Positions 1-64,000 of a DNA stretch of 64,000 nt are shown here, in pieces. Position 1 is the stretch's first letter; each line of letters begins with the position of its first letter. The stretch lies in assembly GCF_000786655.1 (NCBI RefSeq), contig NZ_JROM01000011.1, positions 124,001 through 188,000 of the forward strand, given 5' to 3'. The stretch is from Kocuria marina (GTDB taxonomy: Bacteria > Actinomycetota > Actinomycetes > Actinomycetales > Micrococcaceae). Position numbers and translations under genes: made by a program. The notes beneath the pieces were generated by a model. It was not told the origin of the DNA. It made no database searches and saw only the letters and a program-made list of their open reading frames with translations.

Positions 1-306
1 CTCGCCCCGAACGGGGTGGACATCGTCGTGGACTTCGTGGGCGGCGTGGTGGAGGACACCGTGGCCGTGCTCGCCGACGGCGGCCAGCACGGCTCCATCG
101 CGGACCCCGAGGTGGAGGAGCACGGCGGGCGCTACATGTGGGTCTCTCCGGACGCAGAGCAGCTCACCGAGCTCGCTCGCCTGGCCGACGACGGCAAGCT
201 CACCGTCCGCGTGGACCGCACCTTCCCGCTCGCGCAGCTGCCGGACGCATTCACCGCCAGCCAGGAGGGCCACGCCGTGGGCAAGATCGTGCTCACGGTC
301 GACTGA
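1..306 (+). CDS. Medium-chain dehydrogenase/reductase (quinone-reductase-like), C-terminal part only
   Basis: The frame is open from the first base and ends with TGA, so only the last 101 codons are present. The visible part has a Rossmann-fold piece (VDIVVDFVGG) and ends GKIVLTVD, the usual tail of zinc-binding-dehydrogenase/NADPH:quinone-reductase members of the MDR superfamily. Such proteins bind NAD(P)H and reduce quinones, enals or similar carbonyls in the cytoplasm. The catalytic domain lies outside the window, so neither substrate nor zinc dependence can be judged. Two hairpins follow the stop codon. Confidence 0.7.
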   Translation, partial: LAPNGVDIVVDFVGGVVEDTVAVLADGGQHGSIADPEVEEHGGRYMWVSPDAEQLTELARLADDGKLTVRVDRTFPLAQLPDAFTASQEGHAVGKIVLTVD

Positions 307-316
307 TCCGCGGAAC

Positions 317-364
317 GCCCCGGGGGCGTCTCGACCTCAGCGAGGCGACTCCCGGGGGCCTTTC
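317..364. terminator. Imperfect GC-rich hairpin after the MDR gene
   Basis: CCCCGGGGGCGTCTCG and a near-complementary copy flank a short loop, followed by CCTTTC on the + strand. The stem has mismatches, so this is a probable rather than certain intrinsic terminator for the upstream gene. Confidence 0.45.
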
Positions 365-400
365 GGGCAGGCCGCAGCCATGGAGCTCTGACCACATCAC

Positions 401-441
401 GACGATGCCTCGTCACGGGTGGACCGTGACGAGGCATCGTC
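401..441. terminator. Perfect 18-bp hairpin between convergent genes
   Basis: Bases 401-418 are the exact reverse complement of 424-441, with a 5-base loop (GTGGA). It lies between the + strand MDR gene and the - strand SDR gene, so it can stop transcription from both sides. No long T tract follows, as is common in high-GC actinobacteria. Confidence 0.75.
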
Positions 442-514
442 ATGTGCGGGGGCCGTGCGGTGTCGTCGCTCGTGGCTGCGTGGCCGGGACGGAACAGGCG
501 TGCGGCAGCGAGGA

Positions 515-1273
515 TCAGCGCGGCGCCATGCGCAGGGCGCCGTCCATGCGGATGGTCTCGCCGTTGAGGTAGTCGTGCTCCACGATCATCCCCGCGAGCT
601 GGGCGTACTCGTCCGGGCGGGCCAGGCGGTGCGGGAAGGGGACGGACTCCGCGAGGGCGGAGCGGTAGTCCTCGCTCACCCGGCCGAGCATGGGGGTGTC
701 CACGATCCCGGGGGCGATCGTCATCACGCGCACCCCGCGGGAGGACAGGTCACGCGCCGCGGCGATCGTCATCGAATGCACACCGCCCTTGGACGCGGCG
801 TACGCGGCCTGGCCGATCTGTCCCTCGAAGGCAGCCACGGAGGCGGTGTTGATGATGACGCCGCGTTGACCGGCCTCGTCCACAGGCTCCTGCGCGGTCA
901 TGACCTCCGCGGCGAGCGCGAGCACGGTGAACGTGCCCACCAGGTTGATGCGCACCACGCGCTCGAACAACGCGAGATCATGCACGCCGTTCTTGCCCAC
1001 CACACGCGCGGAGGTCCCGATGCCCGCGCAGTTGACCACGGTGCGCAGCGGCGCCACGTCCGCGGCGGTGGCCACGGCGGCCCGCACCTGCTCCTCGTCG
1101 GTGACGTCCGCGGACACGTACTGCACGCCGTCGACCGGCGCGGCGGCGTCCACGACCTGCGGCAGATCCAGGCCGATCACGCGCGCCCCACGCGCCACGA
1201 GTTCCGCGGCCGTGGCCGCCCCCAGCCCGGAGGCCGCGCCCGTGACGATCGCCGTCAAGTCCCTGATGTCCAT
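515..1273 (-). CDS. Short-chain dehydrogenase/reductase, 3-hydroxyacyl-CoA dehydrogenase-like
   Basis: This 252-residue classical SDR has the cofactor motif TGAASGLG at residues 11-18, NCAG at 81-84, Asn110, Ser145 and the catalytic Y158-x3-K162. The aspartate after the second strand (GLDLP) suggests NAD(H) rather than NADP(H). Overall it resembles type-2 3-hydroxyacyl-CoA dehydrogenases (HSD10-like), which oxidise 3-hydroxyacyl-CoA or hydroxy-methylbutyryl-CoA. The substrate is an inference from family resemblance. The divergent neighbour is an acyl-CoA synthetase, which fits a role in fatty or branched-chain acyl-CoA breakdown. The SDR assignment is firm; the exact reaction is not. Confidence 0.8.
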   Translation of the reverse strand: MDIRDLTAIVTGAASGLGAATAAELVARGARVIGLDLPQVVDAAAPVDGVQYVSADVTDEEQVRAAVATAADVAPLRTVVNCAGIGTSARVVGKNGVHDLALFERVVRINLVGTFTVLALAAEVMTAQEPVDEAGQRGVIINTASVAAFEGQIGQAAYAASKGGVHSMTIAAARDLSSRGVRVMTIAPGIVDTPMLGRVSEDYRSALAESVPFPHRLARPDEYAQLAGMIVEHDYLNGETIRMDGALRMAPR

Positions 1274-1550
1274 GTCCGCTCCGTTCCCCGCCTCGTGGGC
1301 GGTCCTGCACGCTGTCGACGACGCCGTTCGTCGCCTTCTCCGCCCGATCGTACGGCCTCGGTGCGCGCAGGTCGACGGGCCCCATGAGCCGGCAGGCCCC
1401 GGTCAGCGCCCGACCAGGGACGACACCCCGGTACGGTGCAGTAAATTTGAGGAACCAGCCACCCCGGTTCGAGGCGCGAGCACCACCGGCGCGCCGGGCC
1501 GCCCTCCCGTGGACGGGCCGGGGATCCGCACACGTCGCAGCGAGGATCCC

Positions 1551-3488
1551 ATGAGCGAGACCACCGCCTCAGAACAGTCCGTCACGCAGCGGTTCCGCGC
1601 CGCACGGGACCAGCTGCTGCGCCTACGCACCGACCTGGACGCCGCGCACCGCGAGTTCGAGTGGCCCCGGTTCGAGTACTTCAACTTCGCCCTGGACTGG
1701 TTCGACGTCCTGGGCAGCGGCGAGGAAGCGGACCGCGAGGCCCTCGTGATCGTGGAGGAGGACGGCACCGAGACCCGCCGCACCTACGCGCAGCTGTCCC
1801 GGCGCTCGTCGCAGCTGGCCACGTGGTTGCGCTCCCGGGGCGTGTGCCGCGGTGACCGGGTCATCCTCATGCTGGGCAACCAGGTGGAGCTGTGGGAAAC
1901 CATGCTCGCGTGCACCAAGCTGGGCGCACCCATGATCCCCACGACCGTGATGCTCGGACCCACCGACCTGCAGGACCGCGTGGAGCGCGGCCGGGCGGCC
2001 TGGGTCGTCACGTCCCACACGAATGCCCTGAAGTTCGAGGACGTCCCCGGGGACTTCACGATCATCGAGGTCCCCGACCAGCCCGATCACCGTCCCCGTT
2101 CCGCACCGTCGGTCTTCGAGAGAACCACCGCGCACGACGACGCCGCGTCGTCGCCCGCTGCTGCCGACCTCGAAGACACCGCATCCGGCCGCGAGAACGG
2201 TGCGGGGGCGCCGGAAGCCGGGAGCGCGGCGTCGTCGGGCGAGGGTGAGGAACCGAGCCCGCGGAAGATCGGGGAGCACCCCGTGATCGACTACCGGGAC
2301 TCCTTCGCGGGGCCCGAGGAGTTCGAGGTGACCGAGCCCTCGCCCGCGGATGACCCGCTGCTGCTGTACTTCACCTCCGGGACCACGTCCCTGCCGAAAC
2401 TCGTGGAGCACACCAACGTCACCTACCCCGTGGGGCATCTGTCCACGATGTACTGGATCGGCCTGGAACCCGGGGACGTGCACCTCAACGTGGCGTCGCC
2501 GGGGTGGGGCAAGCACGCATGGTCCAACTTCTACGCGCCGTTCATCGCGGGCGCCACGGTGTTCCTCTACAACTACTCACGCTTCGACGCCGTGGCGCTC
2601 ATGGACCAGATGGACCGCGAGGGCGTGACGTCCTTCTGCGCACCGCCCACGGTGTGGCGCATGCTCATCCAGTCGGACCTGTCCCACCTGAAGAACCCGC
2701 CGCGCAAGACGGTGTCCGCGGGGGAACCGCTCAACCCGGAGATCATCGCGCGGGTCAAGGCCGCGTGGGGCACCGAGATCCGTGACGGCTACGGTCAGAC
2801 GGAGTCCTCGCTGCAGATCGCCAACACCCCCGGGATGCCCGTGAAACCCGGGGCCATGGGCCGGGCGCTGCCCGGGTACGAGACCGTGCTGATCGACACC
2901 ACGACCGGTGAGGTGAGCGAGACCGAGGGCGAGTTGTGCTTGCGCCTGGACCCCCGCCCCGTGAGCCTGACACCGGGGTACCACGGGGACGCCGCGAAGA
3001 CCGACGAGGCGTTCCGGGACGGCGTCTACCACACCGGGGACGTGGTCTCGCGGGACGAGAACGGGGTCTTCACCTACGTGGGCCGCGCGGACGACGTCTT
3101 CAAGGCCTCCGACTACCGACTCTCCCCCTTCGAGTTGGAGTCGGTGGTGATCGAGCACCCCGCGGTGGTGGAAGTGGCCGTGGTGCCCTCGCCGGATCCC
3201 ATCCGCCTGGCCGTTCCCAAGGCGTACGTGGTGCTCGCCGCGGGTCACGAGCCCACCGCCGAGACCGCGGAGAGCATCCTGCATCACTGCCGCGTGAACC
3301 TCGCGCCGTACAAGCGCATCCGACGCCTCGAGTTCTTCGACCTGCCCAAGACCATCTCCGGCAAGATCCGCCGGGTGGAACTGCGCACCCGGGAAGCCCA
3401 GCTGCACCCGGGCGGCCCGGAGGGCGGGACCACCGGGGAGCACACCGAGTTCGCGGACTCGGACTTCCCGTCGCTGCGCGGAAAGTAA
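1551..3488 (+). CDS. AMP-forming medium-chain acyl-CoA synthetase (MACS-like)
   Basis: The protein activates a carboxylic acid to its acyl-CoA through an acyl-AMP. It has 645 residues from the ATG at 1551, which follows a GAGG ribosome site. A longer in-frame extension upstream is rejected because it overlaps the divergent SDR. Visible adenylation motifs are the P-loop YFTSGTTSLPK (near 273), YGQTESS, YHTGDVVSRDENG, the hinge GRADDVFK and the C-terminal catalytic lysine in ISGKIRR (near 604). The WGKHAWSNFYAPF region resembles medium-chain acyl-CoA synthetases. Residues about 190-242 are a low-complexity insert rich in Asp, Ala, Ser and Gly. It is coded between two copies of the GACGACGCCGC repeat and is not part of the conserved fold. 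Exact chain-length preference is unknown. Confidence 0.85.
   Translation: MSETTASEQSVTQRFRAARDQLLRLRTDLDAAHREFEWPRFEYFNFALDWFDVLGSGEEADREALVIVEEDGTETRRTYAQLSRRSSQLATWLRSRGVCRGDRVILMLGNQVELWETMLACTKLGAPMIPTTVMLGPTDLQDRVERGRAAWVVTSHTNALKFEDVPGDFTIIEVPDQPDHRPRSAPSVFERTTAHDDAASSPAAADLEDTASGRENGAGAPEAGSAASSGEGEEPSPRKIGEHPVIDYRDSFAGPEEFEVTEPSPADDPLLLYFTSGTTSLPKLVEHTNVTYPVGHLSTMYWIGLEPGDVHLNVASPGWGKHAWSNFYAPFIAGATVFLYNYSRFDAVALMDQMDREGVTSFCAPPTVWRMLIQSDLSHLKNPPRKTVSAGEPLNPEIIARVKAAWGTEIRDGYGQTESSLQIANTPGMPVKPGAMGRALPGYETVLIDTTTGEVSETEGELCLRLDPRPVSLTPGYHGDAAKTDEAFRDGVYHTGDVVSRDENGVFTYVGRADDVFKASDYRLSPFELESVVIEHPAVVEVAVVPSPDPIRLAVPKAYVVLAAGHEPTAETAESILHHCRVNLAPYKRIRRLEFFDLPKTISGKIRRVELRTREAQLHPGGPEGGTTGEHTEFADSDFPSLRGK
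2136..2236. repeat. GACGACGCCGC inverted pair inside the acyl-CoA synthetase gene
   Basis: The 11-mer GACGACGCCGC at 2136-2146 and its exact reverse complement at 2226-2236 bracket 79 bases. In frame they encode DDAA...AASS-type sequence in a linker absent from the conserved enzyme core. The first arm is followed at once by GTCGTC, giving a small nested hairpin. Confidence 0.7.
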
Positions 3489-3940
3489 GGACCCAAGCCG
3501 CTCACCCACCTCGCGCGGCACCCGACAGACCGCGCGGCAGGATAGCGCCGCAGCGGCGTCGTCGTCCTTACGTGGCGATCCGCGCTATCGCAGCGAACGC
3601 CACCCTCCTGGACACGTGCAGGGTATCTTCGTCCAGCACACCGCAGGAATAGGCGTTGTTGTCCGCGACGTGGGCGGGCAGTGCGGCGGGCACGATTCCC
3701 TGACCACGGGTCACGGGAACTCCTGGAGGCGACGACTGTTGATCCACCAGCCAGCCTTCCAAAGCGCTGTGACGGGTGCAACAGAGGGGTCCAGCGCGTC
3801 ACTCCCACGTCACGGCGTGATGTCGGGGTCGCGCGTTCCCGTGCCTGTGCTCCGAAGCTCCGGCGCGGACGTAAGCTTGCCGGGCGTCGTCGTCCCCGGA
3901 TGACAGCGCTCTGGAACCTCCTTGCTGCGAAAGGCCCGCC
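3489..3940. other. Intergenic region, no convincing gene
   Basis: About 450 bases lie between the acyl-CoA synthetase and the permease. Short open frames here have no recognisable protein and no good ribosome site. One copy of the 11-mer repeat (reverse orientation, 3553-3563) lies just after the synthetase. A TAAGCT hexamer near 3872 could serve as a -10 element for the permease, but no matching -35 is clear. Confidence 0.5.
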
Positions 3941-5020
3941 GTGAGCATCACCGTCACTCCCGTGGAGACCACCGACCGCTCACGCGCCCGCGTCCTGGGG
4001 TGGGTGGGACTTGGCATCACCCTGGCGATCCTCGTGGGCGGGCTGTTGTGGGCCAAGTGGCTCCCCTACGAGGCCAAGACCCAGACGCTCGCCGAAACCG
4101 GGGTGTGGAACGGTGCGGCGATCTTCGGCTCCGCAGGCGAACCGGGGTCCGCACCGTCGTTGCGGGGTGCGATCGACTTCACCGTGGCCTACCTGAAGGC
4201 CGTGTGGAAGGCCGCACTCGTGGCCCTGCTCGTGGCTGCGGCCCTCGAATCGCTGGTCCCCCGGCGCTGGTTGCTGCGAGTGCTCAGCCGCAAGACGCCG
4301 TGGGGTCAGGGGATCTCCGGGGCGCTGCTGGCGCTGCCCAGCATGATGTGCACGTGCTGCACCGCGCCGGTGGCCATCGGGCTGCGCCGCAGCGGTGCAC
4401 CCGCGGGAGCCACCATGGCCTACTGGCTCGCGAATCCCCTGCTCAACCCGGCGGTGCTGGTGTTCCTGGCACTGACCATGTCCTGGCCCTTCGTGACCAC
4501 GCGCGTGGCCGTGGGCGTCCTGGTGGTGTTGATCGCCGCAGTGCTCGTGAGCCGCACGTTCTCGACCGTCACGGTGCAGACCCCCGAGGCCCTCCCCGCC
4601 GATCCGCAGCACTGGGGTGAGCTGGTCACCCGGTTCGGGCGAGCACTGGGCCGGTACCTGGTGGTGATCGTCCCGGAATACGTGATCCTGGTGCTGCTGG
4701 TGGGGTTGTTCGCCGGATGGCTCTCGGACTTCGCGGGTCTCGCGGACCACGCCGGGCTCTTCTCGCTGCTCATCGTGGGCCTGATCGGGGCGGCCCTGGT
4801 GATCCCCACCGGCGGCGAGATCCCGGTGATCGTGGGGCTCACCGCGGCGGGCGCAAGCTACGGGGTGGCCGGGGTCCTGCTCATCACCCTGCCAGCCCTG
4901 AGCATCCCCTCGATCATCATGGTCGCCCGGCATTTCGGGACCAAACAGACGCTGCTGGTCACCGGGTGGGTCGTGATCGGCGGGTTGGTGGCCGCAGCGC
5001 TGCTCACCGCGCTGGTCTGA
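3941..5020 (+). CDS. Permease of the UPF0718/DUF318 (SO_0444-type metal efflux) family
   Basis: This is a 359-residue integral membrane protein with about eight to ten hydrophobic segments. The cysteine motif MMCTCCTAP sits before a transmembrane helix, followed by SGAPAGATMAYWLANPLLNPA; a second half carries IPTGGEIPVIVGL. These paired features are typical of DUF318/ArsP-like permeases, some of which export copper, zinc or organoarsenicals. A metal or thiol-reactive substrate is likely because of the CTCC motif, but the specific ion cannot be read from sequence. Translation starts at GTG 3941 after GAAAGG. No metal regulator is adjacent; the copper operon of this window is 55 kb away. Confidence 0.75.
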   Translation: MSITVTPVETTDRSRARVLGWVGLGITLAILVGGLLWAKWLPYEAKTQTLAETGVWNGAAIFGSAGEPGSAPSLRGAIDFTVAYLKAVWKAALVALLVAAALESLVPRRWLLRVLSRKTPWGQGISGALLALPSMMCTCCTAPVAIGLRRSGAPAGATMAYWLANPLLNPAVLVFLALTMSWPFVTTRVAVGVLVVLIAAVLVSRTFSTVTVQTPEALPADPQHWGELVTRFGRALGRYLVVIVPEYVILVLLVGLFAGWLSDFAGLADHAGLFSLLIVGLIGAALVIPTGGEIPVIVGLTAAGASYGVAGVLLITLPALSIPSIIMVARHFGTKQTLLVTGWVVIGGLVAAALLTALV

Positions 5021-5167
5021 GCCGGCGGGTCAGGGCCGGTTGGTCCGGGCAACAAACCAGGTACTCGAGTCGCCCGCATAGCGGTCGACGCCGCGGCCGC
5101 CCGTACATGGGCCGACGGCACGATGACCCCTGGCACGGCGACGGCACCGGGCCGCGCGGCGTCGTCG

Positions 5168-5800
5168 TCAACCGGCGATCAGTGCGTAGATCCCGCCCAG
5201 GACGACGATCCCGAAACCGAAGCCCGCGAACAACTGGGCCCACGTATGGGCGCGCAGGACGCGGCGGCTCACGCACACCGCCACCGCGACGGGCAGGAAC
5301 AGCAGACCCCACGGCCCCACCGCGACGGGCAGGATCACCGCAGTGCCGCCCATCATCATCCCGTGCACGGAGATTTTCCAGAACGGGCTCACGAGCGCGA
5401 CCACCGCGCTCGCCGCGAGCGTGGCCATGAGCAGTCCGGTGATCTCCACGGGTCCGTGGAACGCGAGGTTGACCGCCAGGAACACGGCCACCAGCGCGAA
5501 GGTCCCCAGCATCACGGGTCGGCGGTGCTCCTTGACGCTCACGTGGTGGTCGGTGAGCACACCCCGGCGCGCCAGCACCGTGACCGTGGCGAGTGAGACC
5601 CCGCAGACCGCCAGCGCCGCCGCCACGCCCCACAGCAGTGCCCCGAGGCTCCTGTGCACGGTCCACGGCAGGACCACCAGCAGCGCGGCCAGCACGAGCG
5701 GCGCCTGGAAGACCTCGCTGAGGACAAGGGCCCACGCGGGCCCTCGTTCAGCCGGGGCAGGATCCGGGCGCGGCGGCGTTGTCCCCTCGTAGTTGGTCAC
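5168..5800 (-). CDS. PAP2-family membrane protein (phosphatidic-acid-phosphatase-like)
   Basis: The 210-residue protein has about six transmembrane segments and a proline-rich N-terminus. A PAP2 signature can be traced: K90-EHRRP, S144-V-H146-G, then R179-x5-H185. These correspond to the three parts of the vanadium-haloperoxidase/PAP2 active site, although the first lysine-to-RP spacing is shorter than canonical. PAP2 enzymes remove phosphate from lipid phosphates or polyprenyl pyrophosphates at the membrane. Activity is plausible but not certain given the loose first motif. A small monooxygenase-type gene lies 9 bases upstream on the same strand and may be cotranscribed. Confidence 0.65.
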   Translation of the reverse strand: MTNYEGTTPPRPDPAPAERGPAWALVLSEVFQAPLVLAALLVVLPWTVHRSLGALLWGVAAALAVCGVSLATVTVLARRGVLTDHHVSVKEHRRPVMLGTFALVAVFLAVNLAFHGPVEITGLLMATLAASAVVALVSPFWKISVHGMMMGGTAVILPVAVGPWGLLFLPVAVAVCVSRRVLRAHTWAQLFAGFGFGIVVLGGIYALIAG

Positions 5801-5809
5801 GTGTGGCGG

Positions 5810-6103
5810 TCAGAAGTCGAGCGTCTCGTAGGTCTTGTGCGCACGCTCCGCCAGGGCGGGGATCGCCTGGCTTGTTCCCCACTGGTCGAAGTGCTCGGAG
5901 CTCACATGGGCCGTGAACGCATCCTCGTCCGTGTACACCTCGAAGATGCGGAACACGGCAGGCTCCTCCGGGCTCTGGTACGCCTGGTAGTAGAGGTTCC
6001 CGGGCTCCTGGCGAGCGGCCGGGGAGAGGTGAGAGAGCGCGTCACGCACGGTGTCCTCCTCTCCGGGCTTCGCAGTCCAGGTGGCGCTGCAGACGAAGGC
6101 CAT
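5810..6103 (-). CDS. Antibiotic-biosynthesis-monooxygenase (ABM) domain protein, YgiN-like
   Basis: A 97-residue single-domain protein of the dimeric alpha-beta barrel type. The order of motifs (ATWTAKPGEE, REPGNLYYQAYQ, FRIFEVYTDEDAFTAHVSSEHF) matches putative quinol monooxygenases such as YgiN. Members oxidise quinols or aromatic polyketides without metal or flavin, and others only bind ligands. The ribosome site is GAGAGG just upstream (complement of the CCTCTC at about 6111-6116). It lies upstream of the PAP2 gene on the same strand. Confidence 0.8.
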   Translation of the reverse strand: MAFVCSATWTAKPGEEDTVRDALSHLSPAARQEPGNLYYQAYQSPEEPAVFRIFEVYTDEDAFTAHVSSEHFDQWGTSQAIPALAERAHKTYETLDF

Positions 6104-6287
6104 GGGTTGTCCTCTCTCGATGTTGACGCCGGACGGTCACCGGCCCGACTCATGCTACCGACCCGAGCTGGCGCGGTTCTGCAGGGCAGGGCGGATGTGC
6201 CCTGCGGGGAGGCATGCGCTGCCGTGCACCGTGGCCCCGGCAAGATGTCCCCACCACGCGTTGTCCGCCCACCCGAGAGCACCGGCC

Positions 6288-6822
6288 ATGGCAGAACCAC
6301 CCGTCGTTCGCATGTTCAACGAGTACACCTGCAGCTGGCCGTTCTGGGGAGAGAACGGTCTCCCGGACCAGGAGGACTTCCCCCCTCCCGCCGAAACTCA
6401 CCAGGGACGTCCTGGTCTGGACTCGGAACTTCGACCACGAGAGGGGCTGGCCAACGGCAGAGCAGCGGGAGGCCGGCCGCCATGAGGGCGAACGACTCGC
6501 AGGGAGGGTGCAGGATTCGGTGGGCCCAGGGGTCACCATCGACCTGGACATGTGGGAGGCACATGTCCACAAACCCCGCCTGCCTCGGTGGCTGCGGATG
6601 CTCACCGGTCTCACGCCGGCGAGCTCGGGTGAGGCGCTCGTGCTGGGCCGCCGCTACGCGGAGCTGCCGAACCCCAGCCGACACGTGGGCGTGATGCTCG
6701 ACGCCGCTGCGCAGCACCCCGGACGCACCGGCCGCGAGGTGCCGCAGCTCTCCACCACCATCACGGATGCGGGCAGGGCGCGGGTGGACGAGATGCTGGA
6801 CCTCGACGCCGTGTGCCCCTGA
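6288..6822 (+). pseudogene. Chimeric remnant: conserved hypothetical protein joined to an ABC ATPase fragment, frameshifted
   Basis: The frame from ATG 6288 reads MAEPPVVRMFNEYTC and matches the start of a common actinobacterial hypothetical protein. It shifts by +1 near 6390-6397, where removing one base restores the continuation LTRDVLVWTRNFDHERGW...VTIDLDMWE. From about 6570 the frame instead reads like part of an ABC-2 exporter ATPase: LRMLTGLTPASSGEALVLGR, then VGVMLDAAAQHPGRTGRE. Walker A, the signature motif and Walker B are all missing. The piece therefore combines two gene ends plus a frameshift and cannot make an active ATPase. It overlaps the start of the permease remnant by 10 bases, as intact ATPase-permease operons often do. 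Confidence 0.65.
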
Positions 6823-7364
6823 CCCTGCCACGCGTCGAGCTGCGCAAGCAGGTGGACACCCGCGCCGGGCGCGGTCTGCTGATCGCCATCGGCGTGCTGA
6901 CCGCTCTGGCCCTGGGCTTGTTCATGTGGGTCGCACGCAACGACGGCGCACCCTTGTCGGCGGCCCTGGCCGTGACCACGACCCCCCCAGGGTCTGCTGC
7001 TGCCCGTGCTCGGGATCATCACGGCATGCAATAAGTGGAGCCAGCGCACCGCGCTCATCCCCTTCACGCAGGAACCCCGCAGGCTGCGCGTGGTCCTCGT
7101 CAAACTGCTCTCGGCTGCGGCGCTGGGCACCATCGCGGTGGCTCTCGCCTGGGTCATGGCCCTCGTGGCCTTCCTGATCCTCGCCGCGCTGACCGGCCAG
7201 TCCCTGAATCCCGATCCGGACTGGGGACAGCTCGCGGGCGGGTGGCTCACCCAGCTGATCGCCGTGCTCCAGGGCGCGGCGTTCGGTCTCGCCCTGCTGT
7301 CCGTCCCGTTGGTGATCGGGATCTGGCGTGTGCTCACGCGCGAGGTGAAGTGGGCACGCCGCGC
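6813..7364 (+). pseudogene. ABC-2 transporter permease remnant, frameshifted and 3'-truncated
   Basis: GTG 6813 opens LTLPRVELRKQVDTRAGRG and a hydrophobic helix, the usual start of an ABC-2 permease that pairs with bacitracin-exporter-type ATPases. After a run of seven C (6982-6988) the reading frame is off by one. In the next frame the protein resumes LLLPVLGIITAC, WSQRTALIPFTQEPRR and further membrane segments. There is no native stop: homology ends near 7350, where the convergent molybdate gene stops at 7365. So the gene has lost its end as well. A homopolymer sequencing error could explain the shift but not the missing 3' part. Confidence 0.65.
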
Positions 7365-9101
7365 TCAGTCGGCGGTCGTGCGCGGTGCCGGATCCCGGTT
7401 GCCGGCCCGCTCCAGCCGCACCACATGGTCCGCGAGCTCGGCCACGTCCTGCGGGTCGTGCGTCACGATCATTGCGGTGCGCCCGGCGAGCACCCGCTGG
7501 AGCACCTTCCTCATCCGAGGCCGCGCGGTCACGTCCAGGGCGCTCAGGGGCTCGTCCAGCAGGATCACGCGCGGCTCTGCGGCCAGCACCCGCGCGATCG
7601 CCACGCGCTGGGCCTGCCCGCCGGACAGCTCGTCCGGCATGCGCTGGGCGAACTCCTGCGCGTCCACCTCGCGCAGCCATGCCCGGGCACGACGCCGCGC
7701 CATCGCCTTCCCTGCGCCACTCGCCCGGGGGCCGAACGCCACGTTGTCGAGCACGCTGAGGTGGGGGAACAACAACGGTTCCTGGGCCATCAGGGCCACG
7801 CCGCGGCGATGCGCCGGGACCCACACGTCCCGTGTCGCCCCACCGGTGCGCAGCACGGATTCGTCCCCCATCCGGATCGCGCCGCGGTCGGGGGCCAGCA
7901 GCCCCGCGATCACGTCGAACACGGTGGACTTCCCCGCGCCGTTGGCCCCGATCAGGGCGGCGGTGGTTCCCGGTTCCACCGTGAACTCGGCGGCCACGCG
8001 GCGGCGATCATGTTCCACGCGGACCGTCAGTCCGGGCGCCTCCCCCGCTGCGCCGGGTGTGCTCACCCCTACGCCCGGCGCGCCCCCGGGTGCAACCGCG
8101 GATGCGGCTGCGGTCCTGACCACGGCGCCATTCCGCCCGGCCCCGGCGTCCGCCGTCCCAGACCCGGCCGCGGGTCGGTCACCGACCGCATGGGCAGTGC
8201 GGCTGTCCTTCGAGGACTGCGTCGAGCCGCCGGACCGGGGCCGTGATCCCTCCGGATCGGGACCCCGCTGCGGACCCGGCGCGAACCACCGGGTGAGGTT
8301 GGCGCGGAAGCCGGCGCCGCGGCGTCGTCGGGAGGGAGCGCTGACCCCCACGACGAGCAGCGCGACGAGCACGAGTAGCAGGGAGAGGGCCACGGCGGCG
8401 TCGGGGTCGGTCTCGCGCTGCAGGTAGATCTCGAGCGGGAGCGTGCGGGTCACGCCCTGCAGGCTGCCCGCGAACGTGAGGGTGGCGCCGAACTCGCCGA
8501 GGCAGCGCGCGAAGGACAGGGCGGCCCCGGAAAGCACCGCGGGCAGCACCAGGGGCAGCGTGACCCGGAACAACGTGCGCGTGGGGGACGCGCCAAGGCC
8601 CGCCGCGACCCGTTCGTAGCGCACGCCCGCGGTGCGCAGGGCACCCTCCAGGGAGACCACCAGGAACGGCAGGGCCACGAAGGTCTGGGCGAGCACGACC
8701 GCCGCGGTGGTGAACGCGATGTCCACGCCCGCCGAGGACAGGGGGCCGCCCAGGAAACCCATGCGTCCGAAGGTGTACAGCAACGCGATGCCGCCCACCA
8801 CGGGTGGCAAGACGAGCGGCAGCAGGACGAGCGAGCGCAACAGCGTGAGGCCGCGCGCCGTGGAACGGGCCAGGACCAGGGCGAGCGGGCACCCCAGCAC
8901 CAGGCACAGCGCCGTGGACGCGACCGCGGTGCGCAGGCTCAACCACAGCGCGGCGAGCGACGACTCGCTCGTGAGCAGCTCCCCCAGGTGCGCCCAGTCG
9001 ATGCGCAGCACCATGCCGAGCAGCGGCAACAGGATGACCAGCGCCCCCGCCACCGCCGGGACCAGGACCCATCGGGGGGTCGTGACGAACCCGCGCGTCA
9101 C
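7365..9101 (-). CDS. modBC: ModB-ModC fusion: molybdate ABC transporter permease and ATPase in one chain
   Basis: Residues 1-255 are a ModB-type permease with about six helices and the EAA loop (about 152-187) that docks on the ATPase. Residues about 257-357 are a 100-residue Ala/Gly/Pro linker. Residues about 358-560 are an ABC ATPase with Walker A GANGAGKS (385-392), signature LSGGQ (492-496), Walker B VILLDEP (512-518) and H-loop His548. Separate ModC proteins usually end in a Mop/TOBE domain; here there is none. A single Mop domain sits instead in the regulator upstream. The start overlaps the modA stop by four bases (ATGA), so translation is coupled. One GACGACGCCGC repeat (8319-8329) lies exactly at the permease-linker junction. 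Confidence 0.9.
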
Positions 9102-9889
9102 GGTGCGCCGAAGCCCGCGTCCCCCAGGACCTTCCGGCCCTCGTCACCCCGGACGAGGTCCACGAACTGCCGGGCGAGCTCCGGCTCCGCGGAATCCTTG
9201 AGTGCGACCACGGGGTAGCTGTTGACCGCCTGATCCGTGCGCGGGATCTCCACGGTCGTGACGCGCTCCCCCGCAGACTTGGTGTCCGTGACGTAGACGA
9301 TCCCGGCGTCCGCCTGTCCGGAGGTCACCTTGCCGAGCACGTCCGTAACCGCGTTCTCCTGGCTCACGGGATGGAGGGTGACGCCGTTGGCCTTCTCGAT
9401 CTTCTGCGTGGCCGCACCGCACGGGACTTCCGGGGCGCACGTGACCAGCTTGACGTCCCGGTCCACCACGTCCCGGAAGGAGGTGATGTCCGCGGGGTTG
9501 TCCGCGGGCACCGCGAGGGTGAGCACATTGGTCGCGAACACGCTCGGCTCCCCCGCGGCCAGGCCCGCGTCCGTGAGCTTCTTCATGTTCTTCTGATCGG
9601 CGGAGGCGAAGACGTCCGCGGGGGCACCCTCGGTCAGCTGTTGCACGAGCCCGGACGACCCGCCGTAGTTCATGCTGACCTCCACCCCCGGGTGGGCCGC
9701 CTCGAACGTGCGCGCGAGCTCGTCGAAGGAATGGGTCAGCGAGGCCGCCGCGGACACCCGCAGGGTCGTCTCCTGCTCGGACGACGACGCCGCGGCCCCT
9801 CCCCCGTCCGACGCCCCCGCACATCCGGCGAGCGCCACCGTGCTCACCGCGGAAGCCAGGGCGATCATGCGTCTCGCCGCGCGCCCCAT
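9098..9889 (-). CDS. modA: Molybdate-binding lipoprotein ModA
   Basis: A 263-residue periplasmic-binding-type lipoprotein that captures molybdate (or tungstate) for the ModBC transporter. The signal peptide ends in the lipobox VALAGC with the lipidated Cys23. The mature part begins [21 protein letters not shown] and has [27 protein letters not shown], the canonical ModA oxyanion-binding segments. The start is ATG 9889, whose A is also the last base of the upstream regulator's stop codon. A longer upstream open frame is rejected because it runs through the regulator gene. A copy of the 11-mer repeat (9783-9793) encodes the Ala-Ser stretch straight after the lipobox, outside the folded domain. 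Confidence 0.92.
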
Positions 9890-10290
9890 CACTTGCGCCC
9901 CTCGGTCTCGACGATGACCGCGGTGGACTTCACCACGGCCGTGGCCACGGACCCCGGTTCCAGTCCGAGGTCCCGCACGGCTTCCGTGCTCATGAGCGAG
10001 ACGATCCGGTGCGGGCCGCACTGCAGTTCCACCTGGGACATCACGGGATCGGACGTCACGGCGGTCACGAGTCCCACGAGCCGGTTGCGCGCCGAGCTGT
10101 TCACACCGGCGGGATCCTGAGGGCTCACGGCGTTCTTGCGCGCGTACGCCGCGAGTTCGGCCCCGTCCACCACGGCGTACCCCGCGGAATCCTTGTGCCC
10201 GGTGAGCGTTCCCTGCTCGATCCACCGCCGCACGGTGTCGTCGCTGACGCCCACGAAGGTCGCGGCCTGGGAGATCCGGAGGTGGGTCAT
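9889..10290 (-). CDS. HTH plus single Mop/TOBE domain molybdate-responsive regulator
   Basis: This 133-residue protein has an N-terminal excisionase/MerR-type helix-turn-helix (LRISQAATFVGVSDDTVRRWIEQG, about 4-26). Its C-terminal Mop domain (about 66-131) reads RNRLVGLVTAVTSDPVMSQVEL...VATAVVKSTAVIVE. Mop domains bind molybdate as oligomers. First in the mod operon, it probably senses molybdate and represses its own operon, doing the job of ModE with a different DNA-binding domain. It shares one base with modA. Two near-identical CCGCATNTGCG sites lie upstream of its start and are candidate operators. Confidence 0.82.
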   Translation of the reverse strand: MTHLRISQAATFVGVSDDTVRRWIEQGTLTGHKDSAGYAVVDGAELAAYARKNAVSPQDPAGVNSSARNRLVGLVTAVTSDPVMSQVELQCGPHRIVSLMSTEAVRDLGLEPGSVATAVVKSTAVIVETEGRK

Positions 10291-10303
10291 GGGAGCAGCT
10301 TAT

Positions 10304-10345
10304 CCGCATCTGCGGTTTCCTGATGCCACTTGGTCCGCATTTGCG
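10304..10345 (-). promoter_or_regulatory. Two CCGCATNTGCG sites upstream of the molybdate operon
   Basis: CCGCATCTGCGG at 10304-10315 is a perfect 12-base palindrome apart from its centre. CCGCATTTGCG recurs at 10335-10345, about 31 bp (three helical turns) away. Both lie just upstream of the regulator's ATG at 10290, where an autoregulatory operator would be expected. Confidence 0.5.
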
Positions 10346-10364
10346 TGGTGAAGGCACAAAAGGC

Positions 10365-10400
10365 GACGACGCCGCGCGGACCGGGCCACGCGGCGTCGTC
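10365..10400. terminator. Hairpin made of a GACGACGCCGC inverted pair
   Basis: GACGACGCCGCG (10365-10376) pairs exactly with CGCGGCGTCGTC (10389-10400) over 12 bp with a 12-base loop. It lies just downstream of the enoyl-CoA hydratase gene on the - strand, so it probably ends that transcript. It is also a clean member of the repeat family seen across the window. Confidence 0.65.
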
Positions 10401-10414
10401 ATCCCTTGCGGGGC

Positions 10415-11197
10415 TCACTCGTGGGAGAACTGCGCCTTGCGCTTCTCCGCGAACGCGGACATGCCCTCCTTCTGGTCCGCGGTGGAGAACAGCCCGTGGA
10501 AGACCCGCCGCTCGTGCTGGACGCCGGCCCACAACCCGGACTCGTACGCGGCGTTGACGGTCTCGACCGCGTGCTGGGCCACGGGCTTGGACATCTCCGC
10601 GATCTTCCCGGCGACCTCCAGGGCGGTGTCCATGAGCTCGTCCGCCGCGACCACGCGGGAGACCAGACCGGAACGCTCGGCTTCCTCGGCGCGCATCTGC
10701 CGCCCGGTGAGGATCATGTCCATCGCCTTGGCCTTGCCCACGGCGCGGGTGAGGCGCTGGGTGCCGCCCATCCCGGGGATCACGCCCAGGGTGATCTCCG
10801 GCTGACCGAACACCGCGGTGTCCGCGGCGAGGATCAGATCGCACATCATCGCGAGCTCGCACCCACCGCCGAGCGCGTAACCGGCCACCGCGGCGATCTT
10901 GGGGGTGCGTAGCCGGGCGAAGGCGTCCCACCCCGCGAAGAAGTCCTCGTGGTACATGTCGGACGCGGACTTGCCGGACATCTCCTTGATGTCCGCGCCG
11001 GCCGCGAAGGCCTTCTCCGAACCCGTGAGGATCAGCGCGCCGATCCCCGGGTCACGGTCCAGCTCGGTCGCGGCGGCCACCACGTCCCGCATGGTCTGTT
11101 CGTTCAGCGCATTCAAGGCCTTGGGACGGTTCAGGGTGATGACACCCACGCGTCCCTCGCGGCGGACTTCAATGGTCTCGTAGGAGTTCTCGTTCAT
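10415..11197 (-). CDS. Enoyl-CoA hydratase (crotonase family)
   Basis: The 260-residue protein has the crotonase oxyanion-hole segment [10 protein letters not shown] (about 64-73) and [11 protein letters not shown] (about 110-120). The two catalytic glutamates are at positions 114 and 134, the same 20-residue spacing as in characterised hydratases. The protein should hydrate trans-2-enoyl-CoA to 3-hydroxyacyl-CoA in beta-oxidation. Length and motifs match short-chain enoyl-CoA hydratases (EchA8/Crt-like). It stands alone, divergent from nadE, with a hairpin terminator after it. Confidence 0.9.
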
Positions 11198-11274
11198 GTG
11201 ATCAGCATCTCATGAGGCCCCCGGGCCTCGGGACGGTCCGGCGGTAGGCCCCTGTTCCCGCGGGAACCGGCCAC

Positions 11275-11280
11275 TAGCAT
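11275..11280 (+). promoter_or_regulatory. -10 element of a likely leaderless nadE promoter
   Basis: TAGCAT lies six bases before the nadE ATG with no Shine-Dalgarno sequence between them. This is the spacing expected when transcription begins at the start codon, a common arrangement in actinobacteria. No clear -35 is seen. Confidence 0.45.
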
Positions 11281-11286
11281 GGACGC

Positions 11287-12114
11287 ATGCGTGAATTGCA
11301 GGCACAGATCATCGCCGAGCTCGGCGTCTCCCCGCAGATCGATCCGGAGCGGGAGGCCCGACGCCGCGTCGACTTCCTGAGCGACTACCTCAAGGCCACG
11401 CACACCGCGGGGTTCGTCCTGGGGATCAGCGGCGGCCTGGACTCCACCCTGGCCGGGCGCCTCGCCCAGCTCGCGGTCGAGAAGCTGCGCGAGGACGAGA
11501 TCGAGGCGGAGTTCGTGGCCATGCGGCTGCCTCATGGGATCCAGCACGACGAGGCCGACGCCCAGGCCGCGCTCGAATTCATCCAGCCGGACCGGGTCAT
11601 CACGTACGACGTCGCTCCGGCCGTCCGCGGGTTCGAGTCCGCCTACGGCGCCGCGACCGGCGAGGAGCTCACCGACTTCACCCGCGGTAACACCAAGGCC
11701 CGCGTGCGCATGACGGCGCAGTACGCGGTGGGCGGGGACCACAACCTGCTGGTGATCGGCACGGATCACGCGGCGGAATCGGTCACCGGGTTCTTCACCA
11801 AGTTCGGTGACGGCGGGGCGGACGTCCTGCCCCTGGGCGGGCTCAATAAACGGCAGAACCGCCAGGTGCTCGCGTACCTGGGGGCCTCCGAACAGCTCGT
11901 GGGCAAGGTCCCCACCGCGGACCTCCTGGACGAGAACCCCGGGCGCACGGACGAGGACGAACTGGGCCTGCGCTACGACGACATCGACGACTTCCTCGAG
12001 GGCAAGGACGTCCCCGAGGAGGTGGCCCGCACGATCGAGGGCACGTTCCTGCGCACCCGCCACAAGCGCACGGTCCCGGTGACCCCGGCGGACGAGTGGT
12101 GGCGGGAGGGCTGA
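11287..12114 (+). CDS. nadE: NH3-dependent NAD+ synthetase
   Basis: A 275-residue protein that amidates nicotinic acid adenine dinucleotide to NAD+ using ammonia and ATP. The ATP-pyrophosphatase P-loop SGGLDS is at 48-53. Family segments [27 protein letters not shown] and GLNKRQ follow, ending with RTRHKR near the C-terminus. There is no glutaminase domain, so it is the short ammonia-dependent form rather than the glutamine-dependent type of mycobacteria. The start at 11287 is supported by the -10 hexamer six bases upstream. Confidence 0.95.
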
Positions 12115-12248
12115 TCCTCCGCCTCCGCGCGATGCCCGAGGGGCCGACCCCGGCCTGACTGCGCTGGACAACCGCATTGCCCACGCCCGCGGGTGGGCTG
12201 TGCCACGCCCGGCCCCGGTCGCGGCCTCCTGTGCTTAGACTGGGCCCA

Positions 12249-12364
12249 GTGACACGGGGTGCCGCTGCACGTTCCCACGACCCACCGGGCCGGGGACTCC
12301 GGATGCAATGGCTGAGATGACACCCGTCGAACCTGTCCAGTTAGTACTGGCGAAGGGATGTCAC
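12249..12364 (+). promoter_or_regulatory. TPP riboswitch (THI element)
   Basis: The conserved THI-box parts are all visible: ACACGGGGTGCC, then GGCTGAGATGACACCCG, GAACCTG and CTGGCGAAGGGATG. The P1 stem is formed by GTGACA (12249-12254) and TGTCAC (12359-12364). TAGACT at 12236-12241 is a plausible -10. About 55 bases separate P1 from the start codon at 12421 and no T-rich terminator is seen, so control is probably at translation initiation through the AGGAG site. High thiamine pyrophosphate should turn the downstream SDR-LLM pair off. Confidence 0.92.
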
Positions 12365-12420
12365 GGTGGCACCGCACGGGTGGCGCACCGCCTTCTTCGC
12401 CGTGAGCCACAGGAGTGAGC

Positions 12421-13185
12421 ATGCGGATCGACACCACCATCGTCCTGGTCACCGGGGGAGCCCGGGGTCTGGGTGAACACCTCAGCCGAGCCTTCGCCCG
12501 CGAAGGCGCCCGGGTGGTCGTGAACTACCACGCGAGCGAGGACCGCGCCCGCGCACTGGTGCGCGAACTCGGTGAGGACAAGGCCATCGCCGTTCGGGCG
12601 GACGTGACCGATGCCCGCCAGGTGCAGGAGATGGTGGCACGCGCCCACGACCACTTCGGCGAACCCATCACGGTGGCCGTGAACAACGCGCTGGTGGACT
12701 TCAGCTTCAACGGGGACGCCCGCCCCACGCTCGAGAACCTCACTGCCGAGGACCTCTCCCAGCAGTTCACCGGCGCGGTCGTGGGCGGACTCAACGTGAT
12801 CCAGGCGGTCGTCCCGGGGATGCGCCGGGCCGGACACGGGCGCATCATCAACATCGGCACCAACCTGTTCCAGAACCCCGTGGTCCCCTACCACGACTAC
12901 ACCGCCGCCAAGGCCGCCCTGCTCTCCCTCACCCGCACGGCGGCCAAGGATCTGGGGCCCCTGGGCATCACCGTGAACATGATCTCCGGCGGTCTGCTGC
13001 GCACCACGGATGCGAGTGCCGCCACCCCGTCCGAAGTCTTCGACGCCATTGCCGCCGGCACTCCCCTGGGGCGGGTCACCACCCCGGAGGAGTTCGCGGA
13101 CACCGCCCTGTTCTTCGCCTCCGACTGGTCCCGCGGCGTCACGGGGCAGAACCTCGTGGTCGACGGCGGACTGGTGATGGACTGA
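12421..13185 (+). CDS. SDR-family oxidoreductase under TPP-riboswitch control
   Basis: A 254-residue classical SDR resembling FabG-type reductases. It has TGGARGLG at the N-terminus (about 11-18), a VNNA-type motif and the catalytic Y-TAA-K pair in the segment YHDYTAAKAALL. ATG 12421 is preferred because AGGAG (12411-12415) lies five bases before it. An in-frame GTG at 12415 overlaps that ribosome site and is unlikely. It is the first gene after the riboswitch and is one base from the LLM monooxygenase, so the two form an operon. Expression at low TPP implies a role in making or salvaging thiamine or its pyrimidine or thiazole parts. The actual substrate is unknown. Confidence 0.85.
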   Translation: MRIDTTIVLVTGGARGLGEHLSRAFAREGARVVVNYHASEDRARALVRELGEDKAIAVRADVTDARQVQEMVARAHDHFGEPITVAVNNALVDFSFNGDARPTLENLTAEDLSQQFTGAVVGGLNVIQAVVPGMRRAGHGRIINIGTNLFQNPVVPYHDYTAAKAALLSLTRTAAKDLGPLGITVNMISGGLLRTTDASAATPSEVFDAIAAGTPLGRVTTPEEFADTALFFASDWSRGVTGQNLVVDGGLVMD

Positions 13186-13186
13186 C

Positions 13187-14563
13187 ATGACTGCCCCGCA
13201 CGACGCCGCCCGGACCGTATCCGCCGCCCCCGCGGCGTCGGCGCGTCCCACCCAGGTGAACCAACCGCCCGGGACACCCGCCCGGACGCTGCACCTCAAC
13301 GCCTTCCTCTTCGGCGCCGGCCACCACCAGGCCGCGTGGCGCGCGCCGGGTTCCCCGGTGCACCGCCTCACGGACATCGCCTATTACGAGGAGCTCGCGC
13401 GGACCGCCGAACGCGGCCTGTTCGACGCGGTGTTCTTCGCGGACGGGCACAGCGTGGGTGACCTCTCCGGCGGGCCCCGCTGGAGCCTGGAACCCCTGAC
13501 GGCGCTGTCCGCGATGGCGCGCGCCACAGAACACATCGGCCTGGTGTGCACGGTGTCCACCACGTTCTTCACCCCGTTCCACGCGGCCAGGATGCTCGCG
13601 TCCCTGGACCACATCTCGGGCGGGCGCGCGGGATGGAACGTGGTGACCTCCATGTTCGACGACGAGGCCCGCAACCACGGCTACCCCGCCATGCCGCCCA
13701 AGCCCGAGCGGTACGCCCGCGCCCGGGAATTCGTGGAGGTGGCCCGCGCCCTGTGGGCCAGCTGGGACGAGGACGCGGTCACGGCGGACCCTCGGGGACA
13801 CTGGGCGGATCCCGGCAAGCTGCACCCCGTGAACCACGAGGGAGACCACTTCCTGGTGGACGGCCCCCTCACGGTTCCGCGCTCCCCCCAGGGGGAACCG
13901 GTCCTCTTCCAGGCGGGTGCCTCCGGGCCCGGCAAGGCGCTCGCGGGCGACTTTGCGGAAGGGATCTACGCCGTGGCCTACGATCTGCCCGCCGCGCAGG
14001 AGTACTACGCGGATGTGAAGGCCGAAGTGGCCCGCGCCGGGCGTGATCCCGGTTCCGTGATCGTGATGCCCGGGCTGGTCACGTACGTGGGCCGCACGCA
14101 CGAGGAGGCCCTGGAGAAGCAGGCCCGCGTGGACCGTTTGCTCCCCGTGGAGCAGTCGCTCGCGCAGCTGTCCGTGTTCGTGGAGCAGGACTGCGCACAG
14201 TGGGACCTGGACGCCCCCGTTCCCCTGCTGCCTCCCCTGGAGGAGTTCACGGGCCCGCAGGGTCGCTACGGCACCATCCTGCGGATCATCGAGGCCGAGC
14301 ACCCCACGGTCCGCCAGTTGCTCGGCCGCCTGGCCGCCGGTGGGGGTCACTGCACGATGGTGGGCACCCCGGAGTCCATCGCGGATCGCATGCAGGAATG
14401 GTTCGACAACGGCGGCGCGGACGGCTTCAACCTCATGCCGCCGGTCCAGCCGGATTCCCTGGACGACTTCGTGGACCTGGTGGTCCCCGAACTCCAGCGC
14501 CGCGGCCTGTTCCGCACCGCGTACACCGCCACCACGCTGAGGGGTCACCTCACGCGGGGCTGA
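13187..14563 (+). CDS. LLM-class flavin-dependent monooxygenase, NtaA/SnaA/DszA (DmoA) group
   Basis: A 458-residue TIM-barrel monooxygenase. Typical NtaA/DszA features are LHLNAFLFGAGHHQAAWR at the N-terminus and the LARTAERGLFDAVFFADG strand-helix. Further ones are SGGRAGWNVVTS, PVLFQAGASGPGKALAG and the C-terminal GTPESIADRMQEWFDNGGADGFNL. These enzymes use FMNH2 supplied by a partner reductase to oxidise N- or S-containing organic molecules. The SDR and this enzyme share one riboswitch-controlled transcript. An attractive but unproven idea is oxidative recycling of thiamine breakdown products. No dedicated flavin reductase is adjacent. Confidence 0.88.
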   Translation: MTAPHDAARTVSAAPAASARPTQVNQPPGTPARTLHLNAFLFGAGHHQAAWRAPGSPVHRLTDIAYYEELARTAERGLFDAVFFADGHSVGDLSGGPRWSLEPLTALSAMARATEHIGLVCTVSTTFFTPFHAARMLASLDHISGGRAGWNVVTSMFDDEARNHGYPAMPPKPERYARAREFVEVARALWASWDEDAVTADPRGHWADPGKLHPVNHEGDHFLVDGPLTVPRSPQGEPVLFQAGASGPGKALAGDFAEGIYAVAYDLPAAQEYYADVKAEVARAGRDPGSVIVMPGLVTYVGRTHEEALEKQARVDRLLPVEQSLAQLSVFVEQDCAQWDLDAPVPLLPPLEEFTGPQGRYGTILRIIEAEHPTVRQLLGRLAAGGGHCTMVGTPESIADRMQEWFDNGGADGFNLMPPVQPDSLDDFVDLVVPELQRRGLFRTAYTATTLRGHLTRG

Positions 14564-14592
14564 GGCCCCGCTGCGCAACCCCGCCACAGGAC

Positions 14593-14631
14593 GACGACGC
14601 CGCCCCGCACGGTGGGCGGGGCGGCGTCGTC
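14593..14631. terminator. Strong 16-bp hairpin between convergent genes, built from the 11-mer repeat
   Basis: Bases 14593-14608 pair exactly with 14616-14631 around a 7-base loop. Each arm starts or ends with the GACGACGCCGC repeat. A third, reverse-orientation copy lies at 14642-14652 and could compete for pairing. The hairpin separates the LLM gene from the convergent phospholipase D gene and probably works both ways. Confidence 0.75.
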
Positions 14632-14671
14632 GGCGGCGTCAGCGGCGTCGTCGTCGACCGGGAAGGTCCGG

Positions 14672-15931
14672 TCAGAGGAACGGGCGCAGCGGTACCAGGA
14701 CCGTCTCGGCGACCCGGGCCATGGGGTGGCGATCGCGCCACTGCGGGGAGGACAGCTCCTCACAGTGCTCGCTGTCGGCGAGGAAGACCTTCTCCATCTC
14801 GGCCGCGAAATCCGGGTCCACGACCTCCACGTTGGTCTCGTAGTTGAACGAGAGGGAGAGCCGGTCGATGTTGGCGGTGCCCACGGTGGACCACTCGCCG
14901 TCGATCGTGGCGGTCTTGGCGTGGATCATGCAGGCGGCGTACAGCAGGATGGTGACCCCACCCTCCAACAACTGGCCGTAGAACCCGCGGGACACCCAGT
15001 CCGCCAGGATGTGGTTGGAGTCCTTGGGGACCATGATCCGCACATCCACCCCGCGAGCGGCCGCGTCCAGGAGGCAGTCCAGGATCTGCTGGTCGGGGAT
15101 GAAGTAGGGCGTGTTCACCCAGATGTGGTGCTGCGCCCTGTTGATCGCGTTCATGTACATCTCGCGGATGGGGTACACGAGCTGGATGGGCAGGTTCGCG
15201 GAGACCCGCACCTCCGGGTCCCAATTCTTGGGCGCCACCCAGTCGATGGCGTGTTCCGGGTCCCGGTCCTCGTTCCACACGCTCGCGATGGAGCTGCGTA
15301 ACCCCCATACCGCAGGCCCGATCTCCCGGATATGCGTGTCCCGCCACTGCCGGGAATAGAGAGAACCGAAGTTGTAGCCCCCCACGAAACCGATGTTGTC
15401 GTCCACCACCAGGATCTTGGAATGGTTGAAGCCCGAGAACCGCAGGGGCCCCTTCCAGAACGGGCGGCGCACCACCGGCATCCGGTACACGTGGACCCGG
15501 TCCGAGAAGTCGTAGAAGGAGGACGGGATCACGAGGTTCGCGAACCCGTCGTAGATGATGAACACCTCCACGCCCCGATCCGCGGCCCGGTTGAACGCGT
15601 CCAGGAAGCGCTGACCCGTCTCGTCGTTCTTCCAGATGAACGTCTCCATGTGGATGGAGTGCTGGGCGTTGTCGATGGCCTCGAGCATGTCCTCGTACAC
15701 CGACTCACCCGACGTGTAGATGGTGATGTCCGAGTCCTGCACGTGCGCTTTGAACGTCCCGGGGTGCGGGGCGTCACGCTGCTGACGCCCGTGATGCTTC
15801 CACCAGTCGAGCCCGGCGAGCGAGGCGATCACCACGGCCTGCGCCCCCAGCAGGGCACCAGCACCCGCACCGGCCGCTTTCAGGAGGATACGGCGTTCTC
15901 TGATCTCGGCTAGCGCCCACCTTGCGTCCAT
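14672..15931 (-). CDS. Two-HKD phospholipase D family protein, cardiolipin-synthase-like
   Basis: The 419-residue protein begins with a short cytoplasmic piece and one hydrophobic segment (about 17-42). Two phospholipase D HKD motifs follow: H-S-K-ILVVD in the first half and H-A-K-TATID in the second, each trailed by a GGYN or GTANID box. This layout matches cardiolipin synthases (phosphatidyl transfer between two phosphatidylglycerols) and related membrane phospholipases. It has one N-terminal helix rather than the two of E. coli ClsA. Transphosphatidylation versus hydrolysis cannot be told from sequence. It is convergent with the riboswitch operon. Confidence 0.82.
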   Translation of the reverse strand: MDARWALAEIRERRILLKAAGAGAGALLGAQAVVIASLAGLDWWKHHGRQQRDAPHPGTFKAHVQDSDITIYTSGESVYEDMLEAIDNAQHSIHMETFIWKNDETGQRFLDAFNRAADRGVEVFIIYDGFANLVIPSSFYDFSDRVHVYRMPVVRRPFWKGPLRFSGFNHSKILVVDDNIGFVGGYNFGSLYSRQWRDTHIREIGPAVWGLRSSIASVWNEDRDPEHAIDWVAPKNWDPEVRVSANLPIQLVYPIREMYMNAINRAQHHIWVNTPYFIPDQQILDCLLDAAARGVDVRIMVPKDSNHILADWVSRGFYGQLLEGGVTILLYAACMIHAKTATIDGEWSTVGTANIDRLSLSFNYETNVEVVDPDFAAEMEKVFLADSEHCEELSSPQWRDRHPMARVAETVLVPLRPFL

Positions 15932-16176
15932 GACCTCACACTACTGCGGCGTCACATGGCGCGTCCCGGATCATGACCGGACCGGCCCTGGGAATTCACG
16001 CCACCCACCCCGCGACCAGGGGTAATGAAGTGTTACGCGGCGGGAATCCGCCGAATGGAAACTCACCCCGGCGACCACGTAGCGTCGAAAGTGCTCGAAC
16101 AATCAGCTTGCTTCCTGCGCTACCCCTTCCCAGCTCTTTCGAGGCAGCCCCTAGCGAAGAAAAGAGGATCTGAACG

Positions 16177-17010
16177 ATGTCGAACAACACTCCGTCCACC
16201 CCCGGTCCGGAGTCCACGGCTTCCACCGTCTCCCCCGCGAGCGAGTCGACCGCCGTGCGCACCCAGTCCACGCAGACCACCCAGCCCGCCCGGACTTCCC
16301 ACTCCACCCCGTCCCACAAGCCGTCGTGGAAGGACGACCTCGTGGGCGACCGCCGCTCGGGCGACGTCAAGAACGTCTCCTGGGGCGCCATCATCGCCGG
16401 TGTGGTCACCTTCCTGGCCCTGACCCTGCTGCTGTCGCTCATCACCGCGGCACTCGGCCTGGGCATGGCGGACCTCGATTCCAACAACCCCGGTGAGGGT
16501 GTGGGTGTCGCCACCGGCATCTCCTCGATCATCACCCTGGTGCTGGCACTGGCCGGCGGCGGGTACGTGGCCGGTCTGCTGGCCGGGCGTGCGGGTCTGA
16601 TCCACGGGTTCCTCACGTGGGCCACGTCCCTGCTGACCGCCGTGGTGCTCTCCAGCCTCCTGATCGGCAACGTCCTGGGTGCTGCCGGTGGCCTGGTCGG
16701 TTCCGTGGCCTCCACCGTGACCGACGCCGCCACGCAGAACCCGGGCGCCGCCGCGTCCGTGGCCCCGGACGTCAACGCGAACGAGGCCAGCCAGGCCGCG
16801 AACGAAGCGCAGGACCAGGCCGGCGAAGCCGTGGAGTCCGCTGCCCCGCAGGCCGAGCAGGCCGCTGACAGCGCGTCCTCCGGTGCCATCTGGACCTTCG
16901 TGGGTCTGCTGCTCGGCGCGATCATCGCGTCCCTCGCGGGCATGCTGGGCTCCCGCTCCGTGGCTCGCGACCACGAGAACGAGCGCCAGGTCCGCACCAC
17001 GCCCGCCTGA
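16177..17010 (+). CDS. Membrane protein of unknown function with Ala/Gln-rich loop
   Basis: I do not recognise a named family with certainty. The 277-residue chain starts with a roughly 60-residue Ser/Thr/Pro-rich cytoplasmic tail. Helices follow at about 65-95, 110-135 and 145-180, then a polar Ala/Gln/Glu-rich loop (about 185-230), and a last helix near 232-255 ends in a basic tail. The AIIAGVVTFLALTLLLSL segment resembles YrzE/TIGR04086-type membrane proteins. The ATG at 16177 has AAGAGG upstream. A strong hairpin terminates the gene, so it is probably monocistronic. A role in envelope stress is only a guess. Confidence 0.6.
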   Translation: MSNNTPSTPGPESTASTVSPASESTAVRTQSTQTTQPARTSHSTPSHKPSWKDDLVGDRRSGDVKNVSWGAIIAGVVTFLALTLLLSLITAALGLGMADLDSNNPGEGVGVATGISSIITLVLALAGGGYVAGLLAGRAGLIHGFLTWATSLLTAVVLSSLLIGNVLGAAGGLVGSVASTVTDAATQNPGAAASVAPDVNANEASQAANEAQDQAGEAVESAAPQAEQAADSASSGAIWTFVGLLLGAIIASLAGMLGSRSVARDHENERQVRTTPA

Positions 17011-17050
17011 TACGACATCTCGGGGGCCGATCCGCTCGGTCTCTCGTACG

Positions 17051-17086
17051 GGAACCCGGTCCGTCGTCCGCGACGGGCCGGGTTCC
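17051..17086 (+). terminator. 16-bp hairpin terminator after the membrane protein gene
   Basis: GGAACCCGGTCCGTCG (17051-17066) pairs with CGACGGGCCGGGTTCC (17071-17086), with one G-T pair and a 4-base loop, followed by TTGTCG. Confidence 0.75.
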
Positions 17087-17143
17087 TTGTCGTCGGGGCC
17101 GGCCCGGGTTCTCGGCCGCGGCGGCTGATGCTCGGTTTTGGGG

Positions 17144-17192
17144 GACGACGACGCCGCGGCCCCCGCACGCTCGCGGCCGCGGCGTCGTCGTC
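17144..17192. repeat. 18-bp perfect inverted repeat of the GACGACGCCGC family
   Basis: Bases 17144-17161 are the exact reverse complement of 17175-17192, with a 13-base loop. It comes 58 bases after another terminator and before the xthA promoter, so it is not needed to end the upstream gene. This makes it one of the better cases for a repeat element rather than a simple terminator. Confidence 0.75.
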
Positions 17193-17287
17193 TCCCGGCC
17201 GTTCCCGCGGACAGCTGCCGCCGCGCACCCGGGCCGTACCCGCCCGCGGTTTCCCAGCGCGGGCCGCGGCTCGCTACGGTGGACCCC

Positions 17288-18094
17288 ATGAGAATCGCCA
17301 CGTGGAACGTGAACTCCATCCGCGCCCGCGCCGACCGCATCGAGGCGTGGCTCGACCGCTCGGACGTGGATGTCCTGGCCATCCAGGAGACCAAGGCCAA
17401 GGACGAGAACTTCCCGTGGGAGCTGTTCGAGTTCGCGGGCTACGAAGTGGCGCATTTCGGCGTGAACCAGTGGAACGGCGTGGCCATCGCGTCCCGCGTG
17501 GGGCTCAAGGACGTGGAGCGCACGTTCCCCGGCCAGCCCACGTTCGGCAAACCCGGCCAGGAACCCGCCCAGGAGGCGCGCGCGATCGCCGCCACGTGCG
17601 ACGGCGTGCGGATCTGGTCCCTCTACGTGCCCAACGGGCGCGGCCTGGAAGATCCCCACATGCCGTACAAGCTCGAGTGGCTGCGCGTCCTGGAGGGCCA
17701 CGCCGAGCGGTGGCTGCAGGAGGACCCGCAGGCCCAGATCGCGCTCGTGGGCGACTGGAACGTGGCCCCGCGTGACGAGGACGTGTGGGACATCCAGCTC
17801 TTCCGCGACGGCGGGTACACCCATGTGAGCGAACCCGAGCGCGCGGCCTTCAACGCGTTCATCGAGGACGCCGGGTTCCAGGACGTGGTCCGCGAGCGCC
17901 ACCCCGGGCCGGGCGTGTACACGTACTGGGACTACACGCAGCTGCGCTTCCCCAAGAAGGAGGGCATGCGCATCGACTTCCAGCTGTGCTCCCCCGCGCT
18001 CGCGGCGCGTGTGCGGGACGCGTGGATCGATCGCGAGGAGCGCAAGGGCAAGGGTGCGTCCGACCACGCCCCGGTCGTCATCGAGATCGACTGA
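17288..18094 (+). CDS. xthA: Exodeoxyribonuclease III / AP endonuclease
   Basis: The 268-residue protein has every hallmark of the ExoIII endonuclease/exonuclease/phosphatase fold: NVNSIRAR at the start, IQETKAKD (metal-binding Glu), YVPNGR, GDWNVAP, RIDFQL and the terminal SDHAPV with the catalytic His. It cuts at abasic sites and trims 3' ends in base-excision repair. The ATG at 17288 lies seven bases after TACGGT, fitting a leaderless transcript. A longer upstream open frame crosses the repeat hairpin and is rejected. The next gene starts four bases after its stop. Confidence 0.93.
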   Translation: MRIATWNVNSIRARADRIEAWLDRSDVDVLAIQETKAKDENFPWELFEFAGYEVAHFGVNQWNGVAIASRVGLKDVERTFPGQPTFGKPGQEPAQEARAIAATCDGVRIWSLYVPNGRGLEDPHMPYKLEWLRVLEGHAERWLQEDPQAQIALVGDWNVAPRDEDVWDIQLFRDGGYTHVSEPERAAFNAFIEDAGFQDVVRERHPGPGVYTYWDYTQLRFPKKEGMRIDFQLCSPALAARVRDAWIDREERKGKGASDHAPVVIEID

Positions 18095-18097
18095 GCC

Positions 18098-19012
18098 ATG
18101 CCCCTGATCAACGTGGGCAGCGCCTACCGCAGCATCACGGGCCCGCCCATGCGCTTCGCGCTGCGGATCTACGTGCCACAGCAGGATCTCGACGCCGCCT
18201 ACGCACCCGGCATCCCCCGCGCCCTGGACCCCTTCACCGCGGGCGTGCACGAACTCTCGGAGCAACTGGCCCGGCTGTCCGACACCTCACAACCATTGCT
18301 CCCGCCCGCACGTGAGCCGCTGTGGACCATGCCGTTCTCCACCGCGCCCGCCGGTTCACGGCGCCTGCCCGGACCCACCGGCGACTTCCCGGTCTTCCAC
18401 CCCACGCAGCGCTTGCGCCGCTCGCTGCGCCTGTTCACGGCCGCGGAGAACGAAGACAGCGCGCAGTTGTTGCCGCTGCTCGTTCCGGAGAAGCAGGTCA
18501 GCGACGCCGCCAAGGCCACGTCCCGCGAGACGTTCGACCCCGTGTACACCCGTGAGTCCGCGTACGTGGTCCCGCTCGCGTGGTTCGCGGCCTTCGCCCC
18601 GGAGGACCACGTGACCTCCTACCACTCCGGGCACGAGGTGCACCGGCTCATCGCCCCCGCGGACACCGCCGCACGCCGGGTGATCCAGGCCGCCCAGACC
18701 GTGGAGGACGCCGCCCAGCAAGCCTCAGGGGGCGCCGACGAGCACGACCTCCCGGACGAAGCCCGCCAAGCGGCCGCGTTCGCGCAGGACCTCACCCGCC
18801 TGGGACGGTGGCTGGGCACGTTCAGCGCCGCCTCCGTGGTGAGCCTGGACTACGGGTCCATCGCGGATCGGCTCCAGCCGGACGAGAGCCCCCGGGACAT
18901 GGCGGACGCCGTGGAACTGTTGCGCGAAGGGGATCTGGCGGCGGCTACCGCGGCGCTGCGCCGGATCTTCATGCGCTGGGCGCCGCTGGCCCACCTGCAG
19001 CAGGCGAACTGA
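18098..19012 (+). CDS. Conserved hypothetical protein cotranscribed with xthA
   Basis: I do not recognise this 304-residue protein. It has no signal peptide or membrane helix. Visible blocks are an N-terminal INVGSAYRSITGPPMRFALRIYVP and a central SAYVVPLAWFAAFAPEDH. A C-terminal helical region (about 200-300) is rich in Ala, Leu, Asp and Arg and ends RRIFMRWAPLAHLQ. It starts four bases after the xthA stop, so the two are surely one transcript. That context suggests, weakly, a link to DNA repair. Codon use is the same as the neighbours. Confidence 0.7.
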   Translation: MPLINVGSAYRSITGPPMRFALRIYVPQQDLDAAYAPGIPRALDPFTAGVHELSEQLARLSDTSQPLLPPAREPLWTMPFSTAPAGSRRLPGPTGDFPVFHPTQRLRRSLRLFTAAENEDSAQLLPLLVPEKQVSDAAKATSRETFDPVYTRESAYVVPLAWFAAFAPEDHVTSYHSGHEVHRLIAPADTAARRVIQAAQTVEDAAQQASGGADEHDLPDEARQAAAFAQDLTRLGRWLGTFSAASVVSLDYGSIADRLQPDESPRDMADAVELLREGDLAAATAALRRIFMRWAPLAHLQQAN

Positions 19013-19107
19013 GGCGGGGAGGGGAGGCGGCGTCGCCCGAGGTAGGTGGTGGCAGCGTCGTCGCCCGAGCTCCTGCCGCGACGCGCCCCCACCCACCCCA
19101 CCCCCGT

Positions 19108-19168
19108 GCTTTTACTCAGCTAAAGCAGAATTTCGGGCCCTGAGCTGCTTTTGCTCCACTAGAAATTC
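19108..19168 (+). repeat. Left 61-bp terminal inverted repeat of DUF559-type cassette A
   Basis: This 61-base block starts GCTTTTACTCAGCTAAAGC and ends CACTAGAAATTC. It matches the reverse complement of 20289-20349 at 58 of 61 positions. The outer C-rich flank is also mirrored on the right. Its A+T content is well above the window average. Inside the arm, GCTTT...AAAGC and GAGC...GCTC can form small hairpins. Confidence 0.9.
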
Positions 19169-19217
19169 ACTGCGCTGAGCCCTCAGCCCGCCGCGCTCGG
19201 AGCTCAACCCTTCGTGC

Positions 19218-20224
19218 TCAGCGCAATGCCCGCCGCACCCGCGTCAGCCATGCTTCCCGACGGGCTGGGGAGCGCAGATCGTCCCATGTGAGGACCGAGA
19301 CGTCCCACCCCGCATCCCGCAGCAGCCCCAAGCGATACATCTCGTCCCGGTACTGATCGATCTCCCGGGCGTGAACGGCGCCGTTGTACTCCAGAGCGAT
19401 CCGGGCCTCGGGCCACGCCAGGTCCAGGATGAAGGTCCGCCCGGCCACCGTGACCTGGACATTCAGCTGGGGTTCGGGGAGACCGGCGCGGTCGATGAGC
19501 AAACGGTCAGGGTCTCGGGCGCGGACCAGCACGGTGAACGTGCATCCCGCCATGCACGGCGCATTCGAGCGGTGCCGTGAGAAGTGGGAGGGAGCTGGTC
19601 CAAGCACTGTTCTACGTGATCCCGGGTGAAGCTCACGGGTGTCGTGCTCCCCGGAAGCACGAATTGCGTGGAGATCATTGCATCCAAACATGCGGTGATC
19701 CGCCACGGAGCGAGCAGTTTCGACAAACGGGCCAGGACTTCCACCGGATGAGCGATGCACCCACCCCACGGGCCCTCGAGACACGGCAGCCCCTGGGATT
19801 TGGCGATCCGGATACCCCGCTGCTGTGACTGGACCCGATGATGGGTCCACAGGAGCTCGGTGCGCTGCCGGGCCGCAGCAAGCTCATCCGCCCTGCCGCC
19901 GTTTCTGTTGCGCCCACTGCCCGACTTTCCCCCGGTGAGAACAGGCTGCACCCATGCTTCCGTGCCACCCACGGGCAAGCGGAACAGCTCCAAGGCGTGG
20001 ACGCCGCCCACCGCAAGTCCGGCATCGGGTCCGCCGATGTGCTTTTGCAGCAGCACGGACCTCTCGAGTCCGGACAGCGGCTCCTCCCGTACGACCCACA
20101 GCCCCCGGGCAAGTCGCTGGACCCCGGGGTTCTTCATCAACTGGGAAGCACGGGCTCCGGTGTCAGCGGTGACCAGCACGGTGGGTTCGGGTGGGAAGGG
20201 TACGGGACGTTGGCGGTACAACAT
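19218..20224 (-). pseudogene. DUF559/AbiEi-like protein gene A, broken by a one-base deletion
   Basis: From ATG 20224 the frame reads through QLPPTSHGTARMRRAW and CWSAPETLT, then is lost. The other frame carries the C-terminal domain: LLIDRAGLPEPQLNV, DLAWPEARIALEYNGAVH, LLRDAGWDVSVLTWDDL. The intact paralogue at 35336-36331 has TWSPRETLTRLLVMAHDLPAP at this point. Adding one base near 19505 (ACC-GT to ACC-CGT) restores an open frame of 335 residues, against 331 in the paralogue. The C-terminal part is a predicted PD-(D/E)XK nuclease fold; the N-terminal part (residues about 55-85) resembles AbiEi-type antitoxin proteins (AVGGVHALELFRLP). TAGAGT six bases upstream suggests a leaderless start. 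The gene fills the space between two 61-bp inverted repeats. Confidence 0.75.
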
Positions 20225-20288
20225 GCCCGGACTCTATGGCTCGATGCGGTGGAGCTGCCCGGGTTGTCCACAGCTCGGCCAGCCCATC

Positions 20289-20349
20289 GAATTTCTAGTG
20301 GAGTAAAAGCAGCTCAGCGGCCGAAATTCTGCTTTAGCTGAGTAAAAGC
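20289..20349 (-). repeat. Right 61-bp terminal inverted repeat of DUF559-type cassette A
   Basis: Reverse complement of 19108-19168 with three mismatches. It lies 65 bases upstream of the gene start and before the GH13 promoter. No convincing target-site duplication flanks the pair, because the outer G/C-rich sequences are themselves inverted copies. Confidence 0.9.
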
Positions 20350-20431
20350 GGGGGGTGGGGGCGTTCGGCGATGGTGGGCGGGGGGGGCGGCGGGTGCGAG
20401 GCCCCCGCGGGAGATGGGTAGCCTGGATCCC

Positions 20432-22234
20432 GTGACTTCCGACCCCGCAACGCACCCCGACCACCGCGCCACGGCTCCCTCCGCCCGGTCCGATCGGACC
20501 GCCTCGGTCTCCACTGCCAGCGTCAGCGGCGCCAGTGCCCGCACCCCCACCGGCACCGAATGGTGGCGCGACGCCGTCATCTACCAGGTGTATCCCCGCT
20601 CCTTCAAGGACTCCAACGGGGACGGCATGGGGGACCTCGGCGGGGTCACCCAGAAGTTGCCGTACCTCAAGCACCTGGGCGTGGACGCGGTGTGGCTCTC
20701 CCCGTTCTATCTCTCCCCGCAGCACGACGCCGGGTACGACGTCGCGGACTACCGCACCGTGGATCCGCGCTTCGGTTCGCTCGAGGACTTCGACCGGATG
20801 CGGGAGGAAGCGCACCGGTTGGGCCTGAAGATCATCGTGGACCTGGTGCCCAATCACACGTCCGAGGACCACGAGTGGTTCCGGGCCGCCCTGGCTTCCG
20901 AGCCGGGCTCCCCGGAGCGGGACCGGTACATGTTCCGCGAGGGCAGGGGTGAGAACGGCGAGGAGCCGCCCAACAACTGGAAGTCCCTGTTCGGGGGTCG
21001 GGCGTGGACCCGGGTGCCGGACGGGCAGTGGTACCTGCACCTCTTCGATTCCTCCCAGCCGGACCTCAACTGGGAGAACCCGGAGGTGTGGGAGGAGTTC
21101 CGGGCGATCCTGCGGTTCTGGTTGGACCGCGGGGCGGACGGTTTCCGGGTGGACGTGGCCCACGGCATGATCAAGGCCGAGGGCCTGCCGGACTGGGACG
21201 AGCAGGTCCACATGGTGGAGGGCACGGATGCCCAGGGCGCCGAGGACGAGCCGGACGGCCCCAGCAAGACCATGGACACCGGCCCCTACTTCGACCAGGA
21301 CGGGGTGCACGAGATCTACCGCGACTGGCACAGGGTCCTCCAGGAGTACCCCGGTGATCGGATGCTCGTGGTCGAGGCGTGGGTGGGCCCCGCCGAGCGC
21401 CTGGCCCGCTACGTGCGCCCCGACGAGGCACAGCAGGCCTTCAACTTCGATTTCCTCGTGGCCGGCTGGCACCGCGACCGGATGCGGGACACCATCGAGA
21501 TCTCCCTGCGCGCCAACGCCGCCGTGGGCGCGCCGTCCACGTGGGTGCTCTCCAACCACGACACCGTCCGCCACGCCTCGCGCTACGGGCTCAGCTCCCG
21601 CACGGCCTACCCCAACGGGATCGGCGCGCAGGACGAGCAGCCCCACGCCGGCCAGGGCCTGCGCCGGGCGCGCGCCGCCGCCCTCGTGGAGCTCTCCCTG
21701 CCGGGTTCCGCGTACATCTACCAGGGTGATGAGCTCGGTCTGCCCGAGCACACCGAGCTGCCGGATGCGGCGCGGCAGGACCCCACGTTCCATCGCACCG
21801 CGGGCTCGGAGCTGGGGCGCGACGGCGCTCGCGTCCCTCTCCCATGGTCTCCCGTGGGTGACGGGCTGGGTTTCGGTCCGGATCCGTGGTTGCCGCAGCC
21901 CGAGTCCTTCGCCGGGATCACCGTGGACCACCAACTGGGCGACCCGCAGTCCACGCTCAACCTGTACCGCCGGGCCCTGGAGCTACGGCACCGCCTGGAC
22001 CTGGGCGCGGCCGAGTTCGCGTGGCATCCCCTGAGCGAGGGTGACCAGGACGTCCTCGCCTACACCATGACGTGCGGGACCGGCGAGACCGTGTTGGTGG
22101 CCGCGAACCTCGGGGAGAGCGAGGTCGGATTCGACGAGCTCTCCCGCGGTGAGCTGCTCCTGGCGAGCGGTCAGAACGCCGTGGTCAACGACCGGCTGAG
22201 CGTGGACAGCGCGGTGTGGCTACGCCTGAAGTGA
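20432..22234 (+). CDS. Alpha-glucosidase, GH13 family (oligo-1,6-glucosidase/maltase type)
   Basis: The 600-residue enzyme hydrolyses terminal alpha-glucosides in the cytoplasm. Conserved GH13 regions are WWRDAVIYQVYPRSFKDSNGDG, VDLVPNHTS, GFRVDVAHGM (nucleophile Asp), VVEAWV (acid/base Glu) and LSNHDTVRH. The first 40 residues are a Ser/Thr/Ala-rich extension without a signal peptide. I chose GTG 20432 because TAGCCT lies seven bases before it, as in other leaderless starts here. An ATG at 20414 has only a poorly spaced GGGAG. Specificity (maltose, isomaltose, sucrose or trehalose) is not decidable. The stop codon falls in an 18-bp tandem repeat. Confidence 0.88.
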   Translation: MTSDPATHPDHRATAPSARSDRTASVSTASVSGASARTPTGTEWWRDAVIYQVYPRSFKDSNGDGMGDLGGVTQKLPYLKHLGVDAVWLSPFYLSPQHDAGYDVADYRTVDPRFGSLEDFDRMREEAHRLGLKIIVDLVPNHTSEDHEWFRAALASEPGSPERDRYMFREGRGENGEEPPNNWKSLFGGRAWTRVPDGQWYLHLFDSSQPDLNWENPEVWEEFRAILRFWLDRGADGFRVDVAHGMIKAEGLPDWDEQVHMVEGTDAQGAEDEPDGPSKTMDTGPYFDQDGVHEIYRDWHRVLQEYPGDRMLVVEAWVGPAERLARYVRPDEAQQAFNFDFLVAGWHRDRMRDTIEISLRANAAVGAPSTWVLSNHDTVRHASRYGLSSRTAYPNGIGAQDEQPHAGQGLRRARAAALVELSLPGSAYIYQGDELGLPEHTELPDAARQDPTFHRTAGSELGRDGARVPLPWSPVGDGLGFGPDPWLPQPESFAGITVDHQLGDPQSTLNLYRRALELRHRLDLGAAEFAWHPLSEGDQDVLAYTMTCGTGETVLVAANLGESEVGFDELSRGELLLASGQNAVVNDRLSVDSAVWLRLK

Positions 22235-22281
22235 GCCCCGCTCCCGAAGTGAGCCCCGCTCCCGAGGTGAGTTTCGTTCCC
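22228..22281 (+). repeat. Three tandem copies of an 18-bp unit
   Basis: GAAGTGAGCCCCGCTCCC occurs twice in a row (22228-22245, 22246-22263). A diverged third copy follows at 22264-22281. The first unit contains the stop codon of the GH13 gene. Confidence 0.8.
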
Positions 22282-22346
22282 GGGCCGGCCCTCATCGTCA
22301 GCTGAGTCTCGCCCCCGAGGGGCAAAGCTCGATACGAATCCCTGGG

Positions 22347-22805
22347 TCAGTGGCGCGGCGTGCTCGCGCAATTGGCCCGCAACCACGACTCGGCCGGCTC
22401 CAGCGCCCGGTGGATCCGCACGGCCTCCGCGGGCTGCAGGGTGGCGCCGGCGTCGTCGAGGATGTCCCGGACGTCGTCGAACGCCGGACGCACCGCGGCG
22501 GGAAGTTTCCCCCGCAGGCGGCTGACGGAATCGCGGGCCTGTTCCAGGGCGTCCTCGTCCGCGTCCTCCTCCTCGCTGTGGTCGGTGAGGGGCAGCAGTT
22601 CCAGGCCGCTGTAGACCTCGGCCACATCGAAGCACGTCTGGGTGTCCGCGGGGGTCGCGGCCGGCGCGTGTGGCGCGGGGGCGCTCGCGGTCGGTGTGAT
22701 GGGCGAGAGTTCGATCGTGGTGGTCTGACCCTGCCGCGCGCCGCACGCCGTGAGGAGCACGATGAGACCGGCTCCCGCCAGCAGTGCGCGCACTCGATGA
22801 TTCAC
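22347..22805 (-). CDS. Small putative lipoprotein
   Basis: The 152-residue protein starts at GTG 22805 after GGAAGGAT. The signal peptide NHRVRALLAGAGLIVLLTAC ends in a lipobox cysteine near residue 20, so the protein should be anchored to the outer face of the membrane. The mature part has a Thr/Pro/Ala-rich spacer (about 30-55) and a helical acidic region (EEEDADEDALEQARDSV) ending WLRANCAS. The isolated cysteines after the spacer might form a disulfide. I do not recognise the family. Earlier in-frame starts are rejected because they precede the signal peptide. Confidence 0.65.
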   Translation of the reverse strand: MNHRVRALLAGAGLIVLLTACGARQGQTTTIELSPITPTASAPAPHAPAATPADTQTCFDVAEVYSGLELLPLTDHSEEEDADEDALEQARDSVSRLRGKLPAAVRPAFDDVRDILDDAGATLQPAEAVRIHRALEPAESWLRANCASTPRH

Positions 22806-23130
22806 GGCTGATCCTTCCGATCCGGGGCGCCCGAGCCCGTCCGATCCGACGTCGGGTTCCGCTGTGACGACGCCGCCGCCCGCGACGTCGCGACTGGCCG
22901 CGCTCGCGGGCCGACGAGATCCAGAGCGGCGGGACCGCGAGAGCCTTCCGCAGCGTCCGCGAACGGCCCTCACCACGCTAGGGTCCCAACCTCCGCGCAC
23001 CCTGGGGGTCGGGTGCGAGCCACCACGACGACGTCGCGGCCCGGCACGTGCCGGGCTGCCCGACGAGAGGCCGTCCGTCGCCCGCCGGGCTGCCCGAAAG
23101 GATGTCCCGAGAAATGGGGAGGGCATGAAA
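22806..23130. other. Intergenic region upstream of the lipoprotein gene
   Basis: No gene is supported here. The stretch holds one 11-mer repeat copy (22866-22876) and the likely promoter region of the lipoprotein gene. It ends at the terminator of the tRNA transcript. Confidence 0.5.
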
Positions 23131-23163
23131 GAACCCCCGCGTGTAGAAGCCACGCGGGGGTTC
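23131..23163 (-). terminator. Intrinsic terminator of the tRNA cluster
   Basis: GAACCCCCGCGTG (23131-23143) pairs perfectly with 23151-23163 around a 7-base loop. Read on the - strand it is followed by TTTC, directly after tRNA-Phe. Confidence 0.85.
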
Positions 23164-23165
23164 AG

Positions 23166-23238
23166 TGGCTCCGACCGGCGTCGATCCGGTGACCTTACGA
23201 TTTTCAGTCGTACGCTCTACCAACTGAGCTACAGAGCC
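23166..23238 (-). tRNA. tRNA-Phe (GAA)
   Basis: A cloverleaf is evident on the - strand: acceptor GGCTCTG with CGGAGCC, D-loop AGCTCAGTTGGTAGAGC, anticodon loop CTGAAAA and T-loop region CCGGATCGACGCCGG. The anticodon is GAA. The 3' CCA is not encoded. It is the last gene of a Glu-Asp-Phe cluster, an order common in actinobacteria. Confidence 0.95.
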
Positions 23239-23313
23239 AGGCACGTTCCCGGAGGCAACCTCCGGTGATATGCCGCGACGGCGCGAAAAGTTTCCTTTTC
23301 ATCGCCGCCTGAG

Positions 23314-23387
23314 CGACCCTGACGGGACTTGAACCCGCGACCTCCGCCGTGACAGGGCGGCGCGCTAACCAACTGCGCTACAGGGCC
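23314..23387 (-). tRNA. tRNA-Asp (GTC)
   Basis: On the - strand the acceptor GGCCCTG pairs with CAGGGTC, with one G-T pair. The D arm is GCGCAGTTGGTTAGCGC, the anticodon loop CTGTCAC gives anticodon GTC, and the T arm is GCGGGTTCAAGTCCCGT. CCA is not encoded. Confidence 0.95.
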
Positions 23388-23476
23388 TTGATTGTTTCCA
23401 ACGAGTGAATATCCTACCAGGACGAACGACTCACTGTGCAAATCGTTCACCCCGCGGTACCTCACACCGGAAACCG

Positions 23477-23549
23477 TACCCCCAACGGGATTCGAACCCG
23501 TGCCGCCGCCGTGAAAGGGCGGTGTCCTAGGCCGCTAGACGATGGGGGC
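23477..23549 (-). tRNA. tRNA-Glu (TTC)
   Basis: On the - strand it starts GCCCCCATCGTCTAG, has anticodon loop CTTTCAC (anticodon TTC), T arm ACGGGTTCGAATCCCGT and a G-T first acceptor pair, usual for tRNA-Glu. CCA is not encoded. It is the first of three tRNAs on this transcript. Confidence 0.95.
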
Positions 23550-23763
23550 CAGAACGCCGTCCGAGCATCACCAGCGGCAATATCGGACGATGGACCGTGA
23601 GTAGCTTAGAGGCAAACGGCTCGGTTGCACAAACCCGCGCGGTGTCCCGCCGGGCCCGCACACGCCGCGGAACGGCGGGGATGGCACCCCGGGGGCGGCG
23701 CCCCGATGGGACACATCGCGTTCGACACCGAGCCCCGGCACCGAGCAGCGGCGCCGCCTCGAT

Positions 23764-24711
23764 TCAGATCGCGACGTCCGGCCGGTCGGAGAGTCGCGGA
23801 TCCCGGATGCACGGCACGATCATGGCCGGCCCCGCGCTGTTGTGCAGCACCCCCTGGGACGTGGAGCCCAGCAGCATGCCCGCGAACCCACCGCGACCGC
23901 GGGTTCCCGTGACGACCAGTTGGTTCTGGGCGGAGCGTTCCACGAGCACCTGGATGGGTGACCCGTCCACGAGCTCACCGGTGATGTCCACGTTCGGGAA
24001 GTGCCCGCGCAACCACCGCACACTGGCGTCGATCGCGGCCTGGATCTCCCCGCGCAGGTTGTCGAAGTCCACGGGCGAGGGCAGCCACGCGGAGGATCCG
24101 GAGTCCGACGGCGCGGCGCACACCACGGTCAGCGGCACCCCCAGCTGTTCGGCCTCCTCCGCGGCCCACAGCATCGCCGAACTCGCCTGTTCGGAACCGT
24201 CCGAGCCCACGGTCACGCCGTCCACGAACGACTGGCGGCGGCTCACGTTCTCGTGCAACTGGTACTCCCTGCCCCACTGCAGGGGGACGATCCCCACGGG
24301 GCAGTGCGCGTGGGCGGGCACCGCGGTGGAGACCGAACCCAGCAGGCGGCCGATCAACCCGCCCCGGCCACGCGAACCCAGGACCAACAACTGGGCGTCC
24401 TCGCTCAGCTCGAGCAACACGCCGGAGGGGTCCCCGGCCTGGACGGTGGACCGGACATCGACGTCCAACTCGGCCACGCGGCGTCGTGCCTCGCCCACGA
24501 GGTCCTCCACGGCGCGGTTCATGGCGGTGTCGTCGAACGCCGCATAGCCCACGTCGAACGTGGAGCCGCCGAACATGGGGACGGAATAGGCGGTGACAAC
24601 GTGGAGGGGCGCGCCGCGGCGCCGGGCCTCACGGGCGGCCCAGTGCAGTGCGCCCATGCTCTGCTCGGAGCCGTCCACGCCCACCACGATCTCGGCAGTA
24701 CGTGTGTCCAT
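23764..24711 (-). CDS. Tandem universal stress protein (two UspA domains)
   Basis: The 315-residue protein carries two UspA folds, about 8-147 and 160-312. Each starts GSDGSEQ or GVDGSEQ and ends with the ATP-binding signature G-x2-G-x9-G-S/T (GSRGRGGLIGRLLGSVS and GTRGRGGFAGMLLGSTS), so it is an ATP-binding type Usp. Such proteins accumulate in hypoxia, starvation or stationary phase in actinobacteria. AGGAGG precedes the ATG. It is divergent from the lactone oxidase gene. Confidence 0.92.
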   Translation of the reverse strand: MDTRTAEIVVGVDGSEQSMGALHWAAREARRRGAPLHVVTAYSVPMFGGSTFDVGYAAFDDTAMNRAVEDLVGEARRRVAELDVDVRSTVQAGDPSGVLLELSEDAQLLVLGSRGRGGLIGRLLGSVSTAVPAHAHCPVGIVPLQWGREYQLHENVSRRQSFVDGVTVGSDGSEQASSAMLWAAEEAEQLGVPLTVVCAAPSDSGSSAWLPSPVDFDNLRGEIQAAIDASVRWLRGHFPNVDITGELVDGSPIQVLVERSAQNQLVVTGTRGRGGFAGMLLGSTSQGVLHNSAGPAMIVPCIRDPRLSDRPDVAI

Positions 24712-24940
24712 GATGATCCTCCTGCGCCCTCGGTTCCTGGCCCCAGCCTAGTCACGCGGGGAGCGGATCGGGCGGGGTCGGTGACATGATGGTGTGGTTC
24801 GGAACCGACGCCTCGGTCGCACGCCACGGCACGCACGGGGACGGGGAGACACTCGACGGATTGATCCCGGGGGCGGCACGGCCTGCGGCACCGGCCCGTC
24901 CTGCACAGGGGTCCCCGGGACCCCGGAACGGAGACGAACC

Positions 24941-26308
24941 GTGAGCACACGCGGATCAGCGCACCAGCCCGCCATGACGGCGCAGGTGAGGAGCACCGCA
25001 TGGCATTCCTGGGGCGGCAATCTCACCGCGAGACCCTCCGTCACGGTGCGCCCGGACGACTCGGACCAGGTGTTGCACGTGCTCGAGGAGGCCGTGGCAG
25101 CGGGCAAGAGCGTCCGGCCCTCGGGCTCCGGTCACAGCTGGTCCCCGCTGGTGCCCACGGACGGGGTCCGCCTGGACACCTCCGCACTCACCGGACTCGC
25201 AAGCGTGGACGAGGACCGCCAGCAGGTCACGGTCTTCGCGGGCACCACGGTGCACCAGCTCAACCTGATCCTGGAGGAGCACGGCCTGGCCCTGGCCAAC
25301 CTGCCGGACTGCGCCCACATGACCGTGGCGGGAGCAATCGCCACGGGAACCCACGGCACGGGGCTCGGCCAGCCCTCACTGGGGGACCAAGTGATCGGGG
25401 TCAGCCTCGCGACGCCCTCCGGGGACGTGGTCACGTGCTCCGAGACCCACCGCCCCGAGCTGCTGCGCGCGGCCCGCGTGCACCTGGGCGTGCTGGGCGT
25501 GGTCCTCACGGTCACGCTGCGCTGCGTGAGCGCGTTCCGCCTGCACTGCGCGGAGTTCCGCGAACCCGTCGCCGGGCTGGTGGACTCGCTGCAGGAACGG
25601 ATGTCCGGCGCGGACCACTTCGAGTTCTCCTGGATGCCCGGCACGTCCGTGGCCCACACACGCATCATGAGTCGCCTGCACCGGCTCTCCGCGACCTACA
25701 CGCGCCCCGCCTCCCCGATCTCCCGTGCGCTGCGCCGCACGGACGACGCCGTTCTGCGCACCTCCCTCTCCGCCGGCCTGGGGCGCGTGGGCGCCCTGAT
25801 GCCCCGCGCCGTGGGCGGGTTGAACAAGATCGGCTCCATGGCCGTGAGTTCCCGACGCTACACGGACATCTCATACCGGGCCTTCACGGCCTCACGGCCG
25901 GTGCACTACGTGGCCAGCGAGTACGCCCTACCCCTGGAGGCCACCGCCCCCGCGTTCCGGGAGCTGAAGGCCCTCGTGGAACGCGACGGGTACGAGCTCA
26001 CGTTCCCCGTGCACGTGCGCTGCTCCCCGCCGGAACAGGGCTACCTCTCCCCCGCGGCAGGCCGGTACACGGGGTGGATCAACCTGCGCCAGTACGGCAA
26101 GCGCCCCCACAAGACGTTCTTCCGCGCGGCGGAGGAGATCTTCGTGGCCCACGGCGGGCGCCCGCACTGGGGCACCCTGCACACCCGTACCGCCCAGGAC
26201 CTCGCGCCGAGCTATCCCCACTGGGACGAGTTCCTCGCGTTGCGCGCCGAACTCGACCCCGACGGCGTACTGCTGGGTGAGCACACCCGGGAGGTCCTGG
26301 GGGTCTGA
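24941..26308 (+). CDS. FAD-linked sugar-lactone/alditol oxidase (ALO family)
   Basis: The 455-residue flavoprotein starts at GTG 24941, eight bases after GGAACGGAG. The FAD-binding domain (about 30-200) contains SGSGHSW with His65, the position that carries covalent FAD in this family, and GAIATGTHGTG. The C-terminal ALO domain ends RPHWGTLHTR. Relatives include D-arabinono-1,4-lactone oxidase, L-gulono-lactone oxidase and bacterial alditol oxidases, all cytoplasmic and producing hydrogen peroxide. The substrate is uncertain. A longer frame upstream is rejected because it overlaps the divergent stress-protein promoter. Confidence 0.85.
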   Translation: MSTRGSAHQPAMTAQVRSTAWHSWGGNLTARPSVTVRPDDSDQVLHVLEEAVAAGKSVRPSGSGHSWSPLVPTDGVRLDTSALTGLASVDEDRQQVTVFAGTTVHQLNLILEEHGLALANLPDCAHMTVAGAIATGTHGTGLGQPSLGDQVIGVSLATPSGDVVTCSETHRPELLRAARVHLGVLGVVLTVTLRCVSAFRLHCAEFREPVAGLVDSLQERMSGADHFEFSWMPGTSVAHTRIMSRLHRLSATYTRPASPISRALRRTDDAVLRTSLSAGLGRVGALMPRAVGGLNKIGSMAVSSRRYTDISYRAFTASRPVHYVASEYALPLEATAPAFRELKALVERDGYELTFPVHVRCSPPEQGYLSPAAGRYTGWINLRQYGKRPHKTFFRAAEEIFVAHGGRPHWGTLHTRTAQDLAPSYPHWDEFLALRAELDPDGVLLGEHTREVLGV

Positions 26309-26420
26309 GCCCCCGCTCCGCCCCGCCCGCGCGATGCTGGGGGCCCAGCCCCGATCGGCGCGGCGTCGTGAATCGGGGACCGGCCGGAGCTGCGTCGTCA
26401 ATCCGACCCCGGGAACGGCC

Positions 26421-26461
26421 GCGGCCCGCACCCCGGTGTCATGAACCCGGGTGCGGGCCGC
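26421..26461. terminator. 13-bp hairpin between convergent genes
   Basis: GCGGCCCGCACCC (26421-26433) pairs exactly with GGGTGCGGGCCGC (26449-26461) around 15 bases. It separates the lactone oxidase from fprA and probably terminates both. Confidence 0.7.
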
Positions 26462-26479
26462 TGAAGCGTCGGCGCGTGG

Positions 26480-27895
26480 TTACTTGGCGACGCCCTCGCG
26501 CGAGACCGAGATCATCTCGTCCCGCTCCACGACCTTGACGCGCTCGCGGGGGTTGCCCTCGGCGTCGTGGGAGGACTGACCCAGGCTCTGTTCGTACTCG
26601 TCCAGCACGAGCCAGCCGTCCCACGTGGTGTACTGCACGCCCTTGTCCTCGAGCAGTTCCACCACGGCCTCGGGCTGCGGGTGATCGGGATCCGCGAGGG
26701 ACGCACGGTCCTCCATGATGTGGTTCACGGTCTCGAGGGCGTCGGACTTGGTGGCCCCGATGAGCCCCACGGGGCCGCGCTTGATCCAGCCCGTGGCGTA
26801 CACGCCGGGAACCGGGGAGCCGTCCGCCTCGATCACACGGCCCTCCTCGTTGAGGATCACCCCGCGCTCGGGGTCGAACGGCAGCTCGGGCAGGGGCGAA
26901 CCCAGGTACCCGATCGCGTGGTAGACGGCCTGCACCGGGAACTCGGTGTACTCGCCCGTGCCGGTCACGGAGGCGTCCCCGTTGAGGCGGGTGCGCTCCA
27001 TGCGAATCGCGCGGACCTTGCCGTCCTCGTCCCCGAGGATCTCGTCCGGGGTCTGCAGGAAGTGCAGGTGCAGGCGGCGGGACGCCGTCTTGGGGGAATC
27101 GTCCTCGCGCCACTTCTGCAGCGTCTTCATCATGACCTTGATCTGGTTGTTCTCGGTCATGGCCTTCTCGGAGGCCTCGTCGAACTGGAAGTCGTCGTCG
27201 TAGACCACGATGTCCACGTCGCGGGACTTGGCGAGCTCACGCAGCTCGAGCGGCGTGAACTTGATCTGGGCGGGACCGCGGCGGCCGAAGATGTGCACGT
27301 CCGTGACGGGGGACTTGCGCAGCCCCTGGTACACGTTGCCCGGGATCTCGGTCACGAGCATGTCCTCGGCGTGCTTGGACAGCACGCGGGCCACGTCCAG
27401 GGCCACGTTGCCGTTGCCGATCACCGCGATCTCCTTGGCCTCCAGGGGCCACGTGCGCGGGTAGTCCGGATGACCGTCGTACCAGGCCACGAAGCGGGCG
27501 GCGCCGTAGGAGCCGTCCAGATCCGCACCGGGGATCTGCAACGGCGCGTCGTTGACGGCGCCGGTGGCGAAGATCACGGCGTCGTAGTGGGTCAGGAACT
27601 CCCCGAGGGTGATGTCCTTGCCGTACTCCACGTTGCCGAAGAACCGGATGTCACCGCGGCCCAGGATGGAACGCAGCGCCGTGATGATGCCCTTGATCCG
27701 GGGGTGGTCCGGGGCCACGCCGTAGCGGATGAGCCCGAACGGGGTGGGGTACCGGTCGAACAGATCCACGCTGACCTCGAGCTCACCCTCACGGACCGCC
27801 TCGGTCTTGGTGAGCATGTCCGCGGCGTAGATGCCGGCCGGTCCTGCGCCGATCACGGCCACGCGCAGCGGACGCTGGGTGTTGGAAGTTGTCAC
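26480..27895 (-). CDS. fprA: Ferredoxin/adrenodoxin-type NADP+ reductase FprA
   Basis: The 471-residue enzyme passes electrons between NADPH and ferredoxin. Its FAD motif is VAVIGAGPAGIYAAD, the NADP motif is IAVIGNGNVALDVARVL, and the segments PFGLIRYGVAPDHP and ATGWIKRGP are diagnostic of the adrenodoxin-reductase/FprA group. GTG 27895 is preferred because AAAGGAA lies just upstream; an ATG 23 codons earlier has a basic non-conserved lead. It is divergent from the purine permease gene. Confidence 0.93.
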   Translation of the reverse strand: MTTSNTQRPLRVAVIGAGPAGIYAADMLTKTEAVREGELEVSVDLFDRYPTPFGLIRYGVAPDHPRIKGIITALRSILGRGDIRFFGNVEYGKDITLGEFLTHYDAVIFATGAVNDAPLQIPGADLDGSYGAARFVAWYDGHPDYPRTWPLEAKEIAVIGNGNVALDVARVLSKHAEDMLVTEIPGNVYQGLRKSPVTDVHIFGRRGPAQIKFTPLELRELAKSRDVDIVVYDDDFQFDEASEKAMTENNQIKVMMKTLQKWREDDSPKTASRRLHLHFLQTPDEILGDEDGKVRAIRMERTRLNGDASVTGTGEYTEFPVQAVYHAIGYLGSPLPELPFDPERGVILNEEGRVIEADGSPVPGVYATGWIKRGPVGLIGATKSDALETVNHIMEDRASLADPDHPQPEAVVELLEDKGVQYTTWDGWLVLDEYEQSLGQSSHDAEGNPRERVKVVERDEMISVSREGVAK

Positions 27896-28095
27896 GGAAT
27901 TCCTTTCGACGCGCACGCGTGTCTCACGTGCTTGCGGGGACTGCCTCCACGGTAGTGACATCAACTCAGTAGTGCCTAACCACGGGCGGACGAACGAGCA
28001 TCTGCGGAGGGTGCGAGCGGCGTCGACGTAGTATTTCTACACAAACACCCCCGCCGTTGTCGGTGCTCCCTGCCCAGCCGTCCGTGAGGATCCCC

Positions 28096-29556
28096 ATGTC
28101 GTCAAGCACTCCGCCAGCCACCCGGACCGAACCACGAGGCGGACTGGACCGCTACTTCTCGATCACCCGTCGCGGCTCCACCGTGGGCCGTGAGATCCGC
28201 GGTGGCGTGGCCACGTTCATCGCCATGAGCTACATCGTGGTGCTCAACCCCCTGGTCCTGGGCTACGGCGAGGACGGCGCGGGCAACATCCTGGGCGGCG
28301 AGCGCGTCGCGGCCATGACCGCGCTCGTGGCCGGCGTGCTGACCATCCTCATGGGCGTGTGGGCCAAGTCCCCGTTCGGGATGGCCACGGGCCTGGGCGT
28401 GAACGCGTTCCTCGCGGTCACGATCGCCACGAACCCCGGGCTCACGTGGCCCGAGGTCATGGGACTGGTCATCTGGGCCGGTGTGATCATGGTGGTACTC
28501 GTGCTCACCGGGTTCCGCACCGCCGTGTTCAATGCCGTGCCGGACTCCCTCAAGACCGCGATCGTGGTGGGGATCGGGCTGTTCATCGCCCTCATCGGTT
28601 TCGTCAACGCCGGCTTCGTGCGGCGCATCCCTGACGCCGCGCACACCACGGTTCCCGTGCAACTGGGCAACGGCGGTCAGCTGTTCGGTTGGCCCACGCT
28701 CACGTTCGTGGTGGGACTGCTGCTGACCATGGCGTTCGTGGTGCGCAACGTCAAGGGCGGGATCCTGATCTCCGTGGTGCTCACCACCATCCTGGCGCAC
28801 GTGCTCGAAGCGTTCTCCCCCGCGGGCTCGGCGGCCGAGAACCCCCACGGCTGGTCCCTCGTGGTGCCCGCCAACCCCGAGGGCCTGTTCGCGCTGCCGG
28901 ATCTGTCGCTGCTCGGTTCGGCCGCGCCCATCGACGCGTTCCGCCAGCTCGGGGTCATCGCGTGCGCCCTGTTGATCTTCACGATCCTGCTCTCCATCTT
29001 CTTCGACGCGATGGGCACCATGGTGGGCCTCTCCCAGCAAGCAGGCCTCGTGGACGCGAACGGGCGGATCGAACGCGTGGACCGCGTGCTGCTCGTGGAC
29101 GCGCTCGGTGCAGTGGCCGGCGGTACCGGTTCCGTGTCCTCGAACCAGATCTTCGTGGAGTCCTCCACCGGTATCGCCGAGGGCGCCCGCACCGGCCTGG
29201 CCAACGTGGTCACCGGCGTGCTGTTCCTCGCGGCCATGTTCCTGACCCCGCTCGTGAACGTGGTGCCCTTCGAGGCCGTGGCCCCGGCCATGGTGGTCGT
29301 GGGCTTCCTGATGGCCCGCAACGTGGTGCACATCGACTGGACCGACTGGGGCGTCTCCGTCCCCGCGTTCCTGACCTTCGCGGTCATGCCGTTCACCTAC
29401 TCGATCGCCAACGGCATCGGCGCGGGCTTCGTCTCCTTCGTCTTCATCCGCCTGGTGCAGGGCCGCGCCAAGGATGTCCACCCGCTCATGTACGTGGTGG
29501 CGCTGGCCTTCCTGCTGTTCTTCGGCATGGGCGTCATCGAGGGCTGGACGCGCTGA
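28096..29556 (+). CDS. NCS2/AzgA-type purine (adenine/guanine/hypoxanthine) permease
   Basis: A 486-residue membrane protein with about 12-14 hydrophobic segments. AzgA-type motifs are GGVATFIAMSYIVVLNP near the N-terminus and SPFGMATGLGVNAFLA. Later come FFDAMGTMVGLSQQAG and GTGSVSSNQIFVESSTGIAEGARTGLA. Members import purine bases by proton symport. The ATG at 28096 follows GAGGA. TAGTAT near 28028 is a possible -10. Together with the phosphoribosyltransferase at 37488 and the second NCS2 permease at 38156, it suggests active purine salvage. Confidence 0.87.
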   Translation: MSSSTPPATRTEPRGGLDRYFSITRRGSTVGREIRGGVATFIAMSYIVVLNPLVLGYGEDGAGNILGGERVAAMTALVAGVLTILMGVWAKSPFGMATGLGVNAFLAVTIATNPGLTWPEVMGLVIWAGVIMVVLVLTGFRTAVFNAVPDSLKTAIVVGIGLFIALIGFVNAGFVRRIPDAAHTTVPVQLGNGGQLFGWPTLTFVVGLLLTMAFVVRNVKGGILISVVLTTILAHVLEAFSPAGSAAENPHGWSLVVPANPEGLFALPDLSLLGSAAPIDAFRQLGVIACALLIFTILLSIFFDAMGTMVGLSQQAGLVDANGRIERVDRVLLVDALGAVAGGTGSVSSNQIFVESSTGIAEGARTGLANVVTGVLFLAAMFLTPLVNVVPFEAVAPAMVVVGFLMARNVVHIDWTDWGVSVPAFLTFAVMPFTYSIANGIGAGFVSFVFIRLVQGRAKDVHPLMYVVALAFLLFFGMGVIEGWTR

Positions 29557-29627
29557 CGTCGTCCTTCTCCTGACGACGACGCCGCTCCCACCCTCCCGCG
29601 CTCAGCCCGCGCGGGTGCCGCGGCGGG

Positions 29628-30560
29628 TTACCCCTCGGAAGCGCTGCCGGATGGGGGCACCGGAACCGGGTCCGCGGGTTTGTCGTGCCACGGCTGGGCG
29701 TCCCCGGCGAATTCCCGGCACCACGCGGTGTCCTTGTACTGCGCGGGCAGGGAACCGCCCAGAAGCTCCTTGGCGAGCGCGGCGGCGTCGGCGGAACCGG
29801 CTGCTGGAAGCGCAGCGTGGGAGGCCGCGAGCACCACGTTGCCGTAGCGGCGGCCCTTGAGCATCGCGGGGTCCGCGACCGCGGCCACGTGCTCGAAGAC
29901 CTCGAACAGCGCGGCGACCTCCGCGCGCGTGCCCTTGAGGTTGCGCGTGTCCCCCACGTTCAGCACGTAGATCCCCTCCGGGGACAGCACGCGCTCCACG
30001 TGCCGGGTGAACTCCACCGTGCGCAGGTGCCCCGGGGTCTGCTCCCCCGCGAAGACGTCCCGCAACACGACGTCGCGTGAGTCCCCCGTGAGCGTCTCCG
30101 TCACGGCGCGGGCCTCCCCCGCGCGGATCCGCAGCAGCGGTGCGCGGGGCAGATCGAGCCATTCACGCACGAGGCGCGTGAGAGCGGCGTCGAACTCCAC
30201 GACCACCTGGCGCGCCTGCGGATAGCGCCACGCGAGGTAGCGGGCCATGGAACACGCACCACCGCCCAGGTGCAGGACGCGCAGCGACGTGGGGTTCAAG
30301 TGCGTGCTCACGTGCTCCTCGACCACGGTGGAGAACCAGCGCATGTACTCGAACTCGAGCTGGTCCGGGCGGTCCGGCACGATGTGCGAGGACGGCACCC
30401 CGTTCACGCGCAGCAACCACGCCCCCGGCACGTAAGGATCCCGCTGCAATTCCACGGTGCCGGTGTCCGTGGTCCAGGTGCGCTCCACGAGCCCCGGGGC
30501 GTCCGACGACGACGCCGCGCCGCCCGCTTCCGCGATCTTCTTCCGGTTCTTCCTGCTCAC
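29628..30560 (-). CDS. Spermidine-synthase-like methyltransferase-fold protein
   Basis: The 310-residue protein has the class I SAM-type Rossmann nucleotide loop LHLGGGACSMARYLAWRYP followed by the acidic VVVEFDAALTRLVRE. The rest resembles spermidine synthase proteins (DVVLRDVFAGEQTPGHLRTVEFTRHV), although the classic polyamine-site residues are not all evident. Many actinobacterial members are annotated as fused MFS/spermidine synthase; here only the soluble domain exists. The N-terminal 30 residues are basic then Ala/Ser-rich, and the 11-mer repeat at 30508-30518 encodes AASS there. The start is GTG with a weak ribosome site, so the true N-terminus is uncertain. Confidence 0.7.
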   Translation of the reverse strand: MSRKNRKKIAEAGGAASSSDAPGLVERTWTTDTGTVELQRDPYVPGAWLLRVNGVPSSHIVPDRPDQLEFEYMRWFSTVVEEHVSTHLNPTSLRVLHLGGGACSMARYLAWRYPQARQVVVEFDAALTRLVREWLDLPRAPLLRIRAGEARAVTETLTGDSRDVVLRDVFAGEQTPGHLRTVEFTRHVERVLSPEGIYVLNVGDTRNLKGTRAEVAALFEVFEHVAAVADPAMLKGRRYGNVVLAASHAALPAAGSADAAALAKELLGGSLPAQYKDTAWCREFAGDAQPWHDKPADPVPVPPSGSASEG

Positions 30561-30651
30561 CTGTGTGACGTCACCCGCGTGCTCTCCCGTTCTTGCTCAC
30601 CCTTACTCACCCGTGCGCTCGCCGCTGGACACTCGCAGGGCGGGGAGGCCG

Positions 30652-31005
30652 CTACTTGTCACCGGTCGTGATCCCGCGCCGCTCCTGGGACCTGCCGAGC
30701 TCGTGGGTATGCAGGGCGGATTCGAGGCGCTCCACCTTGCCCGCGAGCTCACCGGTGTGACCCGGGCGGATGTCCGCCTTGAGCACCAGGGACACGCGCG
30801 GGCCGTACTCGGCCACCGCGGCCGTGGCTTCCTTGACCACGGCCATGCACTCGTCCCACTCACCCTCGATGGTGGTGAACATGGAATCCGTGCGGTTGGG
30901 CAGCCCGGACTCGCGCACCACGTGCACCGCCGCGGCCACCGCGTCGTGGACGGAGGCGTCCGGGTTGTCCCCGCCGCTGGGGGAAACTGAGAAGGCAACC
31001 AACAT
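30652..31005 (-). CDS. MTH1187-family thiamine-binding protein (DUF77)
   Basis: The 117-residue protein starts LVAFSVSPSGGDNPDASVHDAV and contains TIEGEWDECMAVVKEA, hallmarks of the MTH1187/YkoF-like group. Structures of this family bind thiamine or similar small molecules at a dimer interface. ATG 31005 is chosen because homology begins there; an in-frame ATG 27 codons earlier adds an unconserved leader. It is upstream of the spermidine-synthase-like gene on the same strand with 91 bases between. No riboswitch precedes it. Confidence 0.8.
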   Translation of the reverse strand: MLVAFSVSPSGGDNPDASVHDAVAAAVHVVRESGLPNRTDSMFTTIEGEWDECMAVVKEATAAVAEYGPRVSLVLKADIRPGHTGELAGKVERLESALHTHELGRSQERRGITTGDK

Positions 31006-31200
31006 GGATCCAGTCTCGCACCGGTGTCGGGCGAGCGCGACCCCCATCACAATGTGTTCCACCGGCGTCGGCCCAGAGGCCCGCACGCCGCCCGTTCATG
31101 CGATTTTCGTACGAAACCGGCCCGGTGGGACGACTCGTGGCCGGGGGTGGGTTCCCTAGACTGGGACGCACAGCCGGTCGACCGTGAGGGAGTTCGTTCC

Positions 31201-33294
31201 ATGACGCAGGGCATCTACGTTTCCGCCATGACACCGTTGTCCGGCAAGACACTGGTGGCCCTGGGTCTCGCGGACAGCCTCTTCAAACGCACGGACGCGC
31301 TGGGGTTCTTCCGTCCCGTGTTCGACGGCGCCGCACCCGAGGACGATCCGGTCCTGCAGCTCATGAAGCGCACCTTCGACCTGCCGGATTCGCGCTGCCG
31401 TGCGGCCGTGTCCCTGGAACAGACCCGGGAGATCCTGGCGTCCGGCGCGCACGACGATCTCGATTCCGCCGCGATGGCCGTCTACTCCGAGATGGCCCGC
31501 GAGTGCGATGTGATCCTCGTGGACGGCACGGACCTGCTGGCCCACAACGCGGTCACCGCCGAGTTCGACCTCAACGCCCGGCTGGCCAACAACATGGGGT
31601 GCAGCGTGGCCGCGGTGATCAGCGCGCACGAATCCCGCCGGGTCGAGGACGTGCTCAACGCCGTGGACGTGACCCGCACCGAACTGCGCCAGGCCGGGTG
31701 CGACATCTACGCGGTGATCGTCAACCGCGCGGTCCCCGAGCAGGTGGCCGAGATCAAGCGCCGCGCCAAGCCCGGCAACCACAACCTCCCCGCGTACGTG
31801 CTCCCGGAAATCCCCGCGATCTCCAACCCCACGGTGGCCGAGCTCGTGGACGCGCAGGGCTACGGCACGGATCTCAACCCCAGCTCCCTGGACCGCGACA
31901 TCAAGGCCGTGAAGGTCGCCGCGATGACCGCGGGCAACTTCCTGGACCAGATCGCGGACGGGGACCTGGTGATCACCCCCGGGGACCGGACGGACGTGGT
32001 CTCGGCGACCCTGGCGTCGTCGTTCGCCTCGACCCTGCCCGTGCCCGCGGGAATGCTGCTCACGGGCGGGTTCCGTCCTGAGGGCGCGGTCGCGTCCCTG
32101 CTGGCCGCAGCACCGTTCCCCGTGCTGACCACCGACCATGACACGTTCTCCACCGCTGAGGCCGTGGGCACCACGCGCGGCACCCTGGCCGGCGCCCACT
32201 CGCGTAAGATCGCCGCCGCACGCGGCGCTTGGGCAGAGTACGTGGACAGCGACGAACTCTCCGACCGGCTCTCCCTGCCGCGGCCCGTCAAGCGCACGCC
32301 GCTGCGCTTCCTGCACGAGCTCGTGGAATCCGCGCGCGCGGACCGCAAGCACATCGTGCTGCCCGAGGGTGACGACCCTCGCATCCTGCGCGCCGCGGAG
32401 ATGATCCACCGCCGCAACTTCTGCGACCTCACCGTGCTGGGCGAGCCCGAGAGCGTCCGGGCGCTCGCGCAGTCGGAGGGCATCGATCTCGATTTCGACG
32501 CCGAGGGTCTGCACGTCGTCGACTTCCAGCACGACGACGCCCTGCGCGAGAAATACGCCGACGAGTACGTGAAACTGCGCTCCCACAAGGGCATGAGCCA
32601 GGAACAGGCCCTAGAACGGATGACCGACGGTTCCTACTTCGGGACCATGATGGTCCAGATGGGAGACGTGGACGGAATGGTCTCCGGGGCCGCGCACACG
32701 ACCGCCAACACCATCCGCCCCGCCCTGGAATTCGTGAAGACCCGCGAGGGCGTGAACATCGTCTCCTCCGTGTTCTTCATGCTGCTCGCGGACCGCGTCC
32801 TGGTCTACGGCGACTGCGCCGTGAACCCCAACCCGGACGAGCAGGCCCTCGCGGACATCGCCCTGGCCTCCGCCCAGACCGCCCGGGAGTTCGGGGTGGA
32901 GCCGCGCGTGGCCATGCTCTCCTACTCCACGGGCGGTTCCGGTTCCGGGGAGGACGTCGAGCGCGTGCGTGCCGCGACCGACCTCGTGCGCGAGGCCCAC
33001 CCCGATTTCGAGGTCGAGGGGCCCATCCAGTACGACGCCGCCGTGGACGCCTCGATTGCCAAGTCCAAGCTCCCGGGGTCCCAGGTCGCGGGACAGGCCA
33101 CCGTGTTCGTGTTCCCGGACCTGAACACGGGCAACAACACGTACAAGGCCGTGCAGCAGTCGGCGGGCGCGGTGGCCGTGGGGCCCGTACTCCAGGGACT
33201 GCGCAAACCCGTGAACGACCTCTCGCGCGGGTGCACCGTGGACGACATCGTCAACACGGTCGCGATCACCGCGATCCAAGCACAAACGCTGTGA
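31201..33294 (+). CDS. pta: Phosphate acetyltransferase, long three-domain form
   Basis: The 697-residue enzyme interconverts acetyl-CoA and acetyl phosphate. The N-terminal third is a BioD-like P-loop domain (SAMTPLSGKTLVALGLADSL, about 8-27). A DRTGG domain (about 200-340) follows, then the catalytic PTA domain starting near FLHELVESARADRKHIVLPEGDDPRILRAAEM. Late motifs are MVSGAAHTTANTIRPALE and VFPDLNTGNNTYKAVQ. Long Pta forms are allosterically regulated in other bacteria. A -10 TAGACT lies at 31157-31162. The acetate kinase gene follows 118 bases downstream. Confidence 0.96.
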   Translation: MTQGIYVSAMTPLSGKTLVALGLADSLFKRTDALGFFRPVFDGAAPEDDPVLQLMKRTFDLPDSRCRAAVSLEQTREILASGAHDDLDSAAMAVYSEMARECDVILVDGTDLLAHNAVTAEFDLNARLANNMGCSVAAVISAHESRRVEDVLNAVDVTRTELRQAGCDIYAVIVNRAVPEQVAEIKRRAKPGNHNLPAYVLPEIPAISNPTVAELVDAQGYGTDLNPSSLDRDIKAVKVAAMTAGNFLDQIADGDLVITPGDRTDVVSATLASSFASTLPVPAGMLLTGGFRPEGAVASLLAAAPFPVLTTDHDTFSTAEAVGTTRGTLAGAHSRKIAAARGAWAEYVDSDELSDRLSLPRPVKRTPLRFLHELVESARADRKHIVLPEGDDPRILRAAEMIHRRNFCDLTVLGEPESVRALAQSEGIDLDFDAEGLHVVDFQHDDALREKYADEYVKLRSHKGMSQEQALERMTDGSYFGTMMVQMGDVDGMVSGAAHTTANTIRPALEFVKTREGVNIVSSVFFMLLADRVLVYGDCAVNPNPDEQALADIALASAQTAREFGVEPRVAMLSYSTGGSGSGEDVERVRAATDLVREAHPDFEVEGPIQYDAAVDASIAKSKLPGSQVAGQATVFVFPDLNTGNNTYKAVQQSAGAVAVGPVLQGLRKPVNDLSRGCTVDDIVNTVAITAIQAQTL

Positions 33295-33412
33295 CGCCTC
33301 GGCGGCCCCGCGCCCGGGGCCGCCGTGCCCGCGTTGGTGACGCAGCGACGTCGTCAACCCCGAACTCCGCCACCGGCAACCGCGGCCCGCGCGCCGCCGA
33401 AGGGAAACCACC

Positions 33413-34645
33413 ATGCTCGTACTGGTCGTCAACTGCGGCTCGTCCTCCATCAAGTACCAGGTGCGGGAGGTCGACGCCGCGGACGGGGAACCGCAGGCCT
33501 ACACCTCCTCCATGCCCGCGATCAACGAGAACGTCCCCCTGGCCACCGCGACCGCGGGCGTGACCGGCGGCGAGGTGATCACCAAGGGACTGATCGAGAA
33601 CATCGGCACGTCCGAGATCAAGGACCACACGCAAGCGCTCGAGATCCTCGCGCAGCGCCTCGACGAAGAGCTCGGCGGGCGCACGATCGACGCCGCGGGA
33701 CACCGCGTGGTGCACGGCGGCGAGCGCTTCTCCGCGCCCGTGCTCGTGAACAACGAGATCATCCGCGCGATCGAGCGGCTGGCTCCTCTGGCGCCGCTGC
33801 ACAACCCCGCCCACGCGCTGGGGCTGCGCGCGATCCAGAAGACCTGGCCGCACATGCCGCAGGTGTGCGTGTTCGACACCGCGTTCCACCGCACCATGCC
33901 GGAGAAGGCATGGCGTTACGCCATCCCCGAGGAGATGTACGTGATGAACGGGATGCGCCGCTACGGTTTCCACGGCACGTCCCACGACTACGTGACCGGC
34001 AAGGCCGCCGAGTTCCTGGGCATCCCGCGCGACCAGTTCAACGCCGTGGTGGCGCACCTGGGCAACGGGGCCTCGGTGACCGCGATCCGTCACGGTGAAT
34101 CCTTCGACACCTCCATGGGCTACACCCCGCTCGCCGGGCTGGTCATGGGCACCCGCTGCGGCGATCTGGATCCTTCCGTGGTCACGGCCATGCTCGAACG
34201 CAATCCCGAGATGACGGTCAGGGAACTGGACCGGATCCTCAACAAGGAGTCGGGGCTGGAGGGCATTTGCGGTGATTCCGACATGCGGGCCGTGCAACAG
34301 CGCGCCGACTCCGGGGACGAGAAGGCCCAGCTGGCCCTGGAGATGACCGCGTACCGCCTGGCCAAGTACATCGGCGGGTACCACGTGGCGGTGGGCGGCG
34401 CTCGGGCGTTGATCTTCACGGCGGGGATCGGGGAGAACTCGTCCGAGTTCCGGGAGCAGGTGTCCAACGAGCTCGGAGCGCTGGGGATCACCTTGGATCC
34501 GGGGGCCAATGCCTCCCCCGAGGGGGATGTGGCCCGCATCAGCACCCGGGATTCGGCGATCGAGGTGCTCGTGGTCGCCACGGACGAGGAACGGGCGATC
34601 GCGGAGGCCACGGCTTCGCTGGTGCGGGAGCGGGTGAAGGGGTAG
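33413..34645 (+). CDS. ackA: Acetate kinase
   Basis: The 410-residue kinase converts acetyl phosphate and ADP to acetate and ATP, or the reverse. Family motifs are VVNCGSSSIKYQ (Asn7), GHRVVHGGERF, VFDTAFHRTMP (catalytic Asp near 155), YGFHGTSHDYV, HLGNGAS and IFTAGIGENS. Length matches the family. It lies downstream of pta, so together they allow ATP-yielding acetate overflow or acetate uptake. A degenerate tandem repeat begins just after its stop codon. Confidence 0.97.
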   Translation: MLVLVVNCGSSSIKYQVREVDAADGEPQAYTSSMPAINENVPLATATAGVTGGEVITKGLIENIGTSEIKDHTQALEILAQRLDEELGGRTIDAAGHRVVHGGERFSAPVLVNNEIIRAIERLAPLAPLHNPAHALGLRAIQKTWPHMPQVCVFDTAFHRTMPEKAWRYAIPEEMYVMNGMRRYGFHGTSHDYVTGKAAEFLGIPRDQFNAVVAHLGNGASVTAIRHGESFDTSMGYTPLAGLVMGTRCGDLDPSVVTAMLERNPEMTVRELDRILNKESGLEGICGDSDMRAVQQRADSGDEKAQLALEMTAYRLAKYIGGYHVAVGGARALIFTAGIGENSSEFREQVSNELGALGITLDPGANASPEGDVARISTRDSAIEVLVVATDEERAIAEATASLVRERVKG

Positions 34646-34654
34646 GGGGTTGCT

Positions 34655-34745
34655 TGGGCTGGCTCGGGGGTGGGGCTGGCTCGCGTGATTGGGCTGGCGC
34701 GGGTATAGAGGCTGGATCGCGTGATTGGGCTGGCTCGCGTTTTGG
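34655..34745 (+). repeat. Degenerate tandem repeat of GGGCTGGCTCGCGTGATT
   Basis: Four to five imperfect copies of an 18-22 base unit follow the ackA stop, with variants such as GGCTGGATCGCGTGATT and GGGCTGGCGCGGGTATAG. It leads straight into the left repeat array of the DUF559 cassette B. Confidence 0.65.
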
Positions 34746-34749
34746 TGCT

Positions 34750-35270
34750 TTAGGTGCTGGGGCCTCGCCGGGATGCTGCGGCGAACTTTGAGGCACTCCT
34801 ACGCCAGCCCGAACATTTGAGACGCCCCCGCGCCACCCGCAACATTTGAGGCACTCCCACGCCATTTCGCCCCCTCCCCCTGGCTTTGGAATGCCCAGGA
34901 GTTCCCCCATGGCGTCCGAGTGACTGAAATATCCGCGGTGAACTCTGAGGCACACCCACGCCATCCGCCAACGTCCAGGCTCTCCAAGGCCACCCGCAAA
35001 CTCTGAGGCACGCCAAAGCCACCTCCGCACCCTCCGCGTGGCCTCAGAGTGACTAAGAGTTCCACCGTGGCTTAGAAGTGACTGGATCATGCGCGACAAA
35101 CTTGGGGGCACTCCCACGCCATCCGCCAAATCTGAGGCATCTCCAAGCCGCCTCCGCCCTATGGGGGTGGCTTCCGAGTGACTGAATGTGCGCCTATGGC
35201 CTCAGAATGCCCAGAAGTTTCACCATGGCCTCCGGGTGCCTCGACAGTACGCGGCCGTGAGGTTGTCCGT
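34750..35270 (-). repeat. Left repeat array of DUF559 cassette B
   Basis: At least seven diverged copies of a motif close to CTTTGAGGCACTCCCACGCCA are spread over 520 bases, with variants such as CTCTGAGGCACACCCACGCC. They are mixed with GGCCTCAGAGTGACTAAGAGTTCC-like segments. Read in reverse complement the motif is TGGCGTGGGAGTGCCTCAAAG, the same as in the array downstream of the gene. So the two arrays are inverted with respect to each other. I see no gene in this stretch. Confidence 0.8.
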
Positions 35271-35335
35271 TGACCCTCACTCCACAGTTCCGTGCTTCCG
35301 CGGCTGCACGATGACGTACGACATACGCTCCCACC

Positions 35336-36331
35336 ATGCCGCAACCCCTCCGCATGCCAGACCTCGGACCCCGACCGGACGTTCGCACGAGTGACGGTTG
35401 GGGTAAACGTGCTCGAGCGCTGAACGGTGACCCCCGCATGCAGCGGGTGACTTTCAACCACTGGGTGCGATTTCCCGGCCAGAGCCCGGTGGCCATGACC
35501 TCGGCTCAGCGTGCGGCACTGATGCAGACCGTCCTCGATCGCCCGAGTTCCGCCGTGCGCGTGACCGGGTTGAGCGCCTTGTCGCTGTACGGGCTGCCCG
35601 TGGCGCCCCCGGATGCCACCTTCGACCGCGCTCTGGGGCACCGCCCCGCGGATCGAGCCCACGACTACGCGAAAATGCTCTCCACGGTTCATCTGTCATG
35701 GTCCGGACAGCGGATGAGGACGCCCGCCAGGGATGTATTCGTCAGCAAGTCATACGGCCTGGACCGGTTCCCCGGACCCTGGGGTGCGCGATTGGCCGAC
35801 CCCGTGGAGGCATTGGTCGTCGCCGCACCCTACTTGTCCAGGTGGCGCCTGACCGCTTGCCTGGACACTCTCGTCTCCCAGAACATTCGGCAGCAAGACG
35901 GAAACCATGTGTACCAGTACGACCGCGCTCTCATTCGACAGCGGCTGGGGCAGCTACCCCCGACATCCCCGCGGGTGCACCGGGTCACCACGGCTCTGGC
36001 GGACGTCGCGGAGAACACGTGGTCACCCCGGGAGACTCTCACCCGACTCCTGGTCATGGCCCATGACCTGCCGGCACCGGTCATGAACTTCCGGGTGGTG
36101 CTGGACGGCACGGACCGCTACCTGGATCTGGCGTGGCCACATGCCAAGGTCGCGGTGGAGTACAACGGCGCGGACCACACGGATCGGCGCCTGTACGGTG
36201 ATGAGCTGTTCCGCCGCCAGCGCCTCGAGGACAGTGGGTGGAAGATCCGGTTCCTGGTACTTGAGGACCTCCTGAACCCCGCCCGGCGGGCATTGTGGCT
36301 CGAATGGCTCGCCACAGAACTCACCCCTTGA
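35336..36331 (+). CDS. DUF559 PD-(D/E)XK-type protein with AbiEi-like N-terminal region, intact copy B
   Basis: The 331-residue protein has two parts. Residues about 1-115 resemble the N-terminal region of AbiEi-type (type IV antitoxin-like) proteins, with TGLSALSLYGLPVAP near 77-91. Residues about 230-325 are a DUF559/Vsr-like domain: YLDLAWP with Asp264, VAVEYNGADH with Glu275, then ELFRRQRLEDSGWKIRFLVLEDLL. Asp264 and Glu275 are the likely metal ligands of a restriction-endonuclease fold. Whether it cuts DNA, and whether it acts alone, is unknown. TACGCT lies six bases before the ATG, indicating a leaderless transcript, as in copy A. The gene stands alone between two inverted repeat arrays. 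Confidence 0.75.
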   Translation: MPQPLRMPDLGPRPDVRTSDGWGKRARALNGDPRMQRVTFNHWVRFPGQSPVAMTSAQRAALMQTVLDRPSSAVRVTGLSALSLYGLPVAPPDATFDRALGHRPADRAHDYAKMLSTVHLSWSGQRMRTPARDVFVSKSYGLDRFPGPWGARLADPVEALVVAAPYLSRWRLTACLDTLVSQNIRQQDGNHVYQYDRALIRQRLGQLPPTSPRVHRVTTALADVAENTWSPRETLTRLLVMAHDLPAPVMNFRVVLDGTDRYLDLAWPHAKVAVEYNGADHTDRRLYGDELFRRQRLEDSGWKIRFLVLEDLLNPARRALWLEWLATELTP

Positions 36332-36427
36332 ATTTCCGGGTACGTGCAAGCCATAGCCGATTTCTGAGGCACGCGGAAGCCACCAGTGGCCTCACCACAT
36401 GGCCTCTGCGCGCCCCACATCTCGCCG
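36332..36427 (+). repeat. Short divergent repeat segment before the 129-bp array
   Basis: TTTCTGAGGCACGCGGAAGCCACC and GTGGCCTCACCACATGG-type fragments here are isolated, partly inverted forms of the array motif. No gene is seen. Confidence 0.45.
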
Positions 36428-36875
36428 GTGGCGCGGGAATGCCTTAAAGTCCGCCAGTGGCGCGGGGATGACTCAGAGTCTGCAGCCGAAATCCTGGTCA
36501 CTTCGAGGCCACGGCGGGATTCTCAGTCACCCCCAGGCCGCTCGGAGGTGGCAGAAGTGGCGTGGGAATGCCCTAAAGTTCGCCGGTGGCGCGGGAATGC
36601 CTCAAAGTCTGCGACGGAACTCCTGGTTACCTCGAGGCCGCGGCAGGATTCTCAGTCACCCCCAGGCCGCTCGGAGGTGGCAGAAGTGGCGTGGGAATGC
36701 CTCAAAGTTTGCGCCCGGCGTGGAGGTGCCTCAGAGTCTGCAGCGGAACTCCTGGTCACCTCAAGGCCATGGCAGGATTCTCAGTCACGCCCAGGCCATT
36801 CGGAGGTGGCAGAAGTGGCGCGGGGGTGCCTCAAAGTTCCCGGATGGAGCGGGAGTGCCCCAGAGTTCTCGCCCA
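36428..36875 (+). repeat. Right repeat array of cassette B: exact 129-bp tandem period
   Basis: Units begin GTGGCGYGGGAATGCC at 36428, 36557, 36686 and 36815, each exactly 129 bases apart; the last is partial. Each unit holds two sub-copies of GTGGCGTGGGAATGCCTCAAAG plus a block with GGAACTCCTGGTCACCTC and GGATTCTCAGTCACCC. Because 129 is a multiple of three, reading frames run through it and give repetitive 43-residue translations, but none has a credible start or family, so I treat it as non-coding. Confidence 0.85.
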
Positions 36876-36946
36876 AGGTTGCTGCAACGTACGCACCCCG
36901 CACGGGGCCACCTCCCCAACCCCCGCGGGACTCCCCTGCGGACGGG

Positions 36947-37351
36947 TCAGTCCGTGCCCGCCACCGCGAACAGGAGGCCACCGATCATCGCCGCGTTCTT
37001 GCAGAACTGCACACGCTGGAGCTTGCGGGCGGCAGGGTCCTCGATCTTCCAGAACGCGTGGCCGGCCAACGTGGTGGGGACCATGGATCCGGCGAGCGCG
37101 AGACCCGAGAGCCGCGGTGCAGCACCCAGCGCCAACAACGATCCCGCCACGGCCTGCACGGTGCCGTTGGCGCGGACGAGCATCTCGTTGTCCCGCGGCA
37201 GCGGAACCACGGTGCGGATGGCGTCCAGGGTGGGCTCCGCCATGGCGACCCGCCCACCCGGGGTGCGAGCGGCGTCGTACCCGAGCAGGACGTAGGTGGT
37301 CCCGGTCAGGAAACGGGCTGCGGCACGCAGGGTGCTCTGGGTCGTGGTCAT
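36947..37351 (-). CDS. DoxX-family membrane protein
   Basis: A 134-residue protein with about four hydrophobic segments. The conserved pattern (RFLTGTTYVLLGYDAARTPGGRV, ANGTVQAVAGSLLALGAAPRLSGLALAGSMVPTTLAGHAFW, FCKNAAMIGGLL) is typical of DoxX proteins. These are small inner-membrane proteins, some of which work with oxidoreductases in redox stress. ATG 37351 follows AAGGGG; the longer in-frame start has a charged, unconserved extension. Confidence 0.82.
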   Translation of the reverse strand: MTTTQSTLRAAARFLTGTTYVLLGYDAARTPGGRVAMAEPTLDAIRTVVPLPRDNEMLVRANGTVQAVAGSLLALGAAPRLSGLALAGSMVPTTLAGHAFWKIEDPAARKLQRVQFCKNAAMIGGLLFAVAGTD

Positions 37352-37487
37352 GGTGGGGTTCCCCTTCGTGAGTTTCGCGAGTGTCGTGAGTCCCGAGTGC
37401 GCGGACGGCGCAGCGGAGGCGGACTCCGCTAGGCGGTCGCGGTCGACCGCCTCCCAGCCTATGACCCGGCCGGGTGACACCCGTGAG

Positions 37488-37991
37488 TCACTTGCTCCGT
37501 GTTACGGGCTCCTCGGCGGACCACGGGAAGACGATCCACTCGTCGGTGGACTTCCAGGAGAAATCGGGGCGGACCTCGGAACGGGGCTTCTCGTAGATCA
37601 CGGCGGAGCGGCACTCGGCGCCGTACCCGCGCAGCAGGTCGAGAACGAGGGCCAGGGTGCGCCCGGAGTCCACGACGTCGTCCACCACGAGGACCTGCTT
37701 CTCGTTGATGGACTCGGTGTCCAGCATGGGAGCGAGCAGGACGGGGTCCGGCAGGGTCTCGTGCACGTCCGTGTAGAACTCCACGTTCACGGCGTCGGAG
37801 AGCTTCACGCCCATCGCGTAGGACAGCGAACCGGCGGGCAACAGGCCACCGCGGGCCACGGCGATGATGATGTCCGGGGTGAAATCCGAGTCCACGATCT
37901 GCTGCGCCAGCTCCCTGGTCGCCAGGCCGAAGCCCTCCCAGGTGAGAACTTCCTTGGTGTCCAGTTCGGATGAGTCCGCGTGAAAAGCCAT
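37488..37991 (-). CDS. Purine-type phosphoribosyltransferase
   Basis: The 167-residue enzyme has the PRPP-binding signature VLVVDDVVDSGRTLALV (about 100-116) and the upstream loop PDIIIAVARGGLLPAG. Size and motifs match Gpt/hypoxanthine-xanthine-type PRTases that make nucleoside monophosphates from bases and PRPP. It is divergent from the NCS2 permease at 38156, which would import the base, so the two probably form a salvage unit. Which base is used cannot be told. Confidence 0.85.
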   Translation of the reverse strand: MAFHADSSELDTKEVLTWEGFGLATRELAQQIVDSDFTPDIIIAVARGGLLPAGSLSYAMGVKLSDAVNVEFYTDVHETLPDPVLLAPMLDTESINEKQVLVVDDVVDSGRTLALVLDLLRGYGAECRSAVIYEKPRSEVRPDFSWKSTDEWIVFPWSAEEPVTRSK

Positions 37992-38155
37992 GTCCGTAGG
38001 GTAGACCGTTCGCGTACAAAGTGCCCGTTCGCGCGGTACGACGCCGCTGGGCCCCGGTATCCGGTCATCTCACCCTTGTGGGTGTCGCGGACTGTCTACA
38101 CTCATGGCGACACGAATCTTCCCCGCAGTTCTGCGGCCTATTCCCGAGGATCACC

Positions 38156-39721
38156 ATGGCCAGTGGCTCAGCTTCCGTCATGCCCGACGCACGGGGGACC
38201 CGCCCCGAGGACGAACGCCTGGGTGCCAGACGCACCACCGTCTACGCCCTGCAACACATCCTGACCATGTACGGCGGGCTGATCGCCGTTCCACTGGTCG
38301 TGGCCAGCGCCGCGGGCTACGACGCGCAGACCACCGCCCTGCTCGTGGCCGCCGCCCTGTTCGTGGGTGGTTTCGCCACGTTCCTGCAGGCGTGGGGGCT
38401 GCCCAAGATCGGTTCCCAGTTGCCGCTCGTGCAGGGCGTGTCCTTCACGGGCATCGCCACTATGCTGTCCGTGCTGGCCACCGGCGGGGGCATGCAGTCG
38501 GTCATGGGCTCGATCATGGTGGCCTCGGTCATCGGTTTCCTGGCGGCGCCGTTCTTCGCGCGCGTGCTGCGGTTCTTCCCGCCCGTGGTGACCGGGTCCA
38601 TCATCACGACGATCGGCATCACCCTGGTCCCCGTCGCGGCGTCCTGGTCCATGGGCGGCACCAGGGAGGCACCCGACTACGGCGCACTGGAGAACATCGC
38701 CCTGGCCGGGTTCACGCTGCTCGCGGTGTTGCTGCTGTCCAAGTTCGGCGGGGCGATGCTCTCCCGCCTGGCCATCCTGGTGGCCATCGTGCTCGGCACG
38801 GCCGTGGCGTGGGCGGTGGGTCTGGCCGACTTCTCCGGGGTGGGACAGGGGCCCTGGGTTTCCCTGCCCACACCCTTCCACTTCGGCCTGCCCACGTTCC
38901 ACGCCGCGGCGATCGTGGCCATGACCATCGTGATCCTGGTGAACATGGCCGAGACCACCGCGGACATCCTGGCGCTGTCCGAGATCACGGGGTCACGGAT
39001 CAACTCGGCCCGGATCGCGGACGGGCTGCGCGCGGACATGCTCTCCTCCGCCGTGGCACCCGTGTTCAACTCGTTCACGCAGACCGCGTTCGTACAGAAC
39101 GTGGGGCTCGTGGCGATCACCAAGGTCAAGAGTCGCTACGTGGTGGCCGTGGGCGGTGTGTTCATGGTGTTGCTGGGCATGCTGCCCGTCCTGGGCCAGG
39201 TGATCGCTGCCATCCCGTTGCCGGTGATGGGCGGGGCCGGTTTCGTGCTGTTCGGGACCGTGATGTCCTCCGGCATCCGCACCCTGGCGCGCGTGGACTA
39301 CCGGGGCGGGATGAACCTCATCATCGTGGCCGTGTCCCTGTCGTTCGGCATGGTGCCCATCGTGGAACCGGACTTCTACGCGGCGTTCCCCGAATGGGTG
39401 GGCATCATCTTCTCGTCCGGCATCTCCTCCGCCGCCGTGGCGGCCCTGGCGATGAACTTCTTCTTCAACGAGCTCAGCAACCACAGGCGCTCGACCGAGA
39501 CGATGGGGCTCGGCACCGTGGGGTTGCGCGTGCTGTCCCCGCGGGAAGCCGAGGCCCTGCAGGACGGGGACCAGTTCGTGGACGGTCGGCTCCTGGACGC
39601 GCGCGGCCGCGAGATCCCGTTCGCCACGTCCCAGGAGCAGTACGAATCGGTGCGCGAGCGCATCAACGCGGGCGAGCTGAAGTCCCTGGACGACATCCGG
39701 GCGGCGTGCCACGAGAAGTGA
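38156..39721 (+). CDS. NCS2-family nucleobase permease (xanthine/uracil type)
   Basis: The 521-residue protein has about 12-14 helices and a hydrophilic C-terminal tail (about 440-521). NCS2 signatures are LPLVQGVSFTGIATM, MAETTADILALSEITGSRI, FTQTAFVQNVGLVAITKVKSR and PLPVMGGAGFVLFGTVMSSGIRTL. The QNVG..ITKVKSR segment is the family transport motif. The ATG at 38156 follows GAGGA. A promoter TTGTGG/TACACT is visible at about 38076 and 38097 with a short spacer. It is divergent from the phosphoribosyltransferase. Confidence 0.9.
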   Translation: MASGSASVMPDARGTRPEDERLGARRTTVYALQHILTMYGGLIAVPLVVASAAGYDAQTTALLVAAALFVGGFATFLQAWGLPKIGSQLPLVQGVSFTGIATMLSVLATGGGMQSVMGSIMVASVIGFLAAPFFARVLRFFPPVVTGSIITTIGITLVPVAASWSMGGTREAPDYGALENIALAGFTLLAVLLLSKFGGAMLSRLAILVAIVLGTAVAWAVGLADFSGVGQGPWVSLPTPFHFGLPTFHAAAIVAMTIVILVNMAETTADILALSEITGSRINSARIADGLRADMLSSAVAPVFNSFTQTAFVQNVGLVAITKVKSRYVVAVGGVFMVLLGMLPVLGQVIAAIPLPVMGGAGFVLFGTVMSSGIRTLARVDYRGGMNLIIVAVSLSFGMVPIVEPDFYAAFPEWVGIIFSSGISSAAVAALAMNFFFNELSNHRRSTETMGLGTVGLRVLSPREAEALQDGDQFVDGRLLDARGREIPFATSQEQYESVRERINAGELKSLDDIRAACHEK

Positions 39722-39758
39722 TCCGCCCCTAAGACGGCCTACCCCGCCCGGACACAGG

Positions 39759-41453
39759 TCACCGCCGCACCCGGTGGTACGCCGCCGCCACGTCTTGCGC
39801 CCGCGGCAGGGCCAGGTGGCCCGGGTGCCCCCGGTGGTGGGACAGCGCATCCAGCCCGTCCCGCCGGATCTCTTCGAGCGCCGCATCCACCAGTTCCGTG
39901 AGCGTGCTGCGCCCGTCCGCGGCGGCGTCGATCCCGTCCAGCAACCGGGCGATGGCCTCCGTCTGCGAGGAATCGACGAGCTGGCTCAGCGCGGAAACGT
40001 CCACGTCCTCCCGGCCGCGCTGAATGGTTCCGAGGCCCCGGGCCCGCGCGGGTTTCGCAGCGGAACCGGAGGACGCACGAGGAACGTGTGACCGCACCTC
40101 CCCGAAACTCTCGGCGGGGCCCACGTCCTCGGGCCGCAGGAACCGTCCTACGACCTCCCGCGCACCCTCCGTGAGGTCCGACGCCCGATAGGCGTCCATC
40201 CCGATCACGAGATCCGCGACGTCCAGGAACGCCCCGGAGCCACCCGTGACGAGCACCGTGGAGATGCCCCGTTCGGCATACAGCGCTCGCACCCGATCCA
40301 CGAACGGCGTGATGGGCTCGCGCTCCCCCGGGACGAGCGCGCGCATGCGCTGGTCACGGCCCATGAGGTTGGTCGCGCACGTGTCCTCATCCAACAGCAG
40401 CACGCGCGATCCGGCCTCCACGGTCTCCACGGTCGAGGCGGCCTGGGACGTGGAGCCGGACGCATTGCCCGTGCTGAAGTGGCGGGTGTCCGCGCCCGTG
40501 GGGAGGTTCGTGATGAACGGGGAGACGTCCGTGTCGGTGACCGCGCGGCCGTCCTCCGCCCGTACGGACATCGCGTCACCCACGGTGATCACGAGCTCGC
40601 GGCCGTCACCCGGCACGTGGTTGTACACCCCTCGCTCGAGGGCCTGCAGCAGCGTGGACTTGCCGTGGTACCCGCCGCCCACGATCACGGTCACGCCTTC
40701 CGGGATGCCCATCCCGCTCACGGTGCGCCCGTGGCTCAGCTCGAGCGTGACCCGCAGGCTGGGCGGCGTTTCGAAGGGCACCGCGTGCCGGGTGAGCGGC
40801 TCGTCCCGGTTGCCGGACGCGCGGGGCAGGACGGCGCCGTCGGCGACGAATGCCACCAGTCCGCGGTCCGGGAGCTGCGAGCGCAGCCGCTCGGCGTCCA
40901 GATGGGTGCGCACGTGCAGTTCGAGTGCCGCGGCGTCGGGGGCGAGGAAGGTCAGGGTGCGTTCGACGACGCTCGGCAGCACCTCGGTCAACAACCGTTG
41001 CGCGGCCCGGCCCTTGATGCGCCGGCCCGCGGCGGGCAGGGCGATCTCGCAACGGATCTCCGCGTACGAGTCCCCGCGCGAAGGGTCGTCCAGAAGGACG
41101 GAGGACCGTTCCAGGATCTCCTGCCCCGCGCGCTGGACGGAGATCCCGCCGGTGTCCTTCCCGCCGCGCGGCCCCAGCTCCCGCGCCGCGTGAGCGAAGC
41201 GCCGGGTCAGGAAGTCCCCGGCGGCGATCCGCATCTCCCGGGTGCGCAACAGCTCCCGCGGGATGCCGGTGTCCGCGAGCGGGATGCGCAGCCGCGCGAG
41301 GGACGGCGGGGCGTACGGGTCCGACTGCACCCGGTCCAGGATCAGCTCGGCGCTCCCCAGCCACCACGAGTCCCGGAGCTGCTTGTAGGCGCCGTAACTG
41401 TTGCCGTCCAGACGTTGCAGCGCGCGGGACAGGTCATTCCGGGGTGAACTCAT
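39759..41453 (-). CDS. Predicted ATPase of the ABC class (PF09818-type)
   Basis: This 564-residue soluble protein matches the unusual ABC_ATPase family (COG3044; MRB1590-like). Characteristic are an N-terminal region starting DLSRALQRLDGNSYGAYKQLR, Walker A GGGYHGKSTLLQALERGVYNHVPGDGRE (about 258-285) and the segment LPTGADTRHFSTGNASGSTSQAAS. Walker B VLLLDEDTCATNLMGRDQRM and VTGGSGAFLDVADLVIGMD follow. There is no membrane part and no transporter nearby, so it is not an ordinary importer ATPase. An RNA-related role is suggested from a eukaryotic relative but is inference. It is downstream of the MFS gene on the same strand. Confidence 0.85.
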   Translation of the reverse strand: MSSPRNDLSRALQRLDGNSYGAYKQLRDSWWLGSAELILDRVQSDPYAPPSLARLRIPLADTGIPRELLRTREMRIAAGDFLTRRFAHAARELGPRGGKDTGGISVQRAGQEILERSSVLLDDPSRGDSYAEIRCEIALPAAGRRIKGRAAQRLLTEVLPSVVERTLTFLAPDAAALELHVRTHLDAERLRSQLPDRGLVAFVADGAVLPRASGNRDEPLTRHAVPFETPPSLRVTLELSHGRTVSGMGIPEGVTVIVGGGYHGKSTLLQALERGVYNHVPGDGRELVITVGDAMSVRAEDGRAVTDTDVSPFITNLPTGADTRHFSTGNASGSTSQAASTVETVEAGSRVLLLDEDTCATNLMGRDQRMRALVPGEREPITPFVDRVRALYAERGISTVLVTGGSGAFLDVADLVIGMDAYRASDLTEGAREVVGRFLRPEDVGPAESFGEVRSHVPRASSGSAAKPARARGLGTIQRGREDVDVSALSQLVDSSQTEAIARLLDGIDAAADGRSTLTELVDAALEEIRRDGLDALSHHRGHPGHLALPRAQDVAAAYHRVRR

Positions 41454-41506
41454 GCCTCCATGGGATCACACGCGCCACGACGGAAAACAGCGCGGCCCGC
41501 GCCCGC

Positions 41507-42817
41507 TCAGGCCCCCGCGGGTGACGGACCCGCGGCGGACGGCCCCGCATCGCGGGCCTGCACCCGGCCCAGGACGACGGCGACCACGAAGCACAGCACG
41601 TACGTGACCCCCACACCGAACCAGCCCGCGGTGAATCCGCCCGTGAGGTCCACGAGCTGTCCCACGATCACTGGCCCCAGCGCGAATCCCAGGTACATAC
41701 CCGTGGCCACGAGCCCGGAGGCCACCCCGATCCTGTCCCGGGAGATCGCGGAGACGATGCCCGAGTTGATGACCACGTTGGCCGCCAGGGGCAGCGCCGC
41801 ATGGACGGCCACACCCACCCACATGAGCCAGTGCTGCTGCAGCGTCTCCGCCAGGATCAGCAGGACGAGACCCACGATCCCGCCCAGGGTCATGACCTGG
41901 ATCAGGGGTGCGGGCCGACCGAGCCGCCCGGTCACCCGACCCCAGCCGATCCGGCTGAGGATACCGATCACCCCGATCACACCCAGCAACAGGCCGGCCA
42001 CGGTGATCGTGTACCCCATGGCCCGCACCGCGAACAGGGACGCGTAGACGTTCACGCCCTGCGTTCCCACCGCGTTGAGGAACGAGGTGAGCGCGAACAA
42101 CCACACGGCCAGCGGGATCTTGGCCTTACGCGCATCGGCCCCGGCGGAGCGGGCGGAGGAGGTGGGGTGCGGCGTCGTCGTCGGCGCAGGGGTCGGGGTG
42201 GGAGGCGGCGCGGCGGACGACGGCGCTCGGCCCGCCCGGCGCTGCAACCGGGTGATCACGAGCCACCCGAGGACGAGCGCGGGGGCGCACAGCGCCGCGC
42301 CGAAGAGGGCGGCGCCGCGCCAGCCGAAGCTCGCGCCGATCAGGGGGAAGGTGAGCCCGGAGACCAACAGGCCCACCTGCACGCCCGACTGTTTCCACCC
42401 CATCCACGTGGAACGCTGGGCCAGCGGGACGCGCTGGGCGATGATCCGGTTGGTCACGGGATTGGAGAAGGACTGCGCGACACCGGCGATCAGCGCGGCG
42501 ATCAACAGCATCGCGTAGGACTGCCACGTGGCACTGAGCAGGAACGCCACGAGCACCCCGCCGAAGATCAGGCTCAGCTGCAGCCGGGTGTTCAGGCGGT
42601 CGGCGAGCACGCCCAGGAACGGCGCCGTGAGCCCCGCCATCACGAACACCGCGGTGATGATGAACCCGTACTGGCCCTCGGTGATCCCGTAGGTGTCCAC
42701 GATCTTGGCGCTGAGCGCCCCGATCCCGTAGTTGAAGATGGGCCCACCGGCCATGGCGGCCATGAGCACCGCCAGCAGGACGCCGGGGGCTCTGCGCGTG
42801 GGAGTGGAATCAGTCAT
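41507..42817 (-). CDS. MFS transporter
   Basis: A 436-residue protein with about 12 helices in two six-helix halves. The loop LADRLNTR after helix 2 and the second-half SRIGWGRVTGRLGR are the usual MFS basic motifs. The central cytoplasmic loop (about 195-232) is a Pro/Thr/Ala stretch, and the 11-mer repeat copy at 42169-42179 lies in its coding sequence. No substrate can be inferred. It is transcribed towards the ABC-class ATPase, 53 bases away. Confidence 0.83.
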   Translation of the reverse strand: MTDSTPTRRAPGVLLAVLMAAMAGGPIFNYGIGALSAKIVDTYGITEGQYGFIITAVFVMAGLTAPFLGVLADRLNTRLQLSLIFGGVLVAFLLSATWQSYAMLLIAALIAGVAQSFSNPVTNRIIAQRVPLAQRSTWMGWKQSGVQVGLLVSGLTFPLIGASFGWRGAALFGAALCAPALVLGWLVITRLQRRAGRAPSSAAPPPTPTPAPTTTPHPTSSARSAGADARKAKIPLAVWLFALTSFLNAVGTQGVNVYASLFAVRAMGYTITVAGLLLGVIGVIGILSRIGWGRVTGRLGRPAPLIQVMTLGGIVGLVLLILAETLQQHWLMWVGVAVHAALPLAANVVINSGIVSAISRDRIGVASGLVATGMYLGFALGPVIVGQLVDLTGGFTAGWFGVGVTYVLCFVVAVVLGRVQARDAGPSAAGPSPAGA

Positions 42818-42907
42818 CGACGATCACCTTAGCCGGGCTAAGCACCGCGGCGTAGGCGGGTTGCGGGGATGACGAACTACAGCGGTTCGACGACGCCGCC
42901 GCGCCCT

Positions 42908-44272
42908 TCACGCCCCGTGAGCCAGCCCGGCTTGTCGCTTACTGACCAGGAGCGTGGCCAGGGCTGCCACGGCCAACGGAATCGCGAGAGCGACGAAATA
43001 CCCTGCCGGTTGGAAGGTGGCCAGAAGCCAACCACCGAGAGCAGAACCCACGATGGATCCCAACCGGCCAACCCCGATGGCCCATCCGGTAGCCGTGGAT
43101 CGCAGAGAGGTCGGGTAGGCATTGGCGATCAAGTAGTTGAGGACCAGCTGTTGTCCACCCACGCCGAATCCGGCGAGCGCCAGCAGTATGAATACCCACG
43201 TCCATTGAGTCCCCGCCAGGCCAAGACCGATGGCGACTGCAATGCCGATACCGAACATGATGAGCAAGAGGGTCCGCGGGTTGACCTTCGGGAGGATGAC
43301 GGACAGCGGGATGGCGAACAGGATGAACGCGCCGTTGACCGTCACCGTGCCCAAAACCGCACTGGAGGTGGGCAGGCCCAGCATGTGCAGAGCACTCGGC
43401 ATCCACTGCAGGAGCAAGAACCATGCGATCCAGTTCGCCAGGTAAACGGCCCACACTGCGATCGTGACGGTTCTGTAGCGAGGGGAGAACAGGCCCCGAA
43501 CACTACTGCGTTCCACGGCCGGATCGGCGGAGAGTTCGGTGCGCAACCGCACGTCGTCATCCACGGCCCGCCCGGTCATGACCCCGAGCAGCTGACGAGC
43601 CTTGGCATGACTCTCCCGCGTGTTCCGGCCCACCAGATACCCGGGTGATTCCGGCATGACAAAGACACTGATCGCCATCAGAACCAGCGGCAGCACGCCT
43701 CCGATGAGAAAGATTCCACGCCACCCGACAGCTGGGAGCCAGGCTGCAGCAATGAGACCGCCCATCAGCGCTCCCCCTGGGAGCCCCAGGAGTACCAGCG
43801 TCATGAACGTCCCGCGTCGACGCCGGGGACTGTACTCAGCCACCAATGCGAGGAGGGAGGGTGTGGCGCCACCCATGCCCAGGCCGATGAAAAACCTCAA
43901 CACGATGATCGTGGTTGGATTCGGGGCGAAGGCACCGCAGAGTGAAAATACCCCGAAGAGTGACAAGGCGATCAGAATCGCCTTTTTACGCCCGATCTTG
44001 TCCCCCAGGCTGCCCAACGTCATGGCACCCAAGGCCATGCCTATGGTGCTAGCCGTAATGACCCATGTCAGCTCGGCCGTCCCCATCGAGAAATCGGCGG
44101 CGATCGCGGGGCCGATGAACGCGATCGGCTGGGTGTCGAAACCGTCCAGGAGGGCGATCACGAAACACAGGACGACCACGAGACCCCGCCGGGCATTCAT
44201 GGGGGATTGATCGATGAGGTCCTGCACCAGATGGGTGCGCTCACCCTTCCCGGCCATGTACTCCGCTTGCAT
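42908..44272 (-). CDS. Aromatic-acid/H+ symporter-type MFS transporter (AAHS family)
   Basis: The 454-residue protein resembles PcaK/BenK transporters. It has the helix 1 motif LLDGFDTQPIAFIGP with the essential Asp and GSLGDKIGRKKA after helix 2. EYSPRRRRGTFMTLVLLGLPGG and PESPGYLVGRN come later. ATG 44272 has GGAGGG four bases upstream and is chosen over one 14 codons earlier. The base composition is visibly lower in G+C (about 57-63% in sampled lines) than its neighbours, with more A/T-ending codons and an A+T-rich promoter, so recent transfer is likely. No catabolic genes for aromatics are adjacent. Confidence 0.87.
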   Translation of the reverse strand: MQAEYMAGKGERTHLVQDLIDQSPMNARRGLVVVLCFVIALLDGFDTQPIAFIGPAIAADFSMGTAELTWVITASTIGMALGAMTLGSLGDKIGRKKAILIALSLFGVFSLCGAFAPNPTTIIVLRFFIGLGMGGATPSLLALVAEYSPRRRRGTFMTLVLLGLPGGALMGGLIAAAWLPAVGWRGIFLIGGVLPLVLMAISVFVMPESPGYLVGRNTRESHAKARQLLGVMTGRAVDDDVRLRTELSADPAVERSSVRGLFSPRYRTVTIAVWAVYLANWIAWFLLLQWMPSALHMLGLPTSSAVLGTVTVNGAFILFAIPLSVILPKVNPRTLLLIMFGIGIAVAIGLGLAGTQWTWVFILLALAGFGVGGQQLVLNYLIANAYPTSLRSTATGWAIGVGRLGSIVGSALGGWLLATFQPAGYFVALAIPLAVAALATLLVSKRQAGLAHGA

Positions 44273-44309
44273 GAAACCCTCCGCAGTTCTTCCGTAGCCC
44301 GTGAGTGAC

Positions 44310-44331
44310 AACACATATCTAACACATTTAC
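44310..44331 (-). promoter_or_regulatory. Direct repeat in the AAHS promoter
   Basis: AACACAT occurs twice, at 44310-44316 and 44321-44327, in an A+T-rich region upstream of the transporter gene. The 11-base period is about one helical turn, so this may bind a regulator. No regulator gene is adjacent. Confidence 0.35.
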
Positions 44332-44483
44332 AAAACCCCGGTTCTATATGTATTGCGTCAATATGTCGGCGTCACTGCTGGCCTCGCGCATTCCTCGCAC
44401 CCAGTCTGAGCTCCCAGCCCGATACCTGGGAGCCCCCACCCGACTCACGTAGGCTCGGGGCAGGACGACGGAAGGCTGATGAC

Positions 44484-45683
44484 ATGAGTGAGTCACTCGA
44501 CCCCGAGCTCGCCCGGGCGCTTCAGGAACCCGCGCGGTTGGTGCGCGCCGATCCCGCCCTGCTGGACCTCGTGCGGGACGCCGGATCCCCCGCGCAGACG
44601 GAGCTGTTGAAGCAGAGCTCTGACGCGACGACGCCCGGGGACAGATATGCCGCGGCGGCCATGTTGGCGGCGCTGTTCCACGACCGCGGCCCCCTGGACC
44701 AGGCGGCCCGCGGCTACGGGGGTGCCCCGCCGCGCGAACTCGTGGCACTCACGGAGGTCCACGCGTTGCGTCCGGCGCTGCGCGAGTCGCTGTCCTCCCC
44801 GATCCTCACCGGCCTCCTGGAGTGGGCCACGAAACCCGATCCGGCGGCCCCGCCCCTCGAACTCGCGATGGCCGCGCGGGACCTCGAACTCTCCGACTCC
44901 TCGGTGCTGCGTTCCGTGGCGAGCCGCGCGGACCAGGTGGCACAGCAGAGTGCACGGCGTGGCCAGCAGGGACCGCTGAACCGGTTCTCGGAGGTCCTGC
45001 GGCAAGCGGCGGACGCGGATGCGACGACCCCGGGGTCCGCGAGCGCGCCGTCGCGCCCCACCAGCCAGGAACCCGCGCAGGATCCCACGCACGACTCCAC
45101 CCCGGAGCGCACGCGGGAACCCGCACAGCCGTTCCCGTCCACGGGCGGACCCGAGGTCACGACCACCGGCATCCCCGCGTCCGAGATGCTGAGCGAGGAC
45201 GAGAAGCGCGAGCCGGATCCTTACGGCAAGGACTACCCGGGCACCGGGGTCCCGGTGCGGGACTCGATCTCGGGTCCCCGCCCCGACGCGCCGGCGCAGC
45301 CCTCGGACCCGACCCGAGCGCCGTCGGACACCCCGGGTAGCTCGAGTGACACGGGCCCGCGGGACGGCAAGGGCAAGATCTTCGACGCGGAACGCTTCTG
45401 GCCCATGGGCCCCCGCAGCACGGACGGCCCCGGGGCTCCGCAGGGCGGGAGCGACGTCGCCCGCGGAGACCGTGCGGACACCGGCGCACCTGCGGGACCG
45501 CCCCCGCCACCGCGCGAGCCCTCCACGAGTGAGCTGTACTACGGGGTGGGCAGTGACCGCTACGCGAACCGCAACCCGGACAGCGAGGAGACCCGCACCG
45601 AGGAACGCAACGTGGTCCGGAACTGGGCCATCACGTTCGGGGTGATCGTGCTGATCCTCCTGATCCTGGTCCTGCTGCTGTAG
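44484..45683 (+). CDS. Tail-anchored protein of unknown function
   Basis: I do not recognise this 399-residue protein. The first ~170 residues form a helical Ala/Leu/Asp/Arg-rich domain (SLDPELARALQEPARLVRAD). A long disordered segment (about 175-370) rich in Pro, Ser, Thr, Gly and Asp follows. A single hydrophobic helix at the very C-terminus (FGVIVLILLILVLLL) acts as a membrane anchor with the bulk in the cytoplasm. The start at 44484 has GGAAGG upstream. No enzyme motif is visible. Confidence 0.65.
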   Translation: MSESLDPELARALQEPARLVRADPALLDLVRDAGSPAQTELLKQSSDATTPGDRYAAAAMLAALFHDRGPLDQAARGYGGAPPRELVALTEVHALRPALRESLSSPILTGLLEWATKPDPAAPPLELAMAARDLELSDSSVLRSVASRADQVAQQSARRGQQGPLNRFSEVLRQAADADATTPGSASAPSRPTSQEPAQDPTHDSTPERTREPAQPFPSTGGPEVTTTGIPASEMLSEDEKREPDPYGKDYPGTGVPVRDSISGPRPDAPAQPSDPTRAPSDTPGSSSDTGPRDGKGKIFDAERFWPMGPRSTDGPGAPQGGSDVARGDRADTGAPAGPPPPPREPSTSELYYGVGSDRYANRNPDSEETRTEERNVVRNWAITFGVIVLILLILVLLL

Positions 45684-45728
45684 TCGACACCGCCGATTGC
45701 TACAACCGACAGTAAGAAGACGGGCGCC

Positions 45729-46802
45729 TCAGCCTTCCCGCACCCCACACCAGCGGGCCATGTAGAGCGCATAGATCTCGGTGCAGCGCTTGACGGATTC
45801 CAGGTTCGCCCGTTCGTCCTTGCCGTGCAGGGACTCGGCCACGGGCCCGAACACGAGCGACGGGACACCCTGGTAGTTCCCGTACACGCGCGAGTCGATG
45901 TACGCGGGTGTCGCGAAGGCCTCGAGCTCACGCCCGGCCACGTCCGAGAAGAGTTCGCGCAGCAGACCCTCGGCCTCGGAACCGGGCTCCAGGACGTACC
46001 GGTCGGAGAAGAACCCGGAACGGCTGACCGTGGCGTGACCGCGCGAGACCACGGGATCCTGTTCGCGCGCTTCCTCCACGCACTGCTCGATCTGCTCCCA
46101 CGCCCGTTGGGACCCCAGCGACGGCGGGACCGCCACACGTACCGAGAAGTGGCAGCGATCGGGAACGGACGAGGGCCACTCGCCGGCCTCGAGCACACCC
46201 ACGTTGAGGTTGATGGGGTGCTCCTGATCCCCGAAGTGCTCGTCCCCCACGGTGATCTCGTTCCAGTGCTGCTCGAGTTCACGCAAGCGCACGATCAGCG
46301 CGAACGCGGCATCCAACGCGTTGAAACCACGGGACATCTCCTGGGCGTGGGCGGCGGTCCCGGTGACGTCCACGTCGAACCAGATCACCCCCAGGTGGGC
46401 GCGCACGAGGGCCTCGCCCATGGGCTCGGAGATCACCACCGCGTCCGCCGTGTACCCGTGCTGCATCGCGGACAGTGTCCCGTTGCCCGTGCATTCCTCC
46501 TCCGGGACGGACTGCAGGTGCACGCGCCCCTCGGGGAGCAGTCCGGCCGCACGCAGCGCCTTGTACGCGAAGAGGTTGGCCACCAGCCCACCCTTCATGT
46601 CCCCGGCGCCGCGGCCGTAGAGCCAGTCCACCGCGAGTCCCGCGTCCTCGAAGGCCCGGGCCATCAGCCGCTGCGCGTCCGCTTCGTCCGTGCGGCGCGA
46701 CGGCGTGGCCACGAGTTCCTGCAGGAACCTCACCTGGTCGTCGAATCCCCGGGCGACGGCGTCCCGGATGGCCTGTTCCTGCTCAGCGGTGGGTGCGGGC
46801 AT
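45729..46802 (-). CDS. M20-family metallopeptidase with internal deletion of the first zinc-ligand region
   Basis: The 357-residue protein belongs to the ArgE/DapE/ACY1 group: GRGAGDMKGGLVANL (bridging Asp68), SVPEEECTGNGT (catalytic Glu pair near 101-103), a TGTAAHAQEMSRGFNALDA dimerisation lid and a C-terminal ESLHGKDE with its zinc His. But AFEDAGLAVD runs directly into WLYGRGAGD at residues 59-60. In relatives about 60-70 residues lie here, including the H-x-D motif with the first zinc His and a catalytic Asp. The deletion is in frame, so the protein is made but should be inactive or metal-poor. ATG 46802 is favoured over the TTG at 46808 because GAAGGAG lies six bases before it. Confidence 0.8.
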   Translation of the reverse strand: MPAPTAEQEQAIRDAVARGFDDQVRFLQELVATPSRRTDEADAQRLMARAFEDAGLAVDWLYGRGAGDMKGGLVANLFAYKALRAAGLLPEGRVHLQSVPEEECTGNGTLSAMQHGYTADAVVISEPMGEALVRAHLGVIWFDVDVTGTAAHAQEMSRGFNALDAAFALIVRLRELEQHWNEITVGDEHFGDQEHPINLNVGVLEAGEWPSSVPDRCHFSVRVAVPPSLGSQRAWEQIEQCVEEAREQDPVVSRGHATVSRSGFFSDRYVLEPGSEAEGLLRELFSDVAGRELEAFATPAYIDSRVYGNYQGVPSLVFGPVAESLHGKDERANLESVKRCTEIYALYMARWCGVREG

Positions 46803-47095
46803 GGTCAACTCCTTCGTCGGCTACACGCCCACTGTACGACTCGCGCGGTCCGGGCCCGCCGGCGTCGTCGTACGAACCGTTCATGACGCATCCAGGCGAC
46901 GGAACCACGGGCCCGGCACCCGCCCCGCGTGACGGCGGACACGTTACGTAGCCGTGTTTCCCGGACGGGGGCGTTCGGACGCGATACCGTTCTGACATGG
47001 GGGTTCAGCGCTGCGCGCTGACGAATTCCACGCCGTGGGGGCGGCTGAGCGTCGAGCCTCAGCATGCGTGGCGAACGAGACGGGGGAACACCGAC

Positions 47096-48445
47096 ATGAC
47101 CGATCCTGGTAGGCCGCGGGACCGTGCCGCGCATCGCGCCGAGCGCAGTGGGCCGAGCAGCAAACTGCTGTTGTGGGCGGCACTCGCGATGGCCGCGCTG
47201 TTGCTTCTCGTCGCGGCGATCTTCTGGTTCCCTCGCAACGGCGACGACGCCGCGAGCGTCTCCCCGACCGACGGCGCCGGTTCCGGCGCGGCCACGGGAA
47301 CGGGCGCATCGGGTGAGGCGAACGACGACGCGCAAGCACCCGTCGTCGTCGGCCACGCGAACACCCGAGCGGGCACCTGGTCCGCCGTGCTCGCGGACCC
47401 GGCCGTGGAGCTCGGGCGCCCGAGCGAGGACGCGGGGACCCGCGGGCTGATCTCCCGGGCGTTGTGGGAGGCCCAGGACGACCGCGCGAACCGCAGCGCC
47501 ACGGACGAGGCGCTCAAGCTGCGCGCGCGCACCGAGGGCGACGCCGCCCCCGTGCTCGCGGCCCCGGAGCGGTTGCAGCAGCTCGCCGATCACCCCTCCC
47601 CCGAGGCTCCCGCGTCCCCGGAGAACGCTGCGGTCGCCGCGGGCGCGGCGTCGGGCGGCCCGCAGCCGAACGCGACCGTGGTGACCCGGGCGCAGTGGGA
47701 CGAGTACCACTCGCAGCACCCGGACACACCCCTCGTGGCGAGCACCCCGGGAGACCGCCCCGCCGCGGACTCCCCCGCGGTGGACGACGACGCCCTTAAG
47801 CAGGCCCTGGGGCAGTGGGCCCACCTGGCCGAGCCGTTCCACGCGCTCGTGGCGATCGACGTGTCCGGGTCCATGGGCGCCCCGGTCTCCCCGGACGGCG
47901 CCACCCGCATGGACCTCACCAAGGCCGCGGCCACCACCGCCGTGACCCTGTTCCCGGAACACGACGCGCTCGGGGTCTGGGCGTTCGGCCACCGGCTGGA
48001 CGGGGACAAGGACTACCGCGAGATCACCCCCGTGAGGGAGATGTCCGCCCCAGTTGACGGCATGACCCAGCGGGAGCGACTGGCCCAGGACGCCCAGGCG
48101 CTGAGCTACGTCCCGAAGGGGTACACCGGCCTGTACGACACCACGCTGGCCGCCTTCCGCAAGGTCCTGGACGACGACGCCCCGGACTCCCTCAAGACCG
48201 TGATCATCTTGACCGACGGCATCGACCAGGACCCCGATTCCCAGGGGTTGGACCACCTGTTGACCGCGCTCGAGAGCGAGCAGGACCCGAGCAACCCCGT
48301 GCGCATCATCACCGTGGGTATCTCCCAGGACGCGGACGAGGACGTGCTGCGCCGGATCTCAGAAGCCACCGGGGGCACCTCCCACATCGCACGCGCGCCC
48401 GAGGACATCCAAGAGGTGTTCGTCCAGGCGCTCACGGGGGCGTGA
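47096..48445 (+). CDS. Membrane-anchored von Willebrand factor A domain protein
   Basis: The 449-residue protein has one helix near residues 22-42 (SKLLLWAALAMAALLLLVAAIF), a 200-residue Ala/Pro/Asp-rich spacer and a C-terminal VWA domain. The metal-ion-dependent adhesion site is intact: DVSGSMG, a later Thr and TDGIDQDPDSQG. It probably binds a protein partner outside the cell. ATG 47096 follows GGGGGAA. An alternative leaderless ATG at 46997 in the same frame, with TACCGT upstream, would add 33 residues. The 11-mer repeat (47243-47253) falls just after the membrane segment. Confidence 0.75.
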   Translation: MTDPGRPRDRAAHRAERSGPSSKLLLWAALAMAALLLLVAAIFWFPRNGDDAASVSPTDGAGSGAATGTGASGEANDDAQAPVVVGHANTRAGTWSAVLADPAVELGRPSEDAGTRGLISRALWEAQDDRANRSATDEALKLRARTEGDAAPVLAAPERLQQLADHPSPEAPASPENAAVAAGAASGGPQPNATVVTRAQWDEYHSQHPDTPLVASTPGDRPAADSPAVDDDALKQALGQWAHLAEPFHALVAIDVSGSMGAPVSPDGATRMDLTKAAATTAVTLFPEHDALGVWAFGHRLDGDKDYREITPVREMSAPVDGMTQRERLAQDAQALSYVPKGYTGLYDTTLAAFRKVLDDDAPDSLKTVIILTDGIDQDPDSQGLDHLLTALESEQDPSNPVRIITVGISQDADEDVLRRISEATGGTSHIARAPEDIQEVFVQALTGA

Positions 48446-48468
48446 GCCCGCGCACCCGAACCGCACGG

Positions 48469-50580
48469 TCAGGCAGTTGCCGTGCCCACCCGGGAGACCC
48501 GATCCTGACCCGACCGCTGCGCCCGCAACAGGGCGTCCGCGGCGCGGATCAGTCCCAGGTGACTGAACGCCTGGGGGAAGTTGCCCGCCAGACGGTGCTG
48601 AGCGACGTCGTACTCTTCGGAGAGCAAGCCCAGGTCCGAGGCGAAACCCACGGTGGTGCGCATCAACCGCTGGGCGTCCTCGATGCGCCCGGAACGTGCG
48701 TACTGCTCGATGAGCCAGAACGTGCAGATCAGGAACGGGTACTCCCGCCCGGACAGCCCGTCCATGGACGTGCCCGAATCGGTGGTGCGGTAGCGCCACA
48801 CCTGTCCCTCCTCGCCCTGCAACTCGTGCTCGATCCGCTCCACGGTGCGCAGCATCGCGGGGTGGTCGGGCGCGATGAACCCGGTCTGCGGCAGCTGCAG
48901 GAGGGAGGCGTCCACCTCCGTGTTGTCGTAGGTCTGGGTGAAGTACCCGAGGTCCCGGTTGTCCCCCTTCTCCCAGATCTCACGGTGCAGACGATCGCGC
49001 ATTCGCTTCCAGTGCGCCACGTCCCCCGTGAGCCCGTGTTCGGTCACGGCCCGGATGCCCTCGTTGAACGCGGCCCACATCATCACGCGGCCGTGGGTGA
49101 AGAAGTGGGGCTCCCCGCGCATCTCCCAGATCCCGTTGTCCGGTTCGTCCATGCGCAGCTCGCAGAAGCCCAACAGGTTGCACTGCAGACCCCACGAGTA
49201 GTCGTTCTCGGCCACGTCCGCGTCCCGCAGGGTGGCCAGCGCCATCATGACCTCGCCGGCCACATCCGCCTGGTACTGCTCCACCGCGCCGTTGCCGATC
49301 CGCACGGGCCGGGAGTTCTCGTAGCCGCTGAGGTGATCCAGCTCCCGTTCCGCGAGGTCCCGGCGCCCGTCCACGCCGTACATGATCTGCAGTTGTTGGG
49401 GGTCCCCGGCGACGGCGCGCAGCAGCCAGTCGCGCCACAGCAGCGCACCGTGCGTGTGCCGGTGTTCCACGAGCGCCTGGATGGTCAGGGCCGCGTCCCG
49501 CAACCACGTGTAGCGGTAGTCCCAGTTGCGCTCGCCCCCGAAGTCCTCGGGCAGTGCCGCGGTCGCGGCCGCCACGATCCCGCCGGTGCGGGCGTGGGTG
49601 AGTCCGCGCAACACGAGCAGGGAACGGGAGACGGCGCCGTCGAACTCGCCGTGGGACTCCACGTCCGAGGCCCAGTCGCGCCAGAAGTCCTCCGTGGCCC
49701 GCTGGGCGCTGTCCGGGTCCGCGGGGACGGGCAGCTCCTCGTACGAGTGGCTCCACGTGAGCACCCAGTCCAGGCCCTCGCCCTCGTGCAGCGTGAACCG
49801 GCCACGGTGCCCCCGGCGGATCCCCTCCACCACGCGGATGTCGCTGCCGGGATCGTGCTCACGGTGCAGCACCTCCACGGGGTTGCCCCCCGCGTCCTCC
49901 TCGTACGGTTCCAGGTCCGGGCCCGTGAGCAACAGGACGTCCGGACCGGCCACCGCCAGCAACCCGTGGTCCGCGCGGGACGTACTCAGCGCGATGCGCG
50001 CGGAGATCTCCCGCAGCAGCTTCTTGAAGTCCGGGTGCCGGCCGTGCTGCTCGCCGACTGTCGTGATTTCCGGGTTCGACGCCGCACGGCCGGGTTCCTC
50101 GGAGGTCCCCACCGGGTGGGGTTCGGTGGCGGAATCCCCCAACCGCGCCTCGTCCGGGTGCTGGGGGCGGTGGTTGCCCAGCTGCACGCGGCGCACCCAC
50201 GGGATGACCTTGCCGTAGTCGAAGCGGAACCGCAGATCGTGTTCCACCTCCGCGGTGCCCTCGAGACACGTGACGCGCCGGATCAGGTCCCCTCGGTCGT
50301 CACTGGGCGGCAGGAAATCGGTCACGCGCACCCGCCCGGTGGGGGTTCGCCACTCGGTCTCCAGCACGAAGGTGTCCGGGACGTAGCGGCGGGAGACCAC
50401 GTGTCCGTCCACGGCGCTGAGTTTCCAGCGCCCGTTGCTCTCGTCGCCCAGCAGGGCGCAGAACACGGCGGGTGAATCGAAGCGCGGGAAGCACAACCAG
50501 TCCACGCTGCCGTCCCGGGACACCAACGGTCCGGTCTGCAGGTCCGCGAGCAGTGCGTAGTCCTCGAGCGGGGTACTCAT
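48469..50580 (-). CDS. Glycoside hydrolase family 15 protein (glucoamylase/trehalase-like), copy 1
   Basis: The 703-residue enzyme has an N-terminal super-beta-sandwich domain starting PLEDYALLADLQTGPLVSRDGSVDWLCFPRFDSPA. The (alpha/alpha)6 catalytic domain contains GGERNWDYRYTWLRDAALT, AVEQYQADVAGEVMMAL and IWEMRGEPHFFTHGRVMMWAAF with the general-acid Glu. Actinobacterial cytoplasmic GH15 proteins include trehalases and isomaltose glucohydrolases, and no signal peptide is present. Residues about 140-180 are a linker insert. ATG 50580 is 112 bases from the divergent G6PDH-like start. The product, glucose, could feed that pathway after phosphorylation. Confidence 0.88.
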   Translation of the reverse strand: MSTPLEDYALLADLQTGPLVSRDGSVDWLCFPRFDSPAVFCALLGDESNGRWKLSAVDGHVVSRRYVPDTFVLETEWRTPTGRVRVTDFLPPSDDRGDLIRRVTCLEGTAEVEHDLRFRFDYGKVIPWVRRVQLGNHRPQHPDEARLGDSATEPHPVGTSEEPGRAASNPEITTVGEQHGRHPDFKKLLREISARIALSTSRADHGLLAVAGPDVLLLTGPDLEPYEEDAGGNPVEVLHREHDPGSDIRVVEGIRRGHRGRFTLHEGEGLDWVLTWSHSYEELPVPADPDSAQRATEDFWRDWASDVESHGEFDGAVSRSLLVLRGLTHARTGGIVAAATAALPEDFGGERNWDYRYTWLRDAALTIQALVEHRHTHGALLWRDWLLRAVAGDPQQLQIMYGVDGRRDLAERELDHLSGYENSRPVRIGNGAVEQYQADVAGEVMMALATLRDADVAENDYSWGLQCNLLGFCELRMDEPDNGIWEMRGEPHFFTHGRVMMWAAFNEGIRAVTEHGLTGDVAHWKRMRDRLHREIWEKGDNRDLGYFTQTYDNTEVDASLLQLPQTGFIAPDHPAMLRTVERIEHELQGEEGQVWRYRTTDSGTSMDGLSGREYPFLICTFWLIEQYARSGRIEDAQRLMRTTVGFASDLGLLSEEYDVAQHRLAGNFPQAFSHLGLIRAADALLRAQRSGQDRVSRVGTATA

Positions 50581-50692
50581 GGGCTCATTGAACCACCGCC
50601 CCGTCGCGCCCGTCAGCGCCCGCTGGTTAACACGTGCGACCCCGCGGGTGGGCACCCGTGACACTCCTGATCCGGGGGCATACCGTGAGGGC

Positions 50693-52111
50693 ATGGAAGA
50701 CATCAAGACCCTTGTGATCCTCGGCGGTTCCGGAGACCTCTCGGCGCGCCTGCTGCTGCCCGGCCTCGGAAGCCTCCTGCACCTGCAGCCGGAACGGGAG
50801 ATGACCGTGATCGGCGCGGCCCTCGGCGAGTTCCCCGGCCCGCTGGGTCCGGACGACGACGTCCGTGGCGAGGACTGGCCCTCGACCGTCGCCAAGGCGT
50901 TCGCGTCCGTGGGTGCCTCCGGGCCCTCCGTGACGCACGCGCAGGAGACCACGCGCTGGGTCGACTGCGACGTGAGCGAGGCGTCCGACATGAGGTCCCT
51001 GCTCGACGACGTCGAGGGTCCCGTGTGCCTGTACTTCGCCCTGGCGCCGGCGATCACCCGCAAGGCGTGCGAGACGCTCGCGAGCCTGGAATCACTGCCG
51101 GACGGGCTGTACCTCGCGCTGGAGAAGCCCGTGGGGACCGACCTCGACTCCGCGCGCTCGCTCAACGCGCTCGTGGGCACCCTCGTGGACGAGGAACACA
51201 CCTTCCGCGTGGACCACTTCCTGGGCATGCCCGGGGTCCTGGACATCGCCGGGCTGCGCTTCGCCAACCGGATCCTGGAACCCGTGTGGAACCGCGAGAA
51301 CGTGGAGTCCATCGAGATCGTCTTCGACGAGACCCTGGGCCTCGAGGGCCGCGGTGACTTCTACGATGCGACGGGTGCGGCGCGGGACATGCTGCAGTCC
51401 CACCTGTTGCAGGTCATGGCGTTGACCATGATGGACCCGCCCTCGCGCTTCGACCCCGTGGAGGTCCCGGCCAACACCGCCCACGTCCTGCGGGCCACGC
51501 GGCTGTGGGACCAGGAATCCGCCCGGCACTCGGACGACGCGCACGAGATCACCCCCGTGGTGCGCGGGCGCTACACGGCCGGCACCGTGGGCGGTCACGA
51601 CCTGCCGGACTACGCCTCCGAGAAGGGCGTGGACCCGTCCCGCGAGACCGAGACGTTCGCCCAGGTGACCCTGGAGGTGGACACGTGGCGCTGGAGCGGT
51701 GTCCCCGTGACCCTGCGCTCGGGCAAGGCGATCGGCAACCCCGCGCAACACATCCGCGTGAACTTCCGCAAGCCCCCGCACTCCTACCACGGCTGGCCGC
51801 AGCCCACGGCGGCGGACGCCCTGTCCGTGGGGTTCGAGGAGGAACACGTCCAGCTCGAACTCAACGTGGGCTCGCCGTACGACTCCCGCGGGATGAACCG
51901 GCTGACGCTGTCCAGCGCGACCCCCGAGCCGGGGCTCACGGCCTACGGCTCGGTGATGCGCTGGATCATGGCCGGGGACCCCACGTTCACCGTGCGCGCG
52001 GACGCCACCGAACAGGGCTGGCGGATCATCGACCTGATCCAGCACGCGTACGACACCTCCGCGCCGCTGCGCGAGTACGCGGCGGGTTCGGGGGGTCCCG
52101 TTTCGCTCTGA
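50693..52111 (+). CDS. Glucose-6-phosphate dehydrogenase-like protein with altered active site
   Basis: The 472-residue protein has the NADP fold GGSGDLSARLLLPGL, the ALEKPVGTDL motif, RVDHFLG (172-178) and MLQSHLLQVMAL, which holds the catalytic-base His. In genuine G6PDH the signature is RIDHYLGKE; here the lysine that holds the sugar phosphate/C1 hydroxyl is Met179 and the Glu is Pro180. The enzyme may therefore use a different sugar or be weak on G6P. ATG 50693 has TACCGT six bases upstream, pointing to a leaderless message. The divergent neighbour is a GH15 hydrolase and a strong palindrome terminates the gene. Confidence 0.75.
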   Translation: MEDIKTLVILGGSGDLSARLLLPGLGSLLHLQPEREMTVIGAALGEFPGPLGPDDDVRGEDWPSTVAKAFASVGASGPSVTHAQETTRWVDCDVSEASDMRSLLDDVEGPVCLYFALAPAITRKACETLASLESLPDGLYLALEKPVGTDLDSARSLNALVGTLVDEEHTFRVDHFLGMPGVLDIAGLRFANRILEPVWNRENVESIEIVFDETLGLEGRGDFYDATGAARDMLQSHLLQVMALTMMDPPSRFDPVEVPANTAHVLRATRLWDQESARHSDDAHEITPVVRGRYTAGTVGGHDLPDYASEKGVDPSRETETFAQVTLEVDTWRWSGVPVTLRSGKAIGNPAQHIRVNFRKPPHSYHGWPQPTAADALSVGFEEEHVQLELNVGSPYDSRGMNRLTLSSATPEPGLTAYGSVMRWIMAGDPTFTVRADATEQGWRIIDLIQHAYDTSAPLREYAAGSGGPVSL

Positions 52112-52140
52112 GAGCTCGCTTGCGAGAGGGTGCCACCGAC

Positions 52141-52183
52141 GGCGCGAGCCGCGTGACCGATGATCGGTCACGCGGCTCGCGCC
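52141..52183. terminator. Perfect 43-base palindrome, bidirectional terminator
   Basis: The sequence equals its own reverse complement except for the centre base at 52162. Arms are GGCGCGAGCCGCGTGACCGAT and its complement. It lies between the convergent G6PDH-like and putA genes. Confidence 0.85.
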
Positions 52184-52209
52184 ATGTCAGCGGATGCCCC
52201 GGAAGGGTC

Positions 52210-55200
52210 TCACCGGGACAGCTCGTCCACCACCCGTTGCATGGACTGGCTGTGGTTGCCGAAGCGGTGCATCGTGATGGACACCGCTTGCTCGTGGAGC
52301 ATGTACATCATCTCCACCCGACCGGAACCCACCACGTGATCCGTGATCAGGGCGATGTCCGGGTGTTCGGCGCGCACGGCGTAGAGCTCGCGCAGGTCCT
52401 CATCGGTCCCGCCCCATGGTGAGATCACGCGGACGCGAGCGCCGTGGCGGACGTCCAGAGCGGCGTCGTCCAGGGCGTCGATGTCCGAGAGCTGACCGAG
52501 CGGGCCCAGGGAGCCGGTGCCCAGGGCGTGCGCGAAGTCGGCGTCGGACGCCGGGTTGAGGACGGACGCGAAGAGCCCGTGCACCGCGTGCGGCAGGGAC
52601 TGGGCGGCGCTGAGGACCACCTGCGAACCCGAGCGCACCGCGGCGAGACCCACGCGCAGGACGTCCGTGAGGGACGCGCCTTCCTGCGCGCGCACCACCA
52701 CGGTGCGGGGGCGGTAGCGGAACAGGTTGGCCTCGCTGAGCAGGGCCGTGGGGTCCTTGACCTGACCGAACTCGCGCTGCCACTCGGACTGGTCGGACTG
52801 CGCGGCGCGGCGCAACCACACGAGGTCCTCGTCCGAGACGAGTGGCGTGACCGAGTCCAGCGCGCGGTGCACGCGGGGGTCCAGGACCCACGCGCCGGCC
52901 GCGCCGCGATCGGTGCTCGTGGACGTGAAGCCCGCGCGCGTCCACCGACCCAGGGTGGCCAGGTAGTTGGGACCGCCCGCCTTGGCGCCCAGGCCCACGG
53001 ACGAGCGCTTCCACCCGCCGAACGGCTGGCGCTGCACGATCGCACCCGTGATCCCGCGATTGACGTAGAGGTTGCCCGCCTGGACGGTGTCCACCCAGCG
53101 CAGGATCTCGTCCGCGTCCAGCGAGTGGATGCCCGCGGTGAGCCCGTAGTCCGTGGCGTTCTGCAGTTCCACGGCGTGGTCCAGGTCCTCCGCGGCCATG
53201 AGCCCCAGCACGGGCCCGAAGCACTCGGTGAGGTGGAAGAAGGACCCCGGCTTCACACCGGTGCGGATCGCGGGACGCCACAACCGTCCGGTGTCATCCA
53301 GCTGCTTGGGCTCGATCAGCCATTCCTCGCCGGGTTCCAGCTCGGTCAGCGCACGCAGCAGCTTGTCGCCGGGCTGCTCCACGGTGGGGCCCACGCTCGC
53401 CTGCAGGTTCACGGGCCAGTCCACGACCATGGAGGACGCCGCGTCCACGAGCTGGCGGCGGAACCGCTCGGACGTGGCCACGGACCCCACGAGGATCCCG
53501 AGCGACGCCGCGGAGCACTTCTGCCCCGCGTGACCGAACGCGCTGGACACCAGGTCCCACACCGCCTGGTCGCGGTCCGCGCTGGGCGTGATCACGAGCG
53601 CGTTCTTCCCGGAGGTCTCGGCCGTGAGGGGCCGCTCGGGATCCCAGGACGCGAACAGCTGCGCCGTCTCGTACGCGCCCGTGAGCACCACGCGTTCCAC
53701 GTCCGGGTGGGAGATCAGCTGCTGACCGGCCTCCCCCTCCACGGGGGCCACGAGCTGCAGCACGTCCCGGGGCACACCGGCCTCCCACAGCGCCTCACAC
53801 ATGGCGGTGGAGCAGCGCCGCGATTCGGGCGAGGGCTTGTGGATCACGGCCGAACCCGTGGCCAGGGGCGCCACCGTGGTGCCCGTGGGGATGGCCAGCG
53901 GGAAGTTCCACGGCGGGGTCACCACGGTCACGGCGTGCGGCACGAAGTCCCCGCCGTCCACGGCGGCCAGCTCGAGCGCGCGCCGCGCGTAGTAACGGCA
54001 GAAGTCCACCGCTTCGGAGACCTCCGGATCGCTCTGCTCCAACACCTTGCCGGTCTCCGCACCGGCCACGGCCATGAGGTGACCGCGGCGCGCGGCCAGG
54101 ATGTCCCCGGCGCGGTTGAGGATCTCGGCGCGCTCGCGAGCGGGCGTGGCGGCCCACCGCTGCCCCGCGGCCTTGGCGGTGGCGACGACGTCGTTCACGG
54201 CCTCGACCGCATCCCCCGAGTTCTCCTCGACGTCCCGCAGCAGCTCCGGGACCGCCAGCGATTCGTACCACTGCGGGTCCCCGATGCGTTCGGCGATCTC
54301 CTCCGCCCACTTCTGGTTGGCGGGGACGGAGACGTCCGTGTCAGGTTCGTTGCGGAACGGCTCGTCCAGGGGGATCGTGGGGGTCTCCCCCGCGGTTTCC
54401 GCGCGGCGGTCCTGCACGCGCCGCGGGTCGAGCGCCTGGGGATCGTCCTCGAGGTCCGCGAGCGCCGCCCGGAACCGGGCCTCCTCGCGCTGGAAGACCC
54501 AGTTGTCCGGGCCCAGATCGAAGATCCCGGACATGAAGTTCTCGTTCGCGGAGTTCTCCTCGAGCCGGCGCACCAGGTAGGACACGGCGACGTCGAACTC
54601 CGCGGGCTTGACCGCCGGGACGTAGAGCAGCAACTGGCCCACGTCCTCGGAGACGGCGTCGCTCTGGTTGGTGGCCATGCCCTGGAGCATCTCGAACTCG
54701 ATGCGGTCGGTGACACCGCGTTTCGCGGCGAGCAGGTGGGCGAACGCGATGTCGAAGAGGTTGTGTCCCGCGACCCCCAGGCGCATACCGCGCATGCGCT
54801 CGGGGTGGAACAGCCACGAGAGCACGCGCTTGTAGTTGGTGTCCGTGGCCTGCTTGGACTCCATGGTGGCCAGCGGCCAGCCGTGCATCTCCGCGTCCAC
54901 GTTCTCCATGGCCAGGTTGGCACCCTTGACCAGGCGCACCTTGATCTGGGCGCCGCCGTCCGCGACCCGGCGCGCGGACCACTCCGAGAGGCGTTCGACG
55001 GCGCTCAGCGCGTCCGGGAGGTAGGCCTGCACCACGATGCCGGCCTCGAGGTTCTTCAGCTGGGGCTTGTCCAGCAGCCGCTGGAAGACCTCCAGGGTCA
55101 GTTCGAGGTCCGAGTAGACCTCCATGTCCAGGTTGATGAACATGGTGCCCGTGCCCTTGGTGGCCGCGGTCTCGTACAGCGGCAACAGCCGCTCGACCAC

Positions 55201-55818
55201 GCGCTCGGCGGTGCGATCGAAACCCCAGTGGGACAGTTGCGGCACCACGGAGGAGACCTTGAGGGAGACGTAGTCCACGTCCTCGCGGCGCAGCAGGCCC
55301 TCGGCGTCCGCGAGGTGCTTCTTGGCCTCGTCCTCACCGAGGACTTCCTCGCCCAACAGGTTGATGTTGAGCCGGTGCCCGTGCAACCGCAGGGCCTTGA
55401 CGGACTTGCCGAACGGGCCGGGGCGGGCGTCCACGACCATGTGTCCCACCATTTGCCGCAACCGGGTGCGCGCCGCGGGGACCACCACGGAGGGCAGTAC
55501 GCCGGACAGCGCCGTGCCCGCCTGGATCTGAGCCCGGTCCGCGGCGGGCATGGACTGGGGGGTCAACTTCGCGATGTCCTGCAGGGCCTTGGCCGCGGCC
55601 TTGGTGTCCTCGGTGCGGACCACGCGGTCCACGAATCCCACGGTGAACTCCAACCCGTTGGGGTCCTGGAGCACGGCGGCCAGTCGGTCCTCCGCGGGGT
55701 TCTTCTGGGTGTTCTTCCGCTGGTTCTCCTGCGCCCTGAGCAGCCACGTGCGCACGAGGTCCACGGCGGGATCGGCGAGGGCGTGAGGATCGGTTCCGGT
55801 ATTGACGGTGCGTGCCAT
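52210..55818 (-). CDS. putA: Bifunctional proline dehydrogenase / delta-1-pyrroline-5-carboxylate dehydrogenase
   Basis: The 1202-residue enzyme oxidises proline to glutamate. The FAD-dependent proline dehydrogenase barrel (about 60-480) includes RLVKGANLAMENVDAEMHGWP and ATMESKQATDTNYKRVL. The aldehyde dehydrogenase domain (about 520-990) has its catalytic Cys768 in GHAGQKCSAAS and Glu734 in TAETSGKNA, 34 residues apart as usual. The C-terminal ~200 residues are the degenerate ALDH-like tail of long PutA forms. There is no N-terminal DNA-binding domain, so it is not the self-regulating trifunctional type. GGAGG lies nine bases before the ATG. Confidence 0.96.
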   Translation of the reverse strand: MARTVNTGTDPHALADPAVDLVRTWLLRAQENQRKNTQKNPAEDRLAAVLQDPNGLEFTVGFVDRVVRTEDTKAAAKALQDIAKLTPQSMPAADRAQIQAGTALSGVLPSVVVPAARTRLRQMVGHMVVDARPGPFGKSVKALRLHGHRLNINLLGEEVLGEDEAKKHLADAEGLLRREDVDYVSLKVSSVVPQLSHWGFDRTAERVVERLLPLYETAATKGTGTMFINLDMEVYSDLELTLEVFQRLLDKPQLKNLEAGIVVQAYLPDALSAVERLSEWSARRVADGGAQIKVRLVKGANLAMENVDAEMHGWPLATMESKQATDTNYKRVLSWLFHPERMRGMRLGVAGHNLFDIAFAHLLAAKRGVTDRIEFEMLQGMATNQSDAVSEDVGQLLLYVPAVKPAEFDVAVSYLVRRLEENSANENFMSGIFDLGPDNWVFQREEARFRAALADLEDDPQALDPRRVQDRRAETAGETPTIPLDEPFRNEPDTDVSVPANQKWAEEIAERIGDPQWYESLAVPELLRDVEENSGDAVEAVNDVVATAKAAGQRWAATPARERAEILNRAGDILAARRGHLMAVAGAETGKVLEQSDPEVSEAVDFCRYYARRALELAAVDGGDFVPHAVTVVTPPWNFPLAIPTGTTVAPLATGSAVIHKPSPESRRCSTAMCEALWEAGVPRDVLQLVAPVEGEAGQQLISHPDVERVVLTGAYETAQLFASWDPERPLTAETSGKNALVITPSADRDQAVWDLVSSAFGHAGQKCSAASLGILVGSVATSERFRRQLVDAASSMVVDWPVNLQASVGPTVEQPGDKLLRALTELEPGEEWLIEPKQLDDTGRLWRPAIRTGVKPGSFFHLTECFGPVLGLMAAEDLDHAVELQNATDYGLTAGIHSLDADEILRWVDTVQAGNLYVNRGITGAIVQRQPFGGWKRSSVGLGAKAGGPNYLATLGRWTRAGFTSTSTDRGAAGAWVLDPRVHRALDSVTPLVSDEDLVWLRRAAQSDQSEWQREFGQVKDPTALLSEANLFRYRPRTVVVRAQEGASLTDVLRVGLAAVRSGSQVVLSAAQSLPHAVHGLFASVLNPASDADFAHALGTGSLGPLGQLSDIDALDDAALDVRHGARVRVISPWGGTDEDLRELYAVRAEHPDIALITDHVVGSGRVEMMYMLHEQAVSITMHRFGNHSQSMQRVVDELSR

Positions 55819-55952
55819 TGCAGCGCCTCCAAAGTCTCGGCCCGGGAAAGGTGCCGAGGCACTCCCTCGGCCACCAGCCGAGTCTCACCGGGCCCGGCGT
55901 GGCTGGTCCTCACACGCTATCGTGATCCCCGCCACGGCGAAGAATCGCCGGT

Positions 55953-58043
55953 CTACGATCGGTCGGACTCCGCCTGCAGGATGTCCAGCACCCGGATGAG
56001 GTTCAGGTGGCCCTCCACCTGCGGGAAGTTGCCGGTGGCCCGGCGCTGGGACGGCGAATAGGTGGAGGGCAACAGACCCAGCTCGTTGGCCGTGCCGAGC
56101 ACGAGGTCCGTGAGCCGCGTGGCATCGCCCGTGTGACCGCACAGCGCCAGCTGCTCGGCCAGCTGCAGGGTCGCGGACACGGACGGCACCGACTGCCCCG
56201 CGAAACCGTCCTGACCGATCGAGGACGCGAACGCCTCGGCGTCGTCCAGGTCGGTGAGCTGCGGGAGGTTGCGGTAGCGGTGCAGCAGCCCCGAACGGTC
56301 CGTGAGCTCCTTACGGATGCGCGCCACGGTGCCGAGCATGCGTTCGTCGTCGTAGGCCACGAAACCCACCGTGGGTAGCTGCAACAGGGAGGCGTCCACG
56401 TCCGTGGAGCCGTAGTACTGCACGAACGAACCCACCTGGGGGTCGTAACCGTTGGTCCAGATCTCGTGCGCGAGCTGGTCCCGGTGTTCCTCCCACGTCT
56501 CCACGTCCCCGGGCAGCCCGTGGATCCGCACGGCGTCCACGCCGGCCTGCAGCGCGGCCCACATCATCACGCGCGAGTGCGTGTAGTACTGGGGTTCACC
56601 GCGCATCTCCCAGACGCCCTGGTCCTTCTCCTCGTAGTTCGCCACGACGGCGCGCAGCAACGCCTGCTGCAACGGCCAGGACAAGTGGTCCTCCTGCACG
56701 CCGCGCCGGCGCAGCATCTCGAAGACCCGCAGCACGTGACCGGCCACGTCCGCCTGGTAGTGGTTGCCGGACGCGTTACCCTCGCGCACCGGTCGCGAAC
56801 GCGCGTAACCCGGCAGGTCCACGAGGCGTTCGCGGATCTGCCCGGAGCCGTCCAGCGTGTAGATGTTGGAGGGGTTGTCCACGTCCCCGGCCACGGCGCG
56901 CAGCAACCAGTTGCGCAGTTGCGCGGCCTCCCGGTCGTGGCCGTGGTCCAGCATGATCTCCAGCGCGGAAGCCGCGTCCCGGGGCCACGCGTGGCGGTGG
57001 TCCCAGTTGCGTTCCCCGCCCAGCACCTCCGGCACGGACGTGGTGTCCGCGGCGATCAGTCCGCCCGTGGCCTGGTGCATGAGCCCGCGCACCACGAGCA
57101 GGCTGCGGCGGATGATGTCCTCGGGGGCGTCCTGGGTGCTCGTGAAGTGCACCGTCTCCTGGGCGTCGGCGTCCGCCGGGCGGTCCCCGTGACGCCCCAC
57201 GTCCCGGCCGGATGCCGGCTCGCCCGCGTCTCGTCTTTCCGTCGACGACGCCGCCCACGCGCCGTCGTCCCCGTCCTCCGGGAGCTCGGGGTCCGCGGTG
57301 GGGTCCGTGAGCGGATCGTACGGTTCGTACAGATCCGTCCACTCCTGCCACAGATTCAGCGTGGCCGTGAGGGTCTCGTTGACGTCCACCGCTTCCGGCG
57401 GGACGCCGTGGGACGGGAACCACGTGAGCGTAAAGTCCCTGGTCTGGCCCGCGGCCACCGTGAAGGAGCCCGCGTGGCGGCGCTTACTGCGGTCCGGGTC
57501 CGCCTCCGGCAGCGGGTCACCGTGGAACACCACGGAATCGGGGCCGGCCATGCCCACGAGCACGGACTCCGCGACCGCACCCTCCTCCGATTCCTCCTCG
57601 AGGACGTCGAAGCGGCTCAGCCACGGGACCGACGAGCCGTAGTTGAAGCGCAGCCGCAGGTCCTGGAACATCTCGACCTCGCCCGTGAGCCCCTCGACCC
57701 GGCGGATCAGTTCCGTGCGGGAGTTCAGGGGCATGAAGTCCGTGACCCGCACCGTGCCGGTGTCCGTGGTCCACACGGTGTGCAGCACGAACGTGTTCTC
57801 CGCGTAGAACCGCTCCACCGCGGTGACGCCGGGCAGGGAAAGGTCCACCGCGGCGTCGTCGTTGACCGCGCAGTACGGTGCCAGCAACCAGCGGCCGTGG
57901 TCCGGGGTGCCCAGCAGCGCCGCGAACAGCGCGGGCGAGTCGAAGCGCGGGACGCACCACCAGTCCACCGAGCCGTGACGGGAGACCAACGGCCCGCTGC
58001 GCATGTTGGAGAGCAGGGCGTAGTCCTCGATCTTGGAAGCCAT
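55953..58043 (-). CDS. Glycoside hydrolase family 15 protein, copy 2
   Basis: The 696-residue paralogue of the enzyme at 48469-50580 begins SKIEDYALLSNMRSGPLVSRHGSVDWW. It has GGERNWDHRHAWPRDAASA, HYQADVAGHVLRVFE and VWEMRGEPQYYTHSRVMMWAAL with the acid Glu. Compared with copy 1, tryptophan-arginine positions in the WPRD motif differ, so the substrate may differ. Residues about 265-310 are a Pro/Asp/Arg-rich insert coded around an 11-mer repeat at 57244-57254; another copy lies at 57850-57860. It is downstream of putA's start region, divergent from the small membrane genes. The ATG at 58043 has no clear ribosome site. Confidence 0.86.
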   Translation of the reverse strand: MASKIEDYALLSNMRSGPLVSRHGSVDWWCVPRFDSPALFAALLGTPDHGRWLLAPYCAVNDDAAVDLSLPGVTAVERFYAENTFVLHTVWTTDTGTVRVTDFMPLNSRTELIRRVEGLTGEVEMFQDLRLRFNYGSSVPWLSRFDVLEEESEEGAVAESVLVGMAGPDSVVFHGDPLPEADPDRSKRRHAGSFTVAAGQTRDFTLTWFPSHGVPPEAVDVNETLTATLNLWQEWTDLYEPYDPLTDPTADPELPEDGDDGAWAASSTERRDAGEPASGRDVGRHGDRPADADAQETVHFTSTQDAPEDIIRRSLLVVRGLMHQATGGLIAADTTSVPEVLGGERNWDHRHAWPRDAASALEIMLDHGHDREAAQLRNWLLRAVAGDVDNPSNIYTLDGSGQIRERLVDLPGYARSRPVREGNASGNHYQADVAGHVLRVFEMLRRRGVQEDHLSWPLQQALLRAVVANYEEKDQGVWEMRGEPQYYTHSRVMMWAALQAGVDAVRIHGLPGDVETWEEHRDQLAHEIWTNGYDPQVGSFVQYYGSTDVDASLLQLPTVGFVAYDDERMLGTVARIRKELTDRSGLLHRYRNLPQLTDLDDAEAFASSIGQDGFAGQSVPSVSATLQLAEQLALCGHTGDATRLTDLVLGTANELGLLPSTYSPSQRRATGNFPQVEGHLNLIRVLDILQAESDRS

Positions 58044-58194
58044 GGACCCAGAATCCCATAAACGCCCCCGGCGGCTCACGCCGGGCGGAGGGTTCCGTGG
58101 CGGCCCTGGTACGCGGCGGTCCCGGCTGATTGAATGAGCCATCGATTCCACGGCCCGTGACGATCCACCGGCCTCGACGTGACGGGGAGGCTGC

Positions 58195-58464
58195 ATGGCC
58201 AGGGGTGAGGGAAAATCCACGCTCTACGACCTCGCGAGCACTATGTGCTTACTGGGGGCGGTCTTCCTGTACTTCTTTTACCATCAGGTCGTCCTGGCGG
58301 TGCTCGCAGTGGTCGCCTCGTTCATGCTGAGCCGCTTCTCCGGGCGTGCTCTGAAGGACGGGCGGATCGACGAGGCCCTCGAGGCGAAGGCCGCGTACGA
58401 CCGGCTGCACCCGGAGGAAGCCGCCTCGGAGGAGGAGCGAAACACCGATCCGCGGGACCGGTGA
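58195..58464 (+). CDS. Small membrane protein, unknown
   Basis: An 89-residue protein with two adjacent hydrophobic segments (about 13-48) and a charged, acidic C-terminus (EEAASEEERNTDPRDR). GGGAGG precedes the ATG at a good distance. No family recognised. Confidence 0.6.
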   Translation: MARGEGKSTLYDLASTMCLLGAVFLYFFYHQVVLAVLAVVASFMLSRFSGRALKDGRIDEALEAKAAYDRLHPEEAASEEERNTDPRDR

Positions 58465-58558
58465 TGGGGGAAGTCTGGCCGGATGGCCACTGTGTTCGGT
58501 GACGTTGCGCCGCTAACGTGGTTTGTTCGTTGTCCGCGTTCCCGACAGGAAGAACCCC

Positions 58559-59041
58559 ATGACGTACCCGGCTCAGCCGCTCCCCCGCTCGACCCAACCC
58601 GGTGAGTCCGTGGGGCCGCTCGGCGCGGTCCGCAACTACGTGCGCAAGGGTTTCCGGTTCTCCGGTAGGGCGTCCCGGTCCGAGTACTGGTGGGTCGCCC
58701 TGTGGACGGTCGTGATCTCGCTGCTGATGGAGCTGGGCAACTTCCGGTTGCCCGATAAACCGGGGGGATCGAGCGCCCTGGGGTTGATTCTGGCATTGCT
58801 GCTCTTCGCTATCTCGATCTTCGTGGTCATCTTCAGCCTCTCGCTGTCCGTGCGGCGGCTGCACGACATCAATGCTTCCGGGTTGTGGGTTCTGCTGATG
58901 TTCATCCCGTTGCTCGGCCATCTGGCCCTACTCGTGATGGCGGCGTTCCCACCCAATCCGCGGGGCGCCCGCTTCGACAACCAGACGATTCCCAACGGGA
59001 CGCCCGCAGCGGCCCACGACCGGGGGCAACGCCCGGTGTGA
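58559..59041 (+). CDS. DUF805 family membrane protein
   Basis: The 160-residue protein has the DUF805 hallmarks: YVRKGFRFSGRASRSEYWW, then two or three helices with SLSVRRLHDINASGLWVLL, and a tail with FPPNPRGARFDNQ. AGGAAG precedes the ATG at 58559. Members are small inner-membrane proteins of unknown function, often phage- or stress-linked. It is probably cotranscribed with the next small membrane gene. Confidence 0.87.
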   Translation: MTYPAQPLPRSTQPGESVGPLGAVRNYVRKGFRFSGRASRSEYWWVALWTVVISLLMELGNFRLPDKPGGSSALGLILALLLFAISIFVVIFSLSLSVRRLHDINASGLWVLLMFIPLLGHLALLVMAAFPPNPRGARFDNQTIPNGTPAAAHDRGQRPV

Positions 59042-59086
59042 GCGCGGCCGTCGCCGTGAACTGAACCCCAGGAAGAGGTGTTCCCC

Positions 59087-59395
59087 ATGCTCCCCGCCCT
59101 CCTCGCCATCGCGGGGTCCGTCCTGTTCTTCTACGCGACCCACGTTCTCAGTCGCGCCAACCCGCACTCGAAGATCCCGGCGTGGATAGGAAACCCGCCG
59201 GTTGTCCCGGACAGAGTTTTCGCATGTCGCTTCTTCGGGATGGGGTTCCTGGTTTTCGGCGCCATCCAGGTGGGCACAGCCGTCTGGTACTGGGGTCCTG
59301 TGCTCATCGTCGTGCTGATGATTCCCTCCGTCGTGCGCATGGCGCTGCACAACCGCAGGGTCGCCCGGTCGGCAGGCACTCGACCCACCGGGTAG
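59087..59395 (+). CDS. Small membrane protein, unknown
   Basis: A 102-residue protein with a first helix at the N-terminus (LPALLAIAGSVLFFYATHVL) and a second pair near 50-90, ending in a basic tail. ATG 59087 is eight bases after GGAAGAGG; an in-frame GTG at 59078 overlaps that site and is less likely. It lies 45 bases after the DUF805 gene. I do not recognise the family. Confidence 0.6.
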   Translation: MLPALLAIAGSVLFFYATHVLSRANPHSKIPAWIGNPPVVPDRVFACRFFGMGFLVFGAIQVGTAVWYWGPVLIVVLMIPSVVRMALHNRRVARSAGTRPTG

Positions 59396-59454
59396 CCATC
59401 CGGTTTACGGATTGGTGAGGCCCGGACCCCGGTCGGTGCTCCTCAGCGACCCTC

Positions 59455-59481
59455 TTGACCCATACCCCCCTAGGGTATAAT
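59455..59481 (+). promoter_or_regulatory. csoR promoter with overlapping CsoR operator
   Basis: TTGACC (-35, 59455-59460) and TATAAT (-10, 59476-59481) are separated by only 15 bp. The spacer and -10 carry ATACCCCCCTAGGGTAT (59462-59478), a GC-centred pseudo-palindrome matching CsoR operators (TATACCC...GGGTAT). Bound repressor would occlude the -10, giving copper-induced autoregulation. Confidence 0.85.
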
Positions 59482-59489
59482 TTGGACCC

Positions 59490-59807
59490 ATGAGCAGCCC
59501 CGAGACCCCCACCCGCGGGTACACCCAGGACAAGGCGGCTTATGCCCGCCGCCTCAAGCGCATCGAGGGTCAGGTGCGCGGTGTGCAGCGGATGATCGAC
59601 GAGGACACCTACTGCATCGACGTCCTCACCCAGATCTCCGCGATCCAGTCCGCCCTGAAATCCGTGAGCCTGGGGCTCATGGAAGAGCACCTGGGTCACT
59701 GCGTCAAGCACGCCGTGGAGGCCGCCCACGACTCCGGGGACACCTCGGACATGGACGCCAAACTCGCGGAGGCCAACGCCGCGATCGCGCGGCTCGTTAA
59801 GAGCTGA
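59490..59807 (+). CDS. csoR: Copper-sensing repressor CsoR
   Basis: The 105-residue all-helical repressor has the copper-binding triad Cys42, His67 and Cys71 in the expected C-x24-H-x3-C spacing, within YCIDVLTQISA and EEHLGHCVKHA. RRLKRIEGQVRGVQRM is the conserved first helix. Cu(I) binding releases it from the operator just upstream. The ATG has no ribosome site and lies eight bases after TATAAT, consistent with a leaderless transcript. copZ and copA follow. Confidence 0.95.
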   Translation: MSSPETPTRGYTQDKAAYARRLKRIEGQVRGVQRMIDEDTYCIDVLTQISAIQSALKSVSLGLMEEHLGHCVKHAVEAAHDSGDTSDMDAKLAEANAAIARLVKS

Positions 59808-59893
59808 GCGGGCGCCGTCGGCCCACGCCGCGGCCACCAGGACTTCGGGCCGTACGGCCCGGCAGGAGAATCACGAGCATCGAGGAGAACCCC

Positions 59894-60103
59894 ATGAACA
59901 CCACCGTCAACGTTTCCGGCATGACCTGCGGACACTGCGTCGCCTCCGTGAAGGAGGAACTGGCCGAGGTTCCCGGTGTCACCTCCGTGGCCGTGGACCT
60001 CAACGCCGGCGGCGTCTCCCCCGTGACCATCGAGAGCTCGCGCGAACTGACCTCGGACGAGATCTCCGCGGCCGTGGAAGAGGCCGGGTATGCCGTCGTC
60101 TGA
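59894..60103 (+). CDS. copZ: Copper chaperone CopZ (HMA domain)
   Basis: The 69-residue single heavy-metal-associated domain has the metal-binding MTCGHC near the N-terminus and the usual beta-alpha-beta-beta-alpha-beta pattern. It carries Cu(I) to the CopA ATPase. GAGGAG precedes the ATG. Its stop codon overlaps the start of copA by 14 bases, so the two are translationally coupled. Confidence 0.93.
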
Positions 60104-62549
60104 ACCGGCCATTGCCGAGCCGCAGGTGCACGGGCCGCTGCGTGATCTGGACCTGCAGATCACGGGCATGACGTGCGCGTCCTGCGTGGGGCGGATCGAA
60201 CGGAAGCTACGCAAGATCGACGGCGTGGATCCCGCGGTCAACCTGGCCCTGGAGTCCGCGTCCGTCAAGGTCCCCGGGGACGTCTCCGACGAGCAGATCC
60301 TGGACACCATCCGCAACGCCGGTTACGGCGCCGAGATCACGGGTGGGGATCGCGTCCAGCGGGCCTCCGCTCCTGCCGAAGCGCCCGGACAAGCCGACGA
60401 CGCCGCGCGGCCGGGTAGGCGGGCTGCGGCGTCGTCGTCCCGTTCAGCGGCGGGAACGAACGGCGCCCCCGCGAACGGCGCATCCCCCGAGGGGAATGCG
60501 ACCACCGCGCAGGACGACGAGGAGGCCCGGCGGGCCGAGAACGAGCACCGCGACCCCGCGCTCGAAACCACTCCCGCGCAACGGCGCATGAGCGACCTCA
60601 AGAAGCGGTTCATCGTGGCCGCGATCTTCTCCGTGCCGGTCTTCATGATCTCCATGGTCCCCGGCGCGCAGTTCCCCCACTGGGGCTGGGTGGCCGCGCT
60701 GCTGACACTGCCCGTGGTGACCTGGGCGGCCTGGCCGTTCCACAAGGCCACCGCCGTGAACGCGCGCCACCTCTCCACGACCATGGACACCCTCGTGTCC
60801 CTGGGCGTGGCCGCGGCCTACCTGTTCTCGCTGGGCCACCTGCTCGTGGAACCGGACATGACCGCCCACGCCCACCCGGGCATGGCCATGGACATGTCCA
60901 GCCACCAGCTGTACTTCGAGTCCGCGGCCATCATCACCACGTTCTTGTTGCTGGGCCGCTGGCTCGAGGCGCGCGCCAAATCCCGCTCGGGTGAGGCACT
61001 CAAGGCGTTGCTGGACCTGGGCGCTCAACAGGCCACCGTGGTGGATCCGGGCGGCACCGAACGCACGGTGCCCGTGTCCGAACTGCGCGTGGGAGACACC
61101 TTCACGGTGCGCCCGGGCGAGAAAATCGCCACGGATGCCGTGGTCGTGGAGGGCGAATCCGCCGTGGACGCCTCCATGCTCACCGGGGAATCCGTTCCCG
61201 TGGAGGTGGGCCCGGGTGATGAGCTCACGGGTGCCACCGTGAACACCACGGGTCGCCTGCTGGCGCGAGCCACGCACGTGGGCGCGGACACCGTGCTCGC
61301 CTCCATGAGCCGCACCGTGGCGCGCGCGCAGGCCACCAAGGCCCCCGTGGCGCGCCTCGCCGACCGGATCTCTGCCGTGTTCGTGCCCGTGGTCATGGGT
61401 ATCGCGGTGCTGACCTTCGCGATCTGGTGGCTCGCGTCCGGGGACCTGAACCATGCGTTCGTCGCGGCGGTCTCCGTCCTGGTGATCGCGTGCCCGTGCG
61501 CCCTGGGTCTGGCCACCCCCACGGCCATGCTGACCGGGACCGGACGTGGCGCCCAGCTGGGCATACTGATCACCTCCGCGGAGGTCCTGGAGGACACCCG
61601 CTCGGTGGACACCGTGGTGCTGGACAAGACCGGGACCGTGACCCACGGGGACATGGCCGTCACCGCTGTGACCCCGGTGAACTCGTGGTCGCGGGATCAG
61701 GTCCTGGACCTGGCCGCGGCCGTGGAGAGTTACTCGGAACACCCGATCGCCCACGCGATTACCGCAGCCACGCCCCACCGCTACGAGGTCTCGCGCTTCG
61801 AGTCCGCCCCGGGTGGCGGCGTCAAGGGGTACGTCCCGGACGGCATGAACGCGCGCGCCGTCGTGGTGGGCCGGGAGTCCTGGCTCGCCCAGAACGGGAT
61901 CCGGCTGACCGCGGACGAGTCCGAGGCCCTGCGCCGCGCGCGCGAGGACGGGTTCACCACCATCCTCGTGGCCGTGGATGGCCGTGTGGCCGGGTTCATC
62001 GACCTGCAGGACACCGTGAAGGACGAAGCCCCGGCCGCGATCGCGGAACTCCAGCGTCTTGGCCTGCGCCCGGTACTGCTCACGGGGGACAACGCCGCGG
62101 TGGCCCGTTCCGTGGCCGCCCACGTGGGGATCGCCCCGGAGGACGTGATCGCGGATGTCACCCCGGACGGCAAGGTCCAGGCCGTGGAAGAGCTGCAGTC
62201 GCAGGGCCGCGTGGTGGCCATGGTGGGCGACGGCGTCAATGACGCTCCCGCCCTGACCCGCGCGGATCTGGGCATCGCCATGGGTTCCGGCACGGATGCG
62301 GCCATGCAGGCCGCGGACATCACCGTGGTGCGCAGTGACCTCACCGCCATCCCGCTGGCGATCAGGCTCTCCCGCCGGACGTTGCACATCATCAAGTCCA
62401 ACCTGTTCTGGGCCTTCGCGTACAACACCGTGGCCATCCCGGTGGCGGCCCTGGGGCTGTTGAACCCCATGATCGCGGGCGCCGCCATGGCGTTCAGCTC
62501 GGTGTTCGTGGTGCTGAACTCGCTGCGGCTGAAGCGGTTCGCGCGCTGA
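60090..62549 (+). CDS. copA: Copper-exporting P1B-type ATPase
   Basis: The 819-residue pump moves Cu(I) out of the cell. It has one N-terminal HMA domain (GMTCASC, Cys29 and Cys32) and a 90-residue Asp/Ala/Ser-rich linker. Eight helices follow with the transport motif Cys468-Pro-Cys470, the phosphorylation site D512KTGT, the nucleotide-domain SEHPIAHAI and GDGVND (713-718). The last helices carry YNTVAIP and [15 protein letters not shown], typical of the CopA subgroup. The linker contains a close GACGACGCCGC inverted pair that codes DDAARPG...AASSS. A perfect palindrome ends the operon. Confidence 0.95.
60396..60436. repeat. GACGACGCCGC inverted pair inside copA
   Basis: The exact 11-mer (60396-60406) and its reverse complement (60426-60436) are separated by 19 bases in the region coding the HMA-to-membrane linker. 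The reading frame stays open through the whole hairpin. Confidence 0.85.
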
Positions 62550-62593
62550 CGAGCCGGCCGAAGGGCCGCACGACACGAGTCACGCGTTAAGAA

Positions 62594-62636
62594 AGCGAGG
62601 CCCCCGGGGAACCACTGGTTCCCCGGGGGCCTCGCT
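62594..62636. terminator. Perfect 43-base palindrome after copA
   Basis: Bases 62594-62614 are the exact reverse complement of 62616-62636, leaving one centre base. It sits between copA and the convergent membrane gene and should terminate both. Confidence 0.85.
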
Positions 62637-62662
62637 CTGTCCAGGAGTCTTACGTGCTGCGG

Positions 62663-63112
62663 TCAGCGAGCGCTCGAGCCCGGCTCCTCGCCCTTCGTGT
62701 CCGGGCGCACGCGCTGGCCGAACTGGGGTTCGTCGGTGGTTGCCGCCCCCGCGGCACCGGCGGTACCGGACGACGTCGCCCCCGAGCCCTCCCCGCGCGC
62801 CTGCTCGGCCTGCCTGCGGGCCTTGTTCTCCGCGTAGAGCTTGGCGGAGGAACGGTTCACGCCGGTGCCCTGGCCGAGTTCTTCCGCGTTGGGCTTCTCG
62901 AGCAGCATGAGGGTCGCGCACACCACCACGGAGGCGATGAACGCGATGCCCGCCGCGATCAGGCCCAGGCCCACCCGGGCGGCGTTGTCGGTGCCACCCG
63001 CGGCCACCACGGACACCACCACGAAGGCCACGACCGCCAGAACGGCCGAGATGATCAGAGGCCCCTTGATATCGGTTCTGCGCCGGCCGTTGTGCTCAGT
63101 GCGCTGGGCCAC
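62663..63112 (-). CDS. Small membrane protein with charged C-terminal tail
   Basis: The 149-residue protein starts at GTG 63112 after GGAGGAATCAC. A basic N-terminus precedes two helices (about 18-40 and 48-72). A long charged and disordered tail with KLYAENKARRQAEQARGEG follows. The longer in-frame start lacks a ribosome site. I recognise no named family; similar two-helix proteins occur next to other small membrane genes in actinobacteria. Confidence 0.6.
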   Translation of the reverse strand: MAQRTEHNGRRRTDIKGPLIISAVLAVVAFVVVSVVAAGGTDNAARVGLGLIAAGIAFIASVVVCATLMLLEKPNAEELGQGTGVNRSSAKLYAENKARRQAEQARGEGSGATSSGTAGAAGAATTDEPQFGQRVRPDTKGEEPGSSAR

Positions 63113-63192
63113 GTGATTCCTCCTGGCGGTGGTCGGGGTGCGGGGCGGGGGTAGGGGATCCGCCCGCGAGTTCAACGTGTCAGTCTACGCGC

Positions 63193-63834
63193 TCAGGCCG
63201 TACGGCCCGGGTCCGTCAGGGCCTTGTCCGCTGCCCGCGCATCGTGGCGCAGGCTCAGTGCGGCGATGAGCTGGGTGACGCCGATGATGATGGCCGCACC
63301 GCCCACCACTCCGAGTTCAGCCTTGGTCCCGAGGGTCTCCACGAGCACCATACCCATGGCCGCGAACACGGTCACCACGCCGCACAGCGTCCAATCACGG
63401 CCCAGCGGGAACTGTCCGCGGAAACGCATGCCCAGCACCAGTTCGGTGATCCCGCACAGGCCCAGGATCACGGCGGAGAACAGGACGAAGAGCCAGTCAC
63501 TGCTCGCGACCACCGCGGTGAGCACACCGCCCAGGACGTACAGCACACCGTAGGACTGCGGGATGTTCCGGCTCGGACCCAGGTCCACGTCCTCGCGACG
63601 GTTCAGCCGCAGCTGCAGGAAGATCGCGGAGACACCCGTTCCCACCAGGAAGAACGCCATGACCCACCGGCCCGCCCCGAGGGACGGCTCCTGCCAGAAC
63701 ACGGTCACCGCCGCGAAGATCAGCGCCACCACGGCGCGCAGCAGGGTGGGTCCCCACAGGTCGTGGCGCACATCGGCCCCGCGGGACCTGCCGCGGTCCT
63801 GCCCGCCGTGCGGTGCGGAAATCTGTTGGGGCAC
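63193..63834 (-). CDS. HdeD/DUF308-like membrane protein
   Basis: The 213-residue protein has about six hydrophobic segments in two similar halves and a hydrophilic N-terminus. Loop motifs GITELVLGMRFRG and LVGTGVSAIFLQLRL fit the DUF308/HdeD-type fold loosely. The start is GTG 63834 with AGGAG upstream. Function in acid or envelope stress is family-based inference only. It is in the same direction as the preceding small membrane gene, 80 bases away. Confidence 0.6.
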   Translation of the reverse strand: MPQQISAPHGGQDRGRSRGADVRHDLWGPTLLRAVVALIFAAVTVFWQEPSLGAGRWVMAFFLVGTGVSAIFLQLRLNRREDVDLGPSRNIPQSYGVLYVLGGVLTAVVASSDWLFVLFSAVILGLCGITELVLGMRFRGQFPLGRDWTLCGVVTVFAAMGMVLVETLGTKAELGVVGGAAIIIGVTQLIAALSLRHDARAADKALTDPGRTA

Positions 63835-63897
63835 GCCGAGAACTCCTGAATCAGCCGGGGATGTCCCGCCCAGTCTAACGAGCTTCCCTGGACGGGT

Positions 63898-64000
63898 TCA
63901 GGGCTCTCCCAGCACCTCCCGCAGCAGCCGGGCCCCGCGTTCCACGTCCCGGTCCGGCGCGGTCAGGCCCAGCACCACCCCGCCCCGTTCGTCGACTCCC
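63898..64000 (-). CDS. C-terminal fragment of a gene entering from the right edge
   Basis: The last 34 codons are visible on the - strand and read GVDERGGVVLGLTAPDRDVE, then RGARLLREVLGEP and stop. The pattern GGVVLGLTAPDRD-x-RGARLL resembles the end of PLP-dependent MocR/aminotransferase-type proteins, but this is too little to be sure. Confidence 0.4.
   Translation of the reverse strand, partial: GVDERGGVVLGLTAPDRDVERGARLLREVLGEP

What the first reader, a model, noticed from the sequence alone, without database searches (positions are those of the whole stretch)
19108..20349. DUF559-type nuclease gene packed between 61-bp inverted repeats
Seen: a single gene, transcribed alone, lies between 61-bp inverted repeats (58/61 matches). 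The repeats have no counterpart elsewhere in the window and a clearly lower G+C than surroundings. Known: DUF559 domains have a Vsr-like PD-(D/E)XK fold, and REP-associated transposase (RAYT) genes are single genes flanked by inverted repeats. Inference: this may be a non-canonical mobile or self-maintaining cassette in which a nuclease-fold protein acts on its own flanking palindromes.
Basis: partly seen in the sequence, partly recalled or inferred. Interest (0 to 1): 0.8.

Follow-up and report, generated by a model that had tools for sequence, protein, structure and literature searches.

The report
Nuclease gene paired with dispersed palindromes
A little-studied family of bacterial nuclease-like genes is mostly bracketed, gene by gene, by its own pair of roughly 60-base palindromes, copies of which are also scattered around the same genomes, which looks like a mobile-DNA partnership built around an enzyme unrelated to the one known for such repeats.

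Summary
The arms are real (58/61 over 61 bp). The gene between them is frameshifted here; five relatives carry it intact at the same locus. The arms belong to a dispersed repeat. The larger finding is general: Kocuria genomes carry several genes of this family (AbiEi-like N-terminus, Vsr/EDxHD-fold C-terminus), and most lie between their own matched pair of repeats, usually palindromes of about 60 bp (32 of 40 genes, all 13 loci; control genes 4 of 30). In one genome 27 further copies were read, 25 within 40 nt of a gene's stop codon; the 28 aligned elements are exactly 65 nt long with compensatory stem changes. No Y1/RAYT transposase was found in 7 of 7 genomes. Two orthologous cassettes are inverted between relatives, one of them also strongly diverged; four species at one locus carry four different palindromes, each matched left and right. 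9 of 15 testable homologs outside the genus share the layout. Best reading: a REP/RAYT-like partnership in which an HTH-nuclease recognises, and probably helps spread or exchange, its own palindromes. Binding, cleavage and transposition are inferred; no precise insertion was seen. My searches of the held literature found no description.

The parts
19096..19177 (+). left arm (core 19108-19168), member of a dispersed ~60-bp imperfect palindrome family
20280..20361 (-). right arm (core 20289-20349), inverted relative to the left arm, 58/61 over the core
19218..20224 (-). nuclease-family gene (AbiEi-like N-terminus plus Vsr/EDxHD-fold C-terminus by its relatives), broken by a frameshift near 19507; open in five relatives at the same locus
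20264..20273 (+). DnaA-box-like motif TTGTCCACAG, 47 nt upstream of the start; within one mismatch upstream of 26 of 40 family genes
   Evidence: DnaA-box identity recalled
35336..36331 (+). second, intact family member; its AlphaFold model (35336-36328) was used for the fold searches
34783..35158 (.). repeat array upstream of the second member (CTCTGAGGCA-type units), inverted counterpart of the downstream array
36679..36868 (.). repeat array downstream of the second member

Best explanation
This is one decayed member of a family of stationary 'nuclease plus cognate palindrome' units that work like REP/RAYT units with an unrelated enzyme. The protein, about 330 residues, has an AbiEi-antitoxin-like N-terminal region that I infer reads the palindrome, and a Vsr/EDxHD-homing-endonuclease-fold domain with conserved acidic and histidine residues that I infer nicks or cuts it. 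Each gene keeps a matched pair of its own palindromes at its ends. Copies of the palindrome spread through intergenic DNA as non-autonomous elements, and pairs of palindromes act as places where the DNA between them can be inverted, replaced or lost. A DnaA-box-like motif upstream of most Kocuria members suggests expression tied to replication. Shown here: gene-specific matched arms, dispersal, fixed length and compensatory changes in one family, fold, no Y1 transposase found in seven genomes, inversion and divergence of cassettes. Inferred: binding, cleavage, the copying mechanism and DnaA control.
For: Matched flanking repeats in 32 of 40 family genes against 4 of 30 control genes; the 40 fall into 13 loci, each with at least one passing gene; 9 of 15 testable homologs outside the genus pass too. 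A gene's own flank beats those of all same-genome paralogs in 30 of 33. One locus in four species has best translated flank segments 91-99% identical but four different palindromes: about 0.75-0.94 alike within a genome, 0.44-0.66 between genomes. Dispersed copies: focal genome, G007 27 copies read, G018/G002/G011 8, 9 and 7, G023 about 10, and G180 outside the genus 14 further places. In G007 28 of 28 elements matched by a core pattern (26 dispersed plus the gene's own two) are exactly 65 nt where 62-78 was allowed; outside the pattern's own bases 513 of 560 stem cells are Watson-Crick, with both-side changes at several positions; 25 of 27 copies lie within 40 nt of a called stop codon. No PF01797 in 7 of 7 genomes; the control search rings in 5 of 14. 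Fold: I-Bth0305I Z 12.2, Vsr Z 9.9, AbiEi Z 8.4. One cassette inverted and only 70% identical between close relatives whose flanks are 95-96% identical; a second inversion in another pair.
Against: No precise insertion or excision of a palindrome was found; the two clean presence/absence sites in the G000/G012 pair are larger indels (the focal cassette; 173 bp), and another indel of about 197 bp in the same stretch holds no recognised palindrome. The orthologous palindromes compared in G018/G002/G011 are shared at most sites. Copies of the G007 palindrome also occur in G017 (6) and G001 (7), whose gene at the same locus has other palindromes, so copies persist without a cognate gene there. The focal arms are only weak hairpins (scores 7.0 and 8.4, at control level), and 2 of 15 focal copies lie within 40 nt of a stop. 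Copy number is low for some members (2 in G006), and the window's second member has two weak matches outside its own arrays. 8 of 40 genes fail the flank test. Four of nine genes at the focal locus are broken. The G012 copy at the exchanged locus is itself incomplete, so decay may add to its divergence. No binding or cleavage data.
Confidence: 0.52

Rival explanations
1. Homing-type cassette. The nuclease cuts cassette-free or differing alleles at its locus, and repair copies the whole cassette in; the palindromes are mainly recombination handles and the dispersed copies are by-products.
For: The C-terminal domain is closest to the homing endonuclease I-Bth0305I. At one site the cassette differs by 30% and in orientation while the flanks are 95-96% identical. 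Loci recur across species.
Against: No intron or intein was noticed around the genes, though none was sought. It does not explain 26 dispersed elements of exactly 65 nt with conserved stems near gene ends.
Confidence: 0.2
2. Autoregulator. An AbiEi-like DNA-binding protein represses itself through an operator palindrome; the downstream copy is a terminator and the dispersed copies are a regulon.
For: The N-terminal region resembles AbiEi (Z 8.4); a palindrome lies upstream of many of the genes; 4 of 15 focal copies lie between divergent genes.
Against: In G007 the copies lie at gene 3' ends and 1 of 27 is between divergent genes; the two neighbours of the focal gene show no Pfam toxin; conserved nuclease residues are left unexplained.
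Confidence: 0.12
3. Ordinary bidirectional terminators or host-selected stem-loops that happen to bracket the gene.
For: Strong hairpins, 13 of 27 between convergent genes; many sites are shared between species.
Against: Terminators are not expected upstream of the gene with a gene-matched sequence; exact 65-nt length and family sequence; pair-wise turnover at one locus.
Confidence: 0.1
4. A conventional insertion sequence whose terminal inverted repeats are the arms.
For: One gene between inverted repeats; absence in the near relative.
Against: Pairs can be direct as well as inverted; genes stay at the same locus across species; the absence is not a clean excision; single arms are dispersed without the gene.
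Confidence: 0.05

Closest known systems
REP/REPIN elements with RAYT (Y1 HUH tyrosine transposase), 'REPtrons'
   Same: Gene flanked by palindromes; dispersed extragenic copies; a repeat class per gene; more than one gene in some genomes; compensatory stem changes (PMC3116915, passages read; PMC3733652, passages read)
   Different: The enzyme is an AbiEi-like plus Vsr-fold protein, not HUH; no Y1 gene found in 7 of 7 Kocuria genomes; elements of about 50-70 bp; 2 to about 30 copies found, against the usual >100 per genome stated in the abstract of PMC2817692 (listing)
TIRYT/TIRtron (Y1 transposases flanked by longer inverted repeats, PMC3733652, passages read)
   Same: Single gene between inverted repeats that also form moderate dispersed families
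   Different: Again a Y1 HUH enzyme
EDxHD homing endonuclease I-Bth0305I and Vsr endonuclease
   Same: Fold of the C-terminal domain
   Different: Fused to an AbiEi-like region and bracketed by palindromes
AbiEi antitoxin (type IV AbiE system)
   Same: Fold of residues 11-225 at moderate quality (Z 8.4, rmsd 6.1)
   Different: Fused to a nuclease-fold domain; no Pfam-recognised toxin in the two neighbours of the focal gene
DUF559 / MTES_1575 Pfam families
   Same: Weak sequence match and the same fold class
   Different: All five intact relatives scanned score under the curated cut-offs

Membership tests
RAYT/REPtron | Y1 HUH tyrosine transposase | tested here: not met
   PF01797 not found in 7 of 7 genomes, control rings in 5 of 14; the C-terminal domain matches I-Bth0305I and Vsr
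RAYT/REPtron | gene flanked by palindromes of its own class | tested here: met
   32 of 40 family genes against 4 of 30 controls; 30 of 33 beat same-genome paralogs; strong palindromes on both sides in 11 of 40 against 0 of 30
RAYT/REPtron | palindromes dispersed in extragenic DNA | tested here: met
   G007 27 copies read; other genomes; one of 15 focal copies falls inside a called ORF
RAYT/REPtron | compensatory changes in the stem | tested here: met
   one family only (G007)
RAYT/REPtron | GTAG or CGTC tag at the foot of the palindrome | not tested
   no systematic test made
EDxHD homing endonuclease | fold of the catalytic domain | tested here: met
   Z 12.2, rmsd 2.8, 96 of 97 residues
EDxHD homing endonuclease | E-D-x-H-D catalytic residues | tested here: inconclusive
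   E233, D264, H281, E290 invariant in 19 sequences; residue mapping onto I-Bth0305I not made, motif details recalled
EDxHD homing endonuclease | spread of its own gene by homing | tested here: inconclusive
   cassette exchange at one site is compatible, not proof
AbiE type IV toxin-antitoxin | AbiEi-like antitoxin fold | tested here: inconclusive
   6y8q_A Z 8.4, rmsd 6.1
AbiE type IV toxin-antitoxin | adjacent AbiEii toxin gene | tested here: inconclusive
   neighbours are a 304-aa protein without a Pfam match and a GH13 enzyme; other loci were not examined for it
DUF559 (PF04480) / MTES_1575 (PF18741) | score above the curated cut-off | tested here: not met
Insertion sequence | precise empty site | tested here: not met
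   G012 junction lies outside both arms; one site only; target duplications not sought systematically

The most novel reading that the evidence does not exclude
A new class of palindromic mobile element: an HTH plus Vsr/EDxHD-fold nuclease, with replication-linked expression, recognises its own about 60-bp palindrome and spreads it as non-autonomous copies, co-evolving with it locus by locus, so that REP-type elements arose independently of HUH transposases in actinobacteria; palindrome pairs also serve as inversion and cassette-exchange sites.
Probability: 0.42. Interest if true: 0.92.

Novelty: new variant of a known kind. Interest (0 to 1): 0.82.

Why it matters
The enzymes tied to REP elements in the papers I saw are HUH transposases (one of them notes a REP superfamily with no known enzyme). 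A second, unrelated enzyme class with the same genomic signature would show that 'stationary nuclease plus dispersed palindromes' is a convergent strategy. It would suggest a function for unexplained nuclease-fold genes of actinobacteria, and offers natural pairs of enzyme and palindrome, several per genome, for testing how specificity co-evolves.

Tried and rejected
RNA-structure reading of the focal arms: folding of the four arm strands is no better than shuffles (z -0.55 to 0.29), and Rfam at gathering scores finds only three tRNAs and a TPP riboswitch in the window. PADLOC gives only a weak ZorE hit at E 0.04 to one of two relatives scanned. NCBIfam gives nothing for the two halves of the gene. 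Promoter or regulon reading: not favoured by copy positions in G007. A first, stricter gene caller left many neighbours unresolved and was replaced by the codon-usage caller. Palindromic extension of the immediate flanks of the G007 copies is slight (3.89 against 3.27 of 8 matches, 12 of 2000 permutations) and I draw nothing from it. Single-palindrome gain between G018, G002 and G011 was looked for and not found. The G006 cassette as query found nothing in G012 at E 0.01, although G000-type arms do occur there. Absences from the fold lists are not used as evidence.

Sampling and controls: the 40 genes are the stronger matches and include orthologs, so they are not independent (13 loci). Weaker matches, short fragments and some contig-edge copies (for example L058, L059, G018:C20) were left out; L058, L059 and L072 were tested only, where all three passed (16.5 against 13.5; 22.0 against 13.0; 30.0 against 14.5). 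The 30 control genes come from the window alone, not from the other genomes. The eight failures are L056, L057, L082, L087, L089, L099, L033 and L104; L057 was cut into by the ORF extent used and scored 21.0 against 18.0, and L056 has its left arm displaced by about 4 kb. Of 28 non-Kocuria loci, 13 were not tested because the frame was not resolved. Searches scored 40 of 54 and 40 of 315 candidates, so copy numbers are lower bounds. In one search the search pattern fixed the outer seven bases of each side. The hairpins compared were delimited by hand.

Full report
What is there. The two arms exist as described: 61 bp, 58 matches, G+C about 0.45 in a 0.70 window, no other match in the window at E 0.01, and far above shuffles (60.5 against 16.5 at most of 200). 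Between them lies one gene on the minus strand, 20224-19218, broken by a one-base deletion near 19507.

The locus in relatives. The gene sits at this locus in 9 genomes (G000, G005, G006, G010, G011, G015, G022, G023, G025) and is open in 5 of them (G005, G006, G010, G022, G023); G000, G011 and G025 have split frames and G015 one in-frame stop. In G012, G002 and G018 the two neighbouring genes are adjacent and the gene and arms are absent. In G012, the nearest relative met (99% in the neighbouring protein), the junction is outside both arms at a G-rich microhomology, so this looks like a deletion rather than excision. Arms related to the focal ones flank the gene in inverted pairs in G005, G006 and G015 (67.5, 21.0 and 22.0 against shuffle maxima of 17.0, 18.0 and 13.0) and in G022, where the left arm lies about 4 kb away beside the neighbouring gene (no shuffles run on that pair). 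In G010 the right side is cut by the contig end, G025 shows arms by eye but fails the flank test (13.5 against 16.5), and G011 and G023 carry a different repeat pair, in direct orientation (20.5 against 14.0 and 27.5 against 15.5). In G000, G005 and G022 the left arm resembles its own right arm more than any other species' right arm; in the other five of eight genomes compared it does not.

The family. A search with the intact K. tytonis protein gives matches at E 1e-6 in 25 of 27 genus genomes, 1-7 matches each, fragments and weak matches included. Twenty-six are aligned. The AlphaFold model of the window's second, intact member (pLDDT 91.4, pTM 0.90) has a C-terminal domain matching the EDxHD homing endonuclease I-Bth0305I (Z 12.2, 96 of 97 residues) and Vsr (Z 9.9), and an N-terminal part resembling the AbiEi antitoxin (Z 8.4, rmsd 6.1). 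Plain Foldseek gave no PDB match at E 0.001 or better; in the viral library 5 matches reach 0.001, among them phage DUF559 proteins and a phage homing endonuclease. Invariant residues across 19 sequences include E233, D264, E275, N277, H281, E290 and R293.

Most genes have their own palindromes. For 40 family genes the best inverted or direct repeat between the 450-bp flanks exceeds all 100 shuffles in 32; for 30 other genes of the window, in 4. Medians are 21.0 and 12.0, maxima 73.5 and 19. The 40 belong to 13 loci, and each locus has at least one passing gene. Many of the repeats are hairpins of about 50-70 nt: both flanks carry a palindrome scoring 14 or more in 11 of 40 family genes and 0 of 30 controls. 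The focal arms are among the weak ones (7.0 and 8.4). A gene's upstream flank matches its own downstream flank better than that of any same-genome paralog in 30 of 33 cases, and best of all 35 in 22; in the other 13 the best match is the ortholog at the same locus in another species. At one locus shared by G024, G001, G007 and G017 the best translated flank segments are 91-99% identical, yet the four genomes carry four different palindromes, about 0.75-0.94 alike within a genome and 0.44-0.66 between. In a sample of 198 genomes of the order, 24 besides the window's own have a homolog at E 1e-25, and 9 of 15 testable loci have the matched flanks.

The palindromes are dispersed. Focal family: 6 near-full-length copies plus partial ones in the own genome and 5 in the G012 stretches read. 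G007: 27 copies besides the gene's own pair were fetched. A core-pattern search of those stretches gave 26 of them plus the gene's two, all exactly 65 nt where 62-78 was allowed; 708 of 756 stem cells are Watson-Crick, or 513 of 560 without the positions fixed by the pattern, and several positions are changed on both sides. 25 of the 27 lie within 40 nt of a called stop codon, some overlapping a called gene end, 13 are between convergent genes and 1 between divergent genes; in the stretches read, convergent gaps make up 1,492 of 10,055 intergenic bases. The older focal copies do not show this bias (2 of 15 near a stop; 3 convergent, 4 divergent, 6 tandem, 1 inside an ORF, 1 at a contig end). 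Copies of the G007 palindrome also occur in G017 (6) and G001 (7) but not G024, although the gene at that locus in G017 and G001 now has other palindromes: they may be relics of an earlier allele. In G018, G002, G011 and G023 another family has 8, 9, 7 and about 10 copies, and in G180, of another genus, 14 places beyond the gene's own include doublets 101-178 bp apart. Not every member is productive: G006 has 2 copies, and the window's second member has two weak matches outside its own arrays and gene family. No Y1 transposase was found in 7 of 7 Kocuria genomes while the control search rings in 5 of 14 known genomes.

Movement. (a) At the G000 C14 locus the near relative G012 has collinear flanks (91-96%) but the gene inverted, and 70% identical where flanks are 95-96%; for G010/G022 gene and flanks are equally diverged (86% and 86-87%). 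The two genes still group together on the tree (support 0.96) and the G012 copy is incomplete, so either a related allele replaced one, or the gene has diverged unusually fast. (b) Between G004 and G007 the gene is inverted between its palindromes with collinear flanks. (c) A site with one palindrome in G011 carries two palindromes bracketing about 2 kb (TetR regulator and luciferase-like gene) in G018 and G002. (d) One palindrome in G012 is missing in G000 as part of a 173-bp indel, and one G007 palindrome has no counterpart at the orthologous site in G001, in diverged intergenic DNA, while three other sites compared (two in G001, one in G017) are shared. Against this, an indel of about 197 bp in the same G000/G012 stretch involves no recognised palindrome. 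None of these is a precise single insertion, and homologous recombination between repeats could explain (b) and (c).

Promoter motif. CTGTGGA[TC]AA, the reverse complement of a DnaA box as I recall it, lies with at most one mismatch within 110 nt upstream in 26 of 40 Kocuria family genes, mostly 44-49 nt from the start, and in 0 of 30 controls; with a looser 8-base pattern over 250 nt the counts are 21 of 40 and 1 of 30. A limited look at 15 non-Kocuria homologs (500 nt before the profile match, start codons not fixed) gave two matches at unclear positions, so it is not a defining feature.

Interpretation. The layout reproduces main features of REP/RAYT units (PMC3116915 and PMC3733652, passages read) except for the enzyme. 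I therefore say it works like a REPtron and is not a RAYT. The nuclease's action on the palindrome is the untested step. Homing of the cassette is the strongest rival.

Literature. Searches for DUF559 with REP and palindromic, with inverted repeats, with AbiEi/MTES_1575/Vsr-like, DUF559 alone (14 papers), RAYT/REPIN, REP with actinobacteria, Kocuria with palindromic repeats, very short patch repair with REP, and EDxHD showed, in their listings of titles and abstract starts, no paper that joins these nucleases to palindromes; several listings were cut to the best 10-15. The recent REP survey PMC12306157 has no word beginning with 'RAYT', 'nuclease' or 'Kocuria' (term search only). The library holds open-licence papers, so this is not proof of novelty.

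Noticed in passing
window 35336-36331 with arrays at about 34783-35158 and 36679-36868: Second, intact family member bracketed by arrays of CTCTGAGGCA-type units rather than a single hairpin; no match to it in the near relative G012.
   Followed up: partly
window 20264 and upstream of 26 of 40 Kocuria family genes: DnaA-box-like motif at a nearly fixed distance from the start codon in most; suggests replication-linked expression.
   Followed up: partly
L264 977-3190 (G018:C33) against L277 (G011:C7): Two palindromes bracket a TetR plus luciferase-like gene pair where the relative has one palindrome only; palindrome pairs may bound exchangeable cargo.
   Followed up: partly
L070 (G004) against L096 (G007): Orthologous nuclease gene inverted between its palindromes with collinear flanks.
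   Followed up: yes
L263/L268/L274 (G018, G002, G011): A Fic-domain gene region with palindromes at its borders; a neighbouring gene in G018 and G002 is missing there in G011, where a palindrome sits at the break.
   Followed up: partly
L108/L117 (G001) and L116 (G017): Copies of the G007 palindrome at orthologous sites in genomes whose cognate locus now has another palindrome; possible relics of an earlier allele.
   Followed up: partly
L180 (non-Kocuria genome G144): Family homolog flanked by an inverted repeat pair of about 130 bp (score 65.5 against a shuffle maximum of 14.5), longer than usual.
   Followed up: no
window 12245-12375 (+) and 23165-23549 (-): TPP riboswitch and a tRNA-Phe/Asp/Glu cluster; ordinary.
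   Followed up: no
window 18098-19012: Conserved neighbouring protein of 304 aa with no Pfam match.
   Followed up: no
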